64,000 nt of DNA from Fictibacillus terranigra (lineage in GTDB: Bacteria; Bacillota; Bacilli; Bacillales; Fictibacillaceae): contig NZ_JAUHLN010000004.1 in the NCBI RefSeq assembly GCF_030412265.1, positions 1-64,000 on the forward strand, read 5' to 3'. A program made the position numbers and the translations under genes. The notes under the pieces are model-generated. The model searched no databases, was not told the origin of the DNA, and worked only from the letters and a program-made list of their open reading frames with translations. Of the stretch, positions 1 to 64,000 are shown piece by piece. Each line of letters opens with the position of its first letter. Position 1 is the first letter of the stretch.

Positions 1-54
1 CAGCGCCGATGGTAGTTGGGGGCTTCCCCCTGTAAGAGTAGGACGCTGCCAGGC
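1..54 (+). rRNA. rrf: 5S ribosomal RNA, 3' end (partial)
   Basis: The first bases match the 3' half of Bacillus 5S rRNA: the GATGGTAGT stretch, the GGGGGCTTCCCCC hairpin, GTAAGAGTAGGACGCTGCC and the terminal AGGC. The 5' part lies outside the window. It is followed directly by a terminator, so this is the distal end of an rRNA operon with no tRNA genes after it. Confidence 0.93.
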
Positions 55-61
55 AAAAGGG

Positions 62-97
62 GTGGAACGAATGAAAATTCGTTTCACTCTTTTTTTG
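62..97 (+). terminator. Rho-independent terminator of the rRNA operon
   Basis: An 11-bp stem (GTGGAACGAAT with ATTCGTTTCAC, one G-T pair) with a GAAA loop is followed by TCTTTTTTT. It starts eight bases after the 5S 3' end. Confidence 0.9.
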
Positions 98-125
98 TTT
101 TTCTAAGAATAAGGATCTGAAACAG

Positions 126-244
126 ATAATTAAGCCTAACACAGAATAATTGAGCCAATTTCACGGTTGATTGAGCCTATCTTTAAATAATTGATCCAAA
201 CAGAAATTAATTGAACTAAATCAACGATGAATTGAACCAAACCA
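126..244. repeat. Phased short-repeat array, six ATTGAGCC-like units
   Basis: Six copies of an ATTGAGCC-like word begin at 129, 149, 170, 190, 210 and 231, so the steps are 20, 21, 20, 20 and 21 bp. Most copies sit in a wider AATTGAGCC(A/T)AA context, and the intervening bases vary. A related array lies at 36862-36930. The remaining bases from 98 to 399 contain no gene I can support; CATATTATA at 341-349 resembles a sporulation sigma-K -10 box for the next gene, without a clear -35. Confidence 0.75.
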
Positions 245-399
245 ATTATTCGGACTTCTTCCCACCTCACGATATATGCATCAACAACCTCGAACGACCC
301 AGAAGCATCCCCTCAACAGAGATAAATCCGTAACTAACTTCATATTATAGTGTAATGAGGATTATTTTTCCTGGATTCAACAGATAAGAGGGATATCTC

Positions 400-726
400 A
401 TGAAAATTTCGATAAGGAACGTCAATGTAGAATCCATCACGATGAAAGGTTCATTGAATATTGGAAAAACCTTGATCATTAAAAGATATGGTAAAGACAA
501 AAACGCCTCAAACGAGGACAATAAAACGCCCCAAAAACAATCTGACAACATCACCGAAACAAACAAAACCACCAAAAAAACCAAAACATCAGCTGAAGGC
601 GTTCAAATCATTGAAAATAAGATCAACAAGACAAAAGAAGAAAAGGCTGAGGAAATGCAATTGGCAAACGCCTCGCTGCTTTACTATATATTGATTACCC
701 TGCTGGCCAACAATCCGCAGCATTAG
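400..726 (+). CDS. Small spore-type protein with LNIG motif
   Basis: A 108-residue protein starting at an ATG eight bases after AGAGGG. The N-terminus (residues 1-30) contains MKGSLNIGKTL, close to the KGTLNIGLT motif in the gene at 1292 and to the conserved motif of GerPC-type germination proteins. Residues 33-80 are a Lys/Thr/Asn-rich, probably disordered linker, and the last 25 residues form a more hydrophobic helix. There is no signal peptide. The exact family is not recognised; a spore-coat or germination role is inferred from the shared motif and from the Hsp20-like and ferritin-like neighbours. Confidence 0.6.
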   Translation: MKISIRNVNVESITMKGSLNIGKTLIIKRYGKDKNASNEDNKTPQKQSDNITETNKTTKKTKTSAEGVQIIENKINKTKEEKAEEMQLANASLLYYILITLLANNPQH

Positions 727-772
727 AACCCAAAAAATGGACCCGGAGGGCGACATCAGCAGCCTCTGGGTC

Positions 773-1207
773 TTATTCAAAGTAATCATAGATTTTTACT
801 TTTTGCTGTTCTTTTTCTTGCTTGAGCCGCTGGAGGCGGACATACAGCAAGCCCCGGTAATAGCCGGCATCCAACGGCCGGTCCTCGACGGGATGCGGAA
901 GCGGGATCTCCCGTTCGATAGGGCCTGAGGCGATTTCTTCCGTCACACAGGTGAATTTTTTTATGGAAAAATCAATGGTGCCTGTCACCTTCAACGTACG
1001 ATAATGCACATATAAATTGACGTCATCAATATTTTTTACTCCAGGGAGATTAATTAAGCAGTAAATTTCCTCTGAATTCTCATATACATTAACTAGAGGC
1101 CCTTGGTTGGTTAAGCCAAACTCCTTAAAATCGTTAAAGAAGTCTTTGCCGAGAACTTGATCGGCATATTTTTTCCACTCGTTCCCCTTGCCCCATGAAG
1201 GATTCAT
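773..1207 (-). CDS. Hsp20/alpha-crystallin family protein (spore-coat type)
   Basis: A 144-residue protein with an alpha-crystallin-like domain. It has the pattern NVYENSEEIYCLINLPGV, typical of the first beta strands, then LKVTGTIDF, and near the C-terminus a strand ending in GLLYVRL that corresponds to the conserved GVL strand. The length fits small heat-shock proteins and the CotM/CotP type of spore-coat proteins. I prefer ATG at 1207 to the upstream GTG at 1213 because AAGGGAG lies eight bases before the ATG. It is divergent from the GerPC-like gene at 1292. A coat role is inferred; a general chaperone is the alternative. Confidence 0.78.
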   Translation of the reverse strand: MNPSWGKGNEWKKYADQVLGKDFFNDFKEFGLTNQGPLVNVYENSEEIYCLINLPGVKNIDDVNLYVHYRTLKVTGTIDFSIKKFTCVTEEIASGPIEREIPLPHPVEDRPLDAGYYRGLLYVRLQRLKQEKEQQKVKIYDYFE

Positions 1208-1291
1208 GTTCACTCACTCCCTTGCAGACCCAGTATATGCATCCACTGCCCAGCAGGTGAAACCGAGGATCGATGAAGGAGGTTCAATGAG

Positions 1292-1630
1292 ATGGACCAA
1301 GACCTGTACCATATATTACAGCAGCTTCAGCAGCAAATTATTGAACTGCAGCATGAAAATCATACTCTCAGAGAGGCTTTGAACAATATAAAGCCCATCA
1401 ATATAGAAAATATCAATTATAAAATTCAGGAGCTGCATGTCAAAGAGTTAAAAGGAACGCTAAATATCGGATTGACGGGTGAGGCACATCTCGAGGATAT
1501 GGAGACAATTATTGATGATTTAGAGCAGGAGGCTGCCCAGCAGCACGAGCAGCATCAGCCAGAGCAGCATCAACACCAGCAGCAATATCAGAATCAACAA
1601 CACCCTCAGGATGAACATGATCAAGGATAA
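1292..1630 (+). CDS. GerPC-like spore germination protein
   Basis: A 112-residue protein. Residues 5-30 form a Gln/Leu-rich coiled coil (HILQQLQQQIIELQHE). Then comes the INYKIQELHVKELKGTLNIGL region that in GerPC proteins forms the conserved C-terminal segment. It ends in a Gln/His-rich low-complexity tail, common in Bacillus spore proteins. It is shorter than typical GerPC (about 200 residues) and is not inside a gerPA-PF operon, so it is a stand-alone relative. AAGGAGGT lies eight bases before the ATG, and a terminator follows at once. Confidence 0.65.
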   Translation: MDQDLYHILQQLQQQIIELQHENHTLREALNNIKPINIENINYKIQELHVKELKGTLNIGLTGEAHLEDMETIIDDLEQEAAQQHEQHQPEQHQHQQQYQNQQHPQDEHDQG

Positions 1631-1666
1631 AAGCTTAAGGAACATACGTACCCTTAAGCTTTTTTC
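1629..1666 (+). terminator. Terminator after GerPC-like gene
   Basis: AAAAGCTTAAGG pairs with CCTTAAGCTTTT across an 11-base loop, followed by T residues. It begins at the stop codon. Confidence 0.85.
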
Positions 1667-1751
1667 ATTTTCTCATCCTAACTAAACAAAGTGCTCCTGA
1701 CTTATTTTTTTACGGAGACTCCTCAAGACTTAAAAATCCCAAAGCAGCCCT

Positions 1752-2270
1752 TTACCGTGCGTTCAATAAAAAGCTGAAGCGTGTAGCATGTTTGATCTCA
1801 TCCGAAAAAGGGCGGAAGAAGGTGTCCCGGATCGAGGGATCCTGCGTCAGAAGATAGGCATTGCGGTATTTCTCATAATCGGACAGTTCGTCTTCATAGG
1901 CCTCAAATAAGCTCTGCCGGAAGTTCGTGATCTTCACGGGGCGGATTTTATATTTCGGCTCCTTGCCTGTTAAAGAAGTATAAAGTCGGGTAAACAAATG
2001 TAGATGCGCCTTTTCATCCTTGGCGGCGCTGAGCAGTACATTTTTGCTGTACTCGTTCGGAGCGTCTTTCGCAAGACGGGTGTAGAAGTCAATAGCGGTT
2101 GCTTCGCCTATAATGCTCGACATCAGTATATTTAAAAGCTGCTGATAGGTTTGCTGCTGTTGCTGCTGCTGGCCTTGAGCCTGCTGCTGCCTCTCAGCAT
2201 AGGGATCAAAGGGATTATACGGATCATAATAGTAATGAGTTTCTTCAAATGGTGCTTGATATGGATACAT
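1752..2270 (-). CDS. Ferritin-like (rubrerythrin-type) domain protein
   Basis: A 172-residue protein. Residues 1-45 are Tyr/Pro/Gln-rich with a polyglutamine run. Residues 50-165 look like a four-helix ferritin-like bundle with carboxylate/His motifs: GEATAIDFYTRLA, AKDEKAHLHLF, EAYEDELSDYEKYR and FSDEIKHATRF. This EXXH pairing is the di-metal ligand pattern of the superfamily. The Tyr/Gln-rich N-terminus resembles spore-coat proteins, which is only an inference. The ATG is eight bases after AAAGGAA. The substrate and the metal are unknown. Confidence 0.75.
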   Translation of the reverse strand: MYPYQAPFEETHYYYDPYNPFDPYAERQQQAQGQQQQQQQTYQQLLNILMSSIIGEATAIDFYTRLAKDAPNEYSKNVLLSAAKDEKAHLHLFTRLYTSLTGKEPKYKIRPVKITNFRQSLFEAYEDELSDYEKYRNAYLLTQDPSIRDTFFRPFSDEIKHATRFSFLLNAR

Positions 2271-2451
2271 GACATCAATTCCTTTCCCGGAAATGCTCTT
2301 ATAGCCTATGAGGAGCCATGAAAAACGTGCCTATCCAAAACAGAAGTCTCCATAGAAATTACTGGATAAATCTTCATTTTCCATCCAGTCTAAAAAGTGA
2401 TATCTTACTTTTATGACATCATTTTGGACAGGCTAAGGGAGTGTATAGACG

Positions 2452-2982
2452 ATGTTGGAAAACGGTTTGGCGATGATAGGAACCATTCTACTCATCAACG
2501 TGGTGTATGTTTCTTTCTTTACGATAAGAATGATCTTAACGTTAAAGAATCAGCGGTACCTCGCTGCGTTAATCAGCGTTTTTGAAGTTATTATTTATGT
2601 GATTGGCCTTGGGCTCGTATTGGATAACCTGGATAAGATCCAAAACTTGATTGCGTATGCACTCGGTTATGGTCTCGGGGTTCTGGCGGGTATGAAGATT
2701 GAAGAAAAGCTTGCACTTGGGTATATTACAGTTAATGTGATTACGACTGAAACGGAAGCAGGGCTGCCGAACGCGATCCGCTCGAAGGGGTTTGGCGTAA
2801 CGGACTGGATGGCATCCGGCCGGGAAGGCCAGCGGCTGATGATGGAGATCCTGACATCGCGCAAATCGGAATCCAATTTATATGAAGCAGTTAGGTCGCT
2901 CGATCCAAAGGCTTTCATCATCTCTCATGAGCCGAAAGCCTTCCACGGCGGATTTTGGGTGAAAAGCATTCGGAGGCATTAA
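2452..2982 (+). CDS. yebE: DUF2179/UPF0316 membrane protein YebE
   Basis: A 176-residue protein. Three hydrophobic segments in residues 5-80 ([35 protein letters not shown] and [15 protein letters not shown]) are followed by a soluble C-terminal DUF2179-type domain of about 80 residues ([20 protein letters not shown] and [15 protein letters not shown]). Size, layout and position upstream of purE match B. subtilis YebE. The molecular role is unknown. Its TAA overlaps the ATG of yebG by one base, so the two are translationally coupled. Confidence 0.9.
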
Positions 2983-3182
2983 TGGATAAAAAACCAAACA
3001 AGAAAAAATTTGAGGTTCAGCCCGGTGAGACGATCTCTGATTGTTTAGACCGAATGGCGGAAGAAGGCTATTCGCCTGTACGCCGTATGGAGGAGCCCGT
3101 TTTTAAAGAAGTAAAGAAAAATGGAAAAACCGTGCAGGAATATCACGCACAACGCATCGTTTTCGAAGGGAAATTACAGTAA
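2982..3182 (+). CDS. yebG: NETI-motif protein YebG
   Basis: A 66-residue acidic/basic protein with the core VQPGETISDCLDRMAEEGY, matching the conserved NETI-type motif (here GETI) of YebG. CGGAGG lies before the ATG at 2982, which overlaps the yebE stop; a longer reading from 2955 has no ribosome site. Function is unknown. The purine operon control region begins directly after its stop. Confidence 0.88.
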   Translation: MDKKPNKKKFEVQPGETISDCLDRMAEEGYSPVRRMEEPVFKEVKKNGKTVQEYHAQRIVFEGKLQ

Positions 3183-3226
3183 AAACCGAACATTAAATTG
3201 TCAGAATATATTATTGTTCGATTTTT
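3182..3226 (+). promoter_or_regulatory. Pair of PurR boxes
   Basis: AAACCGAACATT near 3183-3194 matches the PurBox consensus AWWWCCGAACWWT. An inverted partner, ATTGTTCGATTTTT (3213-3226), follows. This opposed pair just upstream of the -35 is the known architecture at the B. subtilis pur operon, where PurR binding is relieved by PRPP. Confidence 0.8.
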
Positions 3227-3228
3227 GG

Positions 3229-3258
3229 TTGACACTTTAACATACCCTTCGTTACAAT
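3229..3258 (+). promoter_or_regulatory. Purine operon promoter (sigma-A)
   Basis: A perfect TTGACA (3229-3234) is followed by TACAAT (3253-3258) with an 18-bp spacer. It lies between the PurR boxes and the riboswitch. Confidence 0.85.
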
Positions 3259-3279
3259 AAGGGTGACAAAAGCATAGTA

Positions 3280-3348
3280 CCTCATATAATCACGGGATTA
3301 TGGCCCGTAAGTCTCTACCTGATGACCGTTATTCATCAGACTATGAGG
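3280..3348 (+). promoter_or_regulatory. Guanine-class purine riboswitch aptamer
   Basis: The P1 arms CCTCATA and TATGAGG enclose the conserved core words TATAATC, ATGG, GTCTCTACC and GACTATG. The P2 arms (CACGGG and CCCGTA) and P3 arms (CTGATGA and TCATCAG) are both present. The specificity base is C (GACTATG, equivalent to C74), which selects guanine or hypoxanthine rather than adenine. Confidence 0.95.
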
Positions 3349-3391
3349 GGAAGCACCACTGCTGTTTTCGGCATATCCGCAGGTGAAGTAT

Positions 3392-3449
3392 GTCCAGCGT
3401 AGTAGCTTTCTCTCATACAACAGAGAAAGTGAGTACACTGGACTTTTTT
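3392..3449 (+). terminator. Riboswitch expression-platform terminator
   Basis: A long imperfect stem runs from GTCCAGCGTAGTAGC-TTTCTC to GAGAAAGTGAGTACACTGGAC, followed by TTTTTTATT. Ligand-bound aptamer would favour this terminator and switch off the pur genes. Confidence 0.88.
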
Positions 3450-3502
3450 ATTGCAAAAAAATCATTTCACATAGCGTTTAGTTACGATGCGGGGAGGAAA
3501 CG

Positions 3503-3991
3503 ATGCAAAAACAAGTTGGCGTTATTATGGGAAGTACATCAGATTGGGAAACGATGAAACATGCTTGCGAGGTGATGGACGAATTGGATGTGCCTTACGA
3601 GAAGCGGGTAGTTTCCGCACACCGAACACCTGATTTAATGTTTCAATATGCAGAAGAAGCCCGCAGCAGAGGCATAGGCGTGATCATTGCCGGCGCTGGC
3701 GGTGCGGCCCACCTGCCGGGTATGGTGGCTGCGAAAACCTTGCTTCCTGTTATCGGTGTTCCGGTACAGTCCAAAGCGCTGAACGGACTCGATTCACTTC
3801 TTTCCATCGTTCAGATGCCAGGGGGCGTACCTGTCGCAACCGTCGCCATTGGTAAAGCGGGAGCGACAAACGCAGGGCTCTTGGCTGCTCAAATTTTAGC
3901 GGTAACAGACGAAGCTTTAAACGCTCGTTTAACAGCGAGGCGCGAAAGCATCCAGGAAACCGTATTAGAAAGCAGTGATTCCCTTGACTAA
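3503..3991 (+). CDS. purE: 5-(carboxyamino)imidazole ribonucleotide mutase PurE
   Basis: Converts N5-CAIR to CAIR in cytosolic purine synthesis. The 162-residue protein has the class I PurE signature [13 protein letters not shown] at residues 5-17, VVSAHRTPD at about 39, and [15 protein letters not shown] followed by PVIGVPVQS. The length is normal. GGGGAGG lies before the ATG. It is the first gene of the operon downstream of the riboswitch and its end overlaps purK by 17 bases. Confidence 0.97.
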
Positions 3992-5138
3992 GACGATTTT
4001 GCCAGGACAGACGATTGGTATTCTGGGCGGAGGACAGCTTGGCCGGATGATGGCCGTCAGTGCCCGCGAGATGGGCTATGGCATCATTGTTCTGGATCCC
4101 GGTGAAAAATCGCCGTGCGGCCAATTGAGCGATGAGCAGATCGTCTCCGCTTACGATGACTTAAAAGGCATTGAACAGCTCGCCCGGAAGAGTGACGTCA
4201 TTACGTATGAGTTTGAAAACGTAGACAGTGAAAAGGCTCAGTGGCTCGAGGAGAACGCATATATGCCTCAAGGGAGCCAGCTGCTCTATCTTACGCAGCA
4301 CCGCCTGAGGGAAAAAAAGGCGATCCAGAAGGCCGGAGTAAAAGTAGCGGCTTACCTTCCCGTGCAAGGCAAGGAAGATCTGCACAATGCAATAGACGAG
4401 CTGGGACTTCCGGCTGTTTTGAAAACGTGCCGTGGAGGCTATGATGGGAAGGGGCAGGCGGTCATCCGCAGTGAAGCTGATTTAGCAAAGGCGGAGGAAC
4501 TGGCTGCCGGAAACAGAGAGTGTGTGCTGGAAAGCTGGGTGTCCTTTGAGAAGGAGCTCTCGGTCATTGTTACGAGGGGAACAAATGGCGAGATGACCAC
4601 CTTCCCGGTGGCTGAAAACATTCACTTGGAGAACATTCTTCACCAGTCGATCGTACCGGCCAGAATCTCGGAGGAAACAGCCGCAAGGGCTTACGAGATG
4701 GCCAAACAGATCGCTCTCGGCCTGAATTTGTATGGAACGCTCGCAGTGGAGATGTTTTTGGGAACAGACGGTGAGATCTATGTGAACGAGCTGGCACCGC
4801 GTCCTCACAATTCAGGGCACTACACGATCGAAGCGTGTGAAACGTCGCAGTTTCAGCAGCACGTACGCGCGGTTTGCGGACTGCCGCTCGGTAAGACGGC
4901 GCTGGTCAGCCCGGCCGTGATGATCAATGTGCTCGGTGAACATATGAAGCCGCTGCTGGCCAATTTAGAAACACTGAAAGACGCCAAGCTTCACCTGTAT
5001 GGTAAAGACGAAGCAAAAATAAAACGAAAAATGGGTCACATTACTGTGCTCGGAAACACAATAAGCGAGGCCCTCGACAAAGCAGAATTCATTAAAGCTG
5101 CTGTACTGAAGATTGAAAAGCTGGAGGTAAAGAGATGA
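3975..5138 (+). CDS. purK: 5-(carboxyamino)imidazole ribonucleotide synthase PurK
   Basis: An ATP-grasp enzyme that carboxylates AIR with bicarbonate and ATP, supplying PurE. The 387-residue reading has [14 protein letters not shown] at the N-terminus, the ATP-grasp core ([14 protein letters not shown], then [18 protein letters not shown]) and the catalytic segment [19 protein letters not shown]. The start is uncertain: GTG at 3975 or TTG at 3984 (MTKTILPG), both inside purE. Its TGA overlaps the purB ATG. Confidence 0.95.
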
Positions 5139-6427
5139 TTGAACGCTATACGCGCCCGGAAATGGGAGCCATTTGGACAGATGAGAACCGGTTTAAAGCA
5201 TGGCTTGAAGTGGAAATCTTAGCATGTGAAGCATGGGCAGAGCTTGGTGAGATTCCAAAAGAGGACGTGAAGAAGCTTCGCGAGAACGCCTCTTTTGACA
5301 TCAGCCGCATTCTGGAGATCGAGCAGGAAACACGCCATGATGTGGTTGCCTTCACCCGTGCGGTTTCTGAAACACTTGGAGAAGAACGCAAATGGGTGCA
5401 CTACGGGCTGACTTCTACAGACGTTGTAGATACTGCGTTATCTTATCTGCTTCTGCAGGCCAATGAGATCTTGATCAAAGATATCGAAAAATTCATCGAA
5501 ATCATCGGAAATAAAGCGAAGGAACATAAATACACCGTCATGATGGGACGCACTCATGGTGTGCACGCTGAGCCTACCACATTTGGCCTCAAGCTTGCCC
5601 TATGGCACGAAGAAATGAAGCGCAACCTGGAGCGCTTTAAGCAAGCTGCAGATACCGTCCGGGTCGGTAAAATCAGCGGAGCGGTCGGTACTTATGCTAA
5701 CATCGATCCTTTCGTTGAAAAGTTTGTTTGTGAGAATCTGGGTCTTGAAGCTTCACCTATCTCCACACAAACGCTGCAGCGTGACCGGCATGCCCACTAC
5801 TTGTCAGCGCTGGCCCTTGTTGCGACGAGCATCGAGAAGTTTGCCGTTGAAATCCGCGGACTGCAAAAGAGTGAAACACGTGAAGTAGAAGAGTTCTTTG
5901 CGAAAGGGCAAAAAGGATCATCTGCGATGCCTCACAAGCGCAATCCGATCGGCTCCGAGAACATGACGGGAATGGCACGTGTCATCCGCGGCTACATGAT
6001 GACAGCATACGAGAACGTGGCTCTCTGGCATGAACGCGACATCTCGCACTCATCTGCAGAACGCATTATCCTGCCGGATGCGACGATTGCCCTGAACTAC
6101 ATGCTTAACCGTTTCGGCAATATTGTGAAGAACTTAACGGTGTTCCCGGAAAATATGAAACGCAATATGACAAGAACTTACGGATTGATCTACTCTCAGC
6201 GTGTACTTCTCAAGCTCATCGATAAAGGAATGAGCCGGGAAGCTGCGTACGATATCGTCCAGCCAAAAGCGATGCAGGCGTGGGAGGAAGGCGTTCAGTT
6301 CAAGCAGCTCGTACAAGAAGAGCCGCGCATCACTGAAAAACTGACACCGGAAGACATCGAAGACTGCTTCGACTACTCTTACCATCTTCAACACGTCGAC
6401 ACCATCTTCGAACGACTAGGCTTATAA
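5135..6427 (+). CDS. purB: Adenylosuccinate lyase PurB
   Basis: Cleaves SAICAR to AICAR and adenylosuccinate to AMP. The 430-residue protein carries the fumarase/aspartase signature [11 protein letters not shown] around residue 263, TSTDVVDTA near 93 and [11 protein letters not shown] near 138 with the catalytic His. The start ATG overlaps the purK stop (ATGA). A 131-bp gap with a hairpin separates it from purC. Confidence 0.97.
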
Positions 6428-6447
6428 GTAACGACCATGAGGATACA

Positions 6448-6473
6448 GGACGGAAAAGCAAGGCTTTCCGTCC
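6448..6473 (+). other. Hairpin in the purB-purC gap
   Basis: GGACGGAAAAGC and GCTTTCCGTCC form an 11-bp stem with one bulge and a short loop. It is followed by TTGG rather than a U-tract, so it is unlikely to be a strong terminator. It may serve in RNA processing or as a weak attenuator inside the operon. Confidence 0.5.
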
Positions 6474-6558
6474 TTGGCACCTCAGCATTATCCGCATTAG
6501 TGCCAATATTCGTGATTTTTGCAGTACAATTCGGAAGCTTATGACAGGGGGACTTTGA

Positions 6559-7278
6559 ATGGAAAAGCAAACCTTGCTTTATGAAGGAAAGGCGAAGAAA
6601 ATTTACAGCACAGAAGATCAGAACATCGTTTGGGTGGAGTACAAGGATTCAGCGACAGCGTTCAATGGCGAGAAGAAAGCGACCATCGATGGGAAAGGCC
6701 GTCTGAACAATGAGATCACAAGCTTGATGTTCTCCATGCTGGAGGAAAACAATATTCCAACCCACTTTATTTCCAAGCAATCTCCAACAGAACAGATTGT
6801 CCAGCACGTTACGATCATTCCTTTGGAAGTCGTGGTACGCAACGTGGTAGCGGGTACACTCGCAAAACGCACAGGGCTGCCGGAAGGACATGTTCTCCAT
6901 AAGCCGATCGTCGAATTTTACTACAAAAATGACGACCTTGGCGATCCTCTTTTTAACCAGGATCATATCGAAGCGCTCGAACTGGCTGTTCCAGAACAGC
7001 TCGAGGAGATGAAGGAGCTTGCGCTTCAGGTCAATTCCATTCTTACGACATTTTTTACAGAGAAAAAGGTTAGATTAATAGACTTTAAGCTTGAATTCGG
7101 AACAAACACTCAAGGGAAGCTTATTGTTGCAGATGAGATCTCACCGGACACATGCCGGCTTTGGGACAGTGAGACGGATGAAAAGCTCGATAAAGACGTA
7201 TTTCGCCGGGATCTTGGCAGCTTAACAGAAGCTTATGAAAAAATCTTAGAACGCTTAGGGGGAAACCTGCATGTATAA
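6559..7278 (+). CDS. purC: SAICAR synthetase PurC
   Basis: Ligates aspartate to CAIR using ATP. The 239-residue protein has YEGKAKKIYST at the N-terminus, the family signatures PLEVVVRNVVAGTLAKRTGL and DFKLEFG, and ADEISPDTCRLWD. CAGGGGGA lies before the ATG. It overlaps purS by eight bases. Confidence 0.97.
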   Translation: MEKQTLLYEGKAKKIYSTEDQNIVWVEYKDSATAFNGEKKATIDGKGRLNNEITSLMFSMLEENNIPTHFISKQSPTEQIVQHVTIIPLEVVVRNVVAGTLAKRTGLPEGHVLHKPIVEFYYKNDDLGDPLFNQDHIEALELAVPEQLEEMKELALQVNSILTTFFTEKKVRLIDFKLEFGTNTQGKLIVADEISPDTCRLWDSETDEKLDKDVFRRDLGSLTEAYEKILERLGGNLHV

Positions 7279-7525
7279 AGTAAAAGTATTCGTCACATTG
7301 AAAGAAAGCGTATTGGATCCTCAAGGAACAGCGGTAAAAGGCTCGCTTCACCGCATGGAGTACAGTGAAGTTCAAGATGTGCGCATCGGGAAGTATTTGG
7401 AGCTTACGATCGACAAAAACGTTGAGAACCTGGACAAGTCCGTACGGGAAATGTGTGAAAAATTGCTTTCCAACCCTGTCATTGAAGACTACCGTTATGA
7501 GGTGGAGGAGGTCGTCGCACAGTGA
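7271..7525 (+). CDS. purS: FGAM synthase subunit PurS
   Basis: An 84-residue small subunit that bridges PurQ and PurL in the three-part formylglycinamidine ribonucleotide synthase of Gram-positive bacteria. The family pattern is visible: [20 protein letters not shown] at residues 3-22, then IGKYLELTI and a C-terminal [14 protein letters not shown]. It overlaps purC at the start and shares GTGA with purQ at the end. Confidence 0.96.
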
Positions 7526-8205
7526 AGTTTGCGGTTATCGTTTTTCCAGGTTCCAACTGTGACGTTGACATGCTTCATGCAGTAAAAGACGAGCTTGGAG
7601 CAGAAGCAGAGTACGTCTGGCACGATGAAAGCAATCTGGACCGCTTTGACGGCATCCTGCTGCCGGGCGGATTCTCTTACGGAGACTATTTGCGCACAGG
7701 GGCGATCGCACAGTTTTCCAATGTAATGGATGAAGTGAAAAAGGCAGCTGAAGCCGGAAAGCCCGTTCTTGGCGTCTGCAATGGATTTCAAATTCTCCTT
7801 GAAACCGGGCTTCTGCCAGGAGCGATGCGCCGGAACAAATCACTGAAATTCATCTGTAAGCCGGAAACACTGCAGGTCGTGAATGCTGAAACGATGTTCA
7901 GTTCTGCTTATGAGCAAGGGGAAGAAATTACAATTCCAATCGCCCATGGTGAAGGGAATTACTATTGTGATGAAGACACGCTAAAACAGCTGGAAGAAGA
8001 GAAACGCATCATCTTCCGCTATAAAAATAATCCGAACGGATCGATCTCGGACATTGCCGGGATCTTGAATGAAAAAGGAAATGTATTAGGCATGATGCCG
8101 CATCCGGAGCGCGCGGTCAGCGATCTTCTGGGCAGTGCCGATGGTCTGAAATTGTTTCAATCAATCGTAAAAAGCTGGAGGGAAAACCATGTCTTATCTT
8201 CATGA
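7522..8205 (+). CDS. purQ: FGAM synthase glutaminase subunit PurQ
   Basis: A class I glutamine amidotransferase that supplies ammonia to PurL. The 227-residue protein has the nucleophile segment [11 protein letters not shown] (Cys near 86) and the His/Glu of MMPHPERA near the C-terminus. PGSNCDVDM near residue 10 and [12 protein letters not shown] are PurQ hallmarks. It starts at GTG overlapping the purS stop. Confidence 0.96.
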
Positions 8206-10420
8206 GCCGACTGCAGAACAAATTCAGGAGAAAAAACTATACCGTGAAATGGGCTTGAACGACGATGAGTTTGAACTCGTGCAATCCATCATCGGCCGAC
8301 TTCCGAACTGGACAGAGACCGGATTGTTCTCGGTCATGTGGAGTGAGCACTGTTCCTATAAAAACTCCAAGCCCGTACTCCGCAAGTTTCCCGTTGAAGG
8401 AGAACGCGTACTTCAAGGACCGGGAGAAGGAGCAGGAGTAGTGGACATCGGTGACGGCCAGGCGGTCGTGTTTAAAATCGAAAGCCATAACCACCCATCT
8501 GCTATTGAGCCATATCAAGGAGCGGCAACCGGGGTTGGCGGAATTATCCGTGACATCTTTTCCATGGGTGCGCGTCCTGTCGCACTTTTAAACTCGCTTC
8601 GTTTCGGGGAGTTAACGTCTTCCCGCGTGAAATATTTGTTTGAGGAAGTCGTAGCGGGAATCGCAGGCTACGGCAACTGCATCGGGATTCCGACAGTCGG
8701 GGGAGAAGTCCAGTTTGACGCTTCCTATGACGGCAATCCGCTCGTTAACGCCATGTGTGTCGGATTGATCGACCATAAAGATATTCAAAAAGGACAGGCA
8801 AAAGGCGCAGGCAACTCTGTCATGTATGTCGGAGCAAGAACCGGACGCGACGGCATCCACGGCGCAACGTTTGCTTCAGAAGAACTGACGGAAGCATCTG
8901 AAGAGAAGCGCCCAGCGGTTCAAGTCGGAGATCCGTTCATGGAAAAACTTTTGCTGGAAGCTTGTCTTGAACTCATTCAGAACTGTGATGCCCTTGTCGG
9001 GATTCAGGATATGGGAGCCGCCGGACTTACGAGTTCTTCTGCGGAGATGGCGAGCAAAGCAGGCATGGGGATCGAGATGAACCTGGATCTTGTCCCTCAG
9101 CGAGAGCTTCACATGACAGCGTACGAAATGATGCTTTCTGAATCACAGGAGCGCATGCTGATCGTGATGGAAAAAGGCAGAGAGCAGGAAGCGGTTGAGA
9201 TTTTCGAAAAATGGGGCCTTGAAGCGGTCGTCGTCGGAAAAGTAATTGAAGAGAAGCAGCTTCGCCTTCTGCACCACGGAGAAGTTGTGGCAGAGGTTCC
9301 GGTTGATGCCCTCGCAGAAGAAGCGCCGGTTTACAACAAGCCATCAAAAGAGCCTGCTTATTTTTCACAGTTCCAGAACGAAGAGGCATTCGTTCCAAAC
9401 GTGGAAAACAAAAAGGAAACGCTGCTGCAGCTTTTATCCCAGCCGACGATTGCGAGCAAATCATGGGTGTTCGACCAGTATGATTACATGGTCCGCACGA
9501 ACACGGTCGTTCCTCCGGGATCAGATGCAGCGGTCATCCGGATCCGTGAAACGGACAAAGCGCTTGCGATGACAACGGACTGTAATTCGAGGTATCTCTA
9601 CCTTGATCCGGAGACCGGCGGAAAGATTGCAGTCGCTGAAGCAGCGAGAAACCTTGTCTGCTCTGGAGCAGAGCCGCTTGCCATCACAGACTGCCTGAAC
9701 TACGGAAATCCTGAAAAGCCTGAGATCTTCTGGCAGCTTGAAAAGTCCGTTGACGGAATGAGCGACGCGTGCCGTACGCTTAACACACCGGTCATCGGCG
9801 GCAATGTTTCCCTATACAACGAAACGAACGGTGTAGCAGTTTATCCGACGCCGGTCATCGGCATGGTCGGACTCGTTCATCACCTTGACCATATTACGAC
9901 TCAATATTTTAAAGCACCCGGCGATCTGATCTATGTGATTGGTGATACCCGTCCGGAATTCGGGGGAAGTGAACTGCAGAAAATGCAGCTCGGAAAGATC
10001 TCTGGAAAAGCCCCTGAGCTTTCTCTTGAAACGGAAACGAAACGCCAAAAACAATTGCTTGAAGCGATTCAAACGGGACTTGTTGAATCCGCACACGACG
10101 TCGCAGAAGGCGGTCTGTCTGTAGCTCTTGCTGAGAGCATGATGAACGGTGCTGCCGGTGCTTCTGTTGAAGTAAAAGGCGATACCGTCTCCGCGCTATA
10201 CAGTGAAACGCAGTCACGTTTCCTTGTTTCGGTCAAACCTGAAAACGCAAAAGCGTTTGAGGCCATGAATGAAGATGCGAAGCAGATCGGTTTTGTTACG
10301 GACACAGCTGTTCTTCGTATCGACCATGAAACAGAAGGGGAAGTGCTGGCAGCGACTCATGAAGAACTTCATTCCGCTTGGAAAGGAGCAATACCATGCT
10401 TGCTGACATCAAAGGCTTAA
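8189..10420 (+). CDS. purL: FGAM synthase synthetase subunit PurL
   Basis: A 743-residue ATP-dependent subunit that forms FGAM from FGAR and ammonia. It has two AIR-synthase-like halves. Recognisable parts are [13 protein letters not shown] at about residue 50, [23 protein letters not shown] around 95, [17 protein letters not shown] in the middle and [11 protein letters not shown] in the C-terminal half. The length is standard for the small PurL that works with PurQ and PurS. The ATG at 8189 lies within purQ (17-base overlap) after GGAGGG. Confidence 0.97.
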
Positions 10421-11814
10421 ACGAAGAATGCGGAGTATTTGGGATCTGGGGCCACCAGGATGCGGCCCAGCTTACGTATTATGGCCTTCACAGCCTTCAG
10501 CACAGAGGGCAGGAAGGTGCAGGCATTGTTGTTACAGACGGTTCCAAACTGAAAATGCACAAAGGGCACGGCCTCGTTAACGAGGTATTCAGCCGCGGAG
10601 AATTGGAAGGATTAACAGGACATGCGGCCATTGGCCATGTCCGTTACTCCACGGCAGGCGGGAATGAATATGCGAATGTTCAGCCCCTGCTTTTCCGTTC
10701 GCAGACATCGAGTCTTGCACTTGCGCATAACGGAAATCTCGTCAATGCCAATGCACTTAAGCATCAGCTTGAAGCTCAGGGAAGTATTTTTCAAACGACT
10801 TCTGACACGGAGGTACTCGCTCATTTAATTAAACGAAGCGGCTATATCGGATTAAAGGATCAAGTGAAAAATGCGTTAACGATGCTAAAGGGAGCTTACG
10901 CTTTTGTCATCATGACCGAAGACAAACTGTTGGTGGCGCTCGACCCGCACGGCCTTCGTCCACTTTCCATCGGAATGCTTGGAGATGCCTATGTTGTCGC
11001 TTCTGAAACGTGTGCATTTGACGTCGTTGGAGCCGAGTATTTACGTGATGTGAAACCTGGCGAACTATTAATTATTGATAACGATGGGATGGTAGCGGAC
11101 ACGTTTTCTTCACCGATGAACCGCTCGATCTGTTCCATGGAATATATTTATTTTTCAAGACCCGACAGCAACATTGATGGGATCAACATTCACAGCGCAC
11201 GAAAGAACCTTGGTAAAGAGCTTTACAAGGAGTACCCGGTAGAAGCAGATGTCGTGACAGGTGTTCCTGATTCCAGTATTTCAGCAGCGATCGGATATGC
11301 GGAAGAGTCCGGCATCCCGTATGAGATCGGCTTGATCAAAAACCGTTATGTCGGCCGTACGTTCATCCAGCCTTCACAGGAATTGCGGGAGCTTGGGGTG
11401 AAAATGAAGCTCTCTCCAGTTCGTGGGATCGTAGAAGGAAAACGTGTCGTCATGGTGGATGACTCGATCGTACGTGGAACAACGAGCCGCCGTATCGTTA
11501 AAATGCTGCGTGCGGCAGGTGCGACTGAAGTACATGTAAGAATAACGGCACCGCCGATTGCTCATCCATGCTATTACGGCATCGATACGTCAGAACGTGC
11601 AGAACTGATTGCATCCAACCATTCTGTGGAGGAGATCAGGGACATTATCGGTGCAGATTCATTGGCGTTCTTATCACCGGAAGGCTTGATGCGAGGAGTG
11701 GGCCGTCCGGACAGCGATCCAAACAACGGGCACTGTCTCGCTTGCTTTACCGGAAAGTATCCGACAGAGATCTACCCGGATACGGTGCTGCCGTACGAAA
11801 AAGAAATGGTGTAA
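10396..11814 (+). CDS. purF: Amidophosphoribosyltransferase PurF
   Basis: The first committed step: PRPP plus glutamine to phosphoribosylamine. I place the start at ATG 10396, after AAAGGAG, giving 472 residues. The upstream TTG reading would swallow the ribosome site. The 11-residue propeptide [11 protein letters not shown] precedes the mature N-terminal Cys of CGVFGIWGH, as in B. subtilis. The PRPP loop [14 protein letters not shown] is present, and Cys residues in [16 protein letters not shown] and GHCLACF fit the 4Fe-4S ligands of the oxygen-sensitive Bacillus enzyme. Confidence 0.97.
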
Positions 11815-11839
11815 TGGTTTAAAAAAGGGAGGAAATACA

Positions 11840-12880
11840 ATGGCAGAGGCATACAGACAGGCCGGAGTGGATATTGAAGCGGGCTATGAAGCGGTAGACA
11901 GAATAAAAAAACACGCATTGCGCACACGCCGTCCGGAAGTCATGGCTGGCCTCGGCGGATTCGGAGCGATGTTTGACCTGTCCAATCTGCCGTACAAGGA
12001 GCCCGTTTTGATTTCTGGAACGGACGGAGTGGGAACGAAGCTTATGGTAGCGATCATGCTGGACAAACATGATAGCATCGGAGTGGACGCTGTAGCGATG
12101 TGTGTGAACGACATCGTGGCTCAAGGCGCCGAGCCGCTGTACTTCCTGGATTACATTGCATGCGGCAAGCTTGATCCTGCTAAAGTGGAAGATATCGTAA
12201 AAGGAATCGCGGACGGCTGTGAGCAGGCGGGCTGTGCCCTGATCGGCGGAGAAACGGCAGAAATGCCAGGCATGTACAGCAACGGAGATTATGATCTCGC
12301 GGGATTCTCGGTTGGTGCTGCTGAAAAGTCAAAATTGATTCATCCCGGCCTTGTGAAGGAAGGGGACGTATTGATCGGCCTGTCTTCCAATGGCATTCAC
12401 AGCAACGGTTATTCATTGGTCCGTAAAGTGCTGCTTGAAACAGGCCAGCTGGATTTGAACGGAAGCTTTGGCAGTGAAGGCCGGACGCTTGGAGAAGAAC
12501 TGCTCGTACCTACTCGCATCTATGTGAAGCCGCTTCTTAACGTTTACAAAAAATTTCATGTGCACGGAGCGGCTCATATTACAGGCGGAGGTTTCGTTGA
12601 AAACATTCCTCGTATGCTGCCTGAAGGACTTGCGGCAGAAGTCGATTACGGTTCATGGCCAATTCCAGAGATTTTTGATGCGATCGAAGAGACCGGAAGC
12701 ATCGGAAGAAAAGAGATGTTCACGACGTTCAACATGGGAATCGGCATGGTGCTTGCAGTGGATTATGACGAAGCGTTCGATGTCATTCGGTCGCTTGAAC
12801 AGGATGGCGAGAAGGCATTTGTGATCGGCCGCGTGAAAAAAGGTGAGGGTGTTGTGTTTGGCGGCGGTGAATTGAAATGA
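11840..12880 (+). CDS. purM: AIR synthetase PurM
   Basis: Closes the imidazole ring: FGAM plus ATP to AIR. The 346-residue protein shows [13 protein letters not shown] near residue 58, [20 protein letters not shown] near 79, [11 protein letters not shown] near 140 and [22 protein letters not shown] lies before the ATG. ATGA overlap with purN. Confidence 0.97.
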
Positions 12881-13467
12881 AAAAGATCGCAGTATTTGCA
12901 TCTGGGAGCGGCTCGAACTTTCAAGCGATCGTCGACGCAATAAAAGAGAAAAAACTAAATGCCGAAGTTTCACTGCTTGTTTGTGACAAGCCGGGAGCGC
13001 GTGTCATCGAGCGGGCGGAAGAAGCAGGAGTGGAATACTTCACGTTTTTTCCGAAGCAGTACGAAACAAAAGCAGAGTTCGAAACGGAGATTTTAAAACG
13101 GCTGAGAGCAAAAGGTATTGAATTTATCGTACTGGCCGGTTATATGCGACTTATAGGCGGTACATTGCTGGCTGATTTTGAAGGCCGTATCGTGAACATC
13201 CACCCGTCCCTGCTTCCTGATTTTCCTGGAAAGGACGCGATCGGACAAGCATTGGAGGCCCAGGCGGGAGTGTCGGGTGTTACCGTACATTACGTGGATA
13301 GCGGAATGGACACAGGCCCGGTGATCGCCCAAAAAGCAGTAATGATCCGAAAAGAAGATACGAGAGAGAGCCTGCAGCAGCGAATTCAACAGGTAGAGCA
13401 TGAATTGTTTCCTCGTGTTTTAGAAGAGCTATTCAACCAAGAAAAAGTGGGAGGAGTTCAATCTTGA
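12877..13467 (+). CDS. purN: GAR transformylase PurN
   Basis: Transfers a formyl group from 10-formyl-THF to GAR. The 196-residue protein has [15 protein letters not shown] at the N-terminus, [11 protein letters not shown] near 88 and the active-site segment [22 protein letters not shown], then [19 protein letters not shown]. The Asn/His/Asp catalytic residues are all present. It overlaps both purM and purH by four bases. Confidence 0.96.
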
Positions 13468-15002
13468 CCATCAAACGAGCATTAGTATCGGTATCCAATA
13501 AAGAAGGACTGGTTCCTTTTGTTAAAGCACTGGCTGATAAAGGGGTAGAGATCATCTCAACCGGCGGAACGAGCAAGGCTTTGCAGGAAGCCGGAGTTAA
13601 CGTGACGGGCATTTCAGAAGTGACAGGTTTCCCTGAGATCATGGACGGCCGGGTGAAAACACTGCACCCGATGATTCACGGGGGACTCTTGGCGGTGAGA
13701 GAAAACGAAAGCCATGTGCGCCAGATGGAGGAAAACGGTATTTCCCCGATCGATCTTGTGGTCGTCAACCTTTATCCGTTCAAAGAAACCATTTCAAAAG
13801 AGGATGTTGCGTTTGCGGATGCGATTGAAAACATCGATATCGGCGGGCCGAGCATGCTTCGTTCGGCAGCGAAAAACCATGCGTACGTCACGGTTGTCGT
13901 TGATCCTTCCGACTACGGCAGCGTCCTTGAAGAAGTAGAAAAAAACAATGAAGTTACTGAGGAAACCCGCCGTAAACTGGCAGCAAAAACATTCCGCCAC
14001 ACAGCGGCATATGATGCGCTGATCGCGGAATACTTAACAAACATGGTGGAAGAGGAGAACCCTGAAACTTACACGGTTACGTATGAGAAGAAACAGGATC
14101 TTCGCTACGGGGAAAACCCGCATCAAAAAGCGGCTTTCTATAAAGCGCCGCTTGGTACAAAAACATCGATCGCGCAAGCTGAACAGCTTCACGGGAAAGA
14201 ACTATCCTACAACAATATTAATGATGCCGACGCGGCACTGCAGATCGTGCGCGAGTTCAAAGACCCGGCAATCGTAGCGGTAAAACATATGAACCCTTGC
14301 GGCGTAGGCACAGGAAACAGTGTGGAAGATGCATTCGCAAAAGCGTTCGCTGCGGATCCGATCTCCATATTTGGCGGAATTATCGCATCGAACAAGGAAA
14401 TTAATGAAGTGGCTGCACAAAAGATGAGCGAAATCTTTCTGGAGATTATTATTGCGCCATCATTTAGTCCGGAAGCAAAAGAGATTTTAACAAGAAAGAA
14501 AAATATCCGATTGCTCACTTTGGAGCTCGGTGAAGATAAAAAGCAGGAGAAGCGCCTGACAACCGTTCGCGGAGGCCTTCTTATTCAGGACGAAGATGCG
14601 TATGGATGGGATCAGGCGAATATCTCTGTTCCTACGAAACGCGAGCCAACGGAAAAAGAATGGGAGGATTTGAAGCTTGCATGGAAAGTCGTTAAGCATG
14701 TGAAATCCAATGCGATTGTTTTAGCGAAAGACCAGATGACGATTGGAGTCGGAGCCGGGCAGATGAACCGTGTCGGTGCGGCGAAGATTGCGATTGAACA
14801 AGCGGGAGAAAAAGCCGAAGGAAGCGCTTTGGGTTCTGATGCGTTTTTCCCAATGGACGATACGGTGGAAGCCGCAGCGAAAGCTGGTGTGACGGCGATC
14901 ATCCAGCCTGGCGGATCGGTAAAAGACGAAGATTCCATCAAGAAAGCAGACGAGTACGGCATCGCGATGGTCTTTACCGGCGTACGCCATTTTAAACATT
15001 AA
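13464..15002 (+). CDS. purH: AICAR transformylase/IMP cyclohydrolase PurH
   Basis: A bifunctional enzyme for the last two steps to IMP. The 512-residue protein has an N-terminal MGS-like cyclohydrolase domain (residues 1-200: [32 protein letters not shown]) and a C-terminal transformylase domain ([41 protein letters not shown]). The start TTG follows AGTGGGAGGAG and sits in the purN stop region (overlap TTGA). Confidence 0.97.
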
Positions 15003-16362
<1,360 letters not shown>

Positions 16363-16382
16363 TTGCCATAAGCCTCCTTATA

Positions 16383-16412
16383 AAAAACTCCCCGCTGCAG
16401 GGGAGTTTTTTT
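16383..16412 (+). terminator. Terminator of the purine operon (bidirectional)
   Basis: AAAAACTCCCCGC pairs with the complementary arm ending GGGGAGTTTTT, with a run of T on both strands. It would also stop the reverse-strand transcript of the gene at 16456. Confidence 0.88.
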
Positions 16413-16455
16413 GTTGATTATTCGCAGATATGCTGGCCAGCTTCAGCCTTTCTGA

Positions 16456-16716
16456 CTAACTCGGATTAATGGCTGAGCCCTCCTTGGAAATATCGTCCAA
16501 ATCCATGTCTTTCAGTTCAGTTCCCTGTTTTACCATGTCTGTGACCGGGCAGTAGCGCAGGATGCCTTCAGCCACTTTCATGGACGCGAGAATCATCATA
16601 AAGATGTAAGATCCTCTGTACGGTCTGCGTGTGTACTTGGCGGTTAACATCGCAAGCATAGTCAATCCGCACACGATCCGAATCATGGAGTTTAAGATGC
16701 CAATGTTTTGTTTCAT
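16456..16716 (-). CDS. YgaP-type/DUF2892 membrane protein
   Basis: An 86-residue protein with two hydrophobic helices: IGILNSMIRIVCGLTMLAML at residues 4-23 and YIFMMILASMKVAEGILRYCP at 37-57. The pattern N-x-x-x-R-I..G near the start and a GILRYCP ending before an acidic tail matches DUF2892 (YgaP-like transmembrane domain) proteins. AAAGGAG is 11 bases upstream of the ATG. There is no rhodanese domain. Role unknown. Confidence 0.72.
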   Translation of the reverse strand: MKQNIGILNSMIRIVCGLTMLAMLTAKYTRRPYRGSYIFMMILASMKVAEGILRYCPVTDMVKQGTELKDMDLDDISKEGSAINPS

Positions 16717-16833
16717 AACGGGGAATGCTCCTTTTTGTGATGATTTTTTGTGTTTTGCTTAAAGACACCCACGAACCGAAATTGTATGGTATCCTTGAGA
16801 AAATGTACTTATACAGAGAAAAAGGTGAAACCT

Positions 16834-18576
16834 ATGTCTAACCAGTTCTTGTTTTGGTCGAAGGCGGAACTTCGACGCCATCAAGCAGTAATCATGGGCG
16901 AATTGGCTCCATCGATCGTATTGCAGAATGCAACATACTTAAATGCTGCCCGGCACTGCTGGACAAAAGCTAACATATGGATTTACGAAAACCGCATCGT
17001 TTATGTAGGGGACAAAATGCCCAGCCAAACGAACGGGACAGAGATTGTAAACATTGACGGTAAATATGTCGTCCCGGGTTACATTGAGCCGCATGCCCAT
17101 CCATTTCAACTATATAATCCCCAGACTCTGGGCCATTATGCATCGGCAAGGGGCACAACGACTTTCATGTGCGATAACCTTATGCTTTTTTTATCATTGC
17201 CAGTTACGAAAGCGCTTACTATTATGGAGGACCTGAACCGGCTGCCCTTTACGTACTATTGGTGGTGCCGTTATGATTCCCAGTCTGAGCTATTGAATGA
17301 AGACTCTTTGTTCTCATTGAGCAATATAAAAAAAATGCTTGCATCTCCATACGTGATACAGGGCGGAGAGCTGACAGGCTGGCCGAAAGTCCTTCAGGGA
17401 GATGATCATATTCTTCATCTCATGAGGGAAACCCGCAAGGCCGGGAAGCGCATCGAAGGACATCTGCCGGGCGCTTCTGAGAAAACATTGACGCAAATGG
17501 CCCTGCTGGGTGTGGATTGCGATCATGAGGCGATGACGGGAGAGGAAGCGATGATGAGGCTGAACCTCGGGCTGACGACCTCTCTCCGCTATTCATCCAT
17601 CCGTCCCGATCTCGCACAGATTTTAAAAGAAATGAAAGAGATCGGTGCTGCCCATTTTGACCGTGTCATCTTTACAACCGACGGATCAACCCCGGCGTTT
17701 TATGAAGAAGGCGTTACGGACAAAATGATTTCTATCGCCCTGCAAGAAGGAATTGATCCTATTGATGCTTATAAAATGGCTTCCTATAACATAGCAAGAT
17801 ATTACGGTAAAGAGCATATACTCGGAATGGTTGCACCGGGTAGAGCAGCCCATCTTAATATCCTGGAAAGCGTACAGCAGCCGAATCCTGAATCCGTTCT
17901 CGCAAAGGGGCAATGGATCAAGCGTGACGGTGAGGTCATGGAAGCGGGGGCACCGTTCCCTTGGAGCGATTATGGAATGGGGCCGCTTGAATTGAACTGG
18001 GATCTGTCACTGAAGGACTTTCAGTTCAGTTCCCTCGCAGGCATGGAGATGGTAAACTCCGTCATAACGAAGCCGTATCACATTCAGCTTAATCCAATGA
18101 ACGAGATGCTGGATGACGATCATGACGAGTGCTTCTTCATGCTTGTTGACAAAAAAGGCAAATGGCGGGTAAACACGCTTTTAAAAGGTTTTGCAAGGGG
18201 AGTTTCCGGATTTGCCAGCTCCTATTCGAGTACAGGCGATCTTCTTTTGATCGGAAAAAGCAAAAGGGATATGCTTGCGGCCTTTAACCGCGTGAAAGAA
18301 ATGAAAGGCGGCATCGTGCTTGTCGAGGACGGAGAAGTGATCAGCGAGCTCCAGCTGACGCTCGGCGGGGGCATGTCTCCTTCATCAGTTGAAGATCTCA
18401 TACAGGAAGAAAAGGCTTTAACGAAAGAGCTGCGCAAAAGAGGCTATCCTTTTGAGGATCCGATCTACAGCCTGCTGTTCTTTTCGTCAACACATTTGCC
18501 GTATATCCGCATCACACAGCTTGGAATTTACGATGTAAAGAAGAAAGTCATACTCTTTCCTTCGATTATGCGTTAA
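16834..18576 (+). CDS. yerA: Adenine deaminase-like amidohydrolase YerA
   Basis: A 580-residue amidohydrolase, starting at ATG 16834 after AAAAGGTGA. The N-terminal beta-sandwich leads into VVPGYIEPHAHPFQLY with the HxH metal ligands. Glu, His and Asp positions follow in IQGGELTGWP, RIEGHLPGASE, DHEAMTGEE and FTTDGSTP. The C-terminal domain ending QLTLGGGMS is typical of the adenine deaminase family. B. subtilis has the same gene at the same place after purD. Purine salvage is the likely role; the substrate of YerA itself is not certain. Confidence 0.85.
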   Translation: MSNQFLFWSKAELRRHQAVIMGELAPSIVLQNATYLNAARHCWTKANIWIYENRIVYVGDKMPSQTNGTEIVNIDGKYVVPGYIEPHAHPFQLYNPQTLGHYASARGTTTFMCDNLMLFLSLPVTKALTIMEDLNRLPFTYYWWCRYDSQSELLNEDSLFSLSNIKKMLASPYVIQGGELTGWPKVLQGDDHILHLMRETRKAGKRIEGHLPGASEKTLTQMALLGVDCDHEAMTGEEAMMRLNLGLTTSLRYSSIRPDLAQILKEMKEIGAAHFDRVIFTTDGSTPAFYEEGVTDKMISIALQEGIDPIDAYKMASYNIARYYGKEHILGMVAPGRAAHLNILESVQQPNPESVLAKGQWIKRDGEVMEAGAPFPWSDYGMGPLELNWDLSLKDFQFSSLAGMEMVNSVITKPYHIQLNPMNEMLDDDHDECFFMLVDKKGKWRVNTLLKGFARGVSGFASSYSSTGDLLLIGKSKRDMLAAFNRVKEMKGGIVLVEDGEVISELQLTLGGGMSPSSVEDLIQEEKALTKELRKRGYPFEDPIYSLLFFSSTHLPYIRITQLGIYDVKKKVILFPSIMR

Positions 18577-18606
18577 ACTAAAGAAGTAAAGCGTCTGGGA
18601 ATATTC

Positions 18607-18631
18607 GGCCGGGGGGCCAGGGGGGCAGGGG
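18607..18631 (+). promoter_or_regulatory. G-rich tract over the yerB ribosome site
   Basis: Runs of 2, 6, 6 and 4 G lie at 18607-18608, 18611-18616, 18620-18625 and 18628-18631. The last run is the only plausible Shine-Dalgarno for yerB, six bases before its ATG. The tract could fold as a G-quadruplex with at least two tetrads. Confidence 0.5.
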
Positions 18632-18637
18632 TGCCTG

Positions 18638-19663
18638 ATGAAAAAATGGATGCTTGCTATTTGTACGGCTTTATTGATCCTGGGAGGTGCAGGCTGCCAG
18701 AAGGATGAAAAGGCAAGTAACAAAAAACCTGCGGAACATGAGAAGGCTCCTGAAAAGAAAGAAAAGACAGAGCTGAAAAACACGTATCCGCTCACAGGCA
18801 TCAAAACGAACAAACCGACCGATGCCCGCGTGTTTGCGGTGATGGTCAATAACCATCAGAAGGCCCGTCCTCAGTCAGGGCTTCATAAAGCCGACCTTGT
18901 TTATGAGGTGCTGGCAGAAGGCGATATTACACGTTTTCTCGCCGTTTTTCAGAGTGAGAAGCCAAAAGTCGTAGGACCTGTCCGAAGTGCGAGAAATTAT
19001 TTTATCGAGCTGAGCCAAGGGTTTCATTCGTTTTATATTCATCATGGCTGGAGTCCGGAGGCAAAGAAAATCCTATCCGGGAACAGCGATGTCGATTCAC
19101 TGAACGGCCTGTATTATGACGGTACGCTGTTTCAGCGGGCATCATTCCGGCAGGCGCCTCATAATTCGTACATTGCGTACAAAGACATCATGAAAGGTTT
19201 AAAGAAGAAAGGCTATGACAATAAAGATAAAATAAGGCCTCTTCCTTTCTTGAATCAAGCGGAGGCCAAAGCGCTTACCGGTGACAAAGCCGATAAAGTT
19301 CTGATAACATACAATCACGGTGAAAATGTCAGCTACACCTACGATTCGTCAACGAAACGGTATGCCCGTTCCAGCAACGGAAAGCCGACCACAGACCGCG
19401 AAACAGAAACACCAATCGAAGTCGATAACGTGTTCATTGTGGAAGCGGCCCATAGAATCATTGATAGTTACGGACGCAGAGAAATCGACCTTACATCCGC
19501 CGGCAAAGCGATTCTGCTTCAGTGCGGAAAAGCCAGGGAAGTCAGCTGGGAAAACAAGGACGGCAGAATAATCCCGTCCGGCACAGGTTTCGTTCCGGGT
19601 AAAACCTGGATCAATATCATCCCGACGCAGCCAGGAATCAGTAAGAGTGTTTCTATTGAATAG
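18638..19663 (+). CDS. yerB: DUF3048 lipoprotein YerB
   Basis: A 341-residue exported lipoprotein. Lys-rich start, hydrophobic core WMLAICTALLIL and lipobox GGAGC (Cys 20), then a Lys/Glu-rich linker to residue 46. The mature part shows DUF3048 features: FAVMVNNHQKARPQSGL, ADLVYEVLAEGDITRFLAVF and GPVRSARNYFIE. Same order as B. subtilis yerA-yerB-yerC. The function of the family is not established. Confidence 0.9.
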   Translation: MKKWMLAICTALLILGGAGCQKDEKASNKKPAEHEKAPEKKEKTELKNTYPLTGIKTNKPTDARVFAVMVNNHQKARPQSGLHKADLVYEVLAEGDITRFLAVFQSEKPKVVGPVRSARNYFIELSQGFHSFYIHHGWSPEAKKILSGNSDVDSLNGLYYDGTLFQRASFRQAPHNSYIAYKDIMKGLKKKGYDNKDKIRPLPFLNQAEAKALTGDKADKVLITYNHGENVSYTYDSSTKRYARSSNGKPTTDRETETPIEVDNVFIVEAAHRIIDSYGRREIDLTSAGKAILLQCGKAREVSWENKDGRIIPSGTGFVPGKTWINIIPTQPGISKSVSIE

Positions 19664-19684
19664 AGCAGAAGGAGTGCAAAGTAC

Positions 19685-19993
19685 ATGCAAATTGATAAAT
19701 TAAGAGGGAAGGCGCTGGATCAGCTGTTTGAAGCCGTCCTTTCACTGAAGAATCTGGAAGAATGCTATCAATTCTTTGATGATCTGTGCACGATGAACGA
19801 GATTCAGTCACTGGCACAGCGCCTCGAGGTGGCCCGCATGCTCCGGGAAGGAAAGACCTATCACAAAATCGAATCCGAGACCGGCGCCAGCACAGCCACG
19901 ATTTCCCGTGTAAAACGCTGCCTGAACTTTGGAAATGATGCCTATCAGATGGCACTCGACCGCGTACACGGAAAAGAAGAAGAAGCAAAGTAA
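19685..19993 (+). CDS. yerC: TrpR-like DNA-binding protein YerC
   Basis: A 102-residue protein of the YerC/YecD family related to TrpR. A helix-turn-helix is visible at residues 47-78 (AQRLEVARMLREGKTYHKIE followed by TGASTATISRVKRCL). AGAAGGAG lies before the ATG. A terminator follows the stop directly. The regulatory target is unknown; conserved linkage to yerB and pcrBA is all the context gives. Confidence 0.92.
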   Translation: MQIDKLRGKALDQLFEAVLSLKNLEECYQFFDDLCTMNEIQSLAQRLEVARMLREGKTYHKIESETGASTATISRVKRCLNFGNDAYQMALDRVHGKEEEAK

Positions 19994-20028
19994 AACCTGC
20001 AACGCCTTATGGGCGGTGCAGGTTTTTT
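19994..20028 (+). terminator. Terminator after yerC
   Basis: AACCTGCAACGCC and GGGCGGTGCAGGTT pair around TTAT, followed by TTTTTTG. Confidence 0.88.
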
Positions 20029-20149
20029 GTTTTCGGGGTGCGGAAATCGGATCGGACGGGAAGGGGATTTTATAAAAATGATGTGTTCTGCAAGTAAAGC
20101 ATGTCGAACCGCAAGTAAACAACGAGCGGAGGCTCTTATAAAAAGCTTA

Positions 20150-20561
20150 CGAGTGAACACTACTTGATTTTTCACACGTCCATACCCCGATATCTGCATA
20201 AAATTGGTGTGATCCTATCCGGCCGGAACCGGAACGCAGCCGGATTTGATCCTATCCGTTTTCAAGCGCCCATGTTTCACATTTTTCATTAACTGCTTAC
20301 CAATAAATGCCTGATCGGCGCCGGGTTTCATCGACGATTAAACCGCCGATTTCACAGTATTCCCTCTGCAGCAATGTTTCTCCGTACAGGAGCCGAGCCG
20401 GCAATTGCGCCGTTCACTTCTTTTACAAAAAAAGCAGCATTTTCCTGGATGATAATTTTTTCCAACCGTGTTATGCTTTCAGTAGTATCATCGGTATAGC
20501 CGAGCAGCAGCGGCAGAGAAGACAAGGCGGATGCGTCCTCCAAGCCAGCTTTTCTGATCAT
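20150..20561 (-). pseudogene. Decayed GNAT acetyltransferase
   Basis: The reverse strand opens with an intact N-terminal part (MIRKAGLEDASALSSLPLLL, then AAFFVKEVNGAIAG). Downstream, in shifted frames, come EIGGLIVDETRRRSGI, ETWALENG-stop-DQIRLRSG, QFYADIG and YGRVKNQVVF. These are consecutive pieces of one GNAT fold, including the acetyl-CoA loop region, broken by at least three frameshifts and one in-frame stop. It is not expected to be functional. Confidence 0.82.
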
Positions 20562-20693
20562 AAAATCACCTCTTCCAAATAGGGCGTAAGGTCAAAAGAA
20601 TGAGAGACGGCCGAACACTATGGACAAGAGTTATCGGAGATTTCCCCGATCAAGCACAGTTATGAAACATTTCAAAACGGGAAGTGAAGAACT

Positions 20694-21359
20694 TTGAAGA
20701 AAAGTATCGTTGTTTTTGATTTGCTGTTTTATTTAATTTTACCTTATCTGATCTGGAACCAGGGAAGGGACGTTTTGGGCGATTATTACGCCATCCTGCT
20801 GTCTTCGGTTCCGGGTTTTATCTATACCATCTTCCGGTTTGTAAAGGAAAAACAATTCAACGTGACAGGGATGTTTATTTTGTTTTCCCTGTTCGCCGGC
20901 ACGGCCATTGACCTTCTGTCAGGGGGAGCCGAACGAATGCTTTGGAACCAGGTGTTCTTCGGAATTTTTATGGCTTTGCTCATTTTCACGACCATCCTGA
21001 TCAAACAGCCGCTGGGCATGCACTTTGCGGTGGACATCGCTTATATTCAGGGGGAGCCGCGCGACAAGACGCAGTCACTGTACAGAAAGCCTGAGTTTTA
21101 TAAGTATTTTGTAGGGCTGACCGGTCTTTTTGCGTTCCGCAGCCTTTTCCAGGCCGGGTTGAAATCCTATCTCCTGATGGAATACGGCGCGAAAAAGTAT
21201 GATTTTATTTTGTTCGCGATGAAGATCTCAGGCTGGATTTTCGGAGGCCTCATCACCGCTGGATTTGTATTCATCTCTTTAAAAATCTATAACTATCATG
21301 AAAAGAACAAAGGGGGAGAGGGTTCGGAAAGTCCGATCCAAACGGAACCGAAGATCTGA
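20694..21359 (+). CDS. VC0807-like integral membrane protein
   Basis: A 221-residue protein with about six hydrophobic helices: VVFDLLFYLILPYLIW, YAILLSSVPGFIYTIF, GMFILFSLFAGTAIDLL, VFFGIFMALLIFTTILI, YFVGLTGLFAFRSLF and ISGWIFGGLITAGFVFI. The layout resembles the VC0807 family of unknown function. It starts at TTG after GGGAAGTG, a weak assignment. It converges with the acetyltransferase at 21361 with a one-base gap. Confidence 0.6.
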   Translation: MKKSIVVFDLLFYLILPYLIWNQGRDVLGDYYAILLSSVPGFIYTIFRFVKEKQFNVTGMFILFSLFAGTAIDLLSGGAERMLWNQVFFGIFMALLIFTTILIKQPLGMHFAVDIAYIQGEPRDKTQSLYRKPEFYKYFVGLTGLFAFRSLFQAGLKSYLLMEYGAKKYDFILFAMKISGWIFGGLITAGFVFISLKIYNYHEKNKGGEGSESPIQTEPKI

Positions 21360-21360
21360 T

Positions 21361-21906
21361 CTATTTTTCAGGCCAGTCGCCCGCCACCATGCCATAGACG
21401 GCGACATCCACAAAATGGTCATAGAGCCATTCCGCTTGGCGGAGTTCTCCTTCTTGACGAAATCCAAGCCGTTCTGCAACAGAGCGGCTTCTTTTATTGT
21501 CCAGAGCCGCCTTCAGTTCCAGACGGTTCAGTCCCAGTGTTCCAAACGCATATTCCACCATCGCATTGCACGAACGAGTCATGACGCCCTTGCCTTCGAA
21601 ATCTTTGCCCAGCCAATACCCAATGTTTCCCGAAAAGTTATTCCACTTGATGTCGTATAAAGCGAGAGAGCCGGCGGGGATGCCCCGGTACCAGATGAGG
21701 GTGACGAGGTCCGTGTGGTCAGCGTACTTTTGCAGCGCAAGCTTGATGAAATTTTTCGTATCTTTTAAGGTGCGCGAATAATCGACCCAGCCGAGCCAGT
21801 TCCTTAAGTGGTCCCTCGAATATTCAGTCAGCTGGAAGAGGAGCTGGGCATCTCTTTTTTCGATCAGCTTCAAGGATATTTCCTCATCAACCTGTAAAAA
21901 AAACAT
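21361..21906 (-). CDS. RimL-type GNAT acetyltransferase
   Basis: A 181-residue N-acetyltransferase starting at ATG 21906, seven bases after AGGAG; upstream starts would include that site. The fold is clear: ISLKLIEKRDAQLLFQLTEY at the N-terminus, GSLALYDI, then NIGYWLGKDFEGKGVMTRSC (acetyl-CoA loop region) and AALDNKRSRSVAERLGFRQEG. This matches ribosomal-protein-serine acetyltransferase-like proteins (YdaF/RimL). The substrate is unknown. Confidence 0.85.
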   Translation of the reverse strand: MFFLQVDEEISLKLIEKRDAQLLFQLTEYSRDHLRNWLGWVDYSRTLKDTKNFIKLALQKYADHTDLVTLIWYRGIPAGSLALYDIKWNNFSGNIGYWLGKDFEGKGVMTRSCNAMVEYAFGTLGLNRLELKAALDNKRSRSVAERLGFRQEGELRQAEWLYDHFVDVAVYGMVAGDWPEK

Positions 21907-22005
21907 ACGCATTCTCCTGTTCATCGCTTTTTCTGGAGTTACCAAAAATTAATCATCATGTAAGCGTTGTTTCACAGTGTCAAAGATGAGCAGCCCAATA
22001 ATTTT

Positions 22006-22014
22006 TGTTATAAT
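22006..22014 (+). promoter_or_regulatory. Extended -10 promoter candidate for pcrB
   Basis: TTGTTATAAT contains a TGn motif plus a perfect TATAAT (22009-22014). No good -35 is visible. The 180-bp leader to pcrB contains no riboswitch I recognise. Confidence 0.5.
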
Positions 22015-22191
22015 GGCAAAAGGTATAAAGAGAATAACCGGCCGGACAATCCCGGTTTCATATATTGGCTTCGTTTGGTTTCGTCTTAGGCGAGTTCAAG
22101 AGTTCCTGCGCTTGTCGGCCTTTTGGGACGAAAAGACATCATTTCGTTGTAGGACACTTCAGCATTAGCTACTAGGAGGATCACGCATCTT

Positions 22192-22881
22192 ATGAATTTT
22201 GATTATCTGGTTTGGAAGCATGTTTTTAAACTGGATCCCAATAAGGAAATATCGGATGCCGATTTGGAGGCCGTCTGTGATTCAGGCACAGATGCGGTCA
22301 TTGTCGGCGGGAGTGACGGAGTAACACTTGATAATACCCTTGATTTGATGTCACGGATCCGCAAGTTTGCGGTTCCTTGTGTTCTGGAGGTTTCCAACAT
22401 GGAATCGCTGACTCCGGGCTTTGATTTTTATTATATTCCGACCGTTCTGAACAGCAGGGATGCTAGCTTTATCGTTGGCCTTCAGCATGAGGCAGTAAAG
22501 GAATACGGCGATCTCATGAACTGGGAGGAGATCGTGACAGAAGGCTATTGCATCGTGAACCCGGATTGCAAAGCGGCTCAATACTCCAGTGCAAATGCCA
22601 GTCTTACATTAGAAGATGTTGTAGCATATGCGCGCATGGCGGAAAAAATGTTCAGGCTCCCGGTGTTTTATCTTGAATACAGCGGAATGTACGGTGACCT
22701 TGAAGTCGTAAAGGAAGTTAGGAAAGTGCTCGACCGTACGAAGTTTTATTATGGCGGCGGTATAACAAGCGCGGAACAGGCGAGAGAGATGGCGGTTTTC
22801 GCAGACACGGTCGTCATCGGAAATATCATTTACGATGATTTAAAAAGTGCACTGGAGACGGTAAAGGCTGTAAAAGGTTAA
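22192..22881 (+). CDS. pcrB: Heptaprenylglyceryl phosphate synthase PcrB
   Basis: A 229-residue TIM-barrel prenyltransferase that makes the ether lipid heptaprenylglyceryl phosphate from glycerol-1-phosphate. Family marks are [12 protein letters not shown] near residue 8, [13 protein letters not shown] near 37, [10 protein letters not shown] near 158 and [14 protein letters not shown] near 183 (phosphate site). CTAGGAGG lies before the ATG. It is followed by a separate promoter for pcrA. Confidence 0.95.
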
Positions 22882-22931
22882 TTGAAGTAGGCCGGCAAAT
22901 CATTTACAATGGAAATAAGAACAAATGTTTG
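22882..22931 (+). promoter_or_regulatory. pcrA promoter with LexA-like box
   Basis: TTGAAG (22882-22887), a 17-bp spacer and TACAAT (22905-22910) make a sigma-A promoter starting in the pcrB stop region. AGAACAAATGTTTG at 22918-22931 fits the Bacillus LexA/DinR consensus CGAACRNRYGTTYC at all but the two outer positions and lies over the expected start of transcription. Confidence 0.7.
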
Positions 22932-22947
22932 GGTAGGTGACGGATAA

Positions 22948-25188
22948 ATGAGTATGCACCAATTGATTGAAAAGCTGCTGACAGGGCTCAATCCTGAACA
23001 AAAAGCAGCCGTTAAACATACAGAGGGACCGCTGTTAATCATGGCGGGAGCGGGAAGCGGAAAGACGAGGGTGCTGACCCACCGCATCGCTTATTTAATG
23101 ATGGAGAAGGAAGTTGCTCCATGGAACATTCTTGCGATTACGTTTACGAACAAGGCCGCTCGCGAGATGAAGGAAAGGGTAGCGGCCATTACCGGGCCGG
23201 TTGCTGAAGACATCTGGATCTCAACGTTCCACTCCATGTGTGTAAGAATTTTACGCCGTGACATCGACCGGATCGGCATCAGCCGAAACTTCTCGATCCT
23301 TGATTCTACCGATCAGCTCTCGGTCATTAAAAATATATTAAAAGACAAGAACCTTGATTCGAAAAAATTTGAGCCGCGGAGTATCCTTGGCTCTATATCG
23401 TCATTGAAAAACGAACTGAAAACGAGCGCTGATTTTGCGAAAACCATGAACGGGCCGTATGACAGTGTTGTTTACGAGGTATACCAAGAATATGAAAAAC
23501 GTTTGAAAAAGAACTCTGCGCTCGATTTTGATGATTTAATAATGACAACGATCCATCTCTTCAAGCGTGTTCCTGAGGTGCTGCAATTCTATCAGCGCAA
23601 GTTCCAATACATCCACGTGGATGAGTATCAGGATACGAACCGTGCGCAGTACATGCTCGTACAGATGCTTGCCGACCGTTTCCGAAACCTTTGTGTTGTC
23701 GGTGACTCGGATCAGTCCATCTACGGCTGGCGCGGAGCGGACATCGCGAACATCCTTTCTTTTGAAAAGGATTATAATGACGCGAAGGTGATTCTGCTCG
23801 AACAAAACTACCGTTCTACGAAAACCATCCTGAACGCAGCGAATAAAGTGATAGAAAACAACTTCAACCGCAAGGCGAAAAATCTGTGGACCGATAAAGC
23901 GGAAGGACAGAATATCCTTTATTACCAAGGGGATAATGAGCACGATGAAAGCCATTATGTAGCCGGGAAGATCCGCGAGATGACGACCGGCGGAAGCCGC
24001 AAATGCTCGGATATCGCAATCCTTTACCGTACGAATGCCCAGTCCCGTGTGATCGAGGAAGTTTTGATGAAGTCGAACATCCCTTACAATATCGTCGGCG
24101 GAATCAAGTTCTATGACAGAAAAGAAATCAAGGACATCCTGGCGTATCTTCGCCTGATCGCAAACCCGGATGATGACATCAGCATGATGCGGATCATCAA
24201 TGTGCCGAAGCGCGGGATCGGAGCTTCGACCGTCGATAAGATTCTCCAATATGGTGCGGATAACGATCTTTCCATGTACCAGGCGCTTCAGGAAGTGGAG
24301 CAGATCGGTTTAACCGCGCGGATCACAGGCTTACTGCGCGAGTTTTCCGAGCTGATCACGAACTGGACCCGCATGCAGGAGTTCCTTTCCGTGACCGAGC
24401 TTGTGGAAGAAGTCATTGATAAGACCGGATACCGCGACATGCTGAAGGCGGACAAGTCGCTTGAAGCCCAGAGCCGACTGGAGAACATCGATGAGTTCCT
24501 GTCTGTTACCCAGGACTTTGAAAAGAAACAGGAAGATAAGAGCCTCGTAGCCTTCTTGACCGACCTCGCTCTTGTGGCGGACATCGACCGCCTCGACGAG
24601 GACAGCGATGGCGATAAACCAAAAGAATCAGTTGTTCTGATGACCCTTCATTCAGCAAAAGGCCTGGAGTTCCCTGTTGTCTTCCTGATCGGCCTGGAGG
24701 AAGGTGTATTCCCTCACAGCCGGGCGCTCTTTGAAGAGAGCGAGATGGAGGAAGAACGCCGTCTGGCTTACGTGGGGATTACCCGGGCGGAAGAGGAGCT
24801 GTATTTGACCAACGCACGGATGAGAACGCTGTTCGGTCGCACGAACATGAATCCTGTATCCCGTTTTATCGGCGAAATTCCGGAAGAGCTGCTGGAATCC
24901 ATCCAGAAGGAAAAAGAAACACCGAGCTGGGCAAGAAGTTCCCGATCCAATGCTGCACCTTCCTTCATGAAGCAGCCAGCCAAGAGAACGGCTCCTGTCT
25001 ACACAAACAATGGAGGCGAAAAGCAGGATTGGAAAGTCGGAGACAAAGTGAAACACCGCAAATGGGAAACCGGCGTGGTCGTGAGCATGAAGGGCGAAGG
25101 CGACTCTCTCGAATTGGACATTGCGTTCCCTCAGCCTGTGGGACTGAAACGCCTGCTTGCGAAGTTTGCTCCGATTGAAAGGGTTTAA
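22948..25188 (+). CDS. pcrA: DNA helicase PcrA (UvrD family)
   Basis: A 746-residue SF1A 3'-5' helicase for nucleotide-excision repair, rolling-circle replication and removal of RecA filaments. Helicase motifs run in order: Q-motif [11 protein letters not shown], Walker [10 protein letters not shown] (about residue 33), [20 protein letters not shown], Walker B DEYQDTN, motif [17 protein letters not shown], motif IV EQNYRST, motif [12 protein letters not shown] and motif [13 protein letters not shown]. The C-terminal [19 protein letters not shown] is the Tudor-like RNA-polymerase-binding end of PcrA. Confidence 0.98.
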
Positions 25189-25203
25189 ACGTCCGTTTAA
25201 ACC
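25182..25203. repeat. Perfect inverted repeat across the pcrA stop codon
   Basis: Two 10-base arms, GGTTTAAACG and CGTTTAAACC, are separated by two bases. The pcrA TAA is inside the left arm. There is no T-run after it, so it is not a classical terminator. It could be an operator or an mRNA-stabilising hairpin between pcrA and ligA. Confidence 0.6.
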
Positions 25204-25238
25204 TTCCTTAAAAAAGCTGCGTGGTTCTCATTTTTTAA

Positions 25239-27263
<2,025 letters not shown>

Positions 27264-27305
27264 AGAATAGCTCTGTTCCATCAAGTTTTATGGAGGAGTG
27301 TTACC

Positions 27306-28505
27306 ATGATAAAGCGGATCAGCCTGATCCTGATAAGCTCCCTTTTGATCCTGAGCGGCTGTATGGGGAAAGATAAGCTGCAGAAGGAAGAGGAAGTTGT
27401 TAAGAAAAAAGGGAAAACGGAAGAAAAAGCCATCATTACCGGGGAGATCAATACCGGGGAAAAATACTACCGAAGCATCGTGCCGTTTGAGCCCGGAGGT
27501 GCCCGCGGCTTGATTAAGTACGGTGTAGATAACCGCCTGGACATCAATGAATTCGAACTTGGCCTCATGCGGATTGCACAGGATAATTTCAGCACCGACA
27601 AGTATTACTATCAGGAAGGCCAGTATTTGTCTTCCACGACCGTCAATAACTGGCTGAAGCGTGCGGACGAGAAAACAGCTAAAAACAATAAAACAGACAT
27701 GACTCAAAAAGGGCTGAATCCTGCATTGGGTGTCAAGCAGGATGCGCCTTACAAGCAGGTGATGGCAGCGGAAGACAAGCATCCGAAATACTTATCGTAT
27801 GTGCTGGAGCAGAACTACCTTGTACAGAGCGGCAATGATAAAGTAAAACTCGGAGGTGTCGTTGTCGGCTTATCGTTTAACTCCACGTACTATTACAAGG
27901 CGATGGACAAGGCTGGTTTGATCTATAACGGCTCGAAGAAATTGAATGCAAGTGACGTTTCCCGAGAGGCAAGAAAAATGGGTCAGCAGGTGATCCACCG
28001 CCTTCGCCAAAACCAGGCACTGAAAAATGTACCGATTACCATTGCTCTGTATCAGGAAGCAGAAAAAGAGTCGGTAACACCTGGTCACTTTTTCGCGACG
28101 GCATCCGCCGGAGCGGGCAGCTCGCAGCTCGGAAGCTGGGACAAGATTGACGACCGCTACTACTTGTTCCCTTCAAAAGACGGAACTGCTGCAAAAAGGG
28201 ATGACGCTGAGAAGTTTAATAACTTCAAAAGCAAGATCCAGGACTACTTCCCGAACTATGTGGGCGTGATCGGCAAAGCTCACTACCGTGATGGAAACAT
28301 GAACCGTCTTGACATCGATATTCCGATGCAATTCCAAGGGAAAGCAGAAGTGATCTCATTCACCCAGTATGTCACCTCGTCGGTCATGAAGGAGCTGCCA
28401 ACCGTTCCGGTCACGATTAACATCCAATCAGCCGTCAATAAACCGGAAGCGCTCATCGTAAGAGATGACGCAAACAGCGAACCATTTGTGCATATTTATA
28501 GATAG
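27306..28505 (+). CDS. yerH: CamS-family lipoprotein YerH
   Basis: A 399-residue lipoprotein: signal ISLILISSLLILSG with lipobox LSGC (Cys 19). The mature protein belongs to the CamS sex-pheromone precursor family, shown by YYRSIVPFEPGGARGLI, FELGLMRIAQDNFS, GVVVGLSFNSTYYY and the C-terminal EPFVHIYR. In enterococci the cleaved CamS signal peptide gives a pheromone; in Bacillus the role is unknown. GGAGG lies before the ATG. It is the last gene of the pcrA-ligA group. Confidence 0.9.
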   Translation: MIKRISLILISSLLILSGCMGKDKLQKEEEVVKKKGKTEEKAIITGEINTGEKYYRSIVPFEPGGARGLIKYGVDNRLDINEFELGLMRIAQDNFSTDKYYYQEGQYLSSTTVNNWLKRADEKTAKNNKTDMTQKGLNPALGVKQDAPYKQVMAAEDKHPKYLSYVLEQNYLVQSGNDKVKLGGVVVGLSFNSTYYYKAMDKAGLIYNGSKKLNASDVSREARKMGQQVIHRLRQNQALKNVPITIALYQEAEKESVTPGHFFATASAGAGSSQLGSWDKIDDRYYLFPSKDGTAAKRDDAEKFNNFKSKIQDYFPNYVGVIGKAHYRDGNMNRLDIDIPMQFQGKAEVISFTQYVTSSVMKELPTVPVTINIQSAVNKPEALIVRDDANSEPFVHIYR

Positions 28506-28512
28506 TTTCGGA

Positions 28513-28549
28513 AGGCAGACCCAAGAAATTACAGGGGTCTGTCTTTTTT
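28513..28549 (+). terminator. Terminator after yerH
   Basis: AGGCAGACCC and GGGTCTGTCT pair with wobble, followed by TTTTT. Confidence 0.82.
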
Positions 28550-28626
28550 ATGTGCATAGTTATAAAATCCCTTGAAATAAAAGGATTTCATGCCCATTTC
28601 TTACTATTCTGACTATTTGTCATTGT

Positions 28627-28656
28627 TTGAACTGTGGCACGAGTTTAGGGTAGAAT
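28627..28656 (+). promoter_or_regulatory. Promoter of rocA
   Basis: TTGAAC (28627-28632) and TAGAAT (28651-28656) with an 18-bp spacer. The TGGCAC within it recalls a sigma-54 -24 box, but the matching -12 GC is absent. Confidence 0.6.
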
Positions 28657-28704
28657 AGACTTGTTGAACAAATGAAAACGCTTAAGGGCATAGGAGGGGA
28701 CCAG

Positions 28705-30252
28705 ATGATTCGAGAATATAAGCACGAACCATTTACGGATTTTTCAGTTACAGAAAACAAGAAAGCTTTTGAGGAAGCTTTAGACCTTGTTAATTCGCAG
28801 CTAGGTAAAGAGTATCCTCTTGTCATTGGCGGCGAAAAGATTATAACGGATGAAAAAATCGTTTCTATCAATCCGGCCAATAAAGAAGAAATTATTGGAA
28901 CGGTTTCTAAAGCAAATAAAGATTTAGCAGAAAAAGCAATGCAAGTTGCGGTTTCTACCTTTGAAACATGGAAAAAATGGGCGCCTGAAGCTCGCGCCAG
29001 CATCCTTTACCGAGCTTCTGCCATTCTCCGCCGCCGTAAGCATGAATTCTCTGCTTACCTAGTTAAAGAAGCAGGTAAGCCATGGAAAGAAGCAGATGCT
29101 GACACAGCCGAAGCGATCGACTTCCTCGAGTTCTATGCTCGCCAAATGGAATTGATGAAAAACGGTGTACCTGTAAAGAGCCGTGAAGGTGAAATCAACC
29201 AATTCAACTACATCCCGCTTGGGGTCGGCATCGTCATCGCACCATTCAACTTCCCGCTTGCGATCATGGCGGGAACTACAGTAGCTGCCATCGTTTCTGG
29301 TAACACAGTGCTTCTTAAACCGGCTAACAACACTCCGGTTGTTGCAGCGAAGTTTGCTGAAGTCATGGAGCAAGCAGGTCTTCCTGCCGGCGTATTAAAC
29401 TTCATCCCGGGCAGCGGAGCAGAAGTGGGCGACTACTTGGTAGACCACCCGAAAACACGTTTCGTATCCTTTACTGGTTCACGTGAAGTCGGCTGCCGCA
29501 TCTATGAGCGTGCTGCAAAAGTAAACCCTGGCCAAATCTGGCTGAAGCGTGTTATCGCTGAAATGGGCGGAAAAGACACAATGGTGATCGACAACAACGT
29601 AGATACAGACATGGCGGCTGCTGCGATCGTTTACTCTGCATTCGGATTCTCCGGACAGAAATGTTCTGCAGGTTCCCGTGCAGTCGTTCACCAAGACGTG
29701 TATGATGAAGTACTGGAAAAAGCAGTTGAGTTAACAAAATCGCTTCGTGTTGGAAACCCTGAAGACCTAGGAAACTACATGGGTCCAGTAATCGACCAAG
29801 CGGCTTACAACAAAATCATGAGCTACATTGAAGTTGGACGAACAGAAGGGAAAATCGTTGCTGGAGGAGAAGGCGACGACTCTAAAGGTTTCTTCATCCA
29901 ACCGACAATCGTAGCGGATGTCCAAGAAAAAGCACGCCTCATGCAAGAAGAGATCTTCGGACCAGTTGTTGCATTCTCTAAAGCGCGTGACTTCGACCAC
30001 ATGATGGAAATTGCAAACAACACAGAATACGGTTTGACTGGAGCTCTTATCTCCAACAACCGTGAGCACATCGAGCGTGCAAAAGAAGAATTCCACGTGG
30101 GCAACCTGTATTTCAACCGCGGATGTACGGGAGCGATCGTTGGATACCAGCCATTTGGCGGTTTCAACATGTCAGGTACAGACTCTAAAGCTGGCGGCCC
30201 TGACTACCTGCTTCTTCACATGCAAGCAAAAACAACATCAGAGTTGCTTTAA
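28705..30252 (+). CDS. rocA: 1-pyrroline-5-carboxylate dehydrogenase RocA
   Basis: Oxidises glutamate semialdehyde/P5C to glutamate in proline and arginine breakdown. Starting at ATG 28705, after ATAGGAGGGG, it has 515 residues, the same as B. subtilis RocA. The aldehyde dehydrogenase core is complete: [18 protein letters not shown], the catalytic Glu in [11 protein letters not shown] and Cys in [10 protein letters not shown], then [10 protein letters not shown] near the C-terminus. It is monocistronic with its own promoter and terminator. Codon use looks highly biased, suggesting high expression. Confidence 0.95.
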
Positions 30253-30258
30253 TACAAC

Positions 30259-30294
30259 AAAAACCCCTTACGGCTTCGGCCGTAAGGGGTTTTT
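30259..30294 (+). terminator. UUCG-loop terminator between rocA and the FHA regulator
   Basis: A perfect 16-bp stem (AAAAACCCCTTACGGC and its complement) closed by a TTCG tetraloop, with T-runs on both strands. It serves both convergent genes. Confidence 0.93.
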
Positions 30295-30994
30295 ACTTTT
30301 CTGCCGGGCTGCCTTGCGACACAGCCATCACAAATCCTTTACGGAGAACAGATTCGATGTGTAGATAAGGGGAGAGCTTTTTCCGTACACGGTAGATCAG
30401 GGAGTTTAGCTCATCAGAGCCAACATCGGGTACCCTGCCGTCGAAAAGCAAGTCTCTTTCGCTCCAGGCGTGCCGTTTGACTTCTTCTTTTGAAACGAAT
30501 TGCCCGAGGGAAGAATACAGCAGTTTAAAGCACTGAAACTCCTTATGTGAAAAGTGAATGTCTTTTTCACGCACTCGAACTTTTTGCAAAAGCTCATGGA
30601 TCTCAATGAAATCCTCGGCTGGAAGGGCGATAGGTTTTACCGGGTCCCAATCCATTGTTTCCTGGGAGTTCATCGTCATATACTTCATGGAGATCATGCC
30701 ATTGACCAGAGTAATCTGGTCACCATTGTGCAGAGCATATTCCTTTTGGGGAAGAAGGCGGATGCCATTTAGCCAGGTGCCATGCTTGCTTCCCAGATCA
30801 ATCAGCATGGGTGAGGGCTTATCACAGTCAATCACACAATGCCTTCTAGAGACGAGCGGAATATGAAAAGCAATTCCAGGAGCGGGCTCAGAGCCGATTC
30901 TTCCGATGAAAATTTTTCTTTTTAAAGGAACAAATTCATTATCATAGGGCTGTCCGCGTTCAATCAACAAGTGAAACTTCTCTAAGACGTCCAT
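30293..30994 (-). CDS. FHA domain / winged-helix transcriptional regulator
   Basis: A 233-residue cytosolic protein. Residues 15-105 form a forkhead-associated domain, which binds phosphothreonine peptides: KIFIGRIGS, VSRRHCVID, LIDLGSKHGTWLNG. Residues 130-228 resemble an OmpR/PhoB-type winged helix (REKDIHFSHKEFQCFKLLYS, VSKEEVKRHAWS, ELNSLIYRVRKKLSP, LRKGFVM). There is no receiver domain. GGTGAG lies before the ATG. It is divergent from the metallo-beta-lactamase at 31125 (130 bp apart). The domain reading is strong; control of that neighbour is an inference. Confidence 0.85.
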   Translation of the reverse strand: MDVLEKFHLLIERGQPYDNEFVPLKRKIFIGRIGSEPAPGIAFHIPLVSRRHCVIDCDKPSPMLIDLGSKHGTWLNGIRLLPQKEYALHNGDQITLVNGMISMKYMTMNSQETMDWDPVKPIALPAEDFIEIHELLQKVRVREKDIHFSHKEFQCFKLLYSSLGQFVSKEEVKRHAWSERDLLFDGRVPDVGSDELNSLIYRVRKKLSPYLHIESVLRKGFVMAVSQGSPAEK

Positions 30995-31056
30995 TGGCTC
31001 ACCTTCAATTATTTCAATATTCTTACTCTTGTTAGAGATTTGTTATTCCCGCTCCA

Positions 31057-31085
31057 TTGATGGGGTCAAAGAGAAGGAATATCAT
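31057..31085 (+). promoter_or_regulatory. Promoter of the metallo-beta-lactamase gene
   Basis: TTGATG (31057-31062), a 17-bp spacer and TATCAT (31080-31085). An inverted pair TGTTATT / AATAACA brackets the promoter and could be an operator. Confidence 0.6.
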
Positions 31086-31124
31086 CAATAACATAGCAGG
31101 AAAATTTAAGTAAAGGAAGGGATT

Positions 31125-31931
31125 ATGGTCATGAAAAAAAGAATCGTTTTAAATGCTGCTCTCAGCGGAATCATTGGTTTAGGTGTGGTAACCGCACCGT
31201 TAATCGTTAATGCGCAGGCCCAGAAGCCACACAGCCAAGCCGCTCATGTTCAAAAAACGTATTCGAACGAGGCAGGAACGGTTACACTCACCGAAATTAA
31301 GCCGCATGTTTGGGTACATACGTCGATCGGAGAGTTTAACGGGATGCCGGTTCCTTCGAACGGGCTGTTGTTGGAGACTTCCAAAGGCCTGCTGCTCGTC
31401 GATTCTTCATGGAATGATTCTATTACAACAGAACTGATGGATTTGATTTCGAAGCATTTGAAAAAACCGGTGAAAAACGCCATCATTACCCATTCCCATG
31501 CAGACCGAATCGGAGGGATTAAAACACTGAAGGAGCGGGGTGTCCATGTATATACGACTCCTCAAACCGCAAAGCTTGGAGCAGAAAACGGTTATGAGTC
31601 ACCAGACCGGCTTCTGAATCCTGTATTGACCCACTTAAAGTTCGGGAACGTTAAGGTGGAAACCTATTATCCGGGCAAAGGGCATACCGAAGATAATATT
31701 ACCGTTTATTTTCCACAGTACAAGCTGTTGGTTGGAGGCTGCCTGATCAAGTCACAGGAAGCAAAGGACCTCGGGAATTTAGAGGATGCTGATGTTGATG
31801 CTTGGCCGGTGTCCGTGCAAAGCGTGATCGACCGCTATCCTCAAGTGGATACAGTTGTTCCAGGGCATGGAAACCTGGGAGGAACAGAGCTTCTTTATCA
31901 CACCATAGAGCTGTTGGAGAACAACAAATAA
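31125..31931 (+). CDS. Subclass B1 metallo-beta-lactamase (BcII-like)
   Basis: A 268-residue exported zinc hydrolase expected to open beta-lactam rings, carbapenems included. A signal peptide (AALSGIIGLGVVTAPLIVNAQA) is followed by the MBL fold. All B1 zinc ligands are visible: HSHAD (two His and Asp), the His of GKGHTEDN, Cys of VGGCLIKS and His of VPGHGNLGG. The B1 Lys of CLIKS and the loop residues GMPVPSNGLLL also fit. ATG at 31125 or 31131, after AAGGAAGGG. Activity and spectrum are not shown by sequence. Confidence 0.93.
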   Translation: MVMKKRIVLNAALSGIIGLGVVTAPLIVNAQAQKPHSQAAHVQKTYSNEAGTVTLTEIKPHVWVHTSIGEFNGMPVPSNGLLLETSKGLLLVDSSWNDSITTELMDLISKHLKKPVKNAIITHSHADRIGGIKTLKERGVHVYTTPQTAKLGAENGYESPDRLLNPVLTHLKFGNVKVETYYPGKGHTEDNITVYFPQYKLLVGGCLIKSQEAKDLGNLEDADVDAWPVSVQSVIDRYPQVDTVVPGHGNLGGTELLYHTIELLENNK

Positions 31932-31945
31932 AGATAAACATAAAA

Positions 31946-31980
31946 AAAACTGGCGAGAACCAAGTTCCCGCCAGTTTTTT
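31946..31980 (+). terminator. Terminator between bla and doxX (bidirectional)
   Basis: AAAACTGGCGAGAAC pairs with GTTCCCGCCAGTTTT (one A-C mismatch) across CAA, with T-runs on both strands. Confidence 0.88.
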
Positions 31981-31986
31981 CTTTAT

Positions 31987-32388
31987 CTATTTTAACCATA
32001 ATGCGTCTAAAGAATAATCGCCTGCACCAGTGAAGGCCACTCCTAACGCTACAGCGATCAGGATCAAGTTGTATTCATAACCGCCTGATGTGGACCAGAA
32101 GCCGTTAGCTCCGTGCACTTTTACAATGGCAATAAGCATCGTAAAGATAATAGCTGCTGCTCCAAGCCAAGTCACAAGACCAGCTGCGAATAGCAGACCT
32201 CCGCCAAACTCAGCGAGTCCTGCAAGCAGTGCCATTGTGTAGCCAGGCTTAACGCCGATGGACTCGAGCCATCCGGCTGTTCCTTTCAAACCGTGGCCCC
32301 CAAACCAGCCAAACAGCTTTTGTGTACCGTGTGCCGCAAACGATAACCCGATTACGAGACGGATAATTAATAATCCTAAACTTAACAT
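31987..32388 (-). CDS. DoxX-family membrane protein
   Basis: A 133-residue protein with four predicted helices: [53 protein letters not shown] and [16 protein letters not shown]. The motif [12 protein letters not shown] after helix 1 is typical of DoxX proteins such as CatD/MhqP, which often respond to thiol or quinone stress. The promoter carries two matching inverted repeats, so it is probably repressed by a small regulator. No regulator gene is adjacent. Confidence 0.88.
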
Positions 32389-32418
32389 ATAAGAACAACT
32401 CCCTGTTGAGATTTAATA

Positions 32419-32465
32419 ACTTACTTTATGTAAGTATAATACAATATATGCTTACTTTTGTAAAG
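32419..32465 (-). promoter_or_regulatory. doxX promoter with two operator sites
   Basis: On the reverse strand TTTACA (32459-32464) and TATTAT (32436-32441) have a 17-bp spacer. The palindromes CTTAC-TTTAT-GTAAG (within 32419-32435) and CTTAC-TTTTG-TAAAG (32451-32465) sit over the start region and the -35. The spacing suggests a dimeric MarR/HxlR-type repressor. Confidence 0.68.
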
Positions 32466-32570
32466 TGTTTAGTGAAAAAATTTTTTTGCACCCGATTTTA
32501 GTGCCTACTACATAGAATAGCGACTTAAGGAAAAAGTATGACTACAACTTACTTGTGAAGGAGAAAAAAC

Positions 32571-32933
32571 GTGGCTGATCATAAGAACAATAAAGAGGAT
32601 AATAATCTCGAGGAGCCTTATATCGAAGAAACGATGCCTCATCAGGCAGGTTCACCTTCATTCGAAGGAACAGGAATGAAGATGCAGCCTCCCTTTGTGA
32701 ATGATTACGGAGTCGTCATCGGGGACAGCAAATACAATTCCGAAAATTCGCCGCTCAACAACTGGAGCGAAGATACGGACCCGGAAATCATGTCAGGGGA
32801 CCAATGGGTGCACCCAACAAATGATATCGGGTGGAACACGGCAGAAAACCGTGATCTAATCGAGAAGAAAGTCAAGCCAAAGGGCGTTCCATTCATGCAT
32901 CCGACAAAAGATACGAGCTTTCGGAAAGATTAA
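32571..32933 (+). CDS. DUF3905-like protein
   Basis: A 120-residue acidic soluble protein. The central block VNDYGVVIGDSKYNSENSPL followed by NNWSEDTDPEIMSGDQWVHP and IGWNTAENRDLIEK resembles the DUF3905 family of Bacillus. It has no signal peptide and no membrane segment. GTG start ten bases after AGGAG. Function unknown. Confidence 0.68.
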   Translation: MADHKNNKEDNNLEEPYIEETMPHQAGSPSFEGTGMKMQPPFVNDYGVVIGDSKYNSENSPLNNWSEDTDPEIMSGDQWVHPTNDIGWNTAENRDLIEKKVKPKGVPFMHPTKDTSFRKD

Positions 32934-32940
32934 ACACAAA

Positions 32941-32989
32941 GGTGCCAGGCACCCAATTACACAAGTGTGTAATCGCGGTGCCTGGCACC
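32941..32989. repeat. GGTGCCAGGCACC palindrome pair (REP-like hairpin)
   Basis: The 13-base palindrome at 32941-32953 and its G/C-swapped-centre form at 32977-32989 flank an inner inverted repeat (ATTACAC, AAGT, GTGTAAT). The whole 49 bp can fold as one long hairpin. Confidence 0.85.
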
Positions 32990-33009
32990 AAGAGATCATT
33001 TAGGCAACC

Positions 33010-33352
33010 TGATTGAACGTCGTGAGGGTTAATTTGGTAGCCTTCTGTCAGGATTTTATTGAACTTTGGATCGATAGAAAAATTAAAATTATTAATCCCC
33101 GAAACTGTCCCCCATCCTATTGAGGCATTCGTAACAAAGGCAGACGTAAAGGTTGAAAGATCTTTGGGATATATTTCGCATACTTCAACCCTAACATTAT
33201 TCTTTTCTAGGCCCCGCTGAATAAGCTGCATACGTCAATTGATAAGACATGCGCTAAGGGAGTTTCCGAACATAATTAAATAAGCTAATGATTTGAAAAT
33301 CTTCCATTTGTGCCTTTTCTCCATTAACCTCTGCCCGAATAACCTTACTCAT
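33010..33352 (-). pseudogene. Remnant of a class IV aminotransferase
   Basis: Read leftward from an ATG at 33352: MSKVIRAEVNGEKAQ and ISLFNY, which fit the N-terminus of class IV aminotransferase/aminodeoxychorismate-lyase-like proteins (usually followed by GHFSS). After a stop, from about 33231, comes the C-terminal part: VEVCEIYPKDLSTFTSAFVTN, GWGTVSGINNF and FNKILTEGYQ. The middle, about 150 residues, is deleted. Palindrome repeats lie on both sides (32941 and 33506). Bases 33353-33603 otherwise hold only the repeat and the gatC leader. Confidence 0.62.
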
Positions 33353-33505
33353 ATGACTATCTGCCCTCTATTGACAGAATTTTTAGATTGTTTCTAATAA
33401 TAGAATTCAGGAAGAGATCTTTTCATTTTGGTTAAAATGGAGAACCTTCTGGTTATGCCCCCTAAGCCCGATACAACATATTTTTTTATAAATGAACCTT
33501 CTAAT

Positions 33506-33518
33506 GGTGCCTGGCACC
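33506..33518. repeat. Single GGTGCCTGGCACC palindrome
   Basis: One copy of the 13-base palindrome about 90 bp upstream of gatC. No partner copy is within 500 bp on the right. Confidence 0.8.
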
Positions 33519-33603
33519 GGTTTTTCCCCGTTGTGTTGCTTAGTAGCAGTGATATTTGATATCATCTATATATTGTGAACGTACTGTTTTGGAGGTGGCA
33601 AGT

Positions 33604-33891
33604 TTGTCTCGAATTTCAAAAGACCAGGTAAAACACGTTGCCCATCTGGCCCGTCTTTCTGTCAGTGAAGAAGAAGTGGACATGTTTACGGAACAGCTGG
33701 ATGCGATCATCGGATTTGCCGAAGAACTAAATGAACTGGATACAGAAAACATTGAACCAACAACCCACGTGCTTGAGCTGAAGAACGTGCTGCGTGAAGA
33801 TACGGTGAGAGAATCCGTTTCCCGTGAAGATGCGTTGAAGAATGCCCCTGAACAGAGGGATGGACAGTTTAAAGTACCGAAGGCGTTTTAG
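33604..33891 (+). CDS. gatC: Asp/Glu-tRNA amidotransferase subunit C
   Basis: A 95-residue subunit of the enzyme that converts Glu-tRNA(Gln) and Asp-tRNA(Asn) to the amide forms. Start at TTG 33604 after GGAGGTGG, giving [18 protein letters not shown], the normal GatC N-terminus; a longer reading from 33556 lacks a ribosome site. [18 protein letters not shown] and a C-terminal GQFKVPKAF are family marks. It is 15 bases from gatA. Confidence 0.96.
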
Positions 33892-33906
33892 AGTAGGAGG
33901 CAGCAA

Positions 33907-35364
33907 ATGTCATTATTAGAGAAGAAAGTCTCAGAACTGCACGACCTGTTACATAAAAAAGAAGTGAGCGTGATGGATCTCGTTGATGCTTCGTATGCCC
34001 GAATCGGCCAGGTGGAGGATAAAGTCAAATCGTTCCTTACACTGAACGAAGAGCATGCCCGCCAGCAGGCGAGGGAGCTCGATGATGTTCTCGCCGGATC
34101 GCCGGGAGAACGAATCCTGGCCGGACTTCCGATCGCCCTGAAAGACAACATTTCCACTAAAGGACTCCGCACCACAAGCGGAAGCAAGATCCTTTCCAAT
34201 TTTGACCCGATCTATGATGCAACGGTGGCGAGAAAGCTATATGAAGCAGGCGCCATCACCATTGGGAAATTGAACATGGACGAGTTTGCGATGGGATCTT
34301 CCAACGAAAACTCAGGCTACCATGTAACGAAGAACCCGTGGAACACGGATTATGTGCCAGGAGGATCGAGCGGCGGATCAGCAGCCTCTGTTGCTGCGGG
34401 CGAAGTTCTATTTTCCCTTGGTTCCGATACCGGCGGATCCATTCGTCAGCCGGCTGCGTATTGCGGAGTGGTAGGATTGAAGCCGACCTACGGACTAGTT
34501 TCCCGTTTTGGCCTGATCGCGTTCGCATCGTCCCTTGACCAGATCGGACCGATCACCCGTACGGTGGAAGACAACGCATACCTTTTACAGGCGATTGCCG
34601 GACATGACCACATGGACTCCACGTCAGCAAACGTCGAAGTTCCCGATTACCAGACTGCTTTTACAGGAGACATTAAAGGCCTTCGCATTGCCGTTCCTAA
34701 AGAATACCTGGCAGAAGGCGTTGATCCTGCTGTAAAAGAAAAAGTGCTTGATGCGCTTAAAGCATTGGAAGGCCAAGGCGCAACGTGGGAGGAAGTCTCA
34801 CTTCCGCATTCCAAATACGCGCTTGCGACCTATTATCTCCTGTCTTCATCTGAAGCATCGGCCAACCTGTCCCGTTTTGACGGTGTCCGGTACGGTGTGC
34901 GCTCAGACAACAGCGAGAACCTGCTGGACCTTTATAAAAATTCCAGAAGCGAAGGCTTTGGAGACGAAGTGAAGCGACGGATCATGCTCGGAACGTTCGC
35001 GCTCAGCTCCGGATACTATGACGCTTATTACAAAAAAGCCCAAAAAGTCCGCACGCTGATCAAGAATGATTTTGAACAAGTGTTTAACCATTATGATGTC
35101 ATCATCGGACCGACGACTCCAACGACTGCTTTTAAAATTGGGGAGAAAACAAACGATCCGTTAACAATGTATGCCAACGATATTTTAACCATTCCTGTAA
35201 ACCTTGCGGGTGTCCCAGCCATTTCTGTTCCATGCGGATTCTCGAACGGTCTGCCGGTCGGATTGCAGATCATCGGAAAACACTTTGACGAATCCACGAT
35301 TTACCGCGTAGCTTCAGTCTTTGAACAGGCGACGGAACACCATAAAGCGAAACCGCAATTGTAG
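33907..35364 (+). CDS. gatA: Asp/Glu-tRNA amidotransferase subunit A
   Basis: A 485-residue amidase-signature subunit that releases ammonia from glutamine. The Ser-cisSer-Lys catalytic triad is visible: Lys in [12 protein letters not shown], the Gly/Ser-rich [15 protein letters not shown], and the nucleophile Ser in [21 protein letters not shown] lies before the ATG. The length is normal. It sits between gatC and gatB. Confidence 0.97.
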
Positions 35365-35375
35365 GAGGTGCAGGG

Positions 35376-36806
35376 ATGAGCAAATTTGAAACAGTCATTG
35401 GATTAGAAGTCCATGTTGAACTGAAAACCAACTCTAAAATATTCTGCGGCTGCTCCACCGACTTTGGAGCGCCGTCCAACAGCCATACATGCCCGATCTG
35501 TCTTGGACATCCAGGCGTACTGCCAGTCCTGAACAAGGAGGCAGTCGACTTTTCCATGCGTGCGGCAATGGCGTTGAACTGTGAAATTAACCGGGAACAG
35601 TATTTTGACCGTAAAAATTACTTCTATCCGGACAACCCGAAAGCATATCAGATTTCCCAGCTGGATAAACCGATCGGCGAGCACGGCTGGATTGAGATCG
35701 AAGTGAACGGCGAAAAGAAAAAGATCGGAATCACCCGCCTGCACTTGGAAGAGGATGCAGGGAAATCCACGCATGCAGCTGACGGATCACTGGTTGATTT
35801 AAACCGGCAGGGAACGCCGCTGATGGAGATCGTGTCTGAGCCGGATATCCGCACGCCGGAAGAAGCGTATGCGTACTTGGAAAAACTGAAAGCCATCATT
35901 CAATACACAGGCGTTTCCGACTGTAAGATGGAAGAAGGATCCTTGCGCTGTGATGCCAATATTTCCATCCGTCCTGTCGGGCAGAAGGAATTCGGTACAA
36001 AAACGGAGCTGAAGAATCTAAACTCCTTCGCATTTGTGCAAAAAGGCCTTGAGCATGAAGAAAAACGGCAGGAGGAAGAGATTCTGAATGGAGGAGAAAT
36101 CCTTCAGGAAACTCGCCGTTTTGATGAAAAATCGAATAAAACGATTCTCATGCGTGTAAAAGAAGGATCGGATGACTACCGTTACTTCCCGGATCCGGAC
36201 TTGGTCCGTTTGAGCGTATCGGAAGAGTGGATCGAGAAGGTTCGCTCAGAAATTCCTGAGCTTCCGGACGCACGAAAAGCGCGATATGTATCCGAGTTCG
36301 GTTTACCGTCCTACGATGCGGGCGTTCTGACCGCTTCGATCAAGATGGCCGATTTCTTTGAGGAGGGTGTGAAGGAGAAAGCCGACCCGAAAATGCTTTC
36401 CAACTGGCTGATGGGTGAGGTAAGTGCCTTCTTGAACAACGGATCCAAAGAAATCGACGAAACACCTTTAACACCGGTAAACCTCGCTAAGATGATCAAG
36501 CTGATTGAAGACGGAACGATCTCATCCAAGATCGCGAAAAAAGTTTTCAAAGAGATGATAGAGAACGGCGGAGACCCGGAAACGATCGTTAAAGAAAAAG
36601 GCCTCGTTCAGATCTCTGACGAAGGCGCCATCCGCGAATTCGTAGTGGCTGTCCTCGACCGCAACCCGCAGTCCATCGAAGACTTCAAGAACGGAAAAGA
36701 CAAGGCGATCGGCTTCCTCGTCGGCCAGGTCATGAAAGAGACCAAAGGGAAAGCCAATCCGCCGCTAGTTAATAAACTCATCGCAGAAGAATTGAAGAAA
36801 CGTTAA
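35376..36806 (+). CDS. gatB: Asp/Glu-tRNA amidotransferase subunit B
   Basis: A 476-residue subunit that binds the tRNA, phosphorylates the misacylated residue and amidates it. It shows [20 protein letters not shown] (first zinc Cys pair), [16 protein letters not shown] (second pair), [12 protein letters not shown] and [17 protein letters not shown], and the C-terminal YqeY-like domain ends [22 protein letters not shown] lies before the ATG. A terminator follows. Confidence 0.97.
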
Positions 36807-36814
36807 TTAAAAGG

Positions 36815-36844
36815 CTGCCGGACGTTGTGTCCGGCAGTTTTTTT
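36815..36844 (+). terminator. Terminator of gatCAB
   Basis: CTGCCGGAC and GTCCGGCAG pair across GTTGT, followed by TTTTTTT. Confidence 0.92.
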
Positions 36845-36859
36845 GTGTGCTGAGAGACG

Positions 36860-36936
36860 GAATTGAGCGCAAATGAGGATAATTGAGCGGAACGGAGATT
36901 TATTGAGCCAAACCACTGAATAATTGAGCCTAACAA
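36860..36936. repeat. Phased short-repeat array, four ATTGAGCC/G units
   Basis: ATTGAGCG at 36862 and 36882, ATTGAGCC at 36902 and 36923, so steps of 20, 20 and 21 bp. The last unit, ATAATTGAGCCTAAC, nearly repeats the first unit of the array at 126. It begins 16 bases after the gatB terminator. Confidence 0.78.
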
Positions 36937-37027
36937 CAAAAAACGTCGAAACTTGCGTCCGATTGCTTGTCCGGCGGATTGTGAAATAATGGTATGATTT
37001 GAGTAAACAGAATCGGGGGTGGAGTTC

Positions 37028-37576
37028 ATGAGAAAAGCCGGGGTTGTTGCAGCTGGATTGCTTTTGACCGTACTTGCGTCTTGTCAGGGATCGATGCTGG
37101 CGGACGGAGAGATGAAGCTCGACACGCATAAGAAGGGCCATTATCCGAGGTCATACAAGCCGGTTTCCATTGACAAAGCGAAGGACGCCCTTCCATTTAA
37201 AGCACAACTGCCTGAGGCGATTCCGTATAGATACGAGAAGCCGAAAGTCGTTATTATGGATTGGGGCGAGAAAAAGAAGCTCCAGCTCGAGACAGAATAC
37301 TTACGGAAAGATGAGAAAAGCGAGAAGGGGTTTATCGCCCTTAAAATTTTCAACCATAAGAATTTGGTGAGCGACTTAATCAAACAGAAGAAATACGAAG
37401 ATACGCTGGAGCTGGAGGACGGGACGGAAGCTTACTTTGCATACTTTGGGAATTATGCTGAGCTGTTTTGGCTGGAGGATGAGGAAGAATACGATCTCCG
37501 GCACATGTTTGCCAATGAATACAGCGAAAAACAGCTCAAAAAGGAGCTCGTAAAAATCGCAAACTCGATGAAATAA
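37028..37576 (+). CDS. Putative lipoprotein, DUF4367-like
   Basis: A 182-residue protein starting at ATG 37028 after GGGGTGGAG. Signal KAGVVAAGLLLTVLAS with lipobox LASC (Cys 18). The mature domain has the pattern LPFKAQLPEAIPY, LELEDGTEAYFAYF, ELFWLEDEEEYDLR and a C-terminal LVKIANSMK, which resembles DUF4367-type domains found at the ends of anti-sigma and sporulation lipoproteins. It is 13 bases from the next gene, so they form an operon. Function unknown. Confidence 0.65.
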   Translation: MRKAGVVAAGLLLTVLASCQGSMLADGEMKLDTHKKGHYPRSYKPVSIDKAKDALPFKAQLPEAIPYRYEKPKVVIMDWGEKKKLQLETEYLRKDEKSEKGFIALKIFNHKNLVSDLIKQKKYEDTLELEDGTEAYFAYFGNYAELFWLEDEEEYDLRHMFANEYSEKQLKKELVKIANSMK

Positions 37577-37589
37577 AGGAGATCCGCTC

Positions 37590-38063
37590 ATGAAGGTGTT
37601 AAAAAACGTTTCGGTGATGCTTGCTGGGCTCTTCGTGTTTCAAATGCTCTTATCCAGTGCAGCTTTTGCCAAGTGGGCATACCCTTTTGTTGTCTGGGAT
37701 CATTATACGTATTCGATCAGCGACGAGTACGTTGATCAGGCAGATAAGGAAATCGGCCATGTCACACATTACTCCGATCAGGAAGGAACCTATTCCGGAA
37801 ACTTCTCCAATGAATATAAAAAAGGAACTAAATATTTCTCCATTCATGGTATCAGCACAGATAAGGCGATTGCCGTGCAAGAACCGGAAGGCAAGTATAG
37901 AAAAGCGATACGAGAGCATAAATACAACACGAACAAAGCAGCCAATGTGATGGAACAAGCGGATACCAACCCGTGGATGAGTGTTCTGGTTTTAGCGGGA
38001 GCGGCGGCGGTCCTTCTTGTTTCGTATCAGTCACTTAAGAGCAGGTTCAATAGGGAAAAGTAA
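37590..38063 (+). CDS. Secreted or membrane-anchored protein of unknown function
   Basis: A 157-residue protein with an N-terminal signal segment (VSVMLAGLFVFQMLLSSAAFA), an extracellular part of about 95 residues rich in Tyr, Lys and Glu, and a C-terminal transmembrane helix (WMSVLVLAGAAAVLLVSYQSL) ending in basic residues. AAGGAGA lies before the ATG. It follows the lipoprotein by 13 bases and probably works with it at the cell surface. No family recognised. Confidence 0.6.
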   Translation: MKVLKNVSVMLAGLFVFQMLLSSAAFAKWAYPFVVWDHYTYSISDEYVDQADKEIGHVTHYSDQEGTYSGNFSNEYKKGTKYFSIHGISTDKAIAVQEPEGKYRKAIREHKYNTNKAANVMEQADTNPWMSVLVLAGAAAVLLVSYQSLKSRFNREK

Positions 38064-38189
38064 ATAGGCAGGCGGCGAAGAAAGAGTTTTTCAACTACAA
38101 CAAAAGCTACATTAGAGCAGGGGAAAAGCAGCCTTCACTGAATTAGGCCACTGCACGAGCAATTTCCTCGTTTTGCTCCAACAGAAATT

Positions 38190-38366
38190 TATCCCGCATT
38201 CTTTAATAAGGAAACGAAACAGCTGCCCCAAAATAAAAATCGGGGCAGCTGTTTCATATCTAACGCAGCAATCCTGTCCATCTCCTCTTGGCTTAATTGG
38301 AAGTCAAAGATATTGAAGTTTTCAATGATTCTTTCTTTGTGAACAGACTTTGGAATCGCAACCCCG
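38190..38366 (-). pseudogene. C-terminal remnant of an aldo/keto reductase
   Basis: On the reverse strand [20 protein letters not shown] is followed by [16 protein letters not shown], the C-terminal signature of aldo/keto reductases (PKS with the NADPH-binding Lys-Ser). The remaining 240 or so N-terminal residues are missing upstream. After LD the frame runs into a GAAACAGCTGCCCC hairpin (38216-38255), the old terminator. No other gene is visible between 38064 and 38584. Confidence 0.78.
38216..38255 (-). terminator. Hairpin terminator of the aldo/keto reductase remnant
   Basis: A perfect 14-bp inverted repeat GAAACAGCTGCCCC / GGGGCAGCTGTTTC with a 12-base A/T-rich loop. T-tract support is weak on both strands. 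Confidence 0.6.
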
Positions 38367-38584
38367 CGTCCCGCCTAGGGAAGACAGCGCCTGAGGGAAA
38401 AACATGACCAGTGGCTAAAAGTGTGAACCGTGGAGAAATAAACGTCTGCCGTTAAGTATGTTTTCTTTGTAAAACCTCGATGAAGATTGGGTTAAATTTT
38501 GGGAAAAGCCCTCCAATTTCACTCTTTTTTGCGTTATGGTGGATTCGGGAAAACCAAGTTTGCAACCCAATTAGGAGGAATACG

Positions 38585-39553
38585 ATGAACAAAAAATTAA
38601 CGACAGCGGCATCCTTATTCGTGATATGTGCAGGTTTGACGGCTTTTCAGCCTTTCAATAAGAATGATAGTGAGGCTTTTGCTGTCTCCGGCCAAGAGAA
38701 GCAAAATGTTTCAGCACCGTTTGAAAAAGTGACCAGGGATACGAAATGGCAGCAAAAAGAGCAGATTGATCTGCAGTTTAATAACTATCATTCGCAGGGC
38801 ATCGTTAAGGTTGGGGACCTTTTTTATATGTCTGCCGTACAAATTATTGAAAAGCCTGTGAAATACGGCAAGATCGTGGACGGCTATGACCGGACTCCAG
38901 GAAAAGGGATCGGGCACCTTTTTGTGTTTACGAAAGAAGGAAAGCTGGTGAAAGACATCAAACTCGGTGAAGGGAACATGTACCATCCCGGCGGTGTTGA
39001 TTTTGATGGGAAAAGTATCTGGGTATCGGTTGCCGAGTATCGTCCGCACAGCCGTTCCATCATTTACAAGGTGGATCCAAAAACAATGGCAGCCAAAGAA
39101 GCCTTTCGTGTTAATGATCATATCGGAGGAATCGTACGAGAAGGCCAAGATGGAAAAATCACAGGAAACAGCTGGGGATCTCGTAAGTTCTATAAGTGGA
39201 ATGAAAAAGGGGAAGAGCTGGATAGGAAAGAAAATTCCAGTCATTTTATTGATTACCAAGACGGTCATTATGCAGGGAACGGAAAAATGATCGTGAGTGG
39301 AATTTCTGAGCTGAATAATCCTGCAAATGGTAATGCGAAGCCTTATGAATTGGGCGGAATGGCATTGGTGGATATGAAAACTCTAACGACGCTGCACGAA
39401 GCGCCAATCACTGAATTATCTCCGCAGGGGCATGTGATTACTCGGAATCCAGTATTCATGGAAAATGCCGGTCAACAGCTTCGCCTTTATGCTGTTCCTG
39501 ATGATGACAACGGCTCCTTGCTGGTATATGAAACAAACAATCCAGAAAACTAA
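38585..39553 (+). CDS. Secreted DUF6454-like protein
   Basis: A 322-residue protein from ATG 38585, after TTAGGAGGAA. A signal segment (LTTAASLFVICAGLTAF) precedes a mature domain with repeated beta-propeller-like strands: YHSQGIVKVGDLFYMSAVQI, GIGHLFVFTKEGKLV, GGVDFDGKSIWVSVAEYRP and GNSWGSRKFYKWNEKGEEL. It resembles the DUF6454 family. A longer reading from 38480 has no ribosome site. Probably extracellular; activity unknown. Confidence 0.68.
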   Translation: MNKKLTTAASLFVICAGLTAFQPFNKNDSEAFAVSGQEKQNVSAPFEKVTRDTKWQQKEQIDLQFNNYHSQGIVKVGDLFYMSAVQIIEKPVKYGKIVDGYDRTPGKGIGHLFVFTKEGKLVKDIKLGEGNMYHPGGVDFDGKSIWVSVAEYRPHSRSIIYKVDPKTMAAKEAFRVNDHIGGIVREGQDGKITGNSWGSRKFYKWNEKGEELDRKENSSHFIDYQDGHYAGNGKMIVSGISELNNPANGNAKPYELGGMALVDMKTLTTLHEAPITELSPQGHVITRNPVFMENAGQQLRLYAVPDDDNGSLLVYETNNPEN

Positions 39554-39572
39554 ATCGATCTCATAAATAGAT

Positions 39573-39609
39573 TAAAGGACTGAATAGATCATCGATTCAG
39601 TCCTTTTTT
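39573..39609 (+). terminator. Terminator after the DUF6454-like gene
   Basis: AAAGGACTGAAT pairs with ATTCAGTCCTTT, followed by TTTTT. Confidence 0.9.
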
Positions 39610-39725
39610 TATGGTTTCCAGCCTTATCGATTCGTAGAGATTCAATCGTAATATGCTCAATGACAACAGGGGGATTGCTGCTGTCCTTCTTCATTTCAGC
39701 GAGCTCGGACTGCGGCTGCTTGTTT

Positions 39726-39775
39726 GGTGCCAGGCACCGGCATTACACAGATGTCAAAAGCCGGTGCCTGGCACC
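39726..39775. repeat. GGTGCCAGGCACC palindrome pair (REP-like hairpin)
   Basis: Two palindromes (39726-39738, 39763-39775) extended to perfect 16-bp arms (each ends in GGC/GCC) around an 18-base centre that, like the copy at 32941, contains ATTACAC. Confidence 0.87.
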
Positions 39776-39855
39776 AACCCTTTTTCTGCGCTTCTAAAAA
39801 GGATTCCTTCGAGAAAAGGAGAATGTAGATAGGGGTATGATTTGGGTGTCATCAG

Positions 39856-39892
39856 GGTGCCAGGCACCGCTATTACTACGGTGCCTGGCACC
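39856..39892. repeat. GGTGCCAGGCACC palindrome pair, short form
   Basis: Palindromes at 39856-39868 and 39880-39892 around an 11-base centre (GCTATTACTAC). It is 80 bp after the previous pair. The stretch 39610-39955 contains only these repeats and no supportable gene. Confidence 0.87.
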
Positions 39893-39955
39893 GAAGCAAT
39901 GAAACCGAAGTAAAGGCACCGAAACAACTGAAGTTAGAAAAGAGGGGATGTTCCA

Positions 39956-40431
39956 TGAACATTACACTCGAAGGGATACCGCTGGAGAAGAAGCCTGTTC
40001 TCCGGCAGATGCTGGAGCTGTACCGATATGATTTCAGTGAGTTTGACGGTTCAGATCTCAACAGTGAAGGAAGATAAGGTACACCTATCTTGATGAGTAT
40101 TGGGAGGAAGAGAGCCGGTATCCGTGCCGGATTTGCTCTGATCCGGAAACAACACGGCATCTACCATATGTCGGAATTCTTCGTCCTGAAGAAATACCGG
40201 AAACAAGGCATAGGGAAAGAGGCTGCATTTGCCGTCTTTCAACAGTTTCCAGGGGACTGGGACATCGCCCAGATCCCACAGAACAAGCCGGCGCAAGCCT
40301 TTTGGACAAACATCATCCATGATTACACAAACGGCGATTTTGCCGATCAGTTTTCACATAAAGACAATGTGCGTTTTCAAACATTTACATCAGTACCGCA
40401 GCAAAAACGATCAAAGGAGGCAACACAATGA
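39956..40431 (+). pseudogene. Broken GNAT acetyltransferase
   Basis: The N-terminal part (MNITLEGIPLEKKPVLRQML, YRYDFSEFDGSDL) stops at a TAA near 40077. A second frame gives YTYLDEYWEEESRYP, and a third continues AGFALIRKQHG, MSEFFVLKKYRKQGIGKEAA (acetyl-CoA loop) and WDIAQIPQNKPAQAFW to the end. At least two frameshifts and a short deletion break what was one gene of about 165 residues. Its end overlaps the ribosome site of the DinB gene. Confidence 0.85.
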
Positions 40432-40916
40432 ACGCAAAAGAACTTTTGCTGAATCAGCTCGACGCTTTTCAAAACAACCACTGGTTTGTATCTTTGGAAA
40501 ACTCGCTCGTAGGGCTGACGGATGAACAGGCGGCCTGGAAAGAGACCGCGGAATGCAATTCGATCCGTGAGATCGTCAACCACCTCATCTATTGGAATCA
40601 GCGCTACCTCGACCGTTTTACGGGAGCAAGCCCGTCAACAGCTAAAGAAGGAAACGATCGAACATTTCAAGATGTAAACGAAAACTGGGATTGGAAGCAG
40701 ACGGTTAACCGTCTAAAAGAGGTCATGGCCCAGTGGAGGACGGCAATCGAAGAAAGTGAAGAAGAACGCTTTGATCAAGGAGCTTATGACGACAGAGACG
40801 AGGAGTGGGGAAGCGTCATCGCGAACCTTACGATCCATACTGCCTATCATACGGGGCAGATTTTGTATGCCCGAAAAAAGCAGGGCAGCTGGAATGTGGA
40901 AAACGGCGTTCATTAA
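40428..40916 (+). CDS. DinB-family protein
   Basis: A 162-residue four-helix protein of the DinB/YfiT superfamily. The three metal-binding His are visible: NHLIYWNQRYLDR near residue 47 and TIHTAYHTGQILYARK near 138. Members are metal-dependent, often thiol transferases; the substrate here is unknown. AAAGGAGG lies before the ATG, inside the end of the broken acetyltransferase, suggesting the two were once one operon. Confidence 0.87.
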   Translation: MNAKELLLNQLDAFQNNHWFVSLENSLVGLTDEQAAWKETAECNSIREIVNHLIYWNQRYLDRFTGASPSTAKEGNDRTFQDVNENWDWKQTVNRLKEVMAQWRTAIEESEEERFDQGAYDDRDEEWGSVIANLTIHTAYHTGQILYARKKQGSWNVENGVH

Positions 40917-40983
40917 AAGAGAAACCTTTTGCGAAATGGTATCGTATAAAGAATAGACGAAAACACAAGGAGAGTAGGAATAT

Positions 40984-41598
40984 ATGTTAAAACGCTTAGC
41001 TTCAGATGCACTCGGATTAAGTGATGTAGGGAGCGTCATCAAGCCTGCAGACTATGACAAGGTGGACGCGGACGATTATGTGTTCCATGAAGACAACGAG
41101 AAAATCTATTTTCTGATTAAATCCAAAACCGACGAGTACTGCTTTACGAACCGTGCGCTGATCCACTTGGACGGAACGAGCGCGGTCAGCAAAAAACGCA
41201 TGCTTCACCGATACAGCTACAGCGAGAACACGATTTCCAACGTTTCTTTGGAGACGGCAGGAACCGTCGACCTCGATGTCGAGATCAAATTTGTGATCGG
41301 CTCTGTACCGTTTTCTATCGACGTCCACAAAAAACACATTGAGGAATTGAAGGACCTTTACAAATCGCTTTGCAAAATCGCGGAAATCGCTCACGAGAAC
41401 GAGTTCGCCCTGCAGTATGCCCAGCAGAGCATCAACCTTGCATCGACGACACTCAGCCGCATCCAGAGCAAGGAAGGCCAGCTCGTCGATCACTTCAACC
41501 AGCTGAACGATGCAGCCTTTACATGGCTCATGGAAAGCCGAAAAGAGTATCACGTGAAAGACTACGGCCATGTGTTTGAAAAGTATATTAATAATTAG
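40984..41598 (+). CDS. Bacterial PH-domain protein
   Basis: A 204-residue soluble protein. Residues 25-125 form a bacterial pleckstrin-homology-like domain: ADDYVFHEDNEKIYFLIKSK, YCFTNRALIHLDGTSAVSKK and VDLDVEIKFVIGSVPFSIDV. The C-terminal 75 residues are helical. This resembles the YozO/YokE-type PH proteins of Bacillus. AAGGAGAG lies before the ATG. Role unknown. Confidence 0.75.
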   Translation: MLKRLASDALGLSDVGSVIKPADYDKVDADDYVFHEDNEKIYFLIKSKTDEYCFTNRALIHLDGTSAVSKKRMLHRYSYSENTISNVSLETAGTVDLDVEIKFVIGSVPFSIDVHKKHIEELKDLYKSLCKIAEIAHENEFALQYAQQSINLASTTLSRIQSKEGQLVDHFNQLNDAAFTWLMESRKEYHVKDYGHVFEKYINN

Positions 41599-41610
41599 GT
41601 TCAAGTCACT

Positions 41611-41645
41611 GAAGACAGGCTGCTTATCGCAACCTGTCTTTTTTA
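41611..41645 (+). terminator. Terminator after the PH-domain gene
   Basis: AAGACAGG and CCTGTCTT pair around a 13-base loop, followed by TTTTT. Confidence 0.87.
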
Positions 41646-41712
41646 TTTGGTATTTTTATCTGTTTGGATTAATAACAATAGGATAAACGAGTAGTTGCCG
41701 GGAGGATTGTGA

Positions 41713-42564
41713 ATGAACGGAGAAGAGGCCTTACTGCATGCTGATACGGGTGTGACATCTGGGAAATTTGCTGAGCGGTCATTAAATGAAATTCGTTTTT
41801 GGTCCAGAATCATGAAGGAACATTCTTTATTTCTTCGATTGGGATTTAGAGCAGAGGACACTCTATTAATCAATGAGGCTAATCAATTTTACCGCTTGTT
41901 CGAAAACATCGAACAAACCTCACGTTCCTTTACAGAGCAATCAGATCCTGAGCAAATCAGAAGGTTTAATACAGAAGTGCAGCAAGCTGCCGCCAATATT
42001 TTCGGATTTAAACGAAAAGTATTGGGATTAATTCTTACCTGTAAATTGCCAGGGGCAAATAATTTTCCCCTGTTGGTTGACCATACAAGCAGGGAAGCGA
42101 ATTACTTTAGAAAACGATTAGGCGAATTGAATGAAGGCAAATTGAAGCCTCTTCCAGAAGCCATTATTAAAGAAAATGTCTTCTTTTTAAGGATCATGGC
42201 GGACCATGCTAAATTTATCGGCCATCTGCTGGATCCGTCTGAAAGGAAGCTAGTTGATATCGCACGAAATTTCAGCAATGATTTTGATCAATTGATGTAT
42301 CAGGCAAGGGATCTCGAATCAATGAAGCCACAATCTCAGACCGTACCGCTTCTGGATCAATTCCTGGATCAAAATCGTGTGTCGGTATCCTCACTTCGGG
42401 ACTTCAAGAAAACGGCACGTGATTTAATTGAGCAATGCAAAATAAAGAGTATTATTCATCCACTTTTAGCCGACCATGTGTTTCGTGAGGCTGATCGATT
42501 CCTTGAAATCATCGACATGTTTGATGCCCATCTAACCAGCCACAGTCCACAATCAAGTCAATAA
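41713..42564 (+). CDS. DUF2935 protein (paired hemerythrin/ferritin-like bundles)
   Basis: A 283-residue soluble protein with two similar helical halves. Half one has SLNEIRFWSRIMKEHSLFLR and PLLVDHTSREANYFRKRL; half two has ENVFFLRIMADHAKFIGHLL and PLLADHVFREADRFLEII. The repeated E..FW..I..(E/D)H and DH..REA.(Y/R)F patterns supply possible metal ligands. This is the DUF2935 layout. CGGGAGG lies before the ATG. Function unknown. Confidence 0.85.
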   Translation: MNGEEALLHADTGVTSGKFAERSLNEIRFWSRIMKEHSLFLRLGFRAEDTLLINEANQFYRLFENIEQTSRSFTEQSDPEQIRRFNTEVQQAAANIFGFKRKVLGLILTCKLPGANNFPLLVDHTSREANYFRKRLGELNEGKLKPLPEAIIKENVFFLRIMADHAKFIGHLLDPSERKLVDIARNFSNDFDQLMYQARDLESMKPQSQTVPLLDQFLDQNRVSVSSLRDFKKTARDLIEQCKIKSIIHPLLADHVFREADRFLEIIDMFDAHLTSHSPQSSQ

Positions 42565-42583
42565 AAGATGAATGCATTTAGAG

Positions 42584-42612
42584 AGCTGCCATGTCAGGCG
42601 GCTTTTCTTTTT
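42584..42612 (+). terminator. Terminator after the DUF2935 gene
   Basis: AGCTGCC and GGCGGCT pair across ATGTCA, followed by TTTCTTTTT. Confidence 0.75.
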
Positions 42613-42739
42613 GAGCACCTATCGGCAGAAGAAGGATTCTTTTAAATGATAGGGAATCACTAAAGGTTGAAAGGTGTGAAAGATAGATGCTTGCGATTAA
42701 AGCCTGCACTGAGGAGTATAAACGAATGCCTCACCAAAA

Positions 42740-42844
42740 TCGATGTACTCCTACAAAAAGGCTGGAACAACAGAAGGTTCTGCCATTCCATCCGTTGAAC
42801 CTCTATTCTATAATGAACAGCAAGAATTGATTTACTGTAGATAA
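42740..42844 (+). other. Possible short gene remnant in a 280-bp gap
   Basis: The stretch 42613-42894 holds no complete gene. From 42740 a 34-codon reading (SMYSYKKAGTTEG, then VEPLFYNEQQEL) looks protein-like but has no ribosome site at its Met and no recognised family. It may be the tail of a lost gene. Confidence 0.25.
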
Positions 42845-42894
42845 GACCATCAAGTGTAAGCCTGAAATGAACAATAAACAAGGAGTGTTTTTAC

Positions 42895-43350
42895 ATGGTG
42901 ATTAAAGTAGATAATTTAACAGGAGTCGAAATTACGAGATTAATTGGGGAGCACCTTCAGGGAATGGAACAGCATTCGCCGCCTGAAAGCATTCATGCCC
43001 TAAATCTGGACGGATTGAAAGAACCCGACATCACCTTCTGGAGCGTTTGGAAAGATGGACAGTTAATGGGCTGCGGAGCCTTGAAGGAACTGGACAGCCA
43101 GCACGGAGAGATCAAATCGATGCGCACTTCATCTGTCCACCTGAGAAAGGGTGTGGCGAGGCGAATGCTTCAGCACATCATGGAGGAGGCGAAGCGGCGA
43201 GGCTATCGCCGGATCAGTCTGGAAACAGGCTCCATGGAAGCCTTTGAACCGGCCCGCAGGCTTTACGAGAGTTTCGGGTTTCAAATCGGCCAGCCGTTTG
43301 GCGATTATAAAGAGGATCCAAACAGTGTGTTTATGACGAAAGTTTTGTAA
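42895..43350 (+). CDS. GNAT acetyltransferase (YsnE-like)
   Basis: A 151-residue acetyltransferase. Core motifs: FWSVWKDGQLMGCGALKEL, GEIKSMRTSSVHLRKGVARR (acetyl-CoA loop), LETGSMEAFEPARRLYESFG and YKEDPNSVFMTKVL. This set, with PPESIHALNLDGL near residue 30, matches the YsnE/PhnO-like putative acetyltransferases of Bacillus. CAAGGAGTG lies before the ATG. The substrate is not known from sequence. Confidence 0.85.
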   Translation: MVIKVDNLTGVEITRLIGEHLQGMEQHSPPESIHALNLDGLKEPDITFWSVWKDGQLMGCGALKELDSQHGEIKSMRTSSVHLRKGVARRMLQHIMEEAKRRGYRRISLETGSMEAFEPARRLYESFGFQIGQPFGDYKEDPNSVFMTKVL

Positions 43351-43363
43351 TACATAAAGTATC

Positions 43364-43419
43364 TTAACGTTCACTTCAATAAAGGTTTATAAAGTCTCTT
43401 TATACTTTAAGCGTAAAAT
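43364..43419 (+). promoter_or_regulatory. Pho-box-like repeats and -10 before the phosphodiesterase
   Basis: TTAACG (43364), TTCAAT (43375) and TTTATA (43386) are spaced exactly 11 bp apart, as in PhoP sites (TTHAYA with 5-bp gaps). TAAAAT (43414-43419) is a possible -10, and no -35 is evident, as usual for PhoP-activated promoters. Confidence 0.5.
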
Positions 43420-43446
43420 ACTTCAAAGTTTAAGGAGATGAGCAAA

Positions 43447-44535
43447 ATGAAAAGAAAGAAAAAGAAGGCAATACTGGCAGCGATTGCGGGAATTGTGGCC
43501 AGTTCACTTGGTTTCGGCAGTGGAACCTCGGTTTCTGCGGCAGAACAAGATTCCAGCCATTTTGGGCCAAAAGGGTTTGACCTTCAGGCACACCGCGGAG
43601 GAATGGGGCTTACGGTCGAATCGACGATCGCATCGTTTTCCCATGCCCTTGAGATGGGCGTCAATACACTTGAGCTGGATGTTCAGATTACGCAGGACCA
43701 CCAAGCTGTAGTCACGCATGACCGTAAGATCTCAAGCGGGAATTGTAAGGATACCAAGCCTGTGTATCAGGGAGATCCGGAGTACCCTTATGTCGGCAAA
43801 TATATAAAGAACCTGACGCTAGAACAGATTCGTACGCTAGATTGCGGTTCAACCGCCAAGCCGCAGTATCCAGGGCAGGTAACGAGTCCGGGCGCGAAAA
43901 TGCCATTGCTGACGGAAATCTTCGGCCTCGTTAAACGCTATAAAGCAAATAATGTTTGGATGAACATTGAAACCAAGGTGGAGGCTGGTGCTCCGCAGGA
44001 AACGGCTCCCCGGGAGGAATTCGTTCAAACCGTAGCCCGCCAAGTGCGTGAGGCAGGCATGCTTAACCGTGTGTCGATCCAATCCTTTGACTGGGGTTCA
44101 CTCATGCGCATGCGTGAGGTCGAGCCGAGATTGCCTATAGTCGCACTTACGAATGGGCCGCAGTTTCTTCAGCCAGGCCAGCCGGGTGCATCTCCTTGGC
44201 TGGGTGGGATCGACATCGATGATTTTAAAGGGGACCTGGTTGCAGCTGCCCGTTCATTTGGTGCAGATGCTATTTCCCCCACCCATGGCTTTCCGCAGGA
44301 TGGCAAAATTACCGATGACAGCTACGAGCCTTACGTAACAAAACAAATGGTTGAAGAAGCGCATAAAGCGGGATTGAAGGTCATTCCTTGGTCAGTGAAT
44401 GACAAGCCAACCATGGACAAACTAATCGCAGATGGTGTTGACGGAATGATCACCGATTATCCGGACCGTCTTCGCGAAGTAATGCAGCAGCATGGCTTTA
44501 AGCTGCCTAAAGGATACCCGGCACCAGCGAAATAG
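43447..44535 (+). CDS. Secreted glycerophosphodiester phosphodiesterase
   Basis: A 362-residue exported enzyme that should release glycerol-3-phosphate from glycerophosphodiesters, possibly teichoic acid. Start at ATG 43447, nine bases after AAGGAG. Signal segment ILAAIAGIVASSLGFGSG to VSAAEQ. GDPD motifs: LQAHRGGMGLTVESTIASF (HR and Glu, although the usual PENT is VEST), NTLELDVQITQDHQAVVTHD (metal Glu/Asp and catalytic His), MNIETKVEAG, and a C-terminal DGMITDYPDRL. Confidence 0.92.
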   Translation: MKRKKKKAILAAIAGIVASSLGFGSGTSVSAAEQDSSHFGPKGFDLQAHRGGMGLTVESTIASFSHALEMGVNTLELDVQITQDHQAVVTHDRKISSGNCKDTKPVYQGDPEYPYVGKYIKNLTLEQIRTLDCGSTAKPQYPGQVTSPGAKMPLLTEIFGLVKRYKANNVWMNIETKVEAGAPQETAPREEFVQTVARQVREAGMLNRVSIQSFDWGSLMRMREVEPRLPIVALTNGPQFLQPGQPGASPWLGGIDIDDFKGDLVAAARSFGADAISPTHGFPQDGKITDDSYEPYVTKQMVEEAHKAGLKVIPWSVNDKPTMDKLIADGVDGMITDYPDRLREVMQQHGFKLPKGYPAPAK

Positions 44536-44548
44536 TTTGCTGGAAAAG

Positions 44549-44580
44549 AACGGCATTCTGAAAAAGGATGCCGTTTTTTA
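44549..44580 (+). terminator. Terminator after the phosphodiesterase (bidirectional)
   Basis: AACGGCAT and ATGCCGTT pair across an 11-base loop, followed by TTTT. It converges with the cupin gene. Confidence 0.85.
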
Positions 44581-44904
44581 TTCTGTTAACATTCGATCGC
44601 CCCTGCTATTCGGCTGGGAAGTGACGATAAATTCAATATCGAGATTGGTTTTATTAAACATTTGATGCGGAACGAGCGGTGGGACTTCATATCCTTCCTG
44701 TGGATGTAACTCTATAAGTTCGCCATCAACTTCAAGAGTAGCTGTACCTGATAACACAAAGAAAAATTGACGGGAACGATGATGATAGTGTCTTGTCTCA
44801 TATGTATTTGGCGGCATACGTTCGTGAATAATACTTAAATCGATAGTTTTGACCAGATGCCAACCGTCGCATTGATCACCCCATACATAATGCTCAGCAT
44901 TCAT
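44578..44904 (-). CDS. Cupin-domain protein
   Basis: A 108-residue single-cupin protein, starting at ATG 44904 after AAAAGGAG; a longer reading from 44919 begins inside that site. Cupin motif 1 is RHYHHRSRQFFFVLSGTATL (metal His) and motif 2 is PPLVPHQMFN. Many such proteins act as small metal-dependent enzymes or ligand sensors; no substrate can be named. Confidence 0.85.
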   Translation of the reverse strand: MNAEHYVWGDQCDGWHLVKTIDLSIIHERMPPNTYETRHYHHRSRQFFFVLSGTATLEVDGELIELHPQEGYEVPPLVPHQMFNKTNLDIEFIVTSQPNSRGDRMLTE

Positions 44905-45030
44905 CTTACTCCTTTTCATTCATAACACACCCTTCTCTTATTCTACTCACCTTTATTATAGAACCTCTGAAAAACATTTCAAAAAGCCCTGTGTTATAAT
45001 GTTGGATAAGTTTAAACGCAGAGGTGATTT

Positions 45031-45594
45031 ATGAACGATTCAGAAGAATTTCTAGAAAAGATTTCCGTGGGACATATTTTTTATCATTTTAATGACGAAG
45101 AACTGTATCTGGAAAATTTAGTTTCATATATACTCTCTGGCTTAGAAAAACATCAGCTCATTCTAGTAATTGAGAACATGAAAATACTTCCCAAATTACA
45201 AGAGAAGCTTAACTTGTTATTAACGGAAGAACAACGATCGTACGTGCGAATGGTCAATAATTTTGATTATTACCTTTCAAACGGAGATTTTAATACAACT
45301 ACCGTTGTAAAACACTTTGAACGTGATTTATCCTCTTTAAAAGATTTCAATTTGCCTATTCGGACTTGGGCACATGTTGAATGGTATTCCTCTGAACCGG
45401 ATGCCGAGCTGCTGAAGGATTTTGAAACAACCGCAGATGATTTTGTCTTACTGGAAAATACACTGTCGGTATGCGCATACCCTTCCGAACGCCTAACGTC
45501 TGAATTATGCACTCTTTTAAAAAAAGTACATAAATATTGTATGACAGATCACCATTTCTCGGAGTCAGCTTTGTATAATAGAACGTCTAATTAA
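45031..45594 (+). CDS. MEDS-domain sensory protein
   Basis: A 187-residue protein made almost wholly of a MEDS (DcmR-type sensory) domain: GHIFYHFNDEELYLENLVSY at residues 14-33, ILVIENMKILPKL near 50, and WAHVEWYSSEP near 118. There is no DNA-binding or kinase domain attached, so it is a stand-alone sensor or partner protein. AGAGGTGA lies before the ATG. Ligand unknown. Confidence 0.78.
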   Translation: MNDSEEFLEKISVGHIFYHFNDEELYLENLVSYILSGLEKHQLILVIENMKILPKLQEKLNLLLTEEQRSYVRMVNNFDYYLSNGDFNTTTVVKHFERDLSSLKDFNLPIRTWAHVEWYSSEPDAELLKDFETTADDFVLLENTLSVCAYPSERLTSELCTLLKKVHKYCMTDHHFSESALYNRTSN

Positions 45595-45622
45595 AGAAGC
45601 CAGGATACCTGGCTTCTTTAAT
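45593..45622 (+). terminator. Hairpin after the MEDS gene
   Basis: AAAGAAGCCAGG and CCTGGCTTCTTT form a perfect 12-bp stem with a three-base loop. The U-tract is short (TTTAATTTA). Confidence 0.65.
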
Positions 45623-45822
45623 TTATGTGATTGCCGATTTGGCAAGCGGTAAAAGCTGTATTGGCGGCACTCTGTGCTTTACTGTAAATCGCGAAGTGAA
45701 TAAAATGTAAAGGTACATGAAGTAAACAGGCATCTTATCTGATTCAATATATATAATGATACGGGCGGCCCTTTATTGTTATAATTTACCTGTTGAATAT
45801 TATTCAGATGGAGCGTATTGAA

Positions 45823-46473
45823 GTGATAAAGAATAAAAGATTACTATACATCTCCTTTGCTTTCATGGTTGTATCTATGGCATTGAATTTTCCTTTTCCT
45901 AATGCAAGTCCCTATGGTAATACAAATATATTAGGCCGGTCCGTTGAAACCGTAAACGGTATAAATGTTATCGGAATGATTTCACTGGGTTTATTGATGG
46001 TGGGCCTGTATTTTCTTGTGACATCCTTGAACCAATATCATGCACGGTTGGTAGTGCTGGCTATTGTGATGGCGATCTTTCTTCCTCATATTTTAGCGGA
46101 TTCGTTCCAAAAGCATTTTGCAACAGGCATCTACGCCATTTCCTATAATAGTGATAAAGGCGATTGCACTTTTGAAATGGCAAATAAAACAACATTGCAT
46201 GCAGTATGTAAACTCCCAATGAAAAACTACAGTCATAAGGATGTTCGGTTCACTGTAGCGCTTAGGGAAAAGTATGGGGATAAAGATGATATGAAGCCGG
46301 TCACACTTGTGAACGCAAATGCCCCGTATAACGCCATGTTACGAGGAAAGGAAAATAAAACGATAATAATCGAGAGAGAGATTGATGTATCGCATATAAA
46401 AGATCATATTGAAGGTGGAGAACTTTCTCCAGGAATTATCATTACTTCGGGAAAATACAAGAGGCAATTATGA
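45823..46473 (+). CDS. Membrane protein of unknown function
   Basis: A 216-residue protein; GTG at 45823, nine bases after GGAG, is preferred to the TTG at 45793. Three hydrophobic segments in the first half (LLYISFAFMVVSMALNFPF, VIGMISLGLLMVGLYFLV, LVVLAIVMAIFLPHILA) are followed by an outer domain of about 120 residues with two Cys (GDCTFEM, LHAVCKLPM). No family recognised. AT-rich upstream region. Confidence 0.6.
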   Translation: MIKNKRLLYISFAFMVVSMALNFPFPNASPYGNTNILGRSVETVNGINVIGMISLGLLMVGLYFLVTSLNQYHARLVVLAIVMAIFLPHILADSFQKHFATGIYAISYNSDKGDCTFEMANKTTLHAVCKLPMKNYSHKDVRFTVALREKYGDKDDMKPVTLVNANAPYNAMLRGKENKTIIIEREIDVSHIKDHIEGGELSPGIIITSGKYKRQL

Positions 46474-46483
46474 GACGTTTTGG

Positions 46484-46506
46484 GGCTGCTTTGGCAGCCT
46501 TTTTTT
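46484..46506 (+). terminator. Terminator between the two membrane-protein genes
   Basis: GGCTGC-TTTG-GCAGCC followed by seven T. Confidence 0.9.
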
Positions 46507-46583
46507 CGTATAAAACAAACCTGCATATTTGCTTAATCTGAAACTTACAATGATATAAATGCGGAATTGTGAGGAGGATCGCT

Positions 46584-47009
46584 TTGACGAAAGCGTTCAA
46601 AATGGCCATCTTTCTTTTGATCATCTTTCTTCCTTTTATCTTTTACTTTGATTTTACGAAGGAGGCTTTTGTATACAGCAAGACTAAAAATAGCGAATGG
46701 TACAAGGTCAACACGGTATCATGTATGGATCAGCAGAACCAACTTCATGTAATGACGGTTAAGGATGTTTATGATAAAGAGAGCAGCCGTTACCGGCACA
46801 CCAACCTGTATTACACATCGAGCACCGATATGATGGAGCATGCGAACCTGAATAAAGGGCCGTTAACGATTTTTACAAAACAGCTGATGAAAGATGAAAA
46901 AGTGACGCTAAATAAACGGACTTCTAACTTGGTCAAAAAGAATGTGTTTGAAAACATAAAATCAATTGTTAAACAGCCTGAAAAGCTTTGCCGCAGTTCC
47001 CATCCTTAA
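46584..47009 (+). CDS. Membrane-anchored small protein of unknown function
   Basis: A 141-residue protein, TTG start seven bases after GAGGAGG. One N-terminal anchor (MAIFLLIIFLPFIFYF) and an exported, Lys-rich domain with two Cys (NTVSCMDQQ near 38 and EKLCRSS near the end). No family recognised. It follows another membrane protein of similar style but is separated by a terminator. Confidence 0.55.
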   Translation: MTKAFKMAIFLLIIFLPFIFYFDFTKEAFVYSKTKNSEWYKVNTVSCMDQQNQLHVMTVKDVYDKESSRYRHTNLYYTSSTDMMEHANLNKGPLTIFTKQLMKDEKVTLNKRTSNLVKKNVFENIKSIVKQPEKLCRSSHP

Positions 47010-47099
47010 AAACCAGCCGCTGCTGACGAGTGGCTGTTACTTTTTTATTTCTGATTAGTGGTATAATTTGGCGTATAACTTGTTGAGGAGGGGACGGGA

Positions 47100-47309
47100 A
47101 TGGCAAGTATCATTGGACCGATGATCATTGGCTTGGATAGGATGCTTGGCCGGCTATAAAAGGATCGGTATTCTAACGATTTATCCCCGTTTATCATCCT
47201 GGTGTTTGGTGCCGCCGCAAAACAGGCCATAATCGTAATCGTTTTGGCGGATTCCGGCTTTGAAAATATGAAAACCCAAGAGGAGAAATCGAAGTGGGAA
47301 ACGAATTTC
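47100..47309 (+). pseudogene. Short membrane-protein ORF interrupted by an in-frame stop
   Basis: ATG at 47100 has a strong site (GAGGAGGGG) and a TATAAT at 47062. It encodes MASIIGPMIIGLDRMLGRL and then TAA. The same frame continues without another stop for about 50 codons: KDRYSNDLSPFIILVFGAAA, QAIIVIVLADSGFE and so on into the start of the next gene. Either a nonsense-mutated small membrane protein or a genuine 19-residue peptide. Confidence 0.4.
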
Positions 47310-47851
47310 CTGTCATAGAGACAGAGCGATTAATTTTACGAGAAGTAACAACAGAAGATGCTAAGGATCTGTTCATCTACTTATCGGATCAAGAGGTTGT
47401 GAAGCACATGGGGCTGGAACCTTATCAAACAATAGAAGGCACAGGAGCTGAGATCAAATGGTACCAATCCATATATGAAGAAGGCACTGGAATACGGTGG
47501 GGAATCACGCTCAAGGATTCTGGCCGGGTGATTGGAAGCTGCGGCTTTCTTAACCGGCATCCTAAACATTTTCGGACGGAGATTGGGTTCGAGCTAAGCA
47601 AAGATTACTGGGGGAAAGGGATAGCGGGCGAAACACTGGAAGCAGTTGTTGAATATGGATTTCAACATTTTCAGTTAGAGCGAATTGAGGCTTTAATCGA
47701 ACCGGAGAATCTCGCGTCACAAAGACTGGTAGAAAAGCAGGGATTTATACGAGAAGGGCTGCTGCGGCATTACGAATATACGTGCGGAAAGTTCGATGAT
47801 TTATACATGTACTCCATCTTAAAAGAAGACCTCCATAAAACGGATACATAA
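47294..47851 (+). CDS. RimJ/RimL-type GNAT acetyltransferase
   Basis: A 185-residue acetyltransferase. IETERLILREVTTEDAKDLF at residues 8-27, WGITLKDSGRVIGSCGF, then TEIGFELSKDYWGKGIAGET (acetyl-CoA loop) and IEPENLASQRLVEKQGFIRE. GTG start after AGAGGAG with eight-base spacing. It probably acetylates a protein N-terminus or small molecule. Its TAA overlaps the ATG of a short tubby-like fragment. Confidence 0.85.
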   Translation: MGNEFPVIETERLILREVTTEDAKDLFIYLSDQEVVKHMGLEPYQTIEGTGAEIKWYQSIYEEGTGIRWGITLKDSGRVIGSCGFLNRHPKHFRTEIGFELSKDYWGKGIAGETLEAVVEYGFQHFQLERIEALIEPENLASQRLVEKQGFIREGLLRHYEYTCGKFDDLYMYSILKEDLHKTDT

Positions 47852-47955
47852 TGAAGCGATATACGTGCCACCCGCCAAGGTTTAAGAACTCGACCCAATC
47901 CATTGACGTATTTAATGATCAAGGCAATTTAAACGAACGTATAACATCTGTTTAG
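47851..47955 (+). pseudogene. Truncated tubby-C-like domain fragment
   Basis: A 34-residue reading begins at an ATG overlapping the previous stop: MKRYTCHPPRFKNSTQSIDV, FNDQGNL. This resembles the N-terminus of the small tubby C-terminal domain-like proteins of Bacillus, normally about 170-200 residues. It ends at a TAG with no continuation visible in 47956-48020. Confidence 0.45.
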
Positions 47956-48024
47956 AAAAACGGCGGACTCGTTATCCGAGTATTTTAACTTTGTCGACAT
48001 TTTGGAATATCAGAAGCAATAAAA

Positions 48025-48059
48025 AGCCTGGCTCCACATCGGAAGCCAGGCTGTTTTGT
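48025..48059 (+). terminator. Terminator after the GNAT/tubby fragment
   Basis: AGCCTGGCT and AGCCAGGCT form a perfect 9-bp stem, followed by GTTTTGT. Confidence 0.78.
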
Positions 48060-48155
48060 CTTTAAAGAACTCAAAATAAAAAGCGGGTGCAATTCAATCG
48101 TATAAACATATACTGAATGGATACTTGTGATCAGATGAGAAAGGAGAATTCACCT

Positions 48156-49112
48156 TTGACAAAATATCGGATCATGACCTTTGATGGAGGCGGTACCCTA
48201 GGAGCTTTAAGCTTACAGCTTTTGAACAGACTGGTTCAGCAAAACCCAAAATTAATTAGAAACACCCACGTTTTCGCCGGAAATTCAATCGGTTCATTCA
48301 CTGCCCTTGCGTTGGCAAGCGGAAGATCGCCGAAGGAGACATTCCGGTATTTTATGGAAAAAATCCTGCCGGCATTCAGTGTTTCCCGCCCAGGTGGACC
48401 TGTTTTTAACCAGCAATTGCCCTATTCTGGGTTTATTAAAGCGGTACGGGGATTTTTTCCATCAGATCTTCGTCTCAAAAACTTAAAAAAACGAATAGTT
48501 GTCCCTTCATTTCAATTATATTCACCGGAGCTGAATCGTTGGACTCCTGTGTTGTTCCACAACTTTCCTGGCTCCCCTTATTTAAATGAGAAAGCGAGTG
48601 ATGTGATACTGCGGAGCAGCGGTGCTCCCGCGACGCAACGAGCCTATCAAAACTACGTGGATGGGTATGTAGTAGCAACGAACCCGAGTACAGCCAGTAT
48701 CTCGTTTGCAGTGGGTAAAGCCAAAGTGCCATTGGATCAAATTGCGGTATTATCCATTGGAACAGGTGAAACCCCGACGCAGTTAAAAAGAGATACGCAC
48801 GGATGGGGGATGGTGAGTGCAGATAACATACGCCCCGAAAATCTGAAGGACCTTCCTCCAAATTGGGGAGTCATTTTGGATCGATCGCCCAATGAACCCT
48901 TACTGCCATTTCTTCAGATTGTCGCCGGCGGAAATGGTTACTATGAATCCATGGTCAGTTCCAATCTTCTGGGAAATCGTTTTTTTCGGTTAGATCCACG
49001 GATCCCTAACCTCTCCAAAACGGACCCTGCCGTGGTTCCCGCTGTCATTGAAATTGCGAACAATACCAATTTACAGCCTGCCGTTCAATTTATAGAGAAG
49101 AACTGGAACTGA
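48156..49112 (+). CDS. Patatin-like phospholipase
   Basis: A 318-residue acyl hydrolase. Start at TTG 48156, eight bases after AAAGGAG. The patatin catalytic parts are in place: oxyanion loop RIMTFDGGGTLGALS near residue 4, nucleophile Ser in FAGNSIGSFTALALAS (GxSxG) and the dyad Asp in YVDGYVV. Late segment AVLSIGTGETP is also typical. No signal peptide, so a cytosolic or membrane-surface lipase. The substrate is unknown. Confidence 0.9.
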   Translation: MTKYRIMTFDGGGTLGALSLQLLNRLVQQNPKLIRNTHVFAGNSIGSFTALALASGRSPKETFRYFMEKILPAFSVSRPGGPVFNQQLPYSGFIKAVRGFFPSDLRLKNLKKRIVVPSFQLYSPELNRWTPVLFHNFPGSPYLNEKASDVILRSSGAPATQRAYQNYVDGYVVATNPSTASISFAVGKAKVPLDQIAVLSIGTGETPTQLKRDTHGWGMVSADNIRPENLKDLPPNWGVILDRSPNEPLLPFLQIVAGGNGYYESMVSSNLLGNRFFRLDPRIPNLSKTDPAVVPAVIEIANNTNLQPAVQFIEKNWN

Positions 49113-49165
49113 TCAAATTATTTCGATTCCTTCTTCAACTGCTATCAAGCGTTTTTTTTCCTGCA

Positions 49166-49225
49166 AAAAACAGCTGAAAGCAGTGTGATTTCACCTGCGA
49201 AATCCACTGCTTTTAGCTGTTTTTA
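49166..49225 (+). terminator. Long hairpin terminator (bidirectional)
   Basis: AAAACAGCTGAAAGCAGTG pairs with CACTGCTTTTAGCTGTTTT across a 19-base loop, with T-rich ends on both strands. It serves patatin and the reverse yisL. Confidence 0.87.
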
Positions 49226-49254
49226 TACAATAAAAGAGAACGGCTTATTCCTGA

Positions 49255-49590
49255 TTAGAATGAAATGACGCCGTATCCCATCATTAAAATGATGGCGAGA
49301 AGGATGATCAAGACAATCCACATCATCGGCATCGGGCTGCCTTTTCGTTTGCGGGCAACGAGCATTTCCATCACACCGATCAATACGATCGCAAGCACAC
49401 CTTTTAAGACATACTGAAGCGGGAAGTTCAGTGTCACGAGCATGCCTGCACCAGAGACGATCATGATGAGGTAGAACAGGCGCTGAAGCATGAGAGAAAT
49501 CTTTTGGCTCTTCGTAAAGTAGGTGATCAGGAACAATACGATCAAGATCGCCCAAGAGCCTCTATGCATTTCGTAGAACATGTCAAACAT
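49255..49590 (-). CDS. yisL: YisL-family (UPF0344/DUF1516) membrane protein
   Basis: A 111-residue protein with four hydrophobic helices: SWAILIVLFLITYF, LMLQRLFYLIMIVSGAGMLV, YVLKGVLAIVLIGVMEMLV and MWIVLIILLAIILMMGYGVI. Order and spacing, with MHRGSW near the start and VLKG before helix 3, match YisL. AGGAGGAA lies before the ATG. Function unknown. Confidence 0.85.
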   Translation of the reverse strand: MFDMFYEMHRGSWAILIVLFLITYFTKSQKISLMLQRLFYLIMIVSGAGMLVTLNFPLQYVLKGVLAIVLIGVMEMLVARKRKGSPMPMMWIVLIILLAIILMMGYGVISF

Positions 49591-49716
49591 TCATTTTCCT
49601 CCTTTAACATCGGTCAACCATATAATTGCATATGAAATCATTCACCTATTTATAGTATCGGTTCCCATTTGTTAAAACAAGGGAAAGCCGCCAATATCCG
49701 AAAAATGTTCAAATGT

Positions 49717-49729
49717 GGTGCCAGGCACC
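49717..49729. repeat. Single GGTGCCAGGCACC palindrome
   Basis: One copy, lying exactly where the reverse-strand HXXEE remnant loses similarity (the frame reads GVVT and then into the repeat). Confidence 0.82.
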
Positions 49730-50109
49730 TCGCAAGTGACCACTCCCGGCGTATAGCCTCTAAAGTACAAGGCCTGCAGCGCGTGTGTGACACCGTTCAT
49801 AAAGAGTGTGGAAGCAAGCAGCAGAAAAAGCGGCTGTTCTCTCACGGATTCCTTGAGATATAAAGGAAGACAAGCACGATCACCAGGAGGATCAGCAGTA
49901 CCTTATAGCAAATGTACCTGTCGTCGGCTGGCCGATCGGCAGCCGGTTGAACGGAGGCTCTTCCCGGTGGGCATCGAGGACGCCTTTACTGTAAAGATCT
50001 CTTCAGCATCATGCACGATAAACACAGCGGGAAAGAGCCAAACCAGCTTTCTTGAAAGCGGGAGTCCGGTCCTCGTATGCTTCTGTGGATCCAGTTCTGC
50101 CCTAGTCAT
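49717..50109 (-). pseudogene. Broken HXXEE-domain membrane protein
   Basis: The ATG at 50109 overlaps the stop of the upstream acetyltransferase (ATGACTAG). The first part, LVWLFPAVFIVHDAEEIFTV, contains the HxxEE motif (HDAEE) in a membrane helix. After frame breaks come LLILLVIVLVFLYISRNP and REQPLFLLLASTLFMNGVTH, ALQALYFRGYTPGVV, which are the expected later helices. It ends in the palindrome repeat. No intact reading frame remains. Confidence 0.72.
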
Positions 50110-50596
50110 CGAGCATTTTATACATCATGATGTCGTCCACATAGCTGCCATCGATATAAAATTCGTTCACGAGCAGCCCCTGTTTGATAAAGCCGTACTT
50201 TTCATAAAAACGGACGGCCTTCGGGTTCGTGGCCATCACCCTTAGAGACAGCTTCTTTTTGCCGAGGCGCTTCATCCAATCCTCACCGGCCTTCATTAAT
50301 TCGTTCGCGACGCCCTGGCCCTGAAAATCAGGATGCACCGCCAATGCCAGCTCGGCCACATGCTTGTTGCTGTCGAGCGGGGTAGGGATGCGGTAGGAAA
50401 AATAGCCGCAGACTCGGTCGCCGAAAACGGCCAAAAGCTGGCTGCCTTCCGGACAGTGCTTGGCATATTCCTCAGCGGAATGCCAGTAGATCTCCGCCGG
50501 AGCGGTATCCGTGTTCCATACGAGGTTCTCCAATTCGACCAGCTGCGGGAAGTCAAAACGGTTGGACAGACGAAACGTAAGATTAACGATAGTCAT
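50102..50596 (-). CDS. GNAT acetyltransferase
   Basis: A 164-residue acetyltransferase starting at ATG 50596 after AAGGAGAG; the longer reading to 50707 runs into the tetR promoter. FDFPQLVELENLVWNTD near the N-terminus, VCGYFSYRIP, ELALAVHPDFQGQGVANELM (acetyl-CoA loop) and NPKAVRFYEKYGFIKQG. Translationally coupled to the broken HXXEE gene and divergent from the TetR/SMR operon. Substrate unknown. Confidence 0.87.
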   Translation of the reverse strand: MTIVNLTFRLSNRFDFPQLVELENLVWNTDTAPAEIYWHSAEEYAKHCPEGSQLLAVFGDRVCGYFSYRIPTPLDSNKHVAELALAVHPDFQGQGVANELMKAGEDWMKRLGKKKLSLRVMATNPKAVRFYEKYGFIKQGLLVNEFYIDGSYVDDIMMYKMLDD

Positions 50597-50663
50597 TGTA
50601 TTCTCTCCTTCAACGATTTCCACCCTTCTACTTCGAGTTTTCCCTCTTAAAACCCTTCTTCCT

Positions 50664-50715
50664 TTGACAAGTGAGGAAGAGTGTGCGATGATTTGCCTAA
50701 CGAACATTAGTTAGG
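50664..50715 (+). promoter_or_regulatory. Promoter and TetR-type operator of the SMR operon
   Basis: TTGACA (50664-50669), 17 bp, GATGAT (50687-50692). Directly downstream, CCTAAC (50696-50701) and GTTAGG (50710-50715) form an inverted repeat with an eight-base centre, placed to block transcription and ending ten bases before the tetR ATG. Confidence 0.72.
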
Positions 50716-50724
50716 TGATGAAAA

Positions 50725-51300
50725 ATGACAGCAGATAAAATTAAAGCAGCGGCACTTGCCCATTTTGCGAACCACGGCTACAGCGGGGCTTCTCTATCAG
50801 GGATTGCATCTGATGTTGGAATTAAAACGCCGTCGATCTACGCCCATTTTAAAAACAAGGATGAATTGTTTTTGGCGGTGACGGAGGAGGCGATCGCACG
50901 GGAATGGGAGCAGGCAACGGCTTATTTCAAAAACCGCAGCTCCTCATTCAAAGAGAAGCTGTATGGATTTTTACGATCGCAAAAGGAAAACTACGATGAG
51001 GATGAGCGGGCGAAGTTCTGGCTGCGGACGTCGTACTTTCCGCCGGAGCATCTGCACGATCAAGTGATGAAGGATGTATACAATCTATTGGATAAAATGG
51101 AGACTCTTCTGCTTCAGGAATTTAAAGAAGCAAAGGAACAAGAGCCACAGCTTAATTCGTTGAACATCGAGCATGCGGCCAAAGCGTACATCGCGCTGCT
51201 GGACGGTGTGTTCGTTGAGCTGCTGTATGGCGGAGAGAGAAGAACGGAAGAGCGGCTCGAAGCATCATGGTATATGTATGAACGGGCCTTATTCAGCTAA
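50725..51300 (+). CDS. TetR-family repressor
   Basis: A 191-residue regulator. The TetR helix-turn-helix occupies residues 2-48: [44 protein letters not shown]. The helical ligand domain follows. It is the first gene of an operon with two SMR transporters, and a palindrome lies just upstream of its start. Autorepression and control of the exporters is the expected role. The inducer is unknown. Confidence 0.9.
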
Positions 51301-51314
51301 GAGGTGAACGTAAA

Positions 51315-51656
51315 ATGAATCGATATTGGACATTAGTGATCATGGGAGGCATTTTGGAAGTGCTGTGGGTCAGCGGACTGAAGCATGCGGATTCTGCCCT
51401 GGCGTGGACAGGGACCGGACTTGTGATCATCATCAGCTTCTTCCTGTTGCTGCCATGTTTGGATAAACTGCCGGTCGGTACGGTGTATGCCGTCTTTACC
51501 GGAATTGGAACCGCGGGAACCGTGCTTGCGGAAATGCTGTTCTTCGACGAACCGTTCAGCTGGGCGAAGATTTCCCTGATCGCGCTGCTGCTTGCCGGGG
51601 TCATCGGATTAAAAGCCGTTACGGGGGAACCGGCGGGGAAAGGAAGTGAAGCATAA
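51315..51656 (+). CDS. Small multidrug resistance protein, subunit 1
   Basis: A 113-residue SMR protein with four helices. The essential membrane Glu is in [16 protein letters not shown] (helix 1), and [20 protein letters not shown] is the conserved helix 3 region. AGAGGTGA lies before the ATG. It overlaps the second SMR gene by one base, so the pair probably forms a heteromeric exporter like YkkCD or YvdRS of B. subtilis. Confidence 0.92.
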
Positions 51657-51970
51657 TGGGCTGGCTTTATGTTGTGCTCGCCGGTGCGTTTGAGGTGTTA
51701 GGGGTCATCGGCCTGAATAAAGTGAACCAGAAGAAAGGCATTGCTTCGTTCTTGTTTCTGGCGCTCGGGTTCGCCTGCAGCTTTTCGCTTTTATCCCTTG
51801 CCATGGAAAGCCTGTCCATGGGAACCGCCTATGCGGTATGGACGGGAATCGGAACGGTGGGCGGTGTGCTTGTCGGAATGCTCGTATACGGTGAATCGCG
51901 CGACTGGAAACGCATTTTGTTCATGGCGATGGTGCTGAGCGCGGCAATTGGACTTAAATTAATTTCATGA
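51656..51970 (+). CDS. Small multidrug resistance protein, subunit 2
   Basis: A 104-residue SMR protein. Glu in LAGAFEVLGVIGLNKVN (helix 1) and MGTAYAVWTGIGTVGGVLVG (helix 3) are diagnostic. Its ATG overlaps the stop of subunit 1 (TAATG). The charge distribution of the loops differs from subunit 1, as expected if the two insert in opposite orientations. Substrate unknown; no guanidine riboswitch is seen upstream of the operon. Confidence 0.92.
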   Translation: MGWLYVVLAGAFEVLGVIGLNKVNQKKGIASFLFLALGFACSFSLLSLAMESLSMGTAYAVWTGIGTVGGVLVGMLVYGESRDWKRILFMAMVLSAAIGLKLIS

Positions 51971-51985
51971 AAAATTTTTCACAGT

Positions 51986-52014
51986 TTTGCTTTTTTTAGG
52001 CGAAATCACTATAA
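51986..52014 (+). promoter_or_regulatory. Promoter upstream of dgkB
   Basis: TTGCTT (51986-51991), a 17-bp spacer and TATAAT (52009-52014). Transcription would start near 52021, about ten bases before a hairpin with a U-tract. Confidence 0.68.
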
Positions 52015-52030
52015 TAAAAATGGGTATTAA

Positions 52031-52056
52031 AACAGTCCAAACATGGGCTGTTTTTT
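52031..52056 (+). terminator. Leader hairpin/terminator before dgkB
   Basis: AACAGTCC and GGGCTGTT pair across AAACAT, followed by TTTT. It may end the SMR transcript, or act as an attenuator for the dgkB promoter just upstream. Confidence 0.72.
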
Positions 52057-52116
52057 CTGGTTACAGCGTACAATGTTTAATAACAAACCATTAGAAAAGT
52101 AAATCAGGTGAAAACT

Positions 52117-53037
52117 ATGAAACGTGCACGATTAATATACAATCCAACTTCAGGCAGAGAAGCGATCAAGAAGCAGCTTCCTTATATTCTTGAGCGTTTA
52201 GAAATTGCAGGCTATGAAACGTCTGCCCATGCAACAACACCGGAGGAAGGGTCAGCCACAAAAGCGGCCAAGCTCGCTGGCCAACGCGGGTTTGACCTTG
52301 TTATCGCTGCAGGCGGTGACGGAACGATCTATGAGGTTGTCAACGGCCTTGCCGATCTTGAAGAACGTCCAAAGCTCGGCATTATTCCGGCCGGAACAAC
52401 GAACGATTTTGCCCGTGCCCTTGGCGTGCCAAGAACAATTGAAGGTGCGTGTGACGTCCTGTGCCAGGGTGCAGAAATACCCGTCGATATCGGAAAAGTC
52501 AACGAAAAGTACTTCATCAACATTGCCGGCGGCGGCCGTATTACCGAGCTGACGTATGAAGTCCCAAGCAAGCTCAAGACTATGATCGGTCAGCTCGCCT
52601 ATTTCCTGAAAGGCATCGAGATGCTTCCGTCTATCCGTCCGACGTACGCGGAGATCGAGTATGACGGCAAGCTCTTTCAAGGCGAGATCATGCTGTTCCT
52701 CGTGGCGAACACGAACTCCATCGGCGGTTTTGAAAAACTGGCGCCGACGTCCGAGTTCAACGACGGCATGTTTGACCTGATTATATTGAAGAAAACGAAC
52801 CTGGCTGAATTTGTCCGCATCGCGACATTGGCTCTTCGAGGCGAGCATATCAATGACGACCATGTCATCTACACGAAAGCGAACCGCGTGAAAGTACGGC
52901 CGACCGATAAAATGCAGCTCAACCTGGACGGTGAATTCGGCGGACTCCTGCCGGGCGAATTCGTGAACCTTCGCCACCACTTCCAGATGCTTGTGCCAAA
53001 AGAGCGCGTAAAACCAACAGAGGATGAGGCTCAATAA
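52117..53037 (+). CDS. dgkB: Diacylglycerol kinase DgkB (YerQ)
   Basis: Phosphorylates diacylglycerol to phosphatidic acid, recycling the by-product of lipoteichoic acid synthesis. ATG at 52117 gives 306 residues beginning MKRARLIYNPTSGREAIKK. The DAGK catalytic core is intact: LVIAAGGDGTIYEVVNGL (GGDGT) and IPAGTTNDFARALG, then VDIGKVNEKYFINIAGGG. It precedes rlmCD, as in B. subtilis. Confidence 0.95.
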   Translation: MKRARLIYNPTSGREAIKKQLPYILERLEIAGYETSAHATTPEEGSATKAAKLAGQRGFDLVIAAGGDGTIYEVVNGLADLEERPKLGIIPAGTTNDFARALGVPRTIEGACDVLCQGAEIPVDIGKVNEKYFINIAGGGRITELTYEVPSKLKTMIGQLAYFLKGIEMLPSIRPTYAEIEYDGKLFQGEIMLFLVANTNSIGGFEKLAPTSEFNDGMFDLIILKKTNLAEFVRIATLALRGEHINDDHVIYTKANRVKVRPTDKMQLNLDGEFGGLLPGEFVNLRHHFQMLVPKERVKPTEDEAQ

Positions 53038-53225
53038 GAGAGCCCCATCTTTTTTTTGGCCAGAAAAGGAGTGGGCATCGCATGGGGGAGCTCCCAGTAT
53101 GCAAAAGTAAGCAAATACTGTGACACATCGATGGGGGCCCCGGTGAGCAGTATGTTAACATAAGAGAGCTTATCTATCCTTTCGCCCGTTACCGCTTGAA
53201 TTCAAAGGGTATACTCAGGATAGGA

Positions 53226-53281
53226 GTTAAACGGGTGTTTAATGAAACGATCGTTTAACAAGAGAAGAGTTATGCTACAAT
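53226..53281 (+). promoter_or_regulatory. rlmCD promoter with nested inverted repeats
   Basis: TGC-TACAAT (53273-53281) is an extended -10; TTTAAC (53254-53259) is a possible -35 with 16-bp spacing. GTTAAACG (53226-53233) and CGTTTAAC (53252-53259) are perfect inverted arms, and AAACGATCGTTT (53245-53256) is a perfect 12-base palindrome overlapping the -35. Confidence 0.6.
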
Positions 53282-53315
53282 CAGGAAAGAACTGAACATA
53301 AAGGATCGATGTACA

Positions 53316-54704
53316 ATGACGAAGGCAAATGTGCCGGTTTCAAAAAATGAAATCATAGAGGTGGAATTCACGGATCTGACCCATGACGGAGCCGGAGTGG
53401 CAAAGGTCGATGGATTCCCGCTGTTTGTCCCGAACGGCCTGCCGGGCGAGAAAGCCCAGGTGAAGGTCGTCGGCGTAAAAAAAGGCTACGGCTTCGGCCG
53501 TTTGATGGAACTAACCGAAGCTAGCGGGCAGCGGGTCGACCCGCCATGCCCGGTCTATAAAAGAGGCTGCGGCGGCTGCCAGCTTCAGCATCTGTCTTAT
53601 GAAGGACAGCTGGAATTCAAACGCAAGCAGGTTGAGGATGTACTTCAGCGGATCGGCAAGCTCGACAACGTACCTGTCCTGCCGACACTCGGCATGGGGG
53701 ACGAGCCATGGCGCTACCGGAACAAAGCCCAGGTGCCGGTCGGCGAACGCGAAGGCCAGCTCATCACCGGCTTTTTCAGAAGGGGAAGCCATGAGATCGT
53801 GGAGATGGACACGTGCATCATCACCGGCGACACCGCCGACGAAGCGATCCAGGCGGTCAAGGACATCCTGAACAAGTACGGCATCTCTCCGTATGAAGAG
53901 AAGCGCCATAAAGGCATCATCCGCCACGTCATCGCCCGCTTCGGCAAAACAACGAACGAGCTGATGATCGTCCTGGTGACGAACGGCAAAGATCTGCCGA
54001 ACCGCAAAAAGATTGTGGATGACATCGTCCAGACCATTCCACAGGTCAAATCGGTCGTGCAAAACGTGAACACACGACGAACAAACGTGATCTTCGGTGA
54101 CGAAACGAAAGTCATCTGGGGCTCGGAATATATTTACGATTATATCGGCGACATCAAATTCGCCATCTCCGCCCGCTCCTTCTACCAGATCAACCCGCAG
54201 CAAACGAAGGTGCTGTACGACCAGGCCCTCAAGTATGCGGAGTTAACAGGGGACGAAACCGTCATCGACGCCTATTGCGGCATCGGAACGATCTCCCTTT
54301 TCCTGGCGCAAAAGGCGAAGAAGGTATATGGAGTAGAGATTGTACCGGAAGCCATTGAAGATGCAAGACGTAATGCGGAACTGAACGGAATGGACAATGC
54401 GGAGTTTGCTGTAGGGGAATCGGAAGTGGTGATTCCTCGATGGAAGGAGCAAGGCATCACACCGGATGTCATTGTCGTCGATCCGCCAAGAAAAGGGTGT
54501 GACGAAGCTCTGCTTCAAACGATTATTGAAATGAAGCCCAAGCGTGTGGTGTATGTGAGCTGTAATCCGTCAACGCTGGCGAGGGATTTGAGGATACTTG
54601 AAGATGGTGGATTTAAGACAGTAGAAGTGCAGCCGGTGGATATGTTTCCGCAGACGACACATGTGGAGTGTGTGGCGCAACTTATAGTAAAAGAAGGCAA
54701 CTAA
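53316..54704 (+). CDS. rlmCD: 23S rRNA (uracil-5-)-methyltransferase RlmCD
   Basis: Methylates 23S rRNA at U747 and U1939 in Bacillus. The 462-residue protein has an N-terminal TRAM domain (residues 9-68: [20 protein letters not shown]), the Fe-S cluster Cys in [18 protein letters not shown], and a Rossmann methyltransferase domain with [27 protein letters not shown], catalytic Cys in [14 protein letters not shown] and the last motif [20 protein letters not shown] at 53316. A terminator follows. Confidence 0.94.
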
Positions 54705-54727
54705 CCCTTATGGGTGTTGCCTTTTTT
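54694..54727 (+). terminator. Terminator of rlmCD
   Basis: AAGGCAACTAACCC and GGGTGTTGCCTT pair around TTAT, followed by TTTT. A diverged copy lies at 58919-58953. Confidence 0.88.
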
Positions 54728-54922
54728 ATGTTTCTTGAAATGGATTAACGAAGCTGTATTGAATACAAATGCTGCCGTCTTGTCCACAGGTACCTTTATC
54801 AACTAATGAATGAGATGAGGAACTTTGGGGAGTTCCTTGAGTTTGGGACTTCTTTTAGCTTATCTCCAAGATTGAGAACAAATTTTCATTTGCGCATTGG
54901 TTTTTTGAATCATCATACTCAT

Positions 54923-55793
54923 TTACTCTCTGTTCCTATATGATAAATATTCTAAAAATTTCTTGGACGCAAGGGAAAGGGATTTTTGTTCCCTCATAGC
55001 AACACCAATATTTCTAAAGGCAGGAAGTTCAAGCTCTTTAGCAATAATTTTGTGTGGAATACGCTGTAATATCAATTCTGGTAATATACTGATTCCTAGC
55101 CCATTTTCCACCATAGACATAATGGCATAGTCATCCCATGTTGTAAAGTTAACATGCGGTGCGATTTGGTGTCTCTCAAAAATTTCGGAAATCTCCGTTT
55201 TCGCTCCCTTTTCCAATAGCATAAATGGACTGGTCAGTAAGCCGTTGATGGGAAACTTTTCGCAATTAGAAAGAGGATGATCGTGTGGGATCACTACCAG
55301 CAAACGGTCTTGTTCCAAAAATACAGTTTCAAGTTCTGCTGTTGTCGGCAGCCGCACAAATCCAAAGTCAACACGCCCATTAAGGATCCAGCTTTCAATT
55401 TCCGTGTAATCACCAAGCAGAAATTCAAAATCAATCATTGGGTAATCCTTCTTGAAAATATTAATAATGTTAGGAAGCCAATGAGATGCTACGCTGGAAA
55501 ATGTCCCAATGCGAATGATACCGGATTCCAAATTATGCAAGTCTCCAATTTGCTTCCATTAAGATTTCGTATTCATTGCAAATTCTCTTTAATTGAGGCA
55601 ATAATTTTAAACCTTCCGAGGTTAAATTGATACCCGTACGTCCTCTTTCAAAAAGAAAAATCCCCCATTCCTTTTCTAAATCATTAATCATACGGCTAAT
55701 CCCGGACTGTGAATAGTCCAATATTTCGGCAGCTTTTGTAAAACTGCCCAATTCTACTGCTTTGACAAATGCCATATATTTTTGGATATTCAT
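54923..55793 (-). pseudogene. LysR-family regulator split by a frameshift
   Basis: From ATG 55793: MNIQKYMAFVKAVELGSFTK, AAEILDYSQSGISRMINDLE is a complete LysR helix-turn-helix. The frame ends after about 86 residues near 55536. In another frame from about 55560 the effector domain follows without loss: DLHNLESGIIRIGTFSSVAS to the C-terminal LASKKFLEYLSY, ending at 54923. A single frameshift near 55540-55560 divides an otherwise normal 290-residue gene; a sequencing error is possible. Divergent from the broken gene at 55922. Confidence 0.8.
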
Positions 55794-55921
55794 AGCTCTT
55801 TCCTCATTCCATCTGGTTTTATCATGGATATCATGATAAACATTCGTTTTTGTAATGGATGTGGGTATGATACATTATTGCTATTCATTATTCAAGTTAG
55901 GAAAGGAAAAGGTGTATAACG

Positions 55922-56443
55922 ATGTTTTTTGTGAGTGATATTATGGGAAAAGCACCGGATAGCTACAAGTCTTATCTTCAAGAAAAGATCTATGAATCAT
56001 TGGCAGAGTTACAGATTCCATTTAAGCGTGTGAATCCAGATGAAGCCATTTCAATGGAGGACTGCATTGAGATTAATCACAAATTGGATATGAAAATGGT
56101 AAAAACGCTGTTTCTCTGTAATAGTAAAAAAACTGAATTTTATTTATATATAACCACCGCAGATAAACCGTTCAAAGCAAAGAATTTCAGCAATACTCGG
56201 CATATCACGTGTTTCTTTTGCCCCTGCGGAACTCATGGAACAAATTATTGGCGTGAAAATTGGAGCAGCTACTGTATTCGGTGTTTTAATGGACAAGAAA
56301 AACCTTAAGTGGTTTTCGATAAGGATGTTCTTTTAGAAGAGTGGTATGGATGTATATGAAGGTTAAAACTGAGCTCATCGTCAATAACTTCCTAACCTAT
56401 GCAAAGCACATTCCGAAAGTAATCGAAATGCAAAATATAAACT
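55922..56443 (+). pseudogene. Broken YbaK/prolyl-tRNA deacylase-like gene
   Basis: The first 95 residues are intact (MGKAPDSYKSYLQEKIYESL, ISMEDCIEINHKLDMKMVKT, TEFYLYITTADKPFKAKNFS) and match the YbaK/ProX-type trans-editing fold. Then the frame shifts: ISRVSFAPAELMEQIIGVKI, GAATVFGVLMDKKN is read in another frame, and YMKVKTELIVNNFL, HIPKVIEMQNIN in a further one. At least two frameshifts. The family hydrolyses misacylated tRNA(Pro). Confidence 0.8.
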
Positions 56444-56491
56444 AATTAAGCATCTGCGAAGATAAGCTGTTTCGTGGATCCGTAGGAGTAA

Positions 56492-57403
56492 ATGATGAAA
56501 TCTAAAATTCAGTTTATATTATCAATGGTTATTTTCAGTACAATTGGTTTAGTTGCACGAAACATTGATCTAACTTCGAGCGAGAGAGCTTTACTAAGCA
56601 GTTCCATAGGCTGCTTATTTTTATTGTTAATATTCTTAGCAACTAAGAAAAAAATATCATGGAATTCAGTTAGATCAAATGCTTTAATTTTGATCCTTTC
56701 AAGCATAGCATTGGGAGGTAATTGGATTTTTCTTTACCAATCTTATGACCATACAACAATTGCTAATGCAACGCTAGGTTATTACTTTGCGCCTGTTTTT
56801 GTGATGATTCTTTCACCATTTGTACTTGGGGAACCATTATCTATCAAGAAAATTGTGTGTATTGGTGCAGCAATCATAGGAATGTTAATGATTGTAGGAG
56901 TTGGCCTGAAAGCATCCAGCACAGATGATTTTCTTGGACTTTTGTTTGGATTAATCGCAGCAGGATTTTATGCTGCGTTATTGCTTCTAAATAAATTTAT
57001 TAAAGATATGAGCAAGTTAGAGTTGACCATCATTCAGCTGGGAGTAACCACTTTGCTTTTAATGCCCTATATTTTCATGACTTCCAGCTTTCGTATCTTT
57101 GAAGTATCAAGCTTTTCCATTCCTTTTATCTTAATTTTAGGGATTATTAATACCGGGATTGGGTTTTGGTTATTTTTCTCTGGTATGGAGGGTTTAAAAG
57201 GACAGAGTATAGCTATGCTGAGTTATGTGGATCCATTTGTAGCTATATTAATTTCTGTAGTAATCCTGCAAGAAAAGATGGCAATTGTTCAGATGCTTGG
57301 TGGTTTACTACTATTAGTTTCTACATTTGTTAGTGAAATAAGATCAGTCAACTGTTCCGATCAATTAAAGAAAACAACAGCTGAATACCGTTTAAAGCAG
57401 TAA
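56492..57403 (+). CDS. EamA/DMT-superfamily transporter
   Basis: A 303-residue membrane protein with ten hydrophobic helices in two EamA repeats, for example FILSMVIFSTIGLVARNIDL at the start, NATLGYYFAPVFVMILSPFVLGE closing the first repeat and MLSYVDPFVAILISVVILQE closing the second. Such carriers export amino acids or metabolites. GTAGGAG lies before the ATG. It follows the broken deacylase-like gene and is AT-richer than the core genes to its left. Substrate unknown. Confidence 0.85.
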   Translation: MMKSKIQFILSMVIFSTIGLVARNIDLTSSERALLSSSIGCLFLLLIFLATKKKISWNSVRSNALILILSSIALGGNWIFLYQSYDHTTIANATLGYYFAPVFVMILSPFVLGEPLSIKKIVCIGAAIIGMLMIVGVGLKASSTDDFLGLLFGLIAAGFYAALLLLNKFIKDMSKLELTIIQLGVTTLLLMPYIFMTSSFRIFEVSSFSIPFILILGIINTGIGFWLFFSGMEGLKGQSIAMLSYVDPFVAILISVVILQEKMAIVQMLGGLLLLVSTFVSEIRSVNCSDQLKKTTAEYRLKQ

Positions 57404-57407
57404 AGAT

Positions 57408-57526
57408 AAGTGAATTAAGAAATTAATTAATGACGGCAAAGTCAACAGATGAAGTGCGGCATTGCTCCAGAATTTTAAATTAAATATCGTCAACAGAAGC
57501 AGGTGACACTGGATCCGTTTGTTTTT
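57408..57526 (+). pseudogene. Decayed copy of the dus 3' end and terminator
   Basis: Bases from 57408 align with 60961 onward: GTGAATTAAGAAAT, then TCAACAGATGAAGTGCG, then TTGCTC, followed after a gap by CAGGTGACAC and TCCGTT-GTTTTTT, which correspond to the terminator after dus. The encoded residues GELRN, STDEVR are still readable but a stop has appeared. No upstream part of dus is present. Confidence 0.75.
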
Positions 57527-57531
57527 TATGA

Positions 57532-57570
57532 TCACCAACATCCCATGTGTTGCCACATACAGTCCAGACA
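57532..57570. repeat. 39-bp direct repeat, left copy
   Basis: Begins TCACCAACATCCC and ends CAGTCCAGACA. It matches 58848-58886 at 38 of 39 positions. It can be read as TNIPCVATYSPD in an open frame of about 26 codons, which suggests it comes from a lost coding gene I cannot identify. Confidence 0.9.
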
Positions 57571-57633
57571 CAACGGTTGTTCAAAATATTTTTAATGGTG
57601 GAAGAGTGCCACAGAGTTAATGCATGGATCGAG

Positions 57634-57672
57634 AAAAGGACAAAACTCAGAAATAGAGGTCTGTCCTTTTTT
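57634..57672 (-). terminator. Terminator of the VanZ gene (bidirectional)
   Basis: AAAAGGAC and GTCCTTTT pair around a 21-base loop, with T-runs on both strands. Confidence 0.75.
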
Positions 57673-57681
57673 AGGATTGAT

Positions 57682-58254
57682 TTATGCTGATTTTTGATTG
57701 ATAAGTAAATTATTTTTCTTTAGAAACGTAAATAACAATTTAAAAATTATTAAGCCTATAAATGCGCCAAGAGTGTTCATCATGAGGTCATCAACGTCAA
57801 ATGCTCGATAATTATACCCTATTAATTTACCAGCAATAAGCTGGGTTGTTTCAATCGTTAAACTTACCAGGAAGCTGATGAGAATAACCTTTTTCTTCTT
57901 TATATTTGAATATAGTATAGGCAATGCAAATCCAAGTGGAATAAATAATAAGATGTTACCACCTATTTGTTTTATTATCACAGGATAGTAACCGGTTTGG
58001 ATGGCTTCTTTTATTCCGTTAAAAGGAATATAGTTATTTGGCAGTCCTAATTTATCTTCAATCATAGTATCTATTAAAAACTTTTGGTATGGAAAGGGAA
58101 ATAAAGTAACAGATACTAATCCGGCAACATAGAGACCAACTATCATCCAATAAAAAAACTGTAAGCCAGTAATTGACCGCTTTAAAAACTTACTACCAAA
58201 AATCAGCGCAAAACAAATGATTATAACAATACTAGGAAAAACACCATTTAACAT
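57682..58254 (-). CDS. VanZ-family membrane protein
   Basis: A 190-residue protein with five hydrophobic segments. The VanZ pattern is visible: LYVAGLVSVTLFPFPY, YIPFNGIKEAI, IGGNILLFIPLGFALPIL, VSLTIETTQLIAG (Glu-Thr-Gln) and FDVDDLMMNTLGAFIGLIIF. VanZ relatives lower teicoplanin or lipoglycopeptide susceptibility in some Gram-positives; that activity is not implied here. It lies between two 39-bp direct repeats together with the next gene. Confidence 0.88.
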   Translation of the reverse strand: MLNGVFPSIVIIICFALIFGSKFLKRSITGLQFFYWMIVGLYVAGLVSVTLFPFPYQKFLIDTMIEDKLGLPNNYIPFNGIKEAIQTGYYPVIIKQIGGNILLFIPLGFALPILYSNIKKKKVILISFLVSLTIETTQLIAGKLIGYNYRAFDVDDLMMNTLGAFIGLIIFKLLFTFLKKNNLLINQKSA

Positions 58255-58274
58255 ACGATAACCCCAAACTTATT

Positions 58275-58664
58275 TTAGTAACTTAAAGATCCAGAACCTT
58301 TAATCCTTAGACCATTTTGGTTTTTCCAAATTTCATAACCATATGATTCTCCAGTTGTAACGGCACTGCTTGAATCGGTATAAGGTGATCCAGAACTGGA
58401 TTTCTCGTATTGCAATTTATCAACAAGTGTAGATGAGATAAGTCCCTTTTTATAAATGTGAATTGTAAAGTAATCTTCTCCACCCCAGCTACTCATATTA
58501 ACTGTACCAGTAACAGTACCTTTTGTAGAAGTGTATGTACCTATTGCTAATTGATGTGTCATATCAAATGTAAAACTTTTAGAGGCAGCTAATGCACTAA
58601 TTGGCATTATCATAACAGAGGTAAAGACTAAGATTCCTACAATTCTTTTAAACTTTGATTTCAT
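58275..58664 (-). CDS. Small secreted protein of unknown function
   Basis: A 129-residue protein from ATG 58664, after AAGGGGAA. Signal segment IVGILVFTSVMIMPISALAA, then a beta-rich, Ser/Thr/Gly-rich mature domain of about 105 residues (TGTVNMSSWGGEDYFTIHIY, GESYGYEIWKNQNGLRIKGS). No Cys. No family recognised. It is 20 bases upstream of vanZ on the same strand, so they form an operon inside the direct-repeat segment. Confidence 0.6.
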   Translation of the reverse strand: MKSKFKRIVGILVFTSVMIMPISALAASKSFTFDMTHQLAIGTYTSTKGTVTGTVNMSSWGGEDYFTIHIYKKGLISSTLVDKLQYEKSSSGSPYTDSSSAVTTGESYGYEIWKNQNGLRIKGSGSLSY

Positions 58665-58847
58665 AGGTATTCCCCTTTTGAGTTGGTAGTTATTAGGCCA
58701 AATAACTACCATATAATAACATTAAATTCAAAATATAGTCAATATAATTCATATTTTTCCAAAATTCGATAAATTGTTGTAATAGATAGCCTTCCTTCTC
58801 AAAATGAAACGAATAAGTTTGATAAAGCATTTAAAAAGTGTAAAAAC

Positions 58848-58886
58848 TCACCAACATCTCATGTGTTGCCACATACAGTCCAGACA
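58848..58886. repeat. 39-bp direct repeat, right copy
   Basis: Differs from 57532-57570 at one position. Its last bases run straight into the rlmCD-tail remnant (ACATGTGGAG), so the junction is shared. Confidence 0.9.
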
Positions 58887-58953
58887 TGTGGAGTGTGTAG
58901 CGCAACTTTTATTAAGAGAAGGCAACTAACCTTATGTGGAAGTTGTCTTTTTC
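58885..58953 (+). pseudogene. Decayed copy of the rlmCD 3' end and terminator
   Basis: The reading [14 protein letters not shown] then TAA (58885-58929) matches the last 14 codons of rlmCD ([14 protein letters not shown]), followed by a diverged copy of its terminator (AAGGCAACTAACC, TTATG, GTTGTCTTTTT). Nothing of rlmCD upstream of this is present; the 39-bp repeat abuts it. The rest of 58665-59108 holds no other gene. Confidence 0.82.
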
Positions 58954-59108
58954 GTGTTCTTGTAATGGTTTTCCAAATTGCGAGTTGAATCGATTTTCTC
59001 TTGACTCTAATTACACCCTCATATAAACATTAAGATAGAACAGGAATCTGCATACCCATAATATAAGTCAGAAGAATTATAGACACATAAAGACGAGGGA
59101 GATGTGTT

Positions 59109-59771
59109 ATGAAATTACTTCTTACATCTGGGGGCATTAGTAACAAAAGCATTCGTGATGCGCTGGTTGACATGCTGGACAAGCCGATTGAAGAGTCCAA
59201 CGCTCTCTGTATACCTACTGCGGTGTACGCCATACCCGGAGGTGCATGGAACGCATGGAAGTTCTTGAATGGACAATCCGGGGCACCGATGTGTGAGGTG
59301 GGCTGGAAGTCTATGGGGGTGCTGGAACTCTCGGCGCTGCCGAGCCTCGGTAAAGAGCATTGGGTTCCTATGGTGAAGGAGATTGACGTTCTGTTAGTGG
59401 ATGGCGGTGATCCATTGTATTTGAATTACTGGATGAAGCAGTCCGGGCTGGCAGAACTCTTGCCGTCGCTGGATTCAGTCTATGTAGGGTTAAGTGCTGG
59501 TAGCATGGTGATGGCACCGAACATCGGGGAATTCTTCGTTAACTGGACTCCACCCAACGGCGGTGATGAAACGTTGAACCTGGTCGATTTTGCCATGTTC
59601 CCGCATCTGAAGCACGAGATGCTGCCGTACAACACGATGGCTAACGCAGAGAAATGGGCAGCCGGGATGCAGGGGCCGGCGTATGCAATGGATGATCAAA
59701 CCGCCATTAAAGTGATTGATGGAGAGGTCGAAGTGGTATCTGAAGGGCAGTGGAAATTGTTCACGCCATGA
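59109..59771 (+). CDS. Peptidase E-like (S51) protein
   Basis: A 220-residue cytosolic protein of the peptidase E/type 1 glutamine amidotransferase-like fold. KLLLTSGGISNKSIRDAL at the start, VLLVDGGDPLYLNYWM (GGdp turn), and the nucleophile elbow VYVGLSAGSMVMAP with Ser, then a His in MFPHLKHEMLP. Peptidase E cleaves Asp-X dipeptides; substrate not proven here. GAGGGAGA lies before the ATG. Confidence 0.85.
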   Translation: MKLLLTSGGISNKSIRDALVDMLDKPIEESNALCIPTAVYAIPGGAWNAWKFLNGQSGAPMCEVGWKSMGVLELSALPSLGKEHWVPMVKEIDVLLVDGGDPLYLNYWMKQSGLAELLPSLDSVYVGLSAGSMVMAPNIGEFFVNWTPPNGGDETLNLVDFAMFPHLKHEMLPYNTMANAEKWAAGMQGPAYAMDDQTAIKVIDGEVEVVSEGQWKLFTP

Positions 59772-59853
59772 TCTTACTAATGGTGCACGAGGAATGTATG
59801 GCGAATTTGGAATTGAAACTATCTAAATAAAATAGAATATTTACCAGTCTGGC

Positions 59854-59897
59854 CCTGATCTCGCTAAAACATATGTTTGCGATTTTGGGGTTTTTTC
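59854..59897 (+). terminator. Likely terminator after peptidase E
   Basis: CCCTGATCTCGC pairs imperfectly with GCGATTTTGGGG around an A/T-rich loop and is followed by TTTTTTC. The rest of 59772-60077 contains no gene I can support. Confidence 0.55.
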
Positions 59898-60077
59898 CTG
59901 GTAAATCTTTATTTTAACTATAACAGTGGAATACTGGCTAATAGAGGTAGAACGAATCCGTTTGATAATAAGGGTTTAAGCATGGTATAAATGTAAAGGA
60001 AGCAGGGACATCTTGCTTTTTAATTTTGGGATAAGGGTTCATGAAGTTTCCCATCATGAGAGGATTTGGATTTGAAC

Positions 60078-61061
60078 ATGAAAGACAATTTTTGGCGTGA
60101 TCTACCACGACCATTTTTTATATTAGCACCAATGGAAGAAGTGACGGATGTTGTTTTTCGTCATGTAGTGAGTGAAGCTGGCAGACCTGATGTTTTTTTT
60201 ACAGAGTTCACAAACAGTGAAAGTTATTGTCATCCAGAAGGGATTCGGAGTGTGAAAGGGCGTTTGACGTTTACTGAGGATGAACAGCCAATGGTAGCCC
60301 ACATATGGGGAGATAATCCTGAAAATTTCCGGCAAATGAGCATCGGTATGGCGGATATGGGCTTTCGGGGTATTGATATCAATATGGGCTGTCCTGTACC
60401 GAATGTAACAAAGAATGGGAAGGGGAGCGGCCTGATCCGTCGTCCGGAAGTTGCGGCAGAGCTAATACAAGCCGCAAAAGCAGGAGGATTACCTGTAAGT
60501 GTAAAGACTAGACTTGGTTTTTCTGAGATAGACGAATGGAAGGATTGGCTGAAACACATCTTAAAACAAGACATTGTCAATCTATCCATTCATCTGCGCA
60601 CAAGAGATGAAATGAGCAAAGTCGATGCGCATTGGGAGCTGATCCCGGAGATCAAGAAACTTCGTGACGAGGTTGCACCGGATACACTGTTGACGATCAA
60701 TGGAGATATTCCCGACCGTCAAACGGGCTTGAAGCTCGCAGAACAATATGGTGTGGACGGGGTTATGATTGGGCGTGGTATTTTCCATAACCCATTCGCC
60801 TTTGAAAAGAAGCCAAAAGAGCATAGCAGTAAAGAATTGCTGGATCTCTTAAGACTTCATCTGGATCTCCTTGATCAATACTCCGAATTGGAGCTGCGAC
60901 CTTTCACAGCTATTCATCGCTTTTTTAAGATCTATGTCAAAGGCTTCCGGGGAGCAGGTGAATTAAGAAATCAATTGATGAGCACAAAATCAACAGATGA
61001 AGTGCGTGCCTTGCTCGATAACTTTGTTTCAAAGAATCTTGATGGTATGGGGGAACTGTAG
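60078..61061 (+). CDS. dus: tRNA-dihydrouridine synthase
   Basis: An FMN enzyme that reduces uridine in the tRNA D-loop. From ATG 60078 it has 327 residues; TTG at 60072 has better spacing to AGAGGA and is also possible. TIM-barrel marks: [37 protein letters not shown] (catalytic Cys; Lys nearby), [21 protein letters not shown] and [16 protein letters not shown] terminator follows. Part of its 3' end is duplicated at 57408. Confidence 0.93.
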
Positions 61062-61100
61062 AAGTGTTCCGAGAAAAATGGTGTCTTAAATGAAGTATTG

Positions 61101-61139
61101 CTAACGGAATCAGGTGACACAGGTTCCGTTAGTTTTTTT
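61101..61139 (+). terminator. Terminator of dus
   Basis: CTAACGGAA and TTCCGTTAG pair across a 14-base loop, followed by TTTTTTT. Confidence 0.9.
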
Positions 61140-61259
61140 GAGAGAAGGGAGCGGATAGTAATAGCCATTCATGCTTCAAAAAAATTATTCCTTATTTAGA
61201 AAGGCGCCGCGTAGGTATAAACAGGCGATTCCAAAGTGAAATAGTGGCCAAACCCAGGA

Positions 61260-61373
61260 TTATTTATGTCTGCTTCCCCCAGCAGCATTAAGCCCAAGTT
61301 CAAGAAAAAATGCTTTTGCAGCAGCAAGGTCCTCTACAATGATACCCACATGATCAATTCTATGGATCTTCAT
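61260..61373 (-). pseudogene. N-terminal fragment of a VOC/glyoxalase-fold protein
   Basis: From ATG 61373, after GGGAGGTAG: MKIHRIDHVGIIVEDLAAAK, AFFLELGLNAAGG, then a stop after 37 residues. This is the first beta-alpha-beta unit of a vicinal-oxygen-chelate protein (metal His in DHVG); such proteins are about 130 residues. No further VOC sequence is visible between 61140 and 61259. Confidence 0.7.
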
Positions 61374-61491
61374 GTCTACCTCCCATGTTCCGAAGTTTAA
61401 TCCGGTATGTCTCTAAAGGGACTTTTCGATGGCTGAATCGTTTTCCTCTTTATTAGCGAAAAAGGCATGGGCCCCATAAACAAAGCACTGC

Positions 61492-62445
61492 TCATGGCCC
61501 GTATATACCTAACCTATCTTCAATACCTTCCAAAACCTCTTCCGGCATTTCCCTAACCTTGATATCTTCCCCCAGAAACAGCAGCCAATTGGTGACTTCA
61601 TTAAGTTCTTCTTGCTTATGAACATCGATAAACGTTTTTAATAAAGCTGTGGTCTGATAAGGATTGGTATAGGAAATGGATACTTTTAAAGGATGGTACT
61701 TTTTGAACTGGGCAATGGCTTTTGGACCGAGTTCAACAACAAGATTCATGGCTTCCTCCTGTTTACTCAGCTTTTCCAGGATCTTTTTCCTGCTGACTCT
61801 TTTCTTCGCTGGGTAGGGTTTAACCTCAGTGAGATGATCGACAGGAATGATTTTCTTCTTTTCTTCCTTTAAGTCAAAGCCTTCAATCAGCCAGGTGCTT
61901 TTTTCACGGTAAAGGTGCAAGAGGTAAATTGGATATGATGTCTTTTCTTTAATGGTAATGCATAAATAGCGGTCCACTAGAAGGGTTTGGATGAGTGTTT
62001 CCAGCATGGGATGGGGAAGGTCAGAGAGGTCCAGTAAATCAGGGTTATGCGGGTTCGTTCCTTCAAACAGCAAAATCTGATTTAAAAGAACGAGGTCATC
62101 CTGCTGGTTTTCGGATATCAGACCCAGTAATTTTTCAGCTAAAGACTGACGGCTCTTCAGATAGGGGAGCTGCTGGTTTCTGGTGGCCATAAAGGCAATA
62201 AAAAGCGCTTTAACTTCATGATTCGTAAAGCGGACATCGGGCAGGACAGAGTTGTGCATGACAAAATAACCTCCATCGCTTCCAACCTCAGCGACAAGCG
62301 GCATCCCCATGGCTTCAATTTCCCTGATATCCCGAATGGCGGTCGAACGGGAGATGTTAAACTCCCGCATGATTTCAGAAATGGTAAATTGGGCACGATT
62401 GTTGATATAGCGCATAATGACATTGATCCGCTCAACTTTTTTCAT
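61492..62445 (-). CDS. WYL-domain transcriptional regulator (YafY type)
   Basis: A 317-residue regulator. The N-terminal DeoR-type winged helix is clear (RINVIMRYINNRAQFTISEI, FNISRSTAIRDIREIEAMG, GGYFVMHN). Residues 140-235 form the WYL-like ligand domain, and the C-terminal 80 residues match the WCX extension. It is divergent from the GyrI-like gene at 62551 with 105 bp between, so it probably controls that operon. Confidence 0.9.
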   Translation of the reverse strand: MKKVERINVIMRYINNRAQFTISEIMREFNISRSTAIRDIREIEAMGMPLVAEVGSDGGYFVMHNSVLPDVRFTNHEVKALFIAFMATRNQQLPYLKSRQSLAEKLLGLISENQQDDLVLLNQILLFEGTNPHNPDLLDLSDLPHPMLETLIQTLLVDRYLCITIKEKTSYPIYLLHLYREKSTWLIEGFDLKEEKKKIIPVDHLTEVKPYPAKKRVSRKKILEKLSKQEEAMNLVVELGPKAIAQFKKYHPLKVSISYTNPYQTTALLKTFIDVHKQEELNEVTNWLLFLGEDIKVREMPEEVLEGIEDRLGIYGP

Positions 62446-62550
62446 CGGAGCTCCTAAACAGTATCATTTTTTGACATGATTTAAGGCTATGATATACCTA
62501 TCAAGCGATGAATACAATCATTAAAAAAATGGAGAAGAGAGGTATTGAAC

Positions 62551-63030
62551 ATGGCGAATTATACCCTGGAAGAAAAAGAAGGCTTTACCGTGATCGGTCT
62601 TGGAACGGAGCTAAAGAGCGATTACACAGACTATGCGGGGATTCACAAGGAAAAGGCAGACTTTTGGCAGGCAGTCGGCCAGGATGGAAGGCTGGATTCG
62701 TTAAAATCCATGGCGTCAAATGACTACATTTTTGCGGTGAATGAAGCGGTGAACAACAAGATGATGCATTATGCCGGCGTTATGACAGAGGAACAGGCAC
62801 CAGAAGAAGCAAGAGTGATCCAATTTCCTAAAGGGGAATACGTAGTGGTCAAAGGGGAAGGGGAATCGGCTGATGATCTGAATAATAAGCTTGCGGCAGT
62901 TGCCTTTGGGCAAGTCCTGCCAGAAGCAAAGAATGTGGCCTATGTTGGCGGACCCAATGCATCGGTTGAGATGGGGCAGCGTAACGGCTTGATCTATGGT
63001 GAAATGTGGATTCCTGTTATCCGAAAATAA
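62551..63030 (+). CDS. GyrI-like small-molecule-binding protein
   Basis: A 159-residue stand-alone effector-binding (GyrI/SOUL-like) protein. Start ATG 62551, eight bases after GAGAGG. Pattern: YTLEEKEGFTVIGLGTEL at the start, MMHYAGVMTEEQAPEEARVI, FPKGEYVVVKGEG in the middle and GLIYGEMWIPVI at the end. There is no DNA-binding domain. These domains bind or modify small ligands. It is 18 bases from the next gene, and a WYL regulator faces it. Confidence 0.85.
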   Translation: MANYTLEEKEGFTVIGLGTELKSDYTDYAGIHKEKADFWQAVGQDGRLDSLKSMASNDYIFAVNEAVNNKMMHYAGVMTEEQAPEEARVIQFPKGEYVVVKGEGESADDLNNKLAAVAFGQVLPEAKNVAYVGGPNASVEMGQRNGLIYGEMWIPVIRK

Positions 63031-63048
63031 TCGTAGGGAGGAAAGGCA

Positions 63049-63513
63049 ATGAGCTATACCGTTGATTTTAAAAATGTGTCTGAAACAGGTCTGGAGGCTT
63101 CACCTGCAGCAGAAGCGCTTGCTGGTTTACGTGCGAATGAAGCCCGTTACTTCATGAACAAATACAAGCACGAATTTACAGTTGTACCAGCCAGCGAAAG
63201 CCAGGAGACACTTGATTATGTGAACCGGATTCTAAAAGAAGAACGTGATATTGAGTTTGCGGCCAAACCTTTGGAAACGTCGAGGTTTCAAGTGGAAAAC
63301 ATCCAATTTGCCTACGTCTTTTATGAGGATGGTCTTGCGGTCAACGTCATGTATACAGTGGATAACCCCAAGAAGCGGGCCGTTGGTTTTAAGCTTTCTG
63401 AAGGGATGGAGATCCCAAAGGAGCTGGAAGGAAAGTTTAAGTTTGCCAGACAGAAGTCCAAACTCGCTGGAACCATTCGGGGCTCGTTCTTTGTCATTAA
63501 AGGAGAATATTAA
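63049..63513 (+). CDS. Conserved-looking protein of unknown function
   Basis: A 154-residue soluble protein, ATG after GTAGGGAGG. It shows a mixed alpha/beta pattern: AAEALAGLRANEARYFMNKY, KHEFTVVPA, FQVENIQFAYVFYEDGLAVN and a basic C-terminus ending GTIRGSFFVIKGEY. No signal peptide or membrane helix. Not recognised. It shares an operon with the GyrI-like gene, so a role in the same ligand response is possible. Confidence 0.6.
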   Translation: MSYTVDFKNVSETGLEASPAAEALAGLRANEARYFMNKYKHEFTVVPASESQETLDYVNRILKEERDIEFAAKPLETSRFQVENIQFAYVFYEDGLAVNVMYTVDNPKKRAVGFKLSEGMEIPKELEGKFKFARQKSKLAGTIRGSFFVIKGEY

Positions 63514-63672
63514 AGGAAACAAAACCGTATAGTAGATGAAGCTATCATTTTCAAAGAAGTGTTTACAAACGTCCATGATAGTCTGCTATCTTATTTAACC
63601 ACGAGCATTCTGATGATATGGGCACTTTATTTCCGTTTTGGTAATCATATGCCATTATGAGGAGGGAAATAA

Positions 63673-64000
63673 ATGAGTAAGATTATTGGTACGGAAACAA
63701 CCGCGAAAGTAGAATCAAGGCCCCAAGGAAAAATGATTTCCTATTGGTCAGTTACATTACTACTCACAGCAGCTATTATGTTAAGTGGTATCGGTCAACT
63801 GATGCAATTTGGGGGCAACGTCGAGCTAGTGACGAAGATTGGTTACCCATTATACATCTTGACCATTCTTGGGATATGGAAAGTACTTGGATCCATCGCT
63901 CTCGTCGTACCAGGTTTTCCACGGCTTAAAGAATGGGTTCACGCTGGTATCTTCTTTTTAATGACTGGTGCAGCTTTATCTCATGCGTTTGCTAACGATT
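63673..64000 (+). CDS. DoxX-like membrane protein (cut by window end)
   Basis: The first 109 residues, starting at ATG after GAGGAGGGA. Helices: VTLLLTAAIMLSGIGQLMQF, YPLYILTILGIWKVLGSIAL and WVHAGIFFLMTGAALSHAFA. The PLYILTILGIWKVLG segment and the FPRLKEWVHAGIFF connection are typical of the DoxX-like family. The C-terminus lies outside. Separate from the upstream operon by 159 bp. Confidence 0.82.
   Translation, partial: MSKIIGTETTAKVESRPQGKMISYWSVTLLLTAAIMLSGIGQLMQFGGNVELVTKIGYPLYILTILGIWKVLGSIALVVPGFPRLKEWVHAGIFFLMTGAALSHAFAND

Follow-up and report, generated by a model that had tools for sequence, protein, structure and literature searches.

The BlaR1-BlaI and MecR1-MecI systems control beta-lactamase and PBP2a genes of Gram-positive bacteria from an adjacent locus, with BlaR1 or MecR1 as the membrane penicilloyl sensor-protease and BlaI or MecI as the winged-helix repressor. 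Among FHA proteins, GarA/OdhI and Rv1827 are not known to have a DNA-binding domain, and their switch threonine lies N-terminal of the FHA domain. Beta-lactam resistance in the Bacillus cereus group is controlled by sigma-P/RsiP, according to excerpts of the literature. EmbR of Mycobacterium tuberculosis, a SARP-type protein phosphorylated by PknH, PknA and PknB, carries an OmpR-type DNA-binding domain and an FHA domain in one protein and acts on cell-envelope genes, as described in excerpts of PMC4601284; the same excerpts describe for GarA/OdhI and Rv1827 that an FHA domain can bind a phosphothreonine elsewhere in the same protein. EspM of mycobacteria, a protein of at least 363 aa with an N-terminal FHA domain and a C-terminal HTH domain, is encoded divergently from whiB6, binds the intergenic region between them and regulates whiB6 and esx-1 genes (PMC7002343, excerpts).

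In the window (the whole stretch of DNA analysed, 64,000 nucleotides of a Fictibacillus terranigra contig), a 233-aa protein with an FHA domain and an OmpR-type winged helix, here named FW, is encoded at 30293-30994 on the minus strand, as defined by its open reading frame, its Pfam domains and homologues in all six congeners searched. The FHA domain (30707-30901, minus strand; residues 32-96) was matched by Pfam with 62 bits, and the OmpR/PhoB-type winged-helix DNA-binding domain (30329-30565, minus strand; residues 144-222) was matched by Trans_reg_C with 30.1 bits against a cut-off of 26.2. No Pfam match to Response_reg (receiver) was found in FW, whose N-terminus is the FHA domain instead. 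The architecture that the earlier note had read from the letters, an N-terminal FHA domain joined to an OmpR-type winged helix without a receiver, was therefore borne out. ArlR, SaeR and other wHTH structures were matched when the FW profile was compared with solved structures, and the best 60 of the 83 matches each covered one stretch, either the FHA domain or the winged helix. An AlphaFold model built from two sequences (that of the window and that of locus L040) had a mean pLDDT of 37.8 and a pTM of 0.33, values too low for the model to be used. FW was the sole FHA match of the whole genome. FW is separated by a terminator-like hairpin (30259-30294) from an L-glutamate gamma-semialdehyde dehydrogenase gene that lies upstream.

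The closest described systems differ from FW in several respects. In EmbR the winged helix is N-terminal and is followed by a BTA domain and a C-terminal FHA domain, whereas in FW the FHA domain comes first, the wHTH follows and no BTA domain was matched; an invariant linker threonine and frequent beta-lactam resistance gene neighbours also set FW apart. EspM resembles FW in its domain order and in being divergent from a neighbouring gene, but differs in its size and target genes. Unlike BlaR1-BlaI and MecR1-MecI, FW is a single protein with an FHA input and a candidate tandem-repeat operator, and unlike sigma-P/RsiP, which works by proteolysis in an ECF sigma/anti-sigma pair, it is an FHA regulator. 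Compared with GarA/OdhI and Rv1827, the candidate threonine of FW is C-terminal of the FHA domain, in the linker. Among the open-licence papers searched, no description of an FHA-winged-helix regulator of beta-lactamases was found, an absence of little weight. Fictibacillus and metallo-beta-lactamase appeared together in one paper, a rhizosphere survey.

The phosphothreonine input was evaluated from the conservation of 80 FW proteins. The pocket of the FHA domain is formed by G31, R32, S49, R50, H52 and N76; G31, R32 and S49 were each conserved in 79 proteins, H52 in 78 and N76 in 76, these five corresponding to the GR, SxxH and N pocket residues of phosphothreonine-binding FHA domains. In the linker from the FHA domain to the winged helix (positions 98-149), Thr113 was the sole invariant column (80/80), while the other columns varied, and it was kept in all 34 proteins with less than 60% identity. 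It belongs to the motif T113-M-D-W (30647-30658, minus strand), a conserved candidate phosphothreonine site. The pattern T-x-[DE]-[FLYMW] was present in 79 of the 80 proteins, the exception being L041 with TLTF, and 75 had an acidic residue at position -1 or -2. When the single FW sequence was compared with solved structures, the FHA domain of RNF8 was the top match; with the profile it ranked ninth. A hydrophobic residue at pThr+3 is favoured by FHA domains of the RNF8, MDC1 and Chk2 kind; PASTA-type kinases of bacteria tend toward acidic residues before the phosphorylated site and hydrophobic residues after it. Based on this motif, the likeness to RNF8 and these preferences, we propose that the FHA domain reads Thr113 of its own or of a partner subunit, and the chance that Thr113 is the phosphorylation site is put at about even.

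The same genome carries adjacent genes for PrpC and for PrkC, the latter with a kinase domain and three PASTA repeats, and a PrkC homologue was found in all 35 genomes tested among the 124 FW genomes found. PrkC is to our knowledge near-universal in Bacilli, so its presence does not discriminate, and it is named as the kinase for FW only tentatively, at somewhat below an even chance. In B. subtilis, muropeptides are bound by the PASTA domains of PrkC (PMC6213207, excerpts).

The alternative that survives best keeps FW as the regulator of the beta-lactamase gene (bla) and gives its FHA domain another role, either reading another phosphoprotein or dimerising without phosphate, with Thr113 being structural; it partly overlaps the model preferred here and is rather unlikely. 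This reading draws on EspM, of which the N-terminal FHA half was needed for a second EMSA shift and for which FHA-mediated oligomerisation was discussed (PMC7002343, excerpts), but a purely structural threonine sits poorly with the joint conservation of the pocket residues (76-79 of 80), the linker threonine and the hydrophobic residue at +3.

The bla gene, divergent from FW and 130 bp away, spans 31125-31931 on the plus strand and encodes a complete BcII-like subclass B1 metallo-beta-lactamase of 268 aa, as determined from the open reading frame, the NCBIfam models and alignment to BcII. It passed the subclass B1 model NF033088 (276.8 bits, cut-off 200) and scored below the cut-off of the BcII family model NF033095 (307 bits, cut-off 500). 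In the BcII alignment the zinc ligands HxHxD, H, C and H were all intact. The complete B1 enzyme divergent from FW that had been noticed earlier was thus confirmed. On its 3' side there is a terminator-like hairpin (31942-31982), and a DoxX-family gene (31987-32388) converges on bla, with a homologue in the same place in five of six congener loci.

The class A beta-lactamase of the same genome lies elsewhere, on contig 12 (L193:3917-7453), divergent from BlaI and BlaR1. None of the three BlaI-type matches of the genome falls within the window, so no blaI/blaR1 was found beside the B1 gene; a contribution of the distant BlaR1/BlaI to its control may exist. With its own BlaR1-BlaI, the class A enzyme may be controlled separately, so that this genome would have two beta-lactamases that differ in their mode of regulation.

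In the 130 bp between the genes, the TGTTATT/AATAACA inverted pair that had been pointed out around the bla promoter is present as letters (31041-31047 and 31088-31094), but it was not sustained as an operator. Covariation between the two arms was absent among the five near congeners, and dinucleotide shuffles of the 130 bp produced one or more 7-bp inverted repeats in 47% of cases and two or more, two being the number observed, in 23%.

A direct repeat, TTGTTA-N5-TTGTTA with an 11-bp period (31029-31045, plus strand; half-sites at 31029-31034 and 31040-31045), is the candidate operator, corresponding to TRAYAA half-sites in the FW sense. In the window sequence alone it is mildly unusual (P 0.03), and its strength comes from recurrence in FW relatives. 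Among 43 non-redundant loci (less than 75% identical in FW), a TRAYAA pair at 11 bp was detected in 11, whereas 300 shuffles averaged 0.15 and reached 3 at most; other spacings from 5 to 44 gave 0-2 pairs each. The sequences of the window and of L041 are sufficient to define the half-site. Outside the genus, the exact 11-bp pair occurred in 8 of 40 non-redundant loci, always in the FW sense, against a mean of 0.14 and a maximum of 2 in 1000 shuffles of the same loci; the operator had been spotted by eye in several loci before this test, so that five of the eight had been looked at beforehand and three (L124, L132 and L135) had not. Apart from 11, spacings from 6 to 36 gave matches only at 22, 23, 28 and 36 (2, 1, 1 and 1 loci).

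The repeat was also in phase with the promoters. In the window, ATTG (31056-31059, plus strand) follows the repeat in 11-bp phase, as it does in the other operator loci, and overlaps the -35 of the predicted bla promoter (31057-31085, plus strand), which consists of -35 TTGATG (31057-31062), a 17-bp spacer and -10 TATCAT (31080-31085), a layout found in the seven loci of the genus. Of 22 loci compared, 17 had the exact operator, and ATTG followed it in 11-bp phase in all 17, at 10 bp in 15 loci and at 21 bp in L124 and L139, where the promoter was judged by eye. In the loci with a metallo-beta-lactamase (MBL) or glycerophosphodiester phosphodiesterase (GDPD) gene, ATTG overlapped the -35 of a predicted promoter with a spacer of 16-18 bp; the -10 hexamer was taken as the best of three spacers, so its match is biased upward. 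The match of bla -35/-10 to the consensus in the seven loci of the genus was modest, at 4 of 6 plus 4-5 of 6. On the minus strand, a possible FW promoter recognised by consensus match (CTAACA, 16 bp, AATAAT; 31008-31035) overlaps the repeats, by which we infer that FW regulates itself.

In 32 of the 43 non-redundant loci, including those linked to class D enzymes and penicillin-binding proteins (PBPs), no exact operator was detected; it therefore supports the MBL/GDPD branch only. Neither the half-site scan nor a generic direct-repeat scan gave a common operator for the class D- and PBP-linked loci, among which L137 alone had one-mismatch sites. TRAYAA-N5-TRAYAA was also tried as a guide to a genome-wide regulon and set aside: 27 matches in the own genome against 18 for the reversed-pattern control were too weak alone. 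Of the 27, one had the CAAT element, the bla-FW site.

Repression of bla by FW from the same operator, with phosphorylation releasing FW, would be a BlaI-like function and would differ from the preferred reading in direction only. The third element of the operator overlapping the bla -35, and the site overlapping the possible FW promoter, would fit such a repressor, but the two strong half-sites stand upstream of a modest -35/-10, which is the usual layout of PhoB/OmpR-type activators. Repression is accordingly regarded as unlikely, and activation of bla by FW is held to be the probable direction, with fair assurance.

The linkage of FW and bla in relatives, for which the earlier note had proposed a survey, was searched in 60 genomes, comprising the own genome, 6 congeners and 53 others. 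FW and a B1 gene were adjacent and divergent in all six congeners, that is, in seven of seven genomes of the genus, down to G001, where the identity was lowest (43% for FW and 52% for the enzyme) and the flanking genes differ. Among the 53 non-congeners, a B1 gene at E <= 1e-20 was detected only in G023, without FW; the cluster of G023 (L060:2174-8751) holds BlaI, BlaR1, a MecA-like PBP, B1 and a cell-wall hydrolase (Hydrolase_2), with no FW match. The arrangement recurred once in another, distant family, where FW of G681 (L163) is divergent from one of two B1 genes at 380 bp. In the order sample, B1 was present in 7 of 397 genomes, three of the own genus with FW and four without FW within about 10 kb; in the family of G681 it was present in 4 of 10 genomes searched, and the other three had no FW in the fetched flanks.

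A profile of 11 FW proteins (E <= 1e-20) gave matches in 53 of 397 genomes searched in the order and in 61 of 398 searched in the class; judged from these sequence matches, FW is a Bacilli-wide family. The family analysis covered 80 of the 133 places found. In 24 of the 80 loci, a gene for a beta-lactamase or for a MecA-like PBP was located within 400 bp of FW: B1 in 8, class D in 6, class A in 1 and a PBP alone in 9, among which that of L175 is a 194-aa fragment. Three of the class D loci have a PBP too. Five class D proteins were scanned, of which L129, L155 and L156 passed the 250-bit cut-off and L137 (211) and L154 (232) were below it; the class D gene of L154 is 1.4 kb from FW and hence outside the count of six, and for L157 and L177 the class was assigned from their similarity to the scanned proteins. 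The only PBP scanned, that of L148, contains MecA_N and resembles PBP4(5) (608 against a cut-off of 700) and PBP2a (429 against 750), in both cases below the cut-off.

These 24 loci cover eight family labels, and at least 11 changes of resistance-neighbour state were required on the FW tree, which drew long-branch warnings and had good support for no more than 45 of its 77 inner branches. Of the 41 beta-lactamase or PBP matches in the locus windows, 27 were within 400 bp of FW, including two (L150 and L177) where the called start of the PBP ORF overlaps the end of FW, and one of those beyond 400 bp was the BlaR1 of L149. In that locus (L149:6928-11019, G586), BlaR1, BlaI, a class A beta-lactamase and FW stand in a row on one strand, with FW 9 bp after the enzyme. 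The repeated resistance-gene neighbours of FW relatives suggest an uncharacterised way to switch beta-lactam resistance on.

In the other 56 loci there was no beta-lactamase or PBP gene within 400 bp. Ten of these had a GDPD gene within 400 bp, its identity having been checked by Pfam on L131 only, and in eight it was divergent from FW (L125, L127, L128, L130-L133 and L139), all eight with the 11-bp-spaced operator; these neighbours suggest a wider cell-envelope role for FW. In genus g4 (L048-L057), with genes named on L050, FW was upstream of secG in 10 loci, and enolase was on the opposite side in 7. FW also lies upstream of two small genes (about 96 and 112 aa) there; the small proteins were present in all 10 loci, and those of L050 had no Pfam match. 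A stand-alone receiver-domain protein of 140 aa (L058:5681-6103) is encoded 249 bp 3' of FW on the same strand in L058, and ORFs of repeated 'RAQ' units, a low-complexity repeat array, lie 3' of FW in G001 (L041:6672-7542).

That FW regulates itself only, with bla constitutive or otherwise controlled and the linkage an inherited synteny, is improbable: some FW genes that have an operator lack a beta-lactamase or PBP neighbour (L124 and L135, and with one mismatch L134, L136 and L138), and the MBL linkage comprises one genus and one other genome, but it holds at 43-52% identity with different flanks and recurs in G681, FW relatives adjoin three beta-lactamase classes and MecA-like PBPs, and the operator and the bla -35 are in phase.

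In the preferred reading, FW acts locally and is dedicated to regulating the transcription of the metallo-beta-lactamase gene and of its own gene. The winged helix of FW would bind the two head-to-tail half-sites and the weaker third, 11 bp apart and ending at the bla -35, and binding at the same site would account for autoregulation. The FHA domain and the one invariant linker threonine would stand in for an Asp-phosphorylated receiver: a Ser/Thr kinase, most likely PrkC on a cell-wall signal, would phosphorylate Thr113, and the FHA domain would bind phospho-Thr113 of the same or the partner subunit, changing dimerisation or domain docking and turning DNA binding on or, less likely, off. The binding, phosphorylation, kinase, inducer, direction and intra- or intermolecular FHA contact are what we infer. 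The earlier proposal that FW controls bla through an FHA/phosphothreonine route was strengthened by the linkage, the recurrent resistance neighbours, the direct repeat at the -35, the pocket with its threonine, and the encoded PrkC and PrpC, and lost the inverted repeat as its operator. From sequence evidence, FW is with good confidence a DNA-binding regulator of the divergent FW-bla pair, and control of the pair from the candidate operator with a phosphothreonine/FHA input is favoured with somewhat less assurance than activation.

Beside the known EmbR, EspM, BlaR1/BlaI and sigma-P, FW would stand as a regulator that links an FHA input, through an OmpR-type DNA-binding domain, to resistance genes. 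As far as we know, the PASTA kinase route from cell-wall damage to the transcription of resistance genes is poorly resolved, and the FW family offers a compact testable case, in which one protein combines a phosphothreonine reader with a lone invariant candidate phosphosite and has a defined candidate operator and resistance genes close by. It is conceivable, as a tentative proposal, that the FHA-winged-helix proteins form a class of OmpR-like regulators that is widespread in Bacilli and so far undescribed, in which a single protein is driven by a Ser/Thr kinase and a phosphothreonine at the invariant linker site, bound by the FHA domain, takes the place of the receiver Asp. Such regulators would have become connected repeatedly in evolution to three beta-lactamase classes and to MecA-like PBPs, and would add to BlaR1-BlaI and sigma-P a third path by which cell-wall damage leads to beta-lactam resistance. 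If so, kinase inhibitors might keep beta-lactamases and low-affinity PBPs from being induced in Bacilli, and inducible resistance loci that BlaR/BlaI searches miss could be recognised by their FHA-winged-helix genes.
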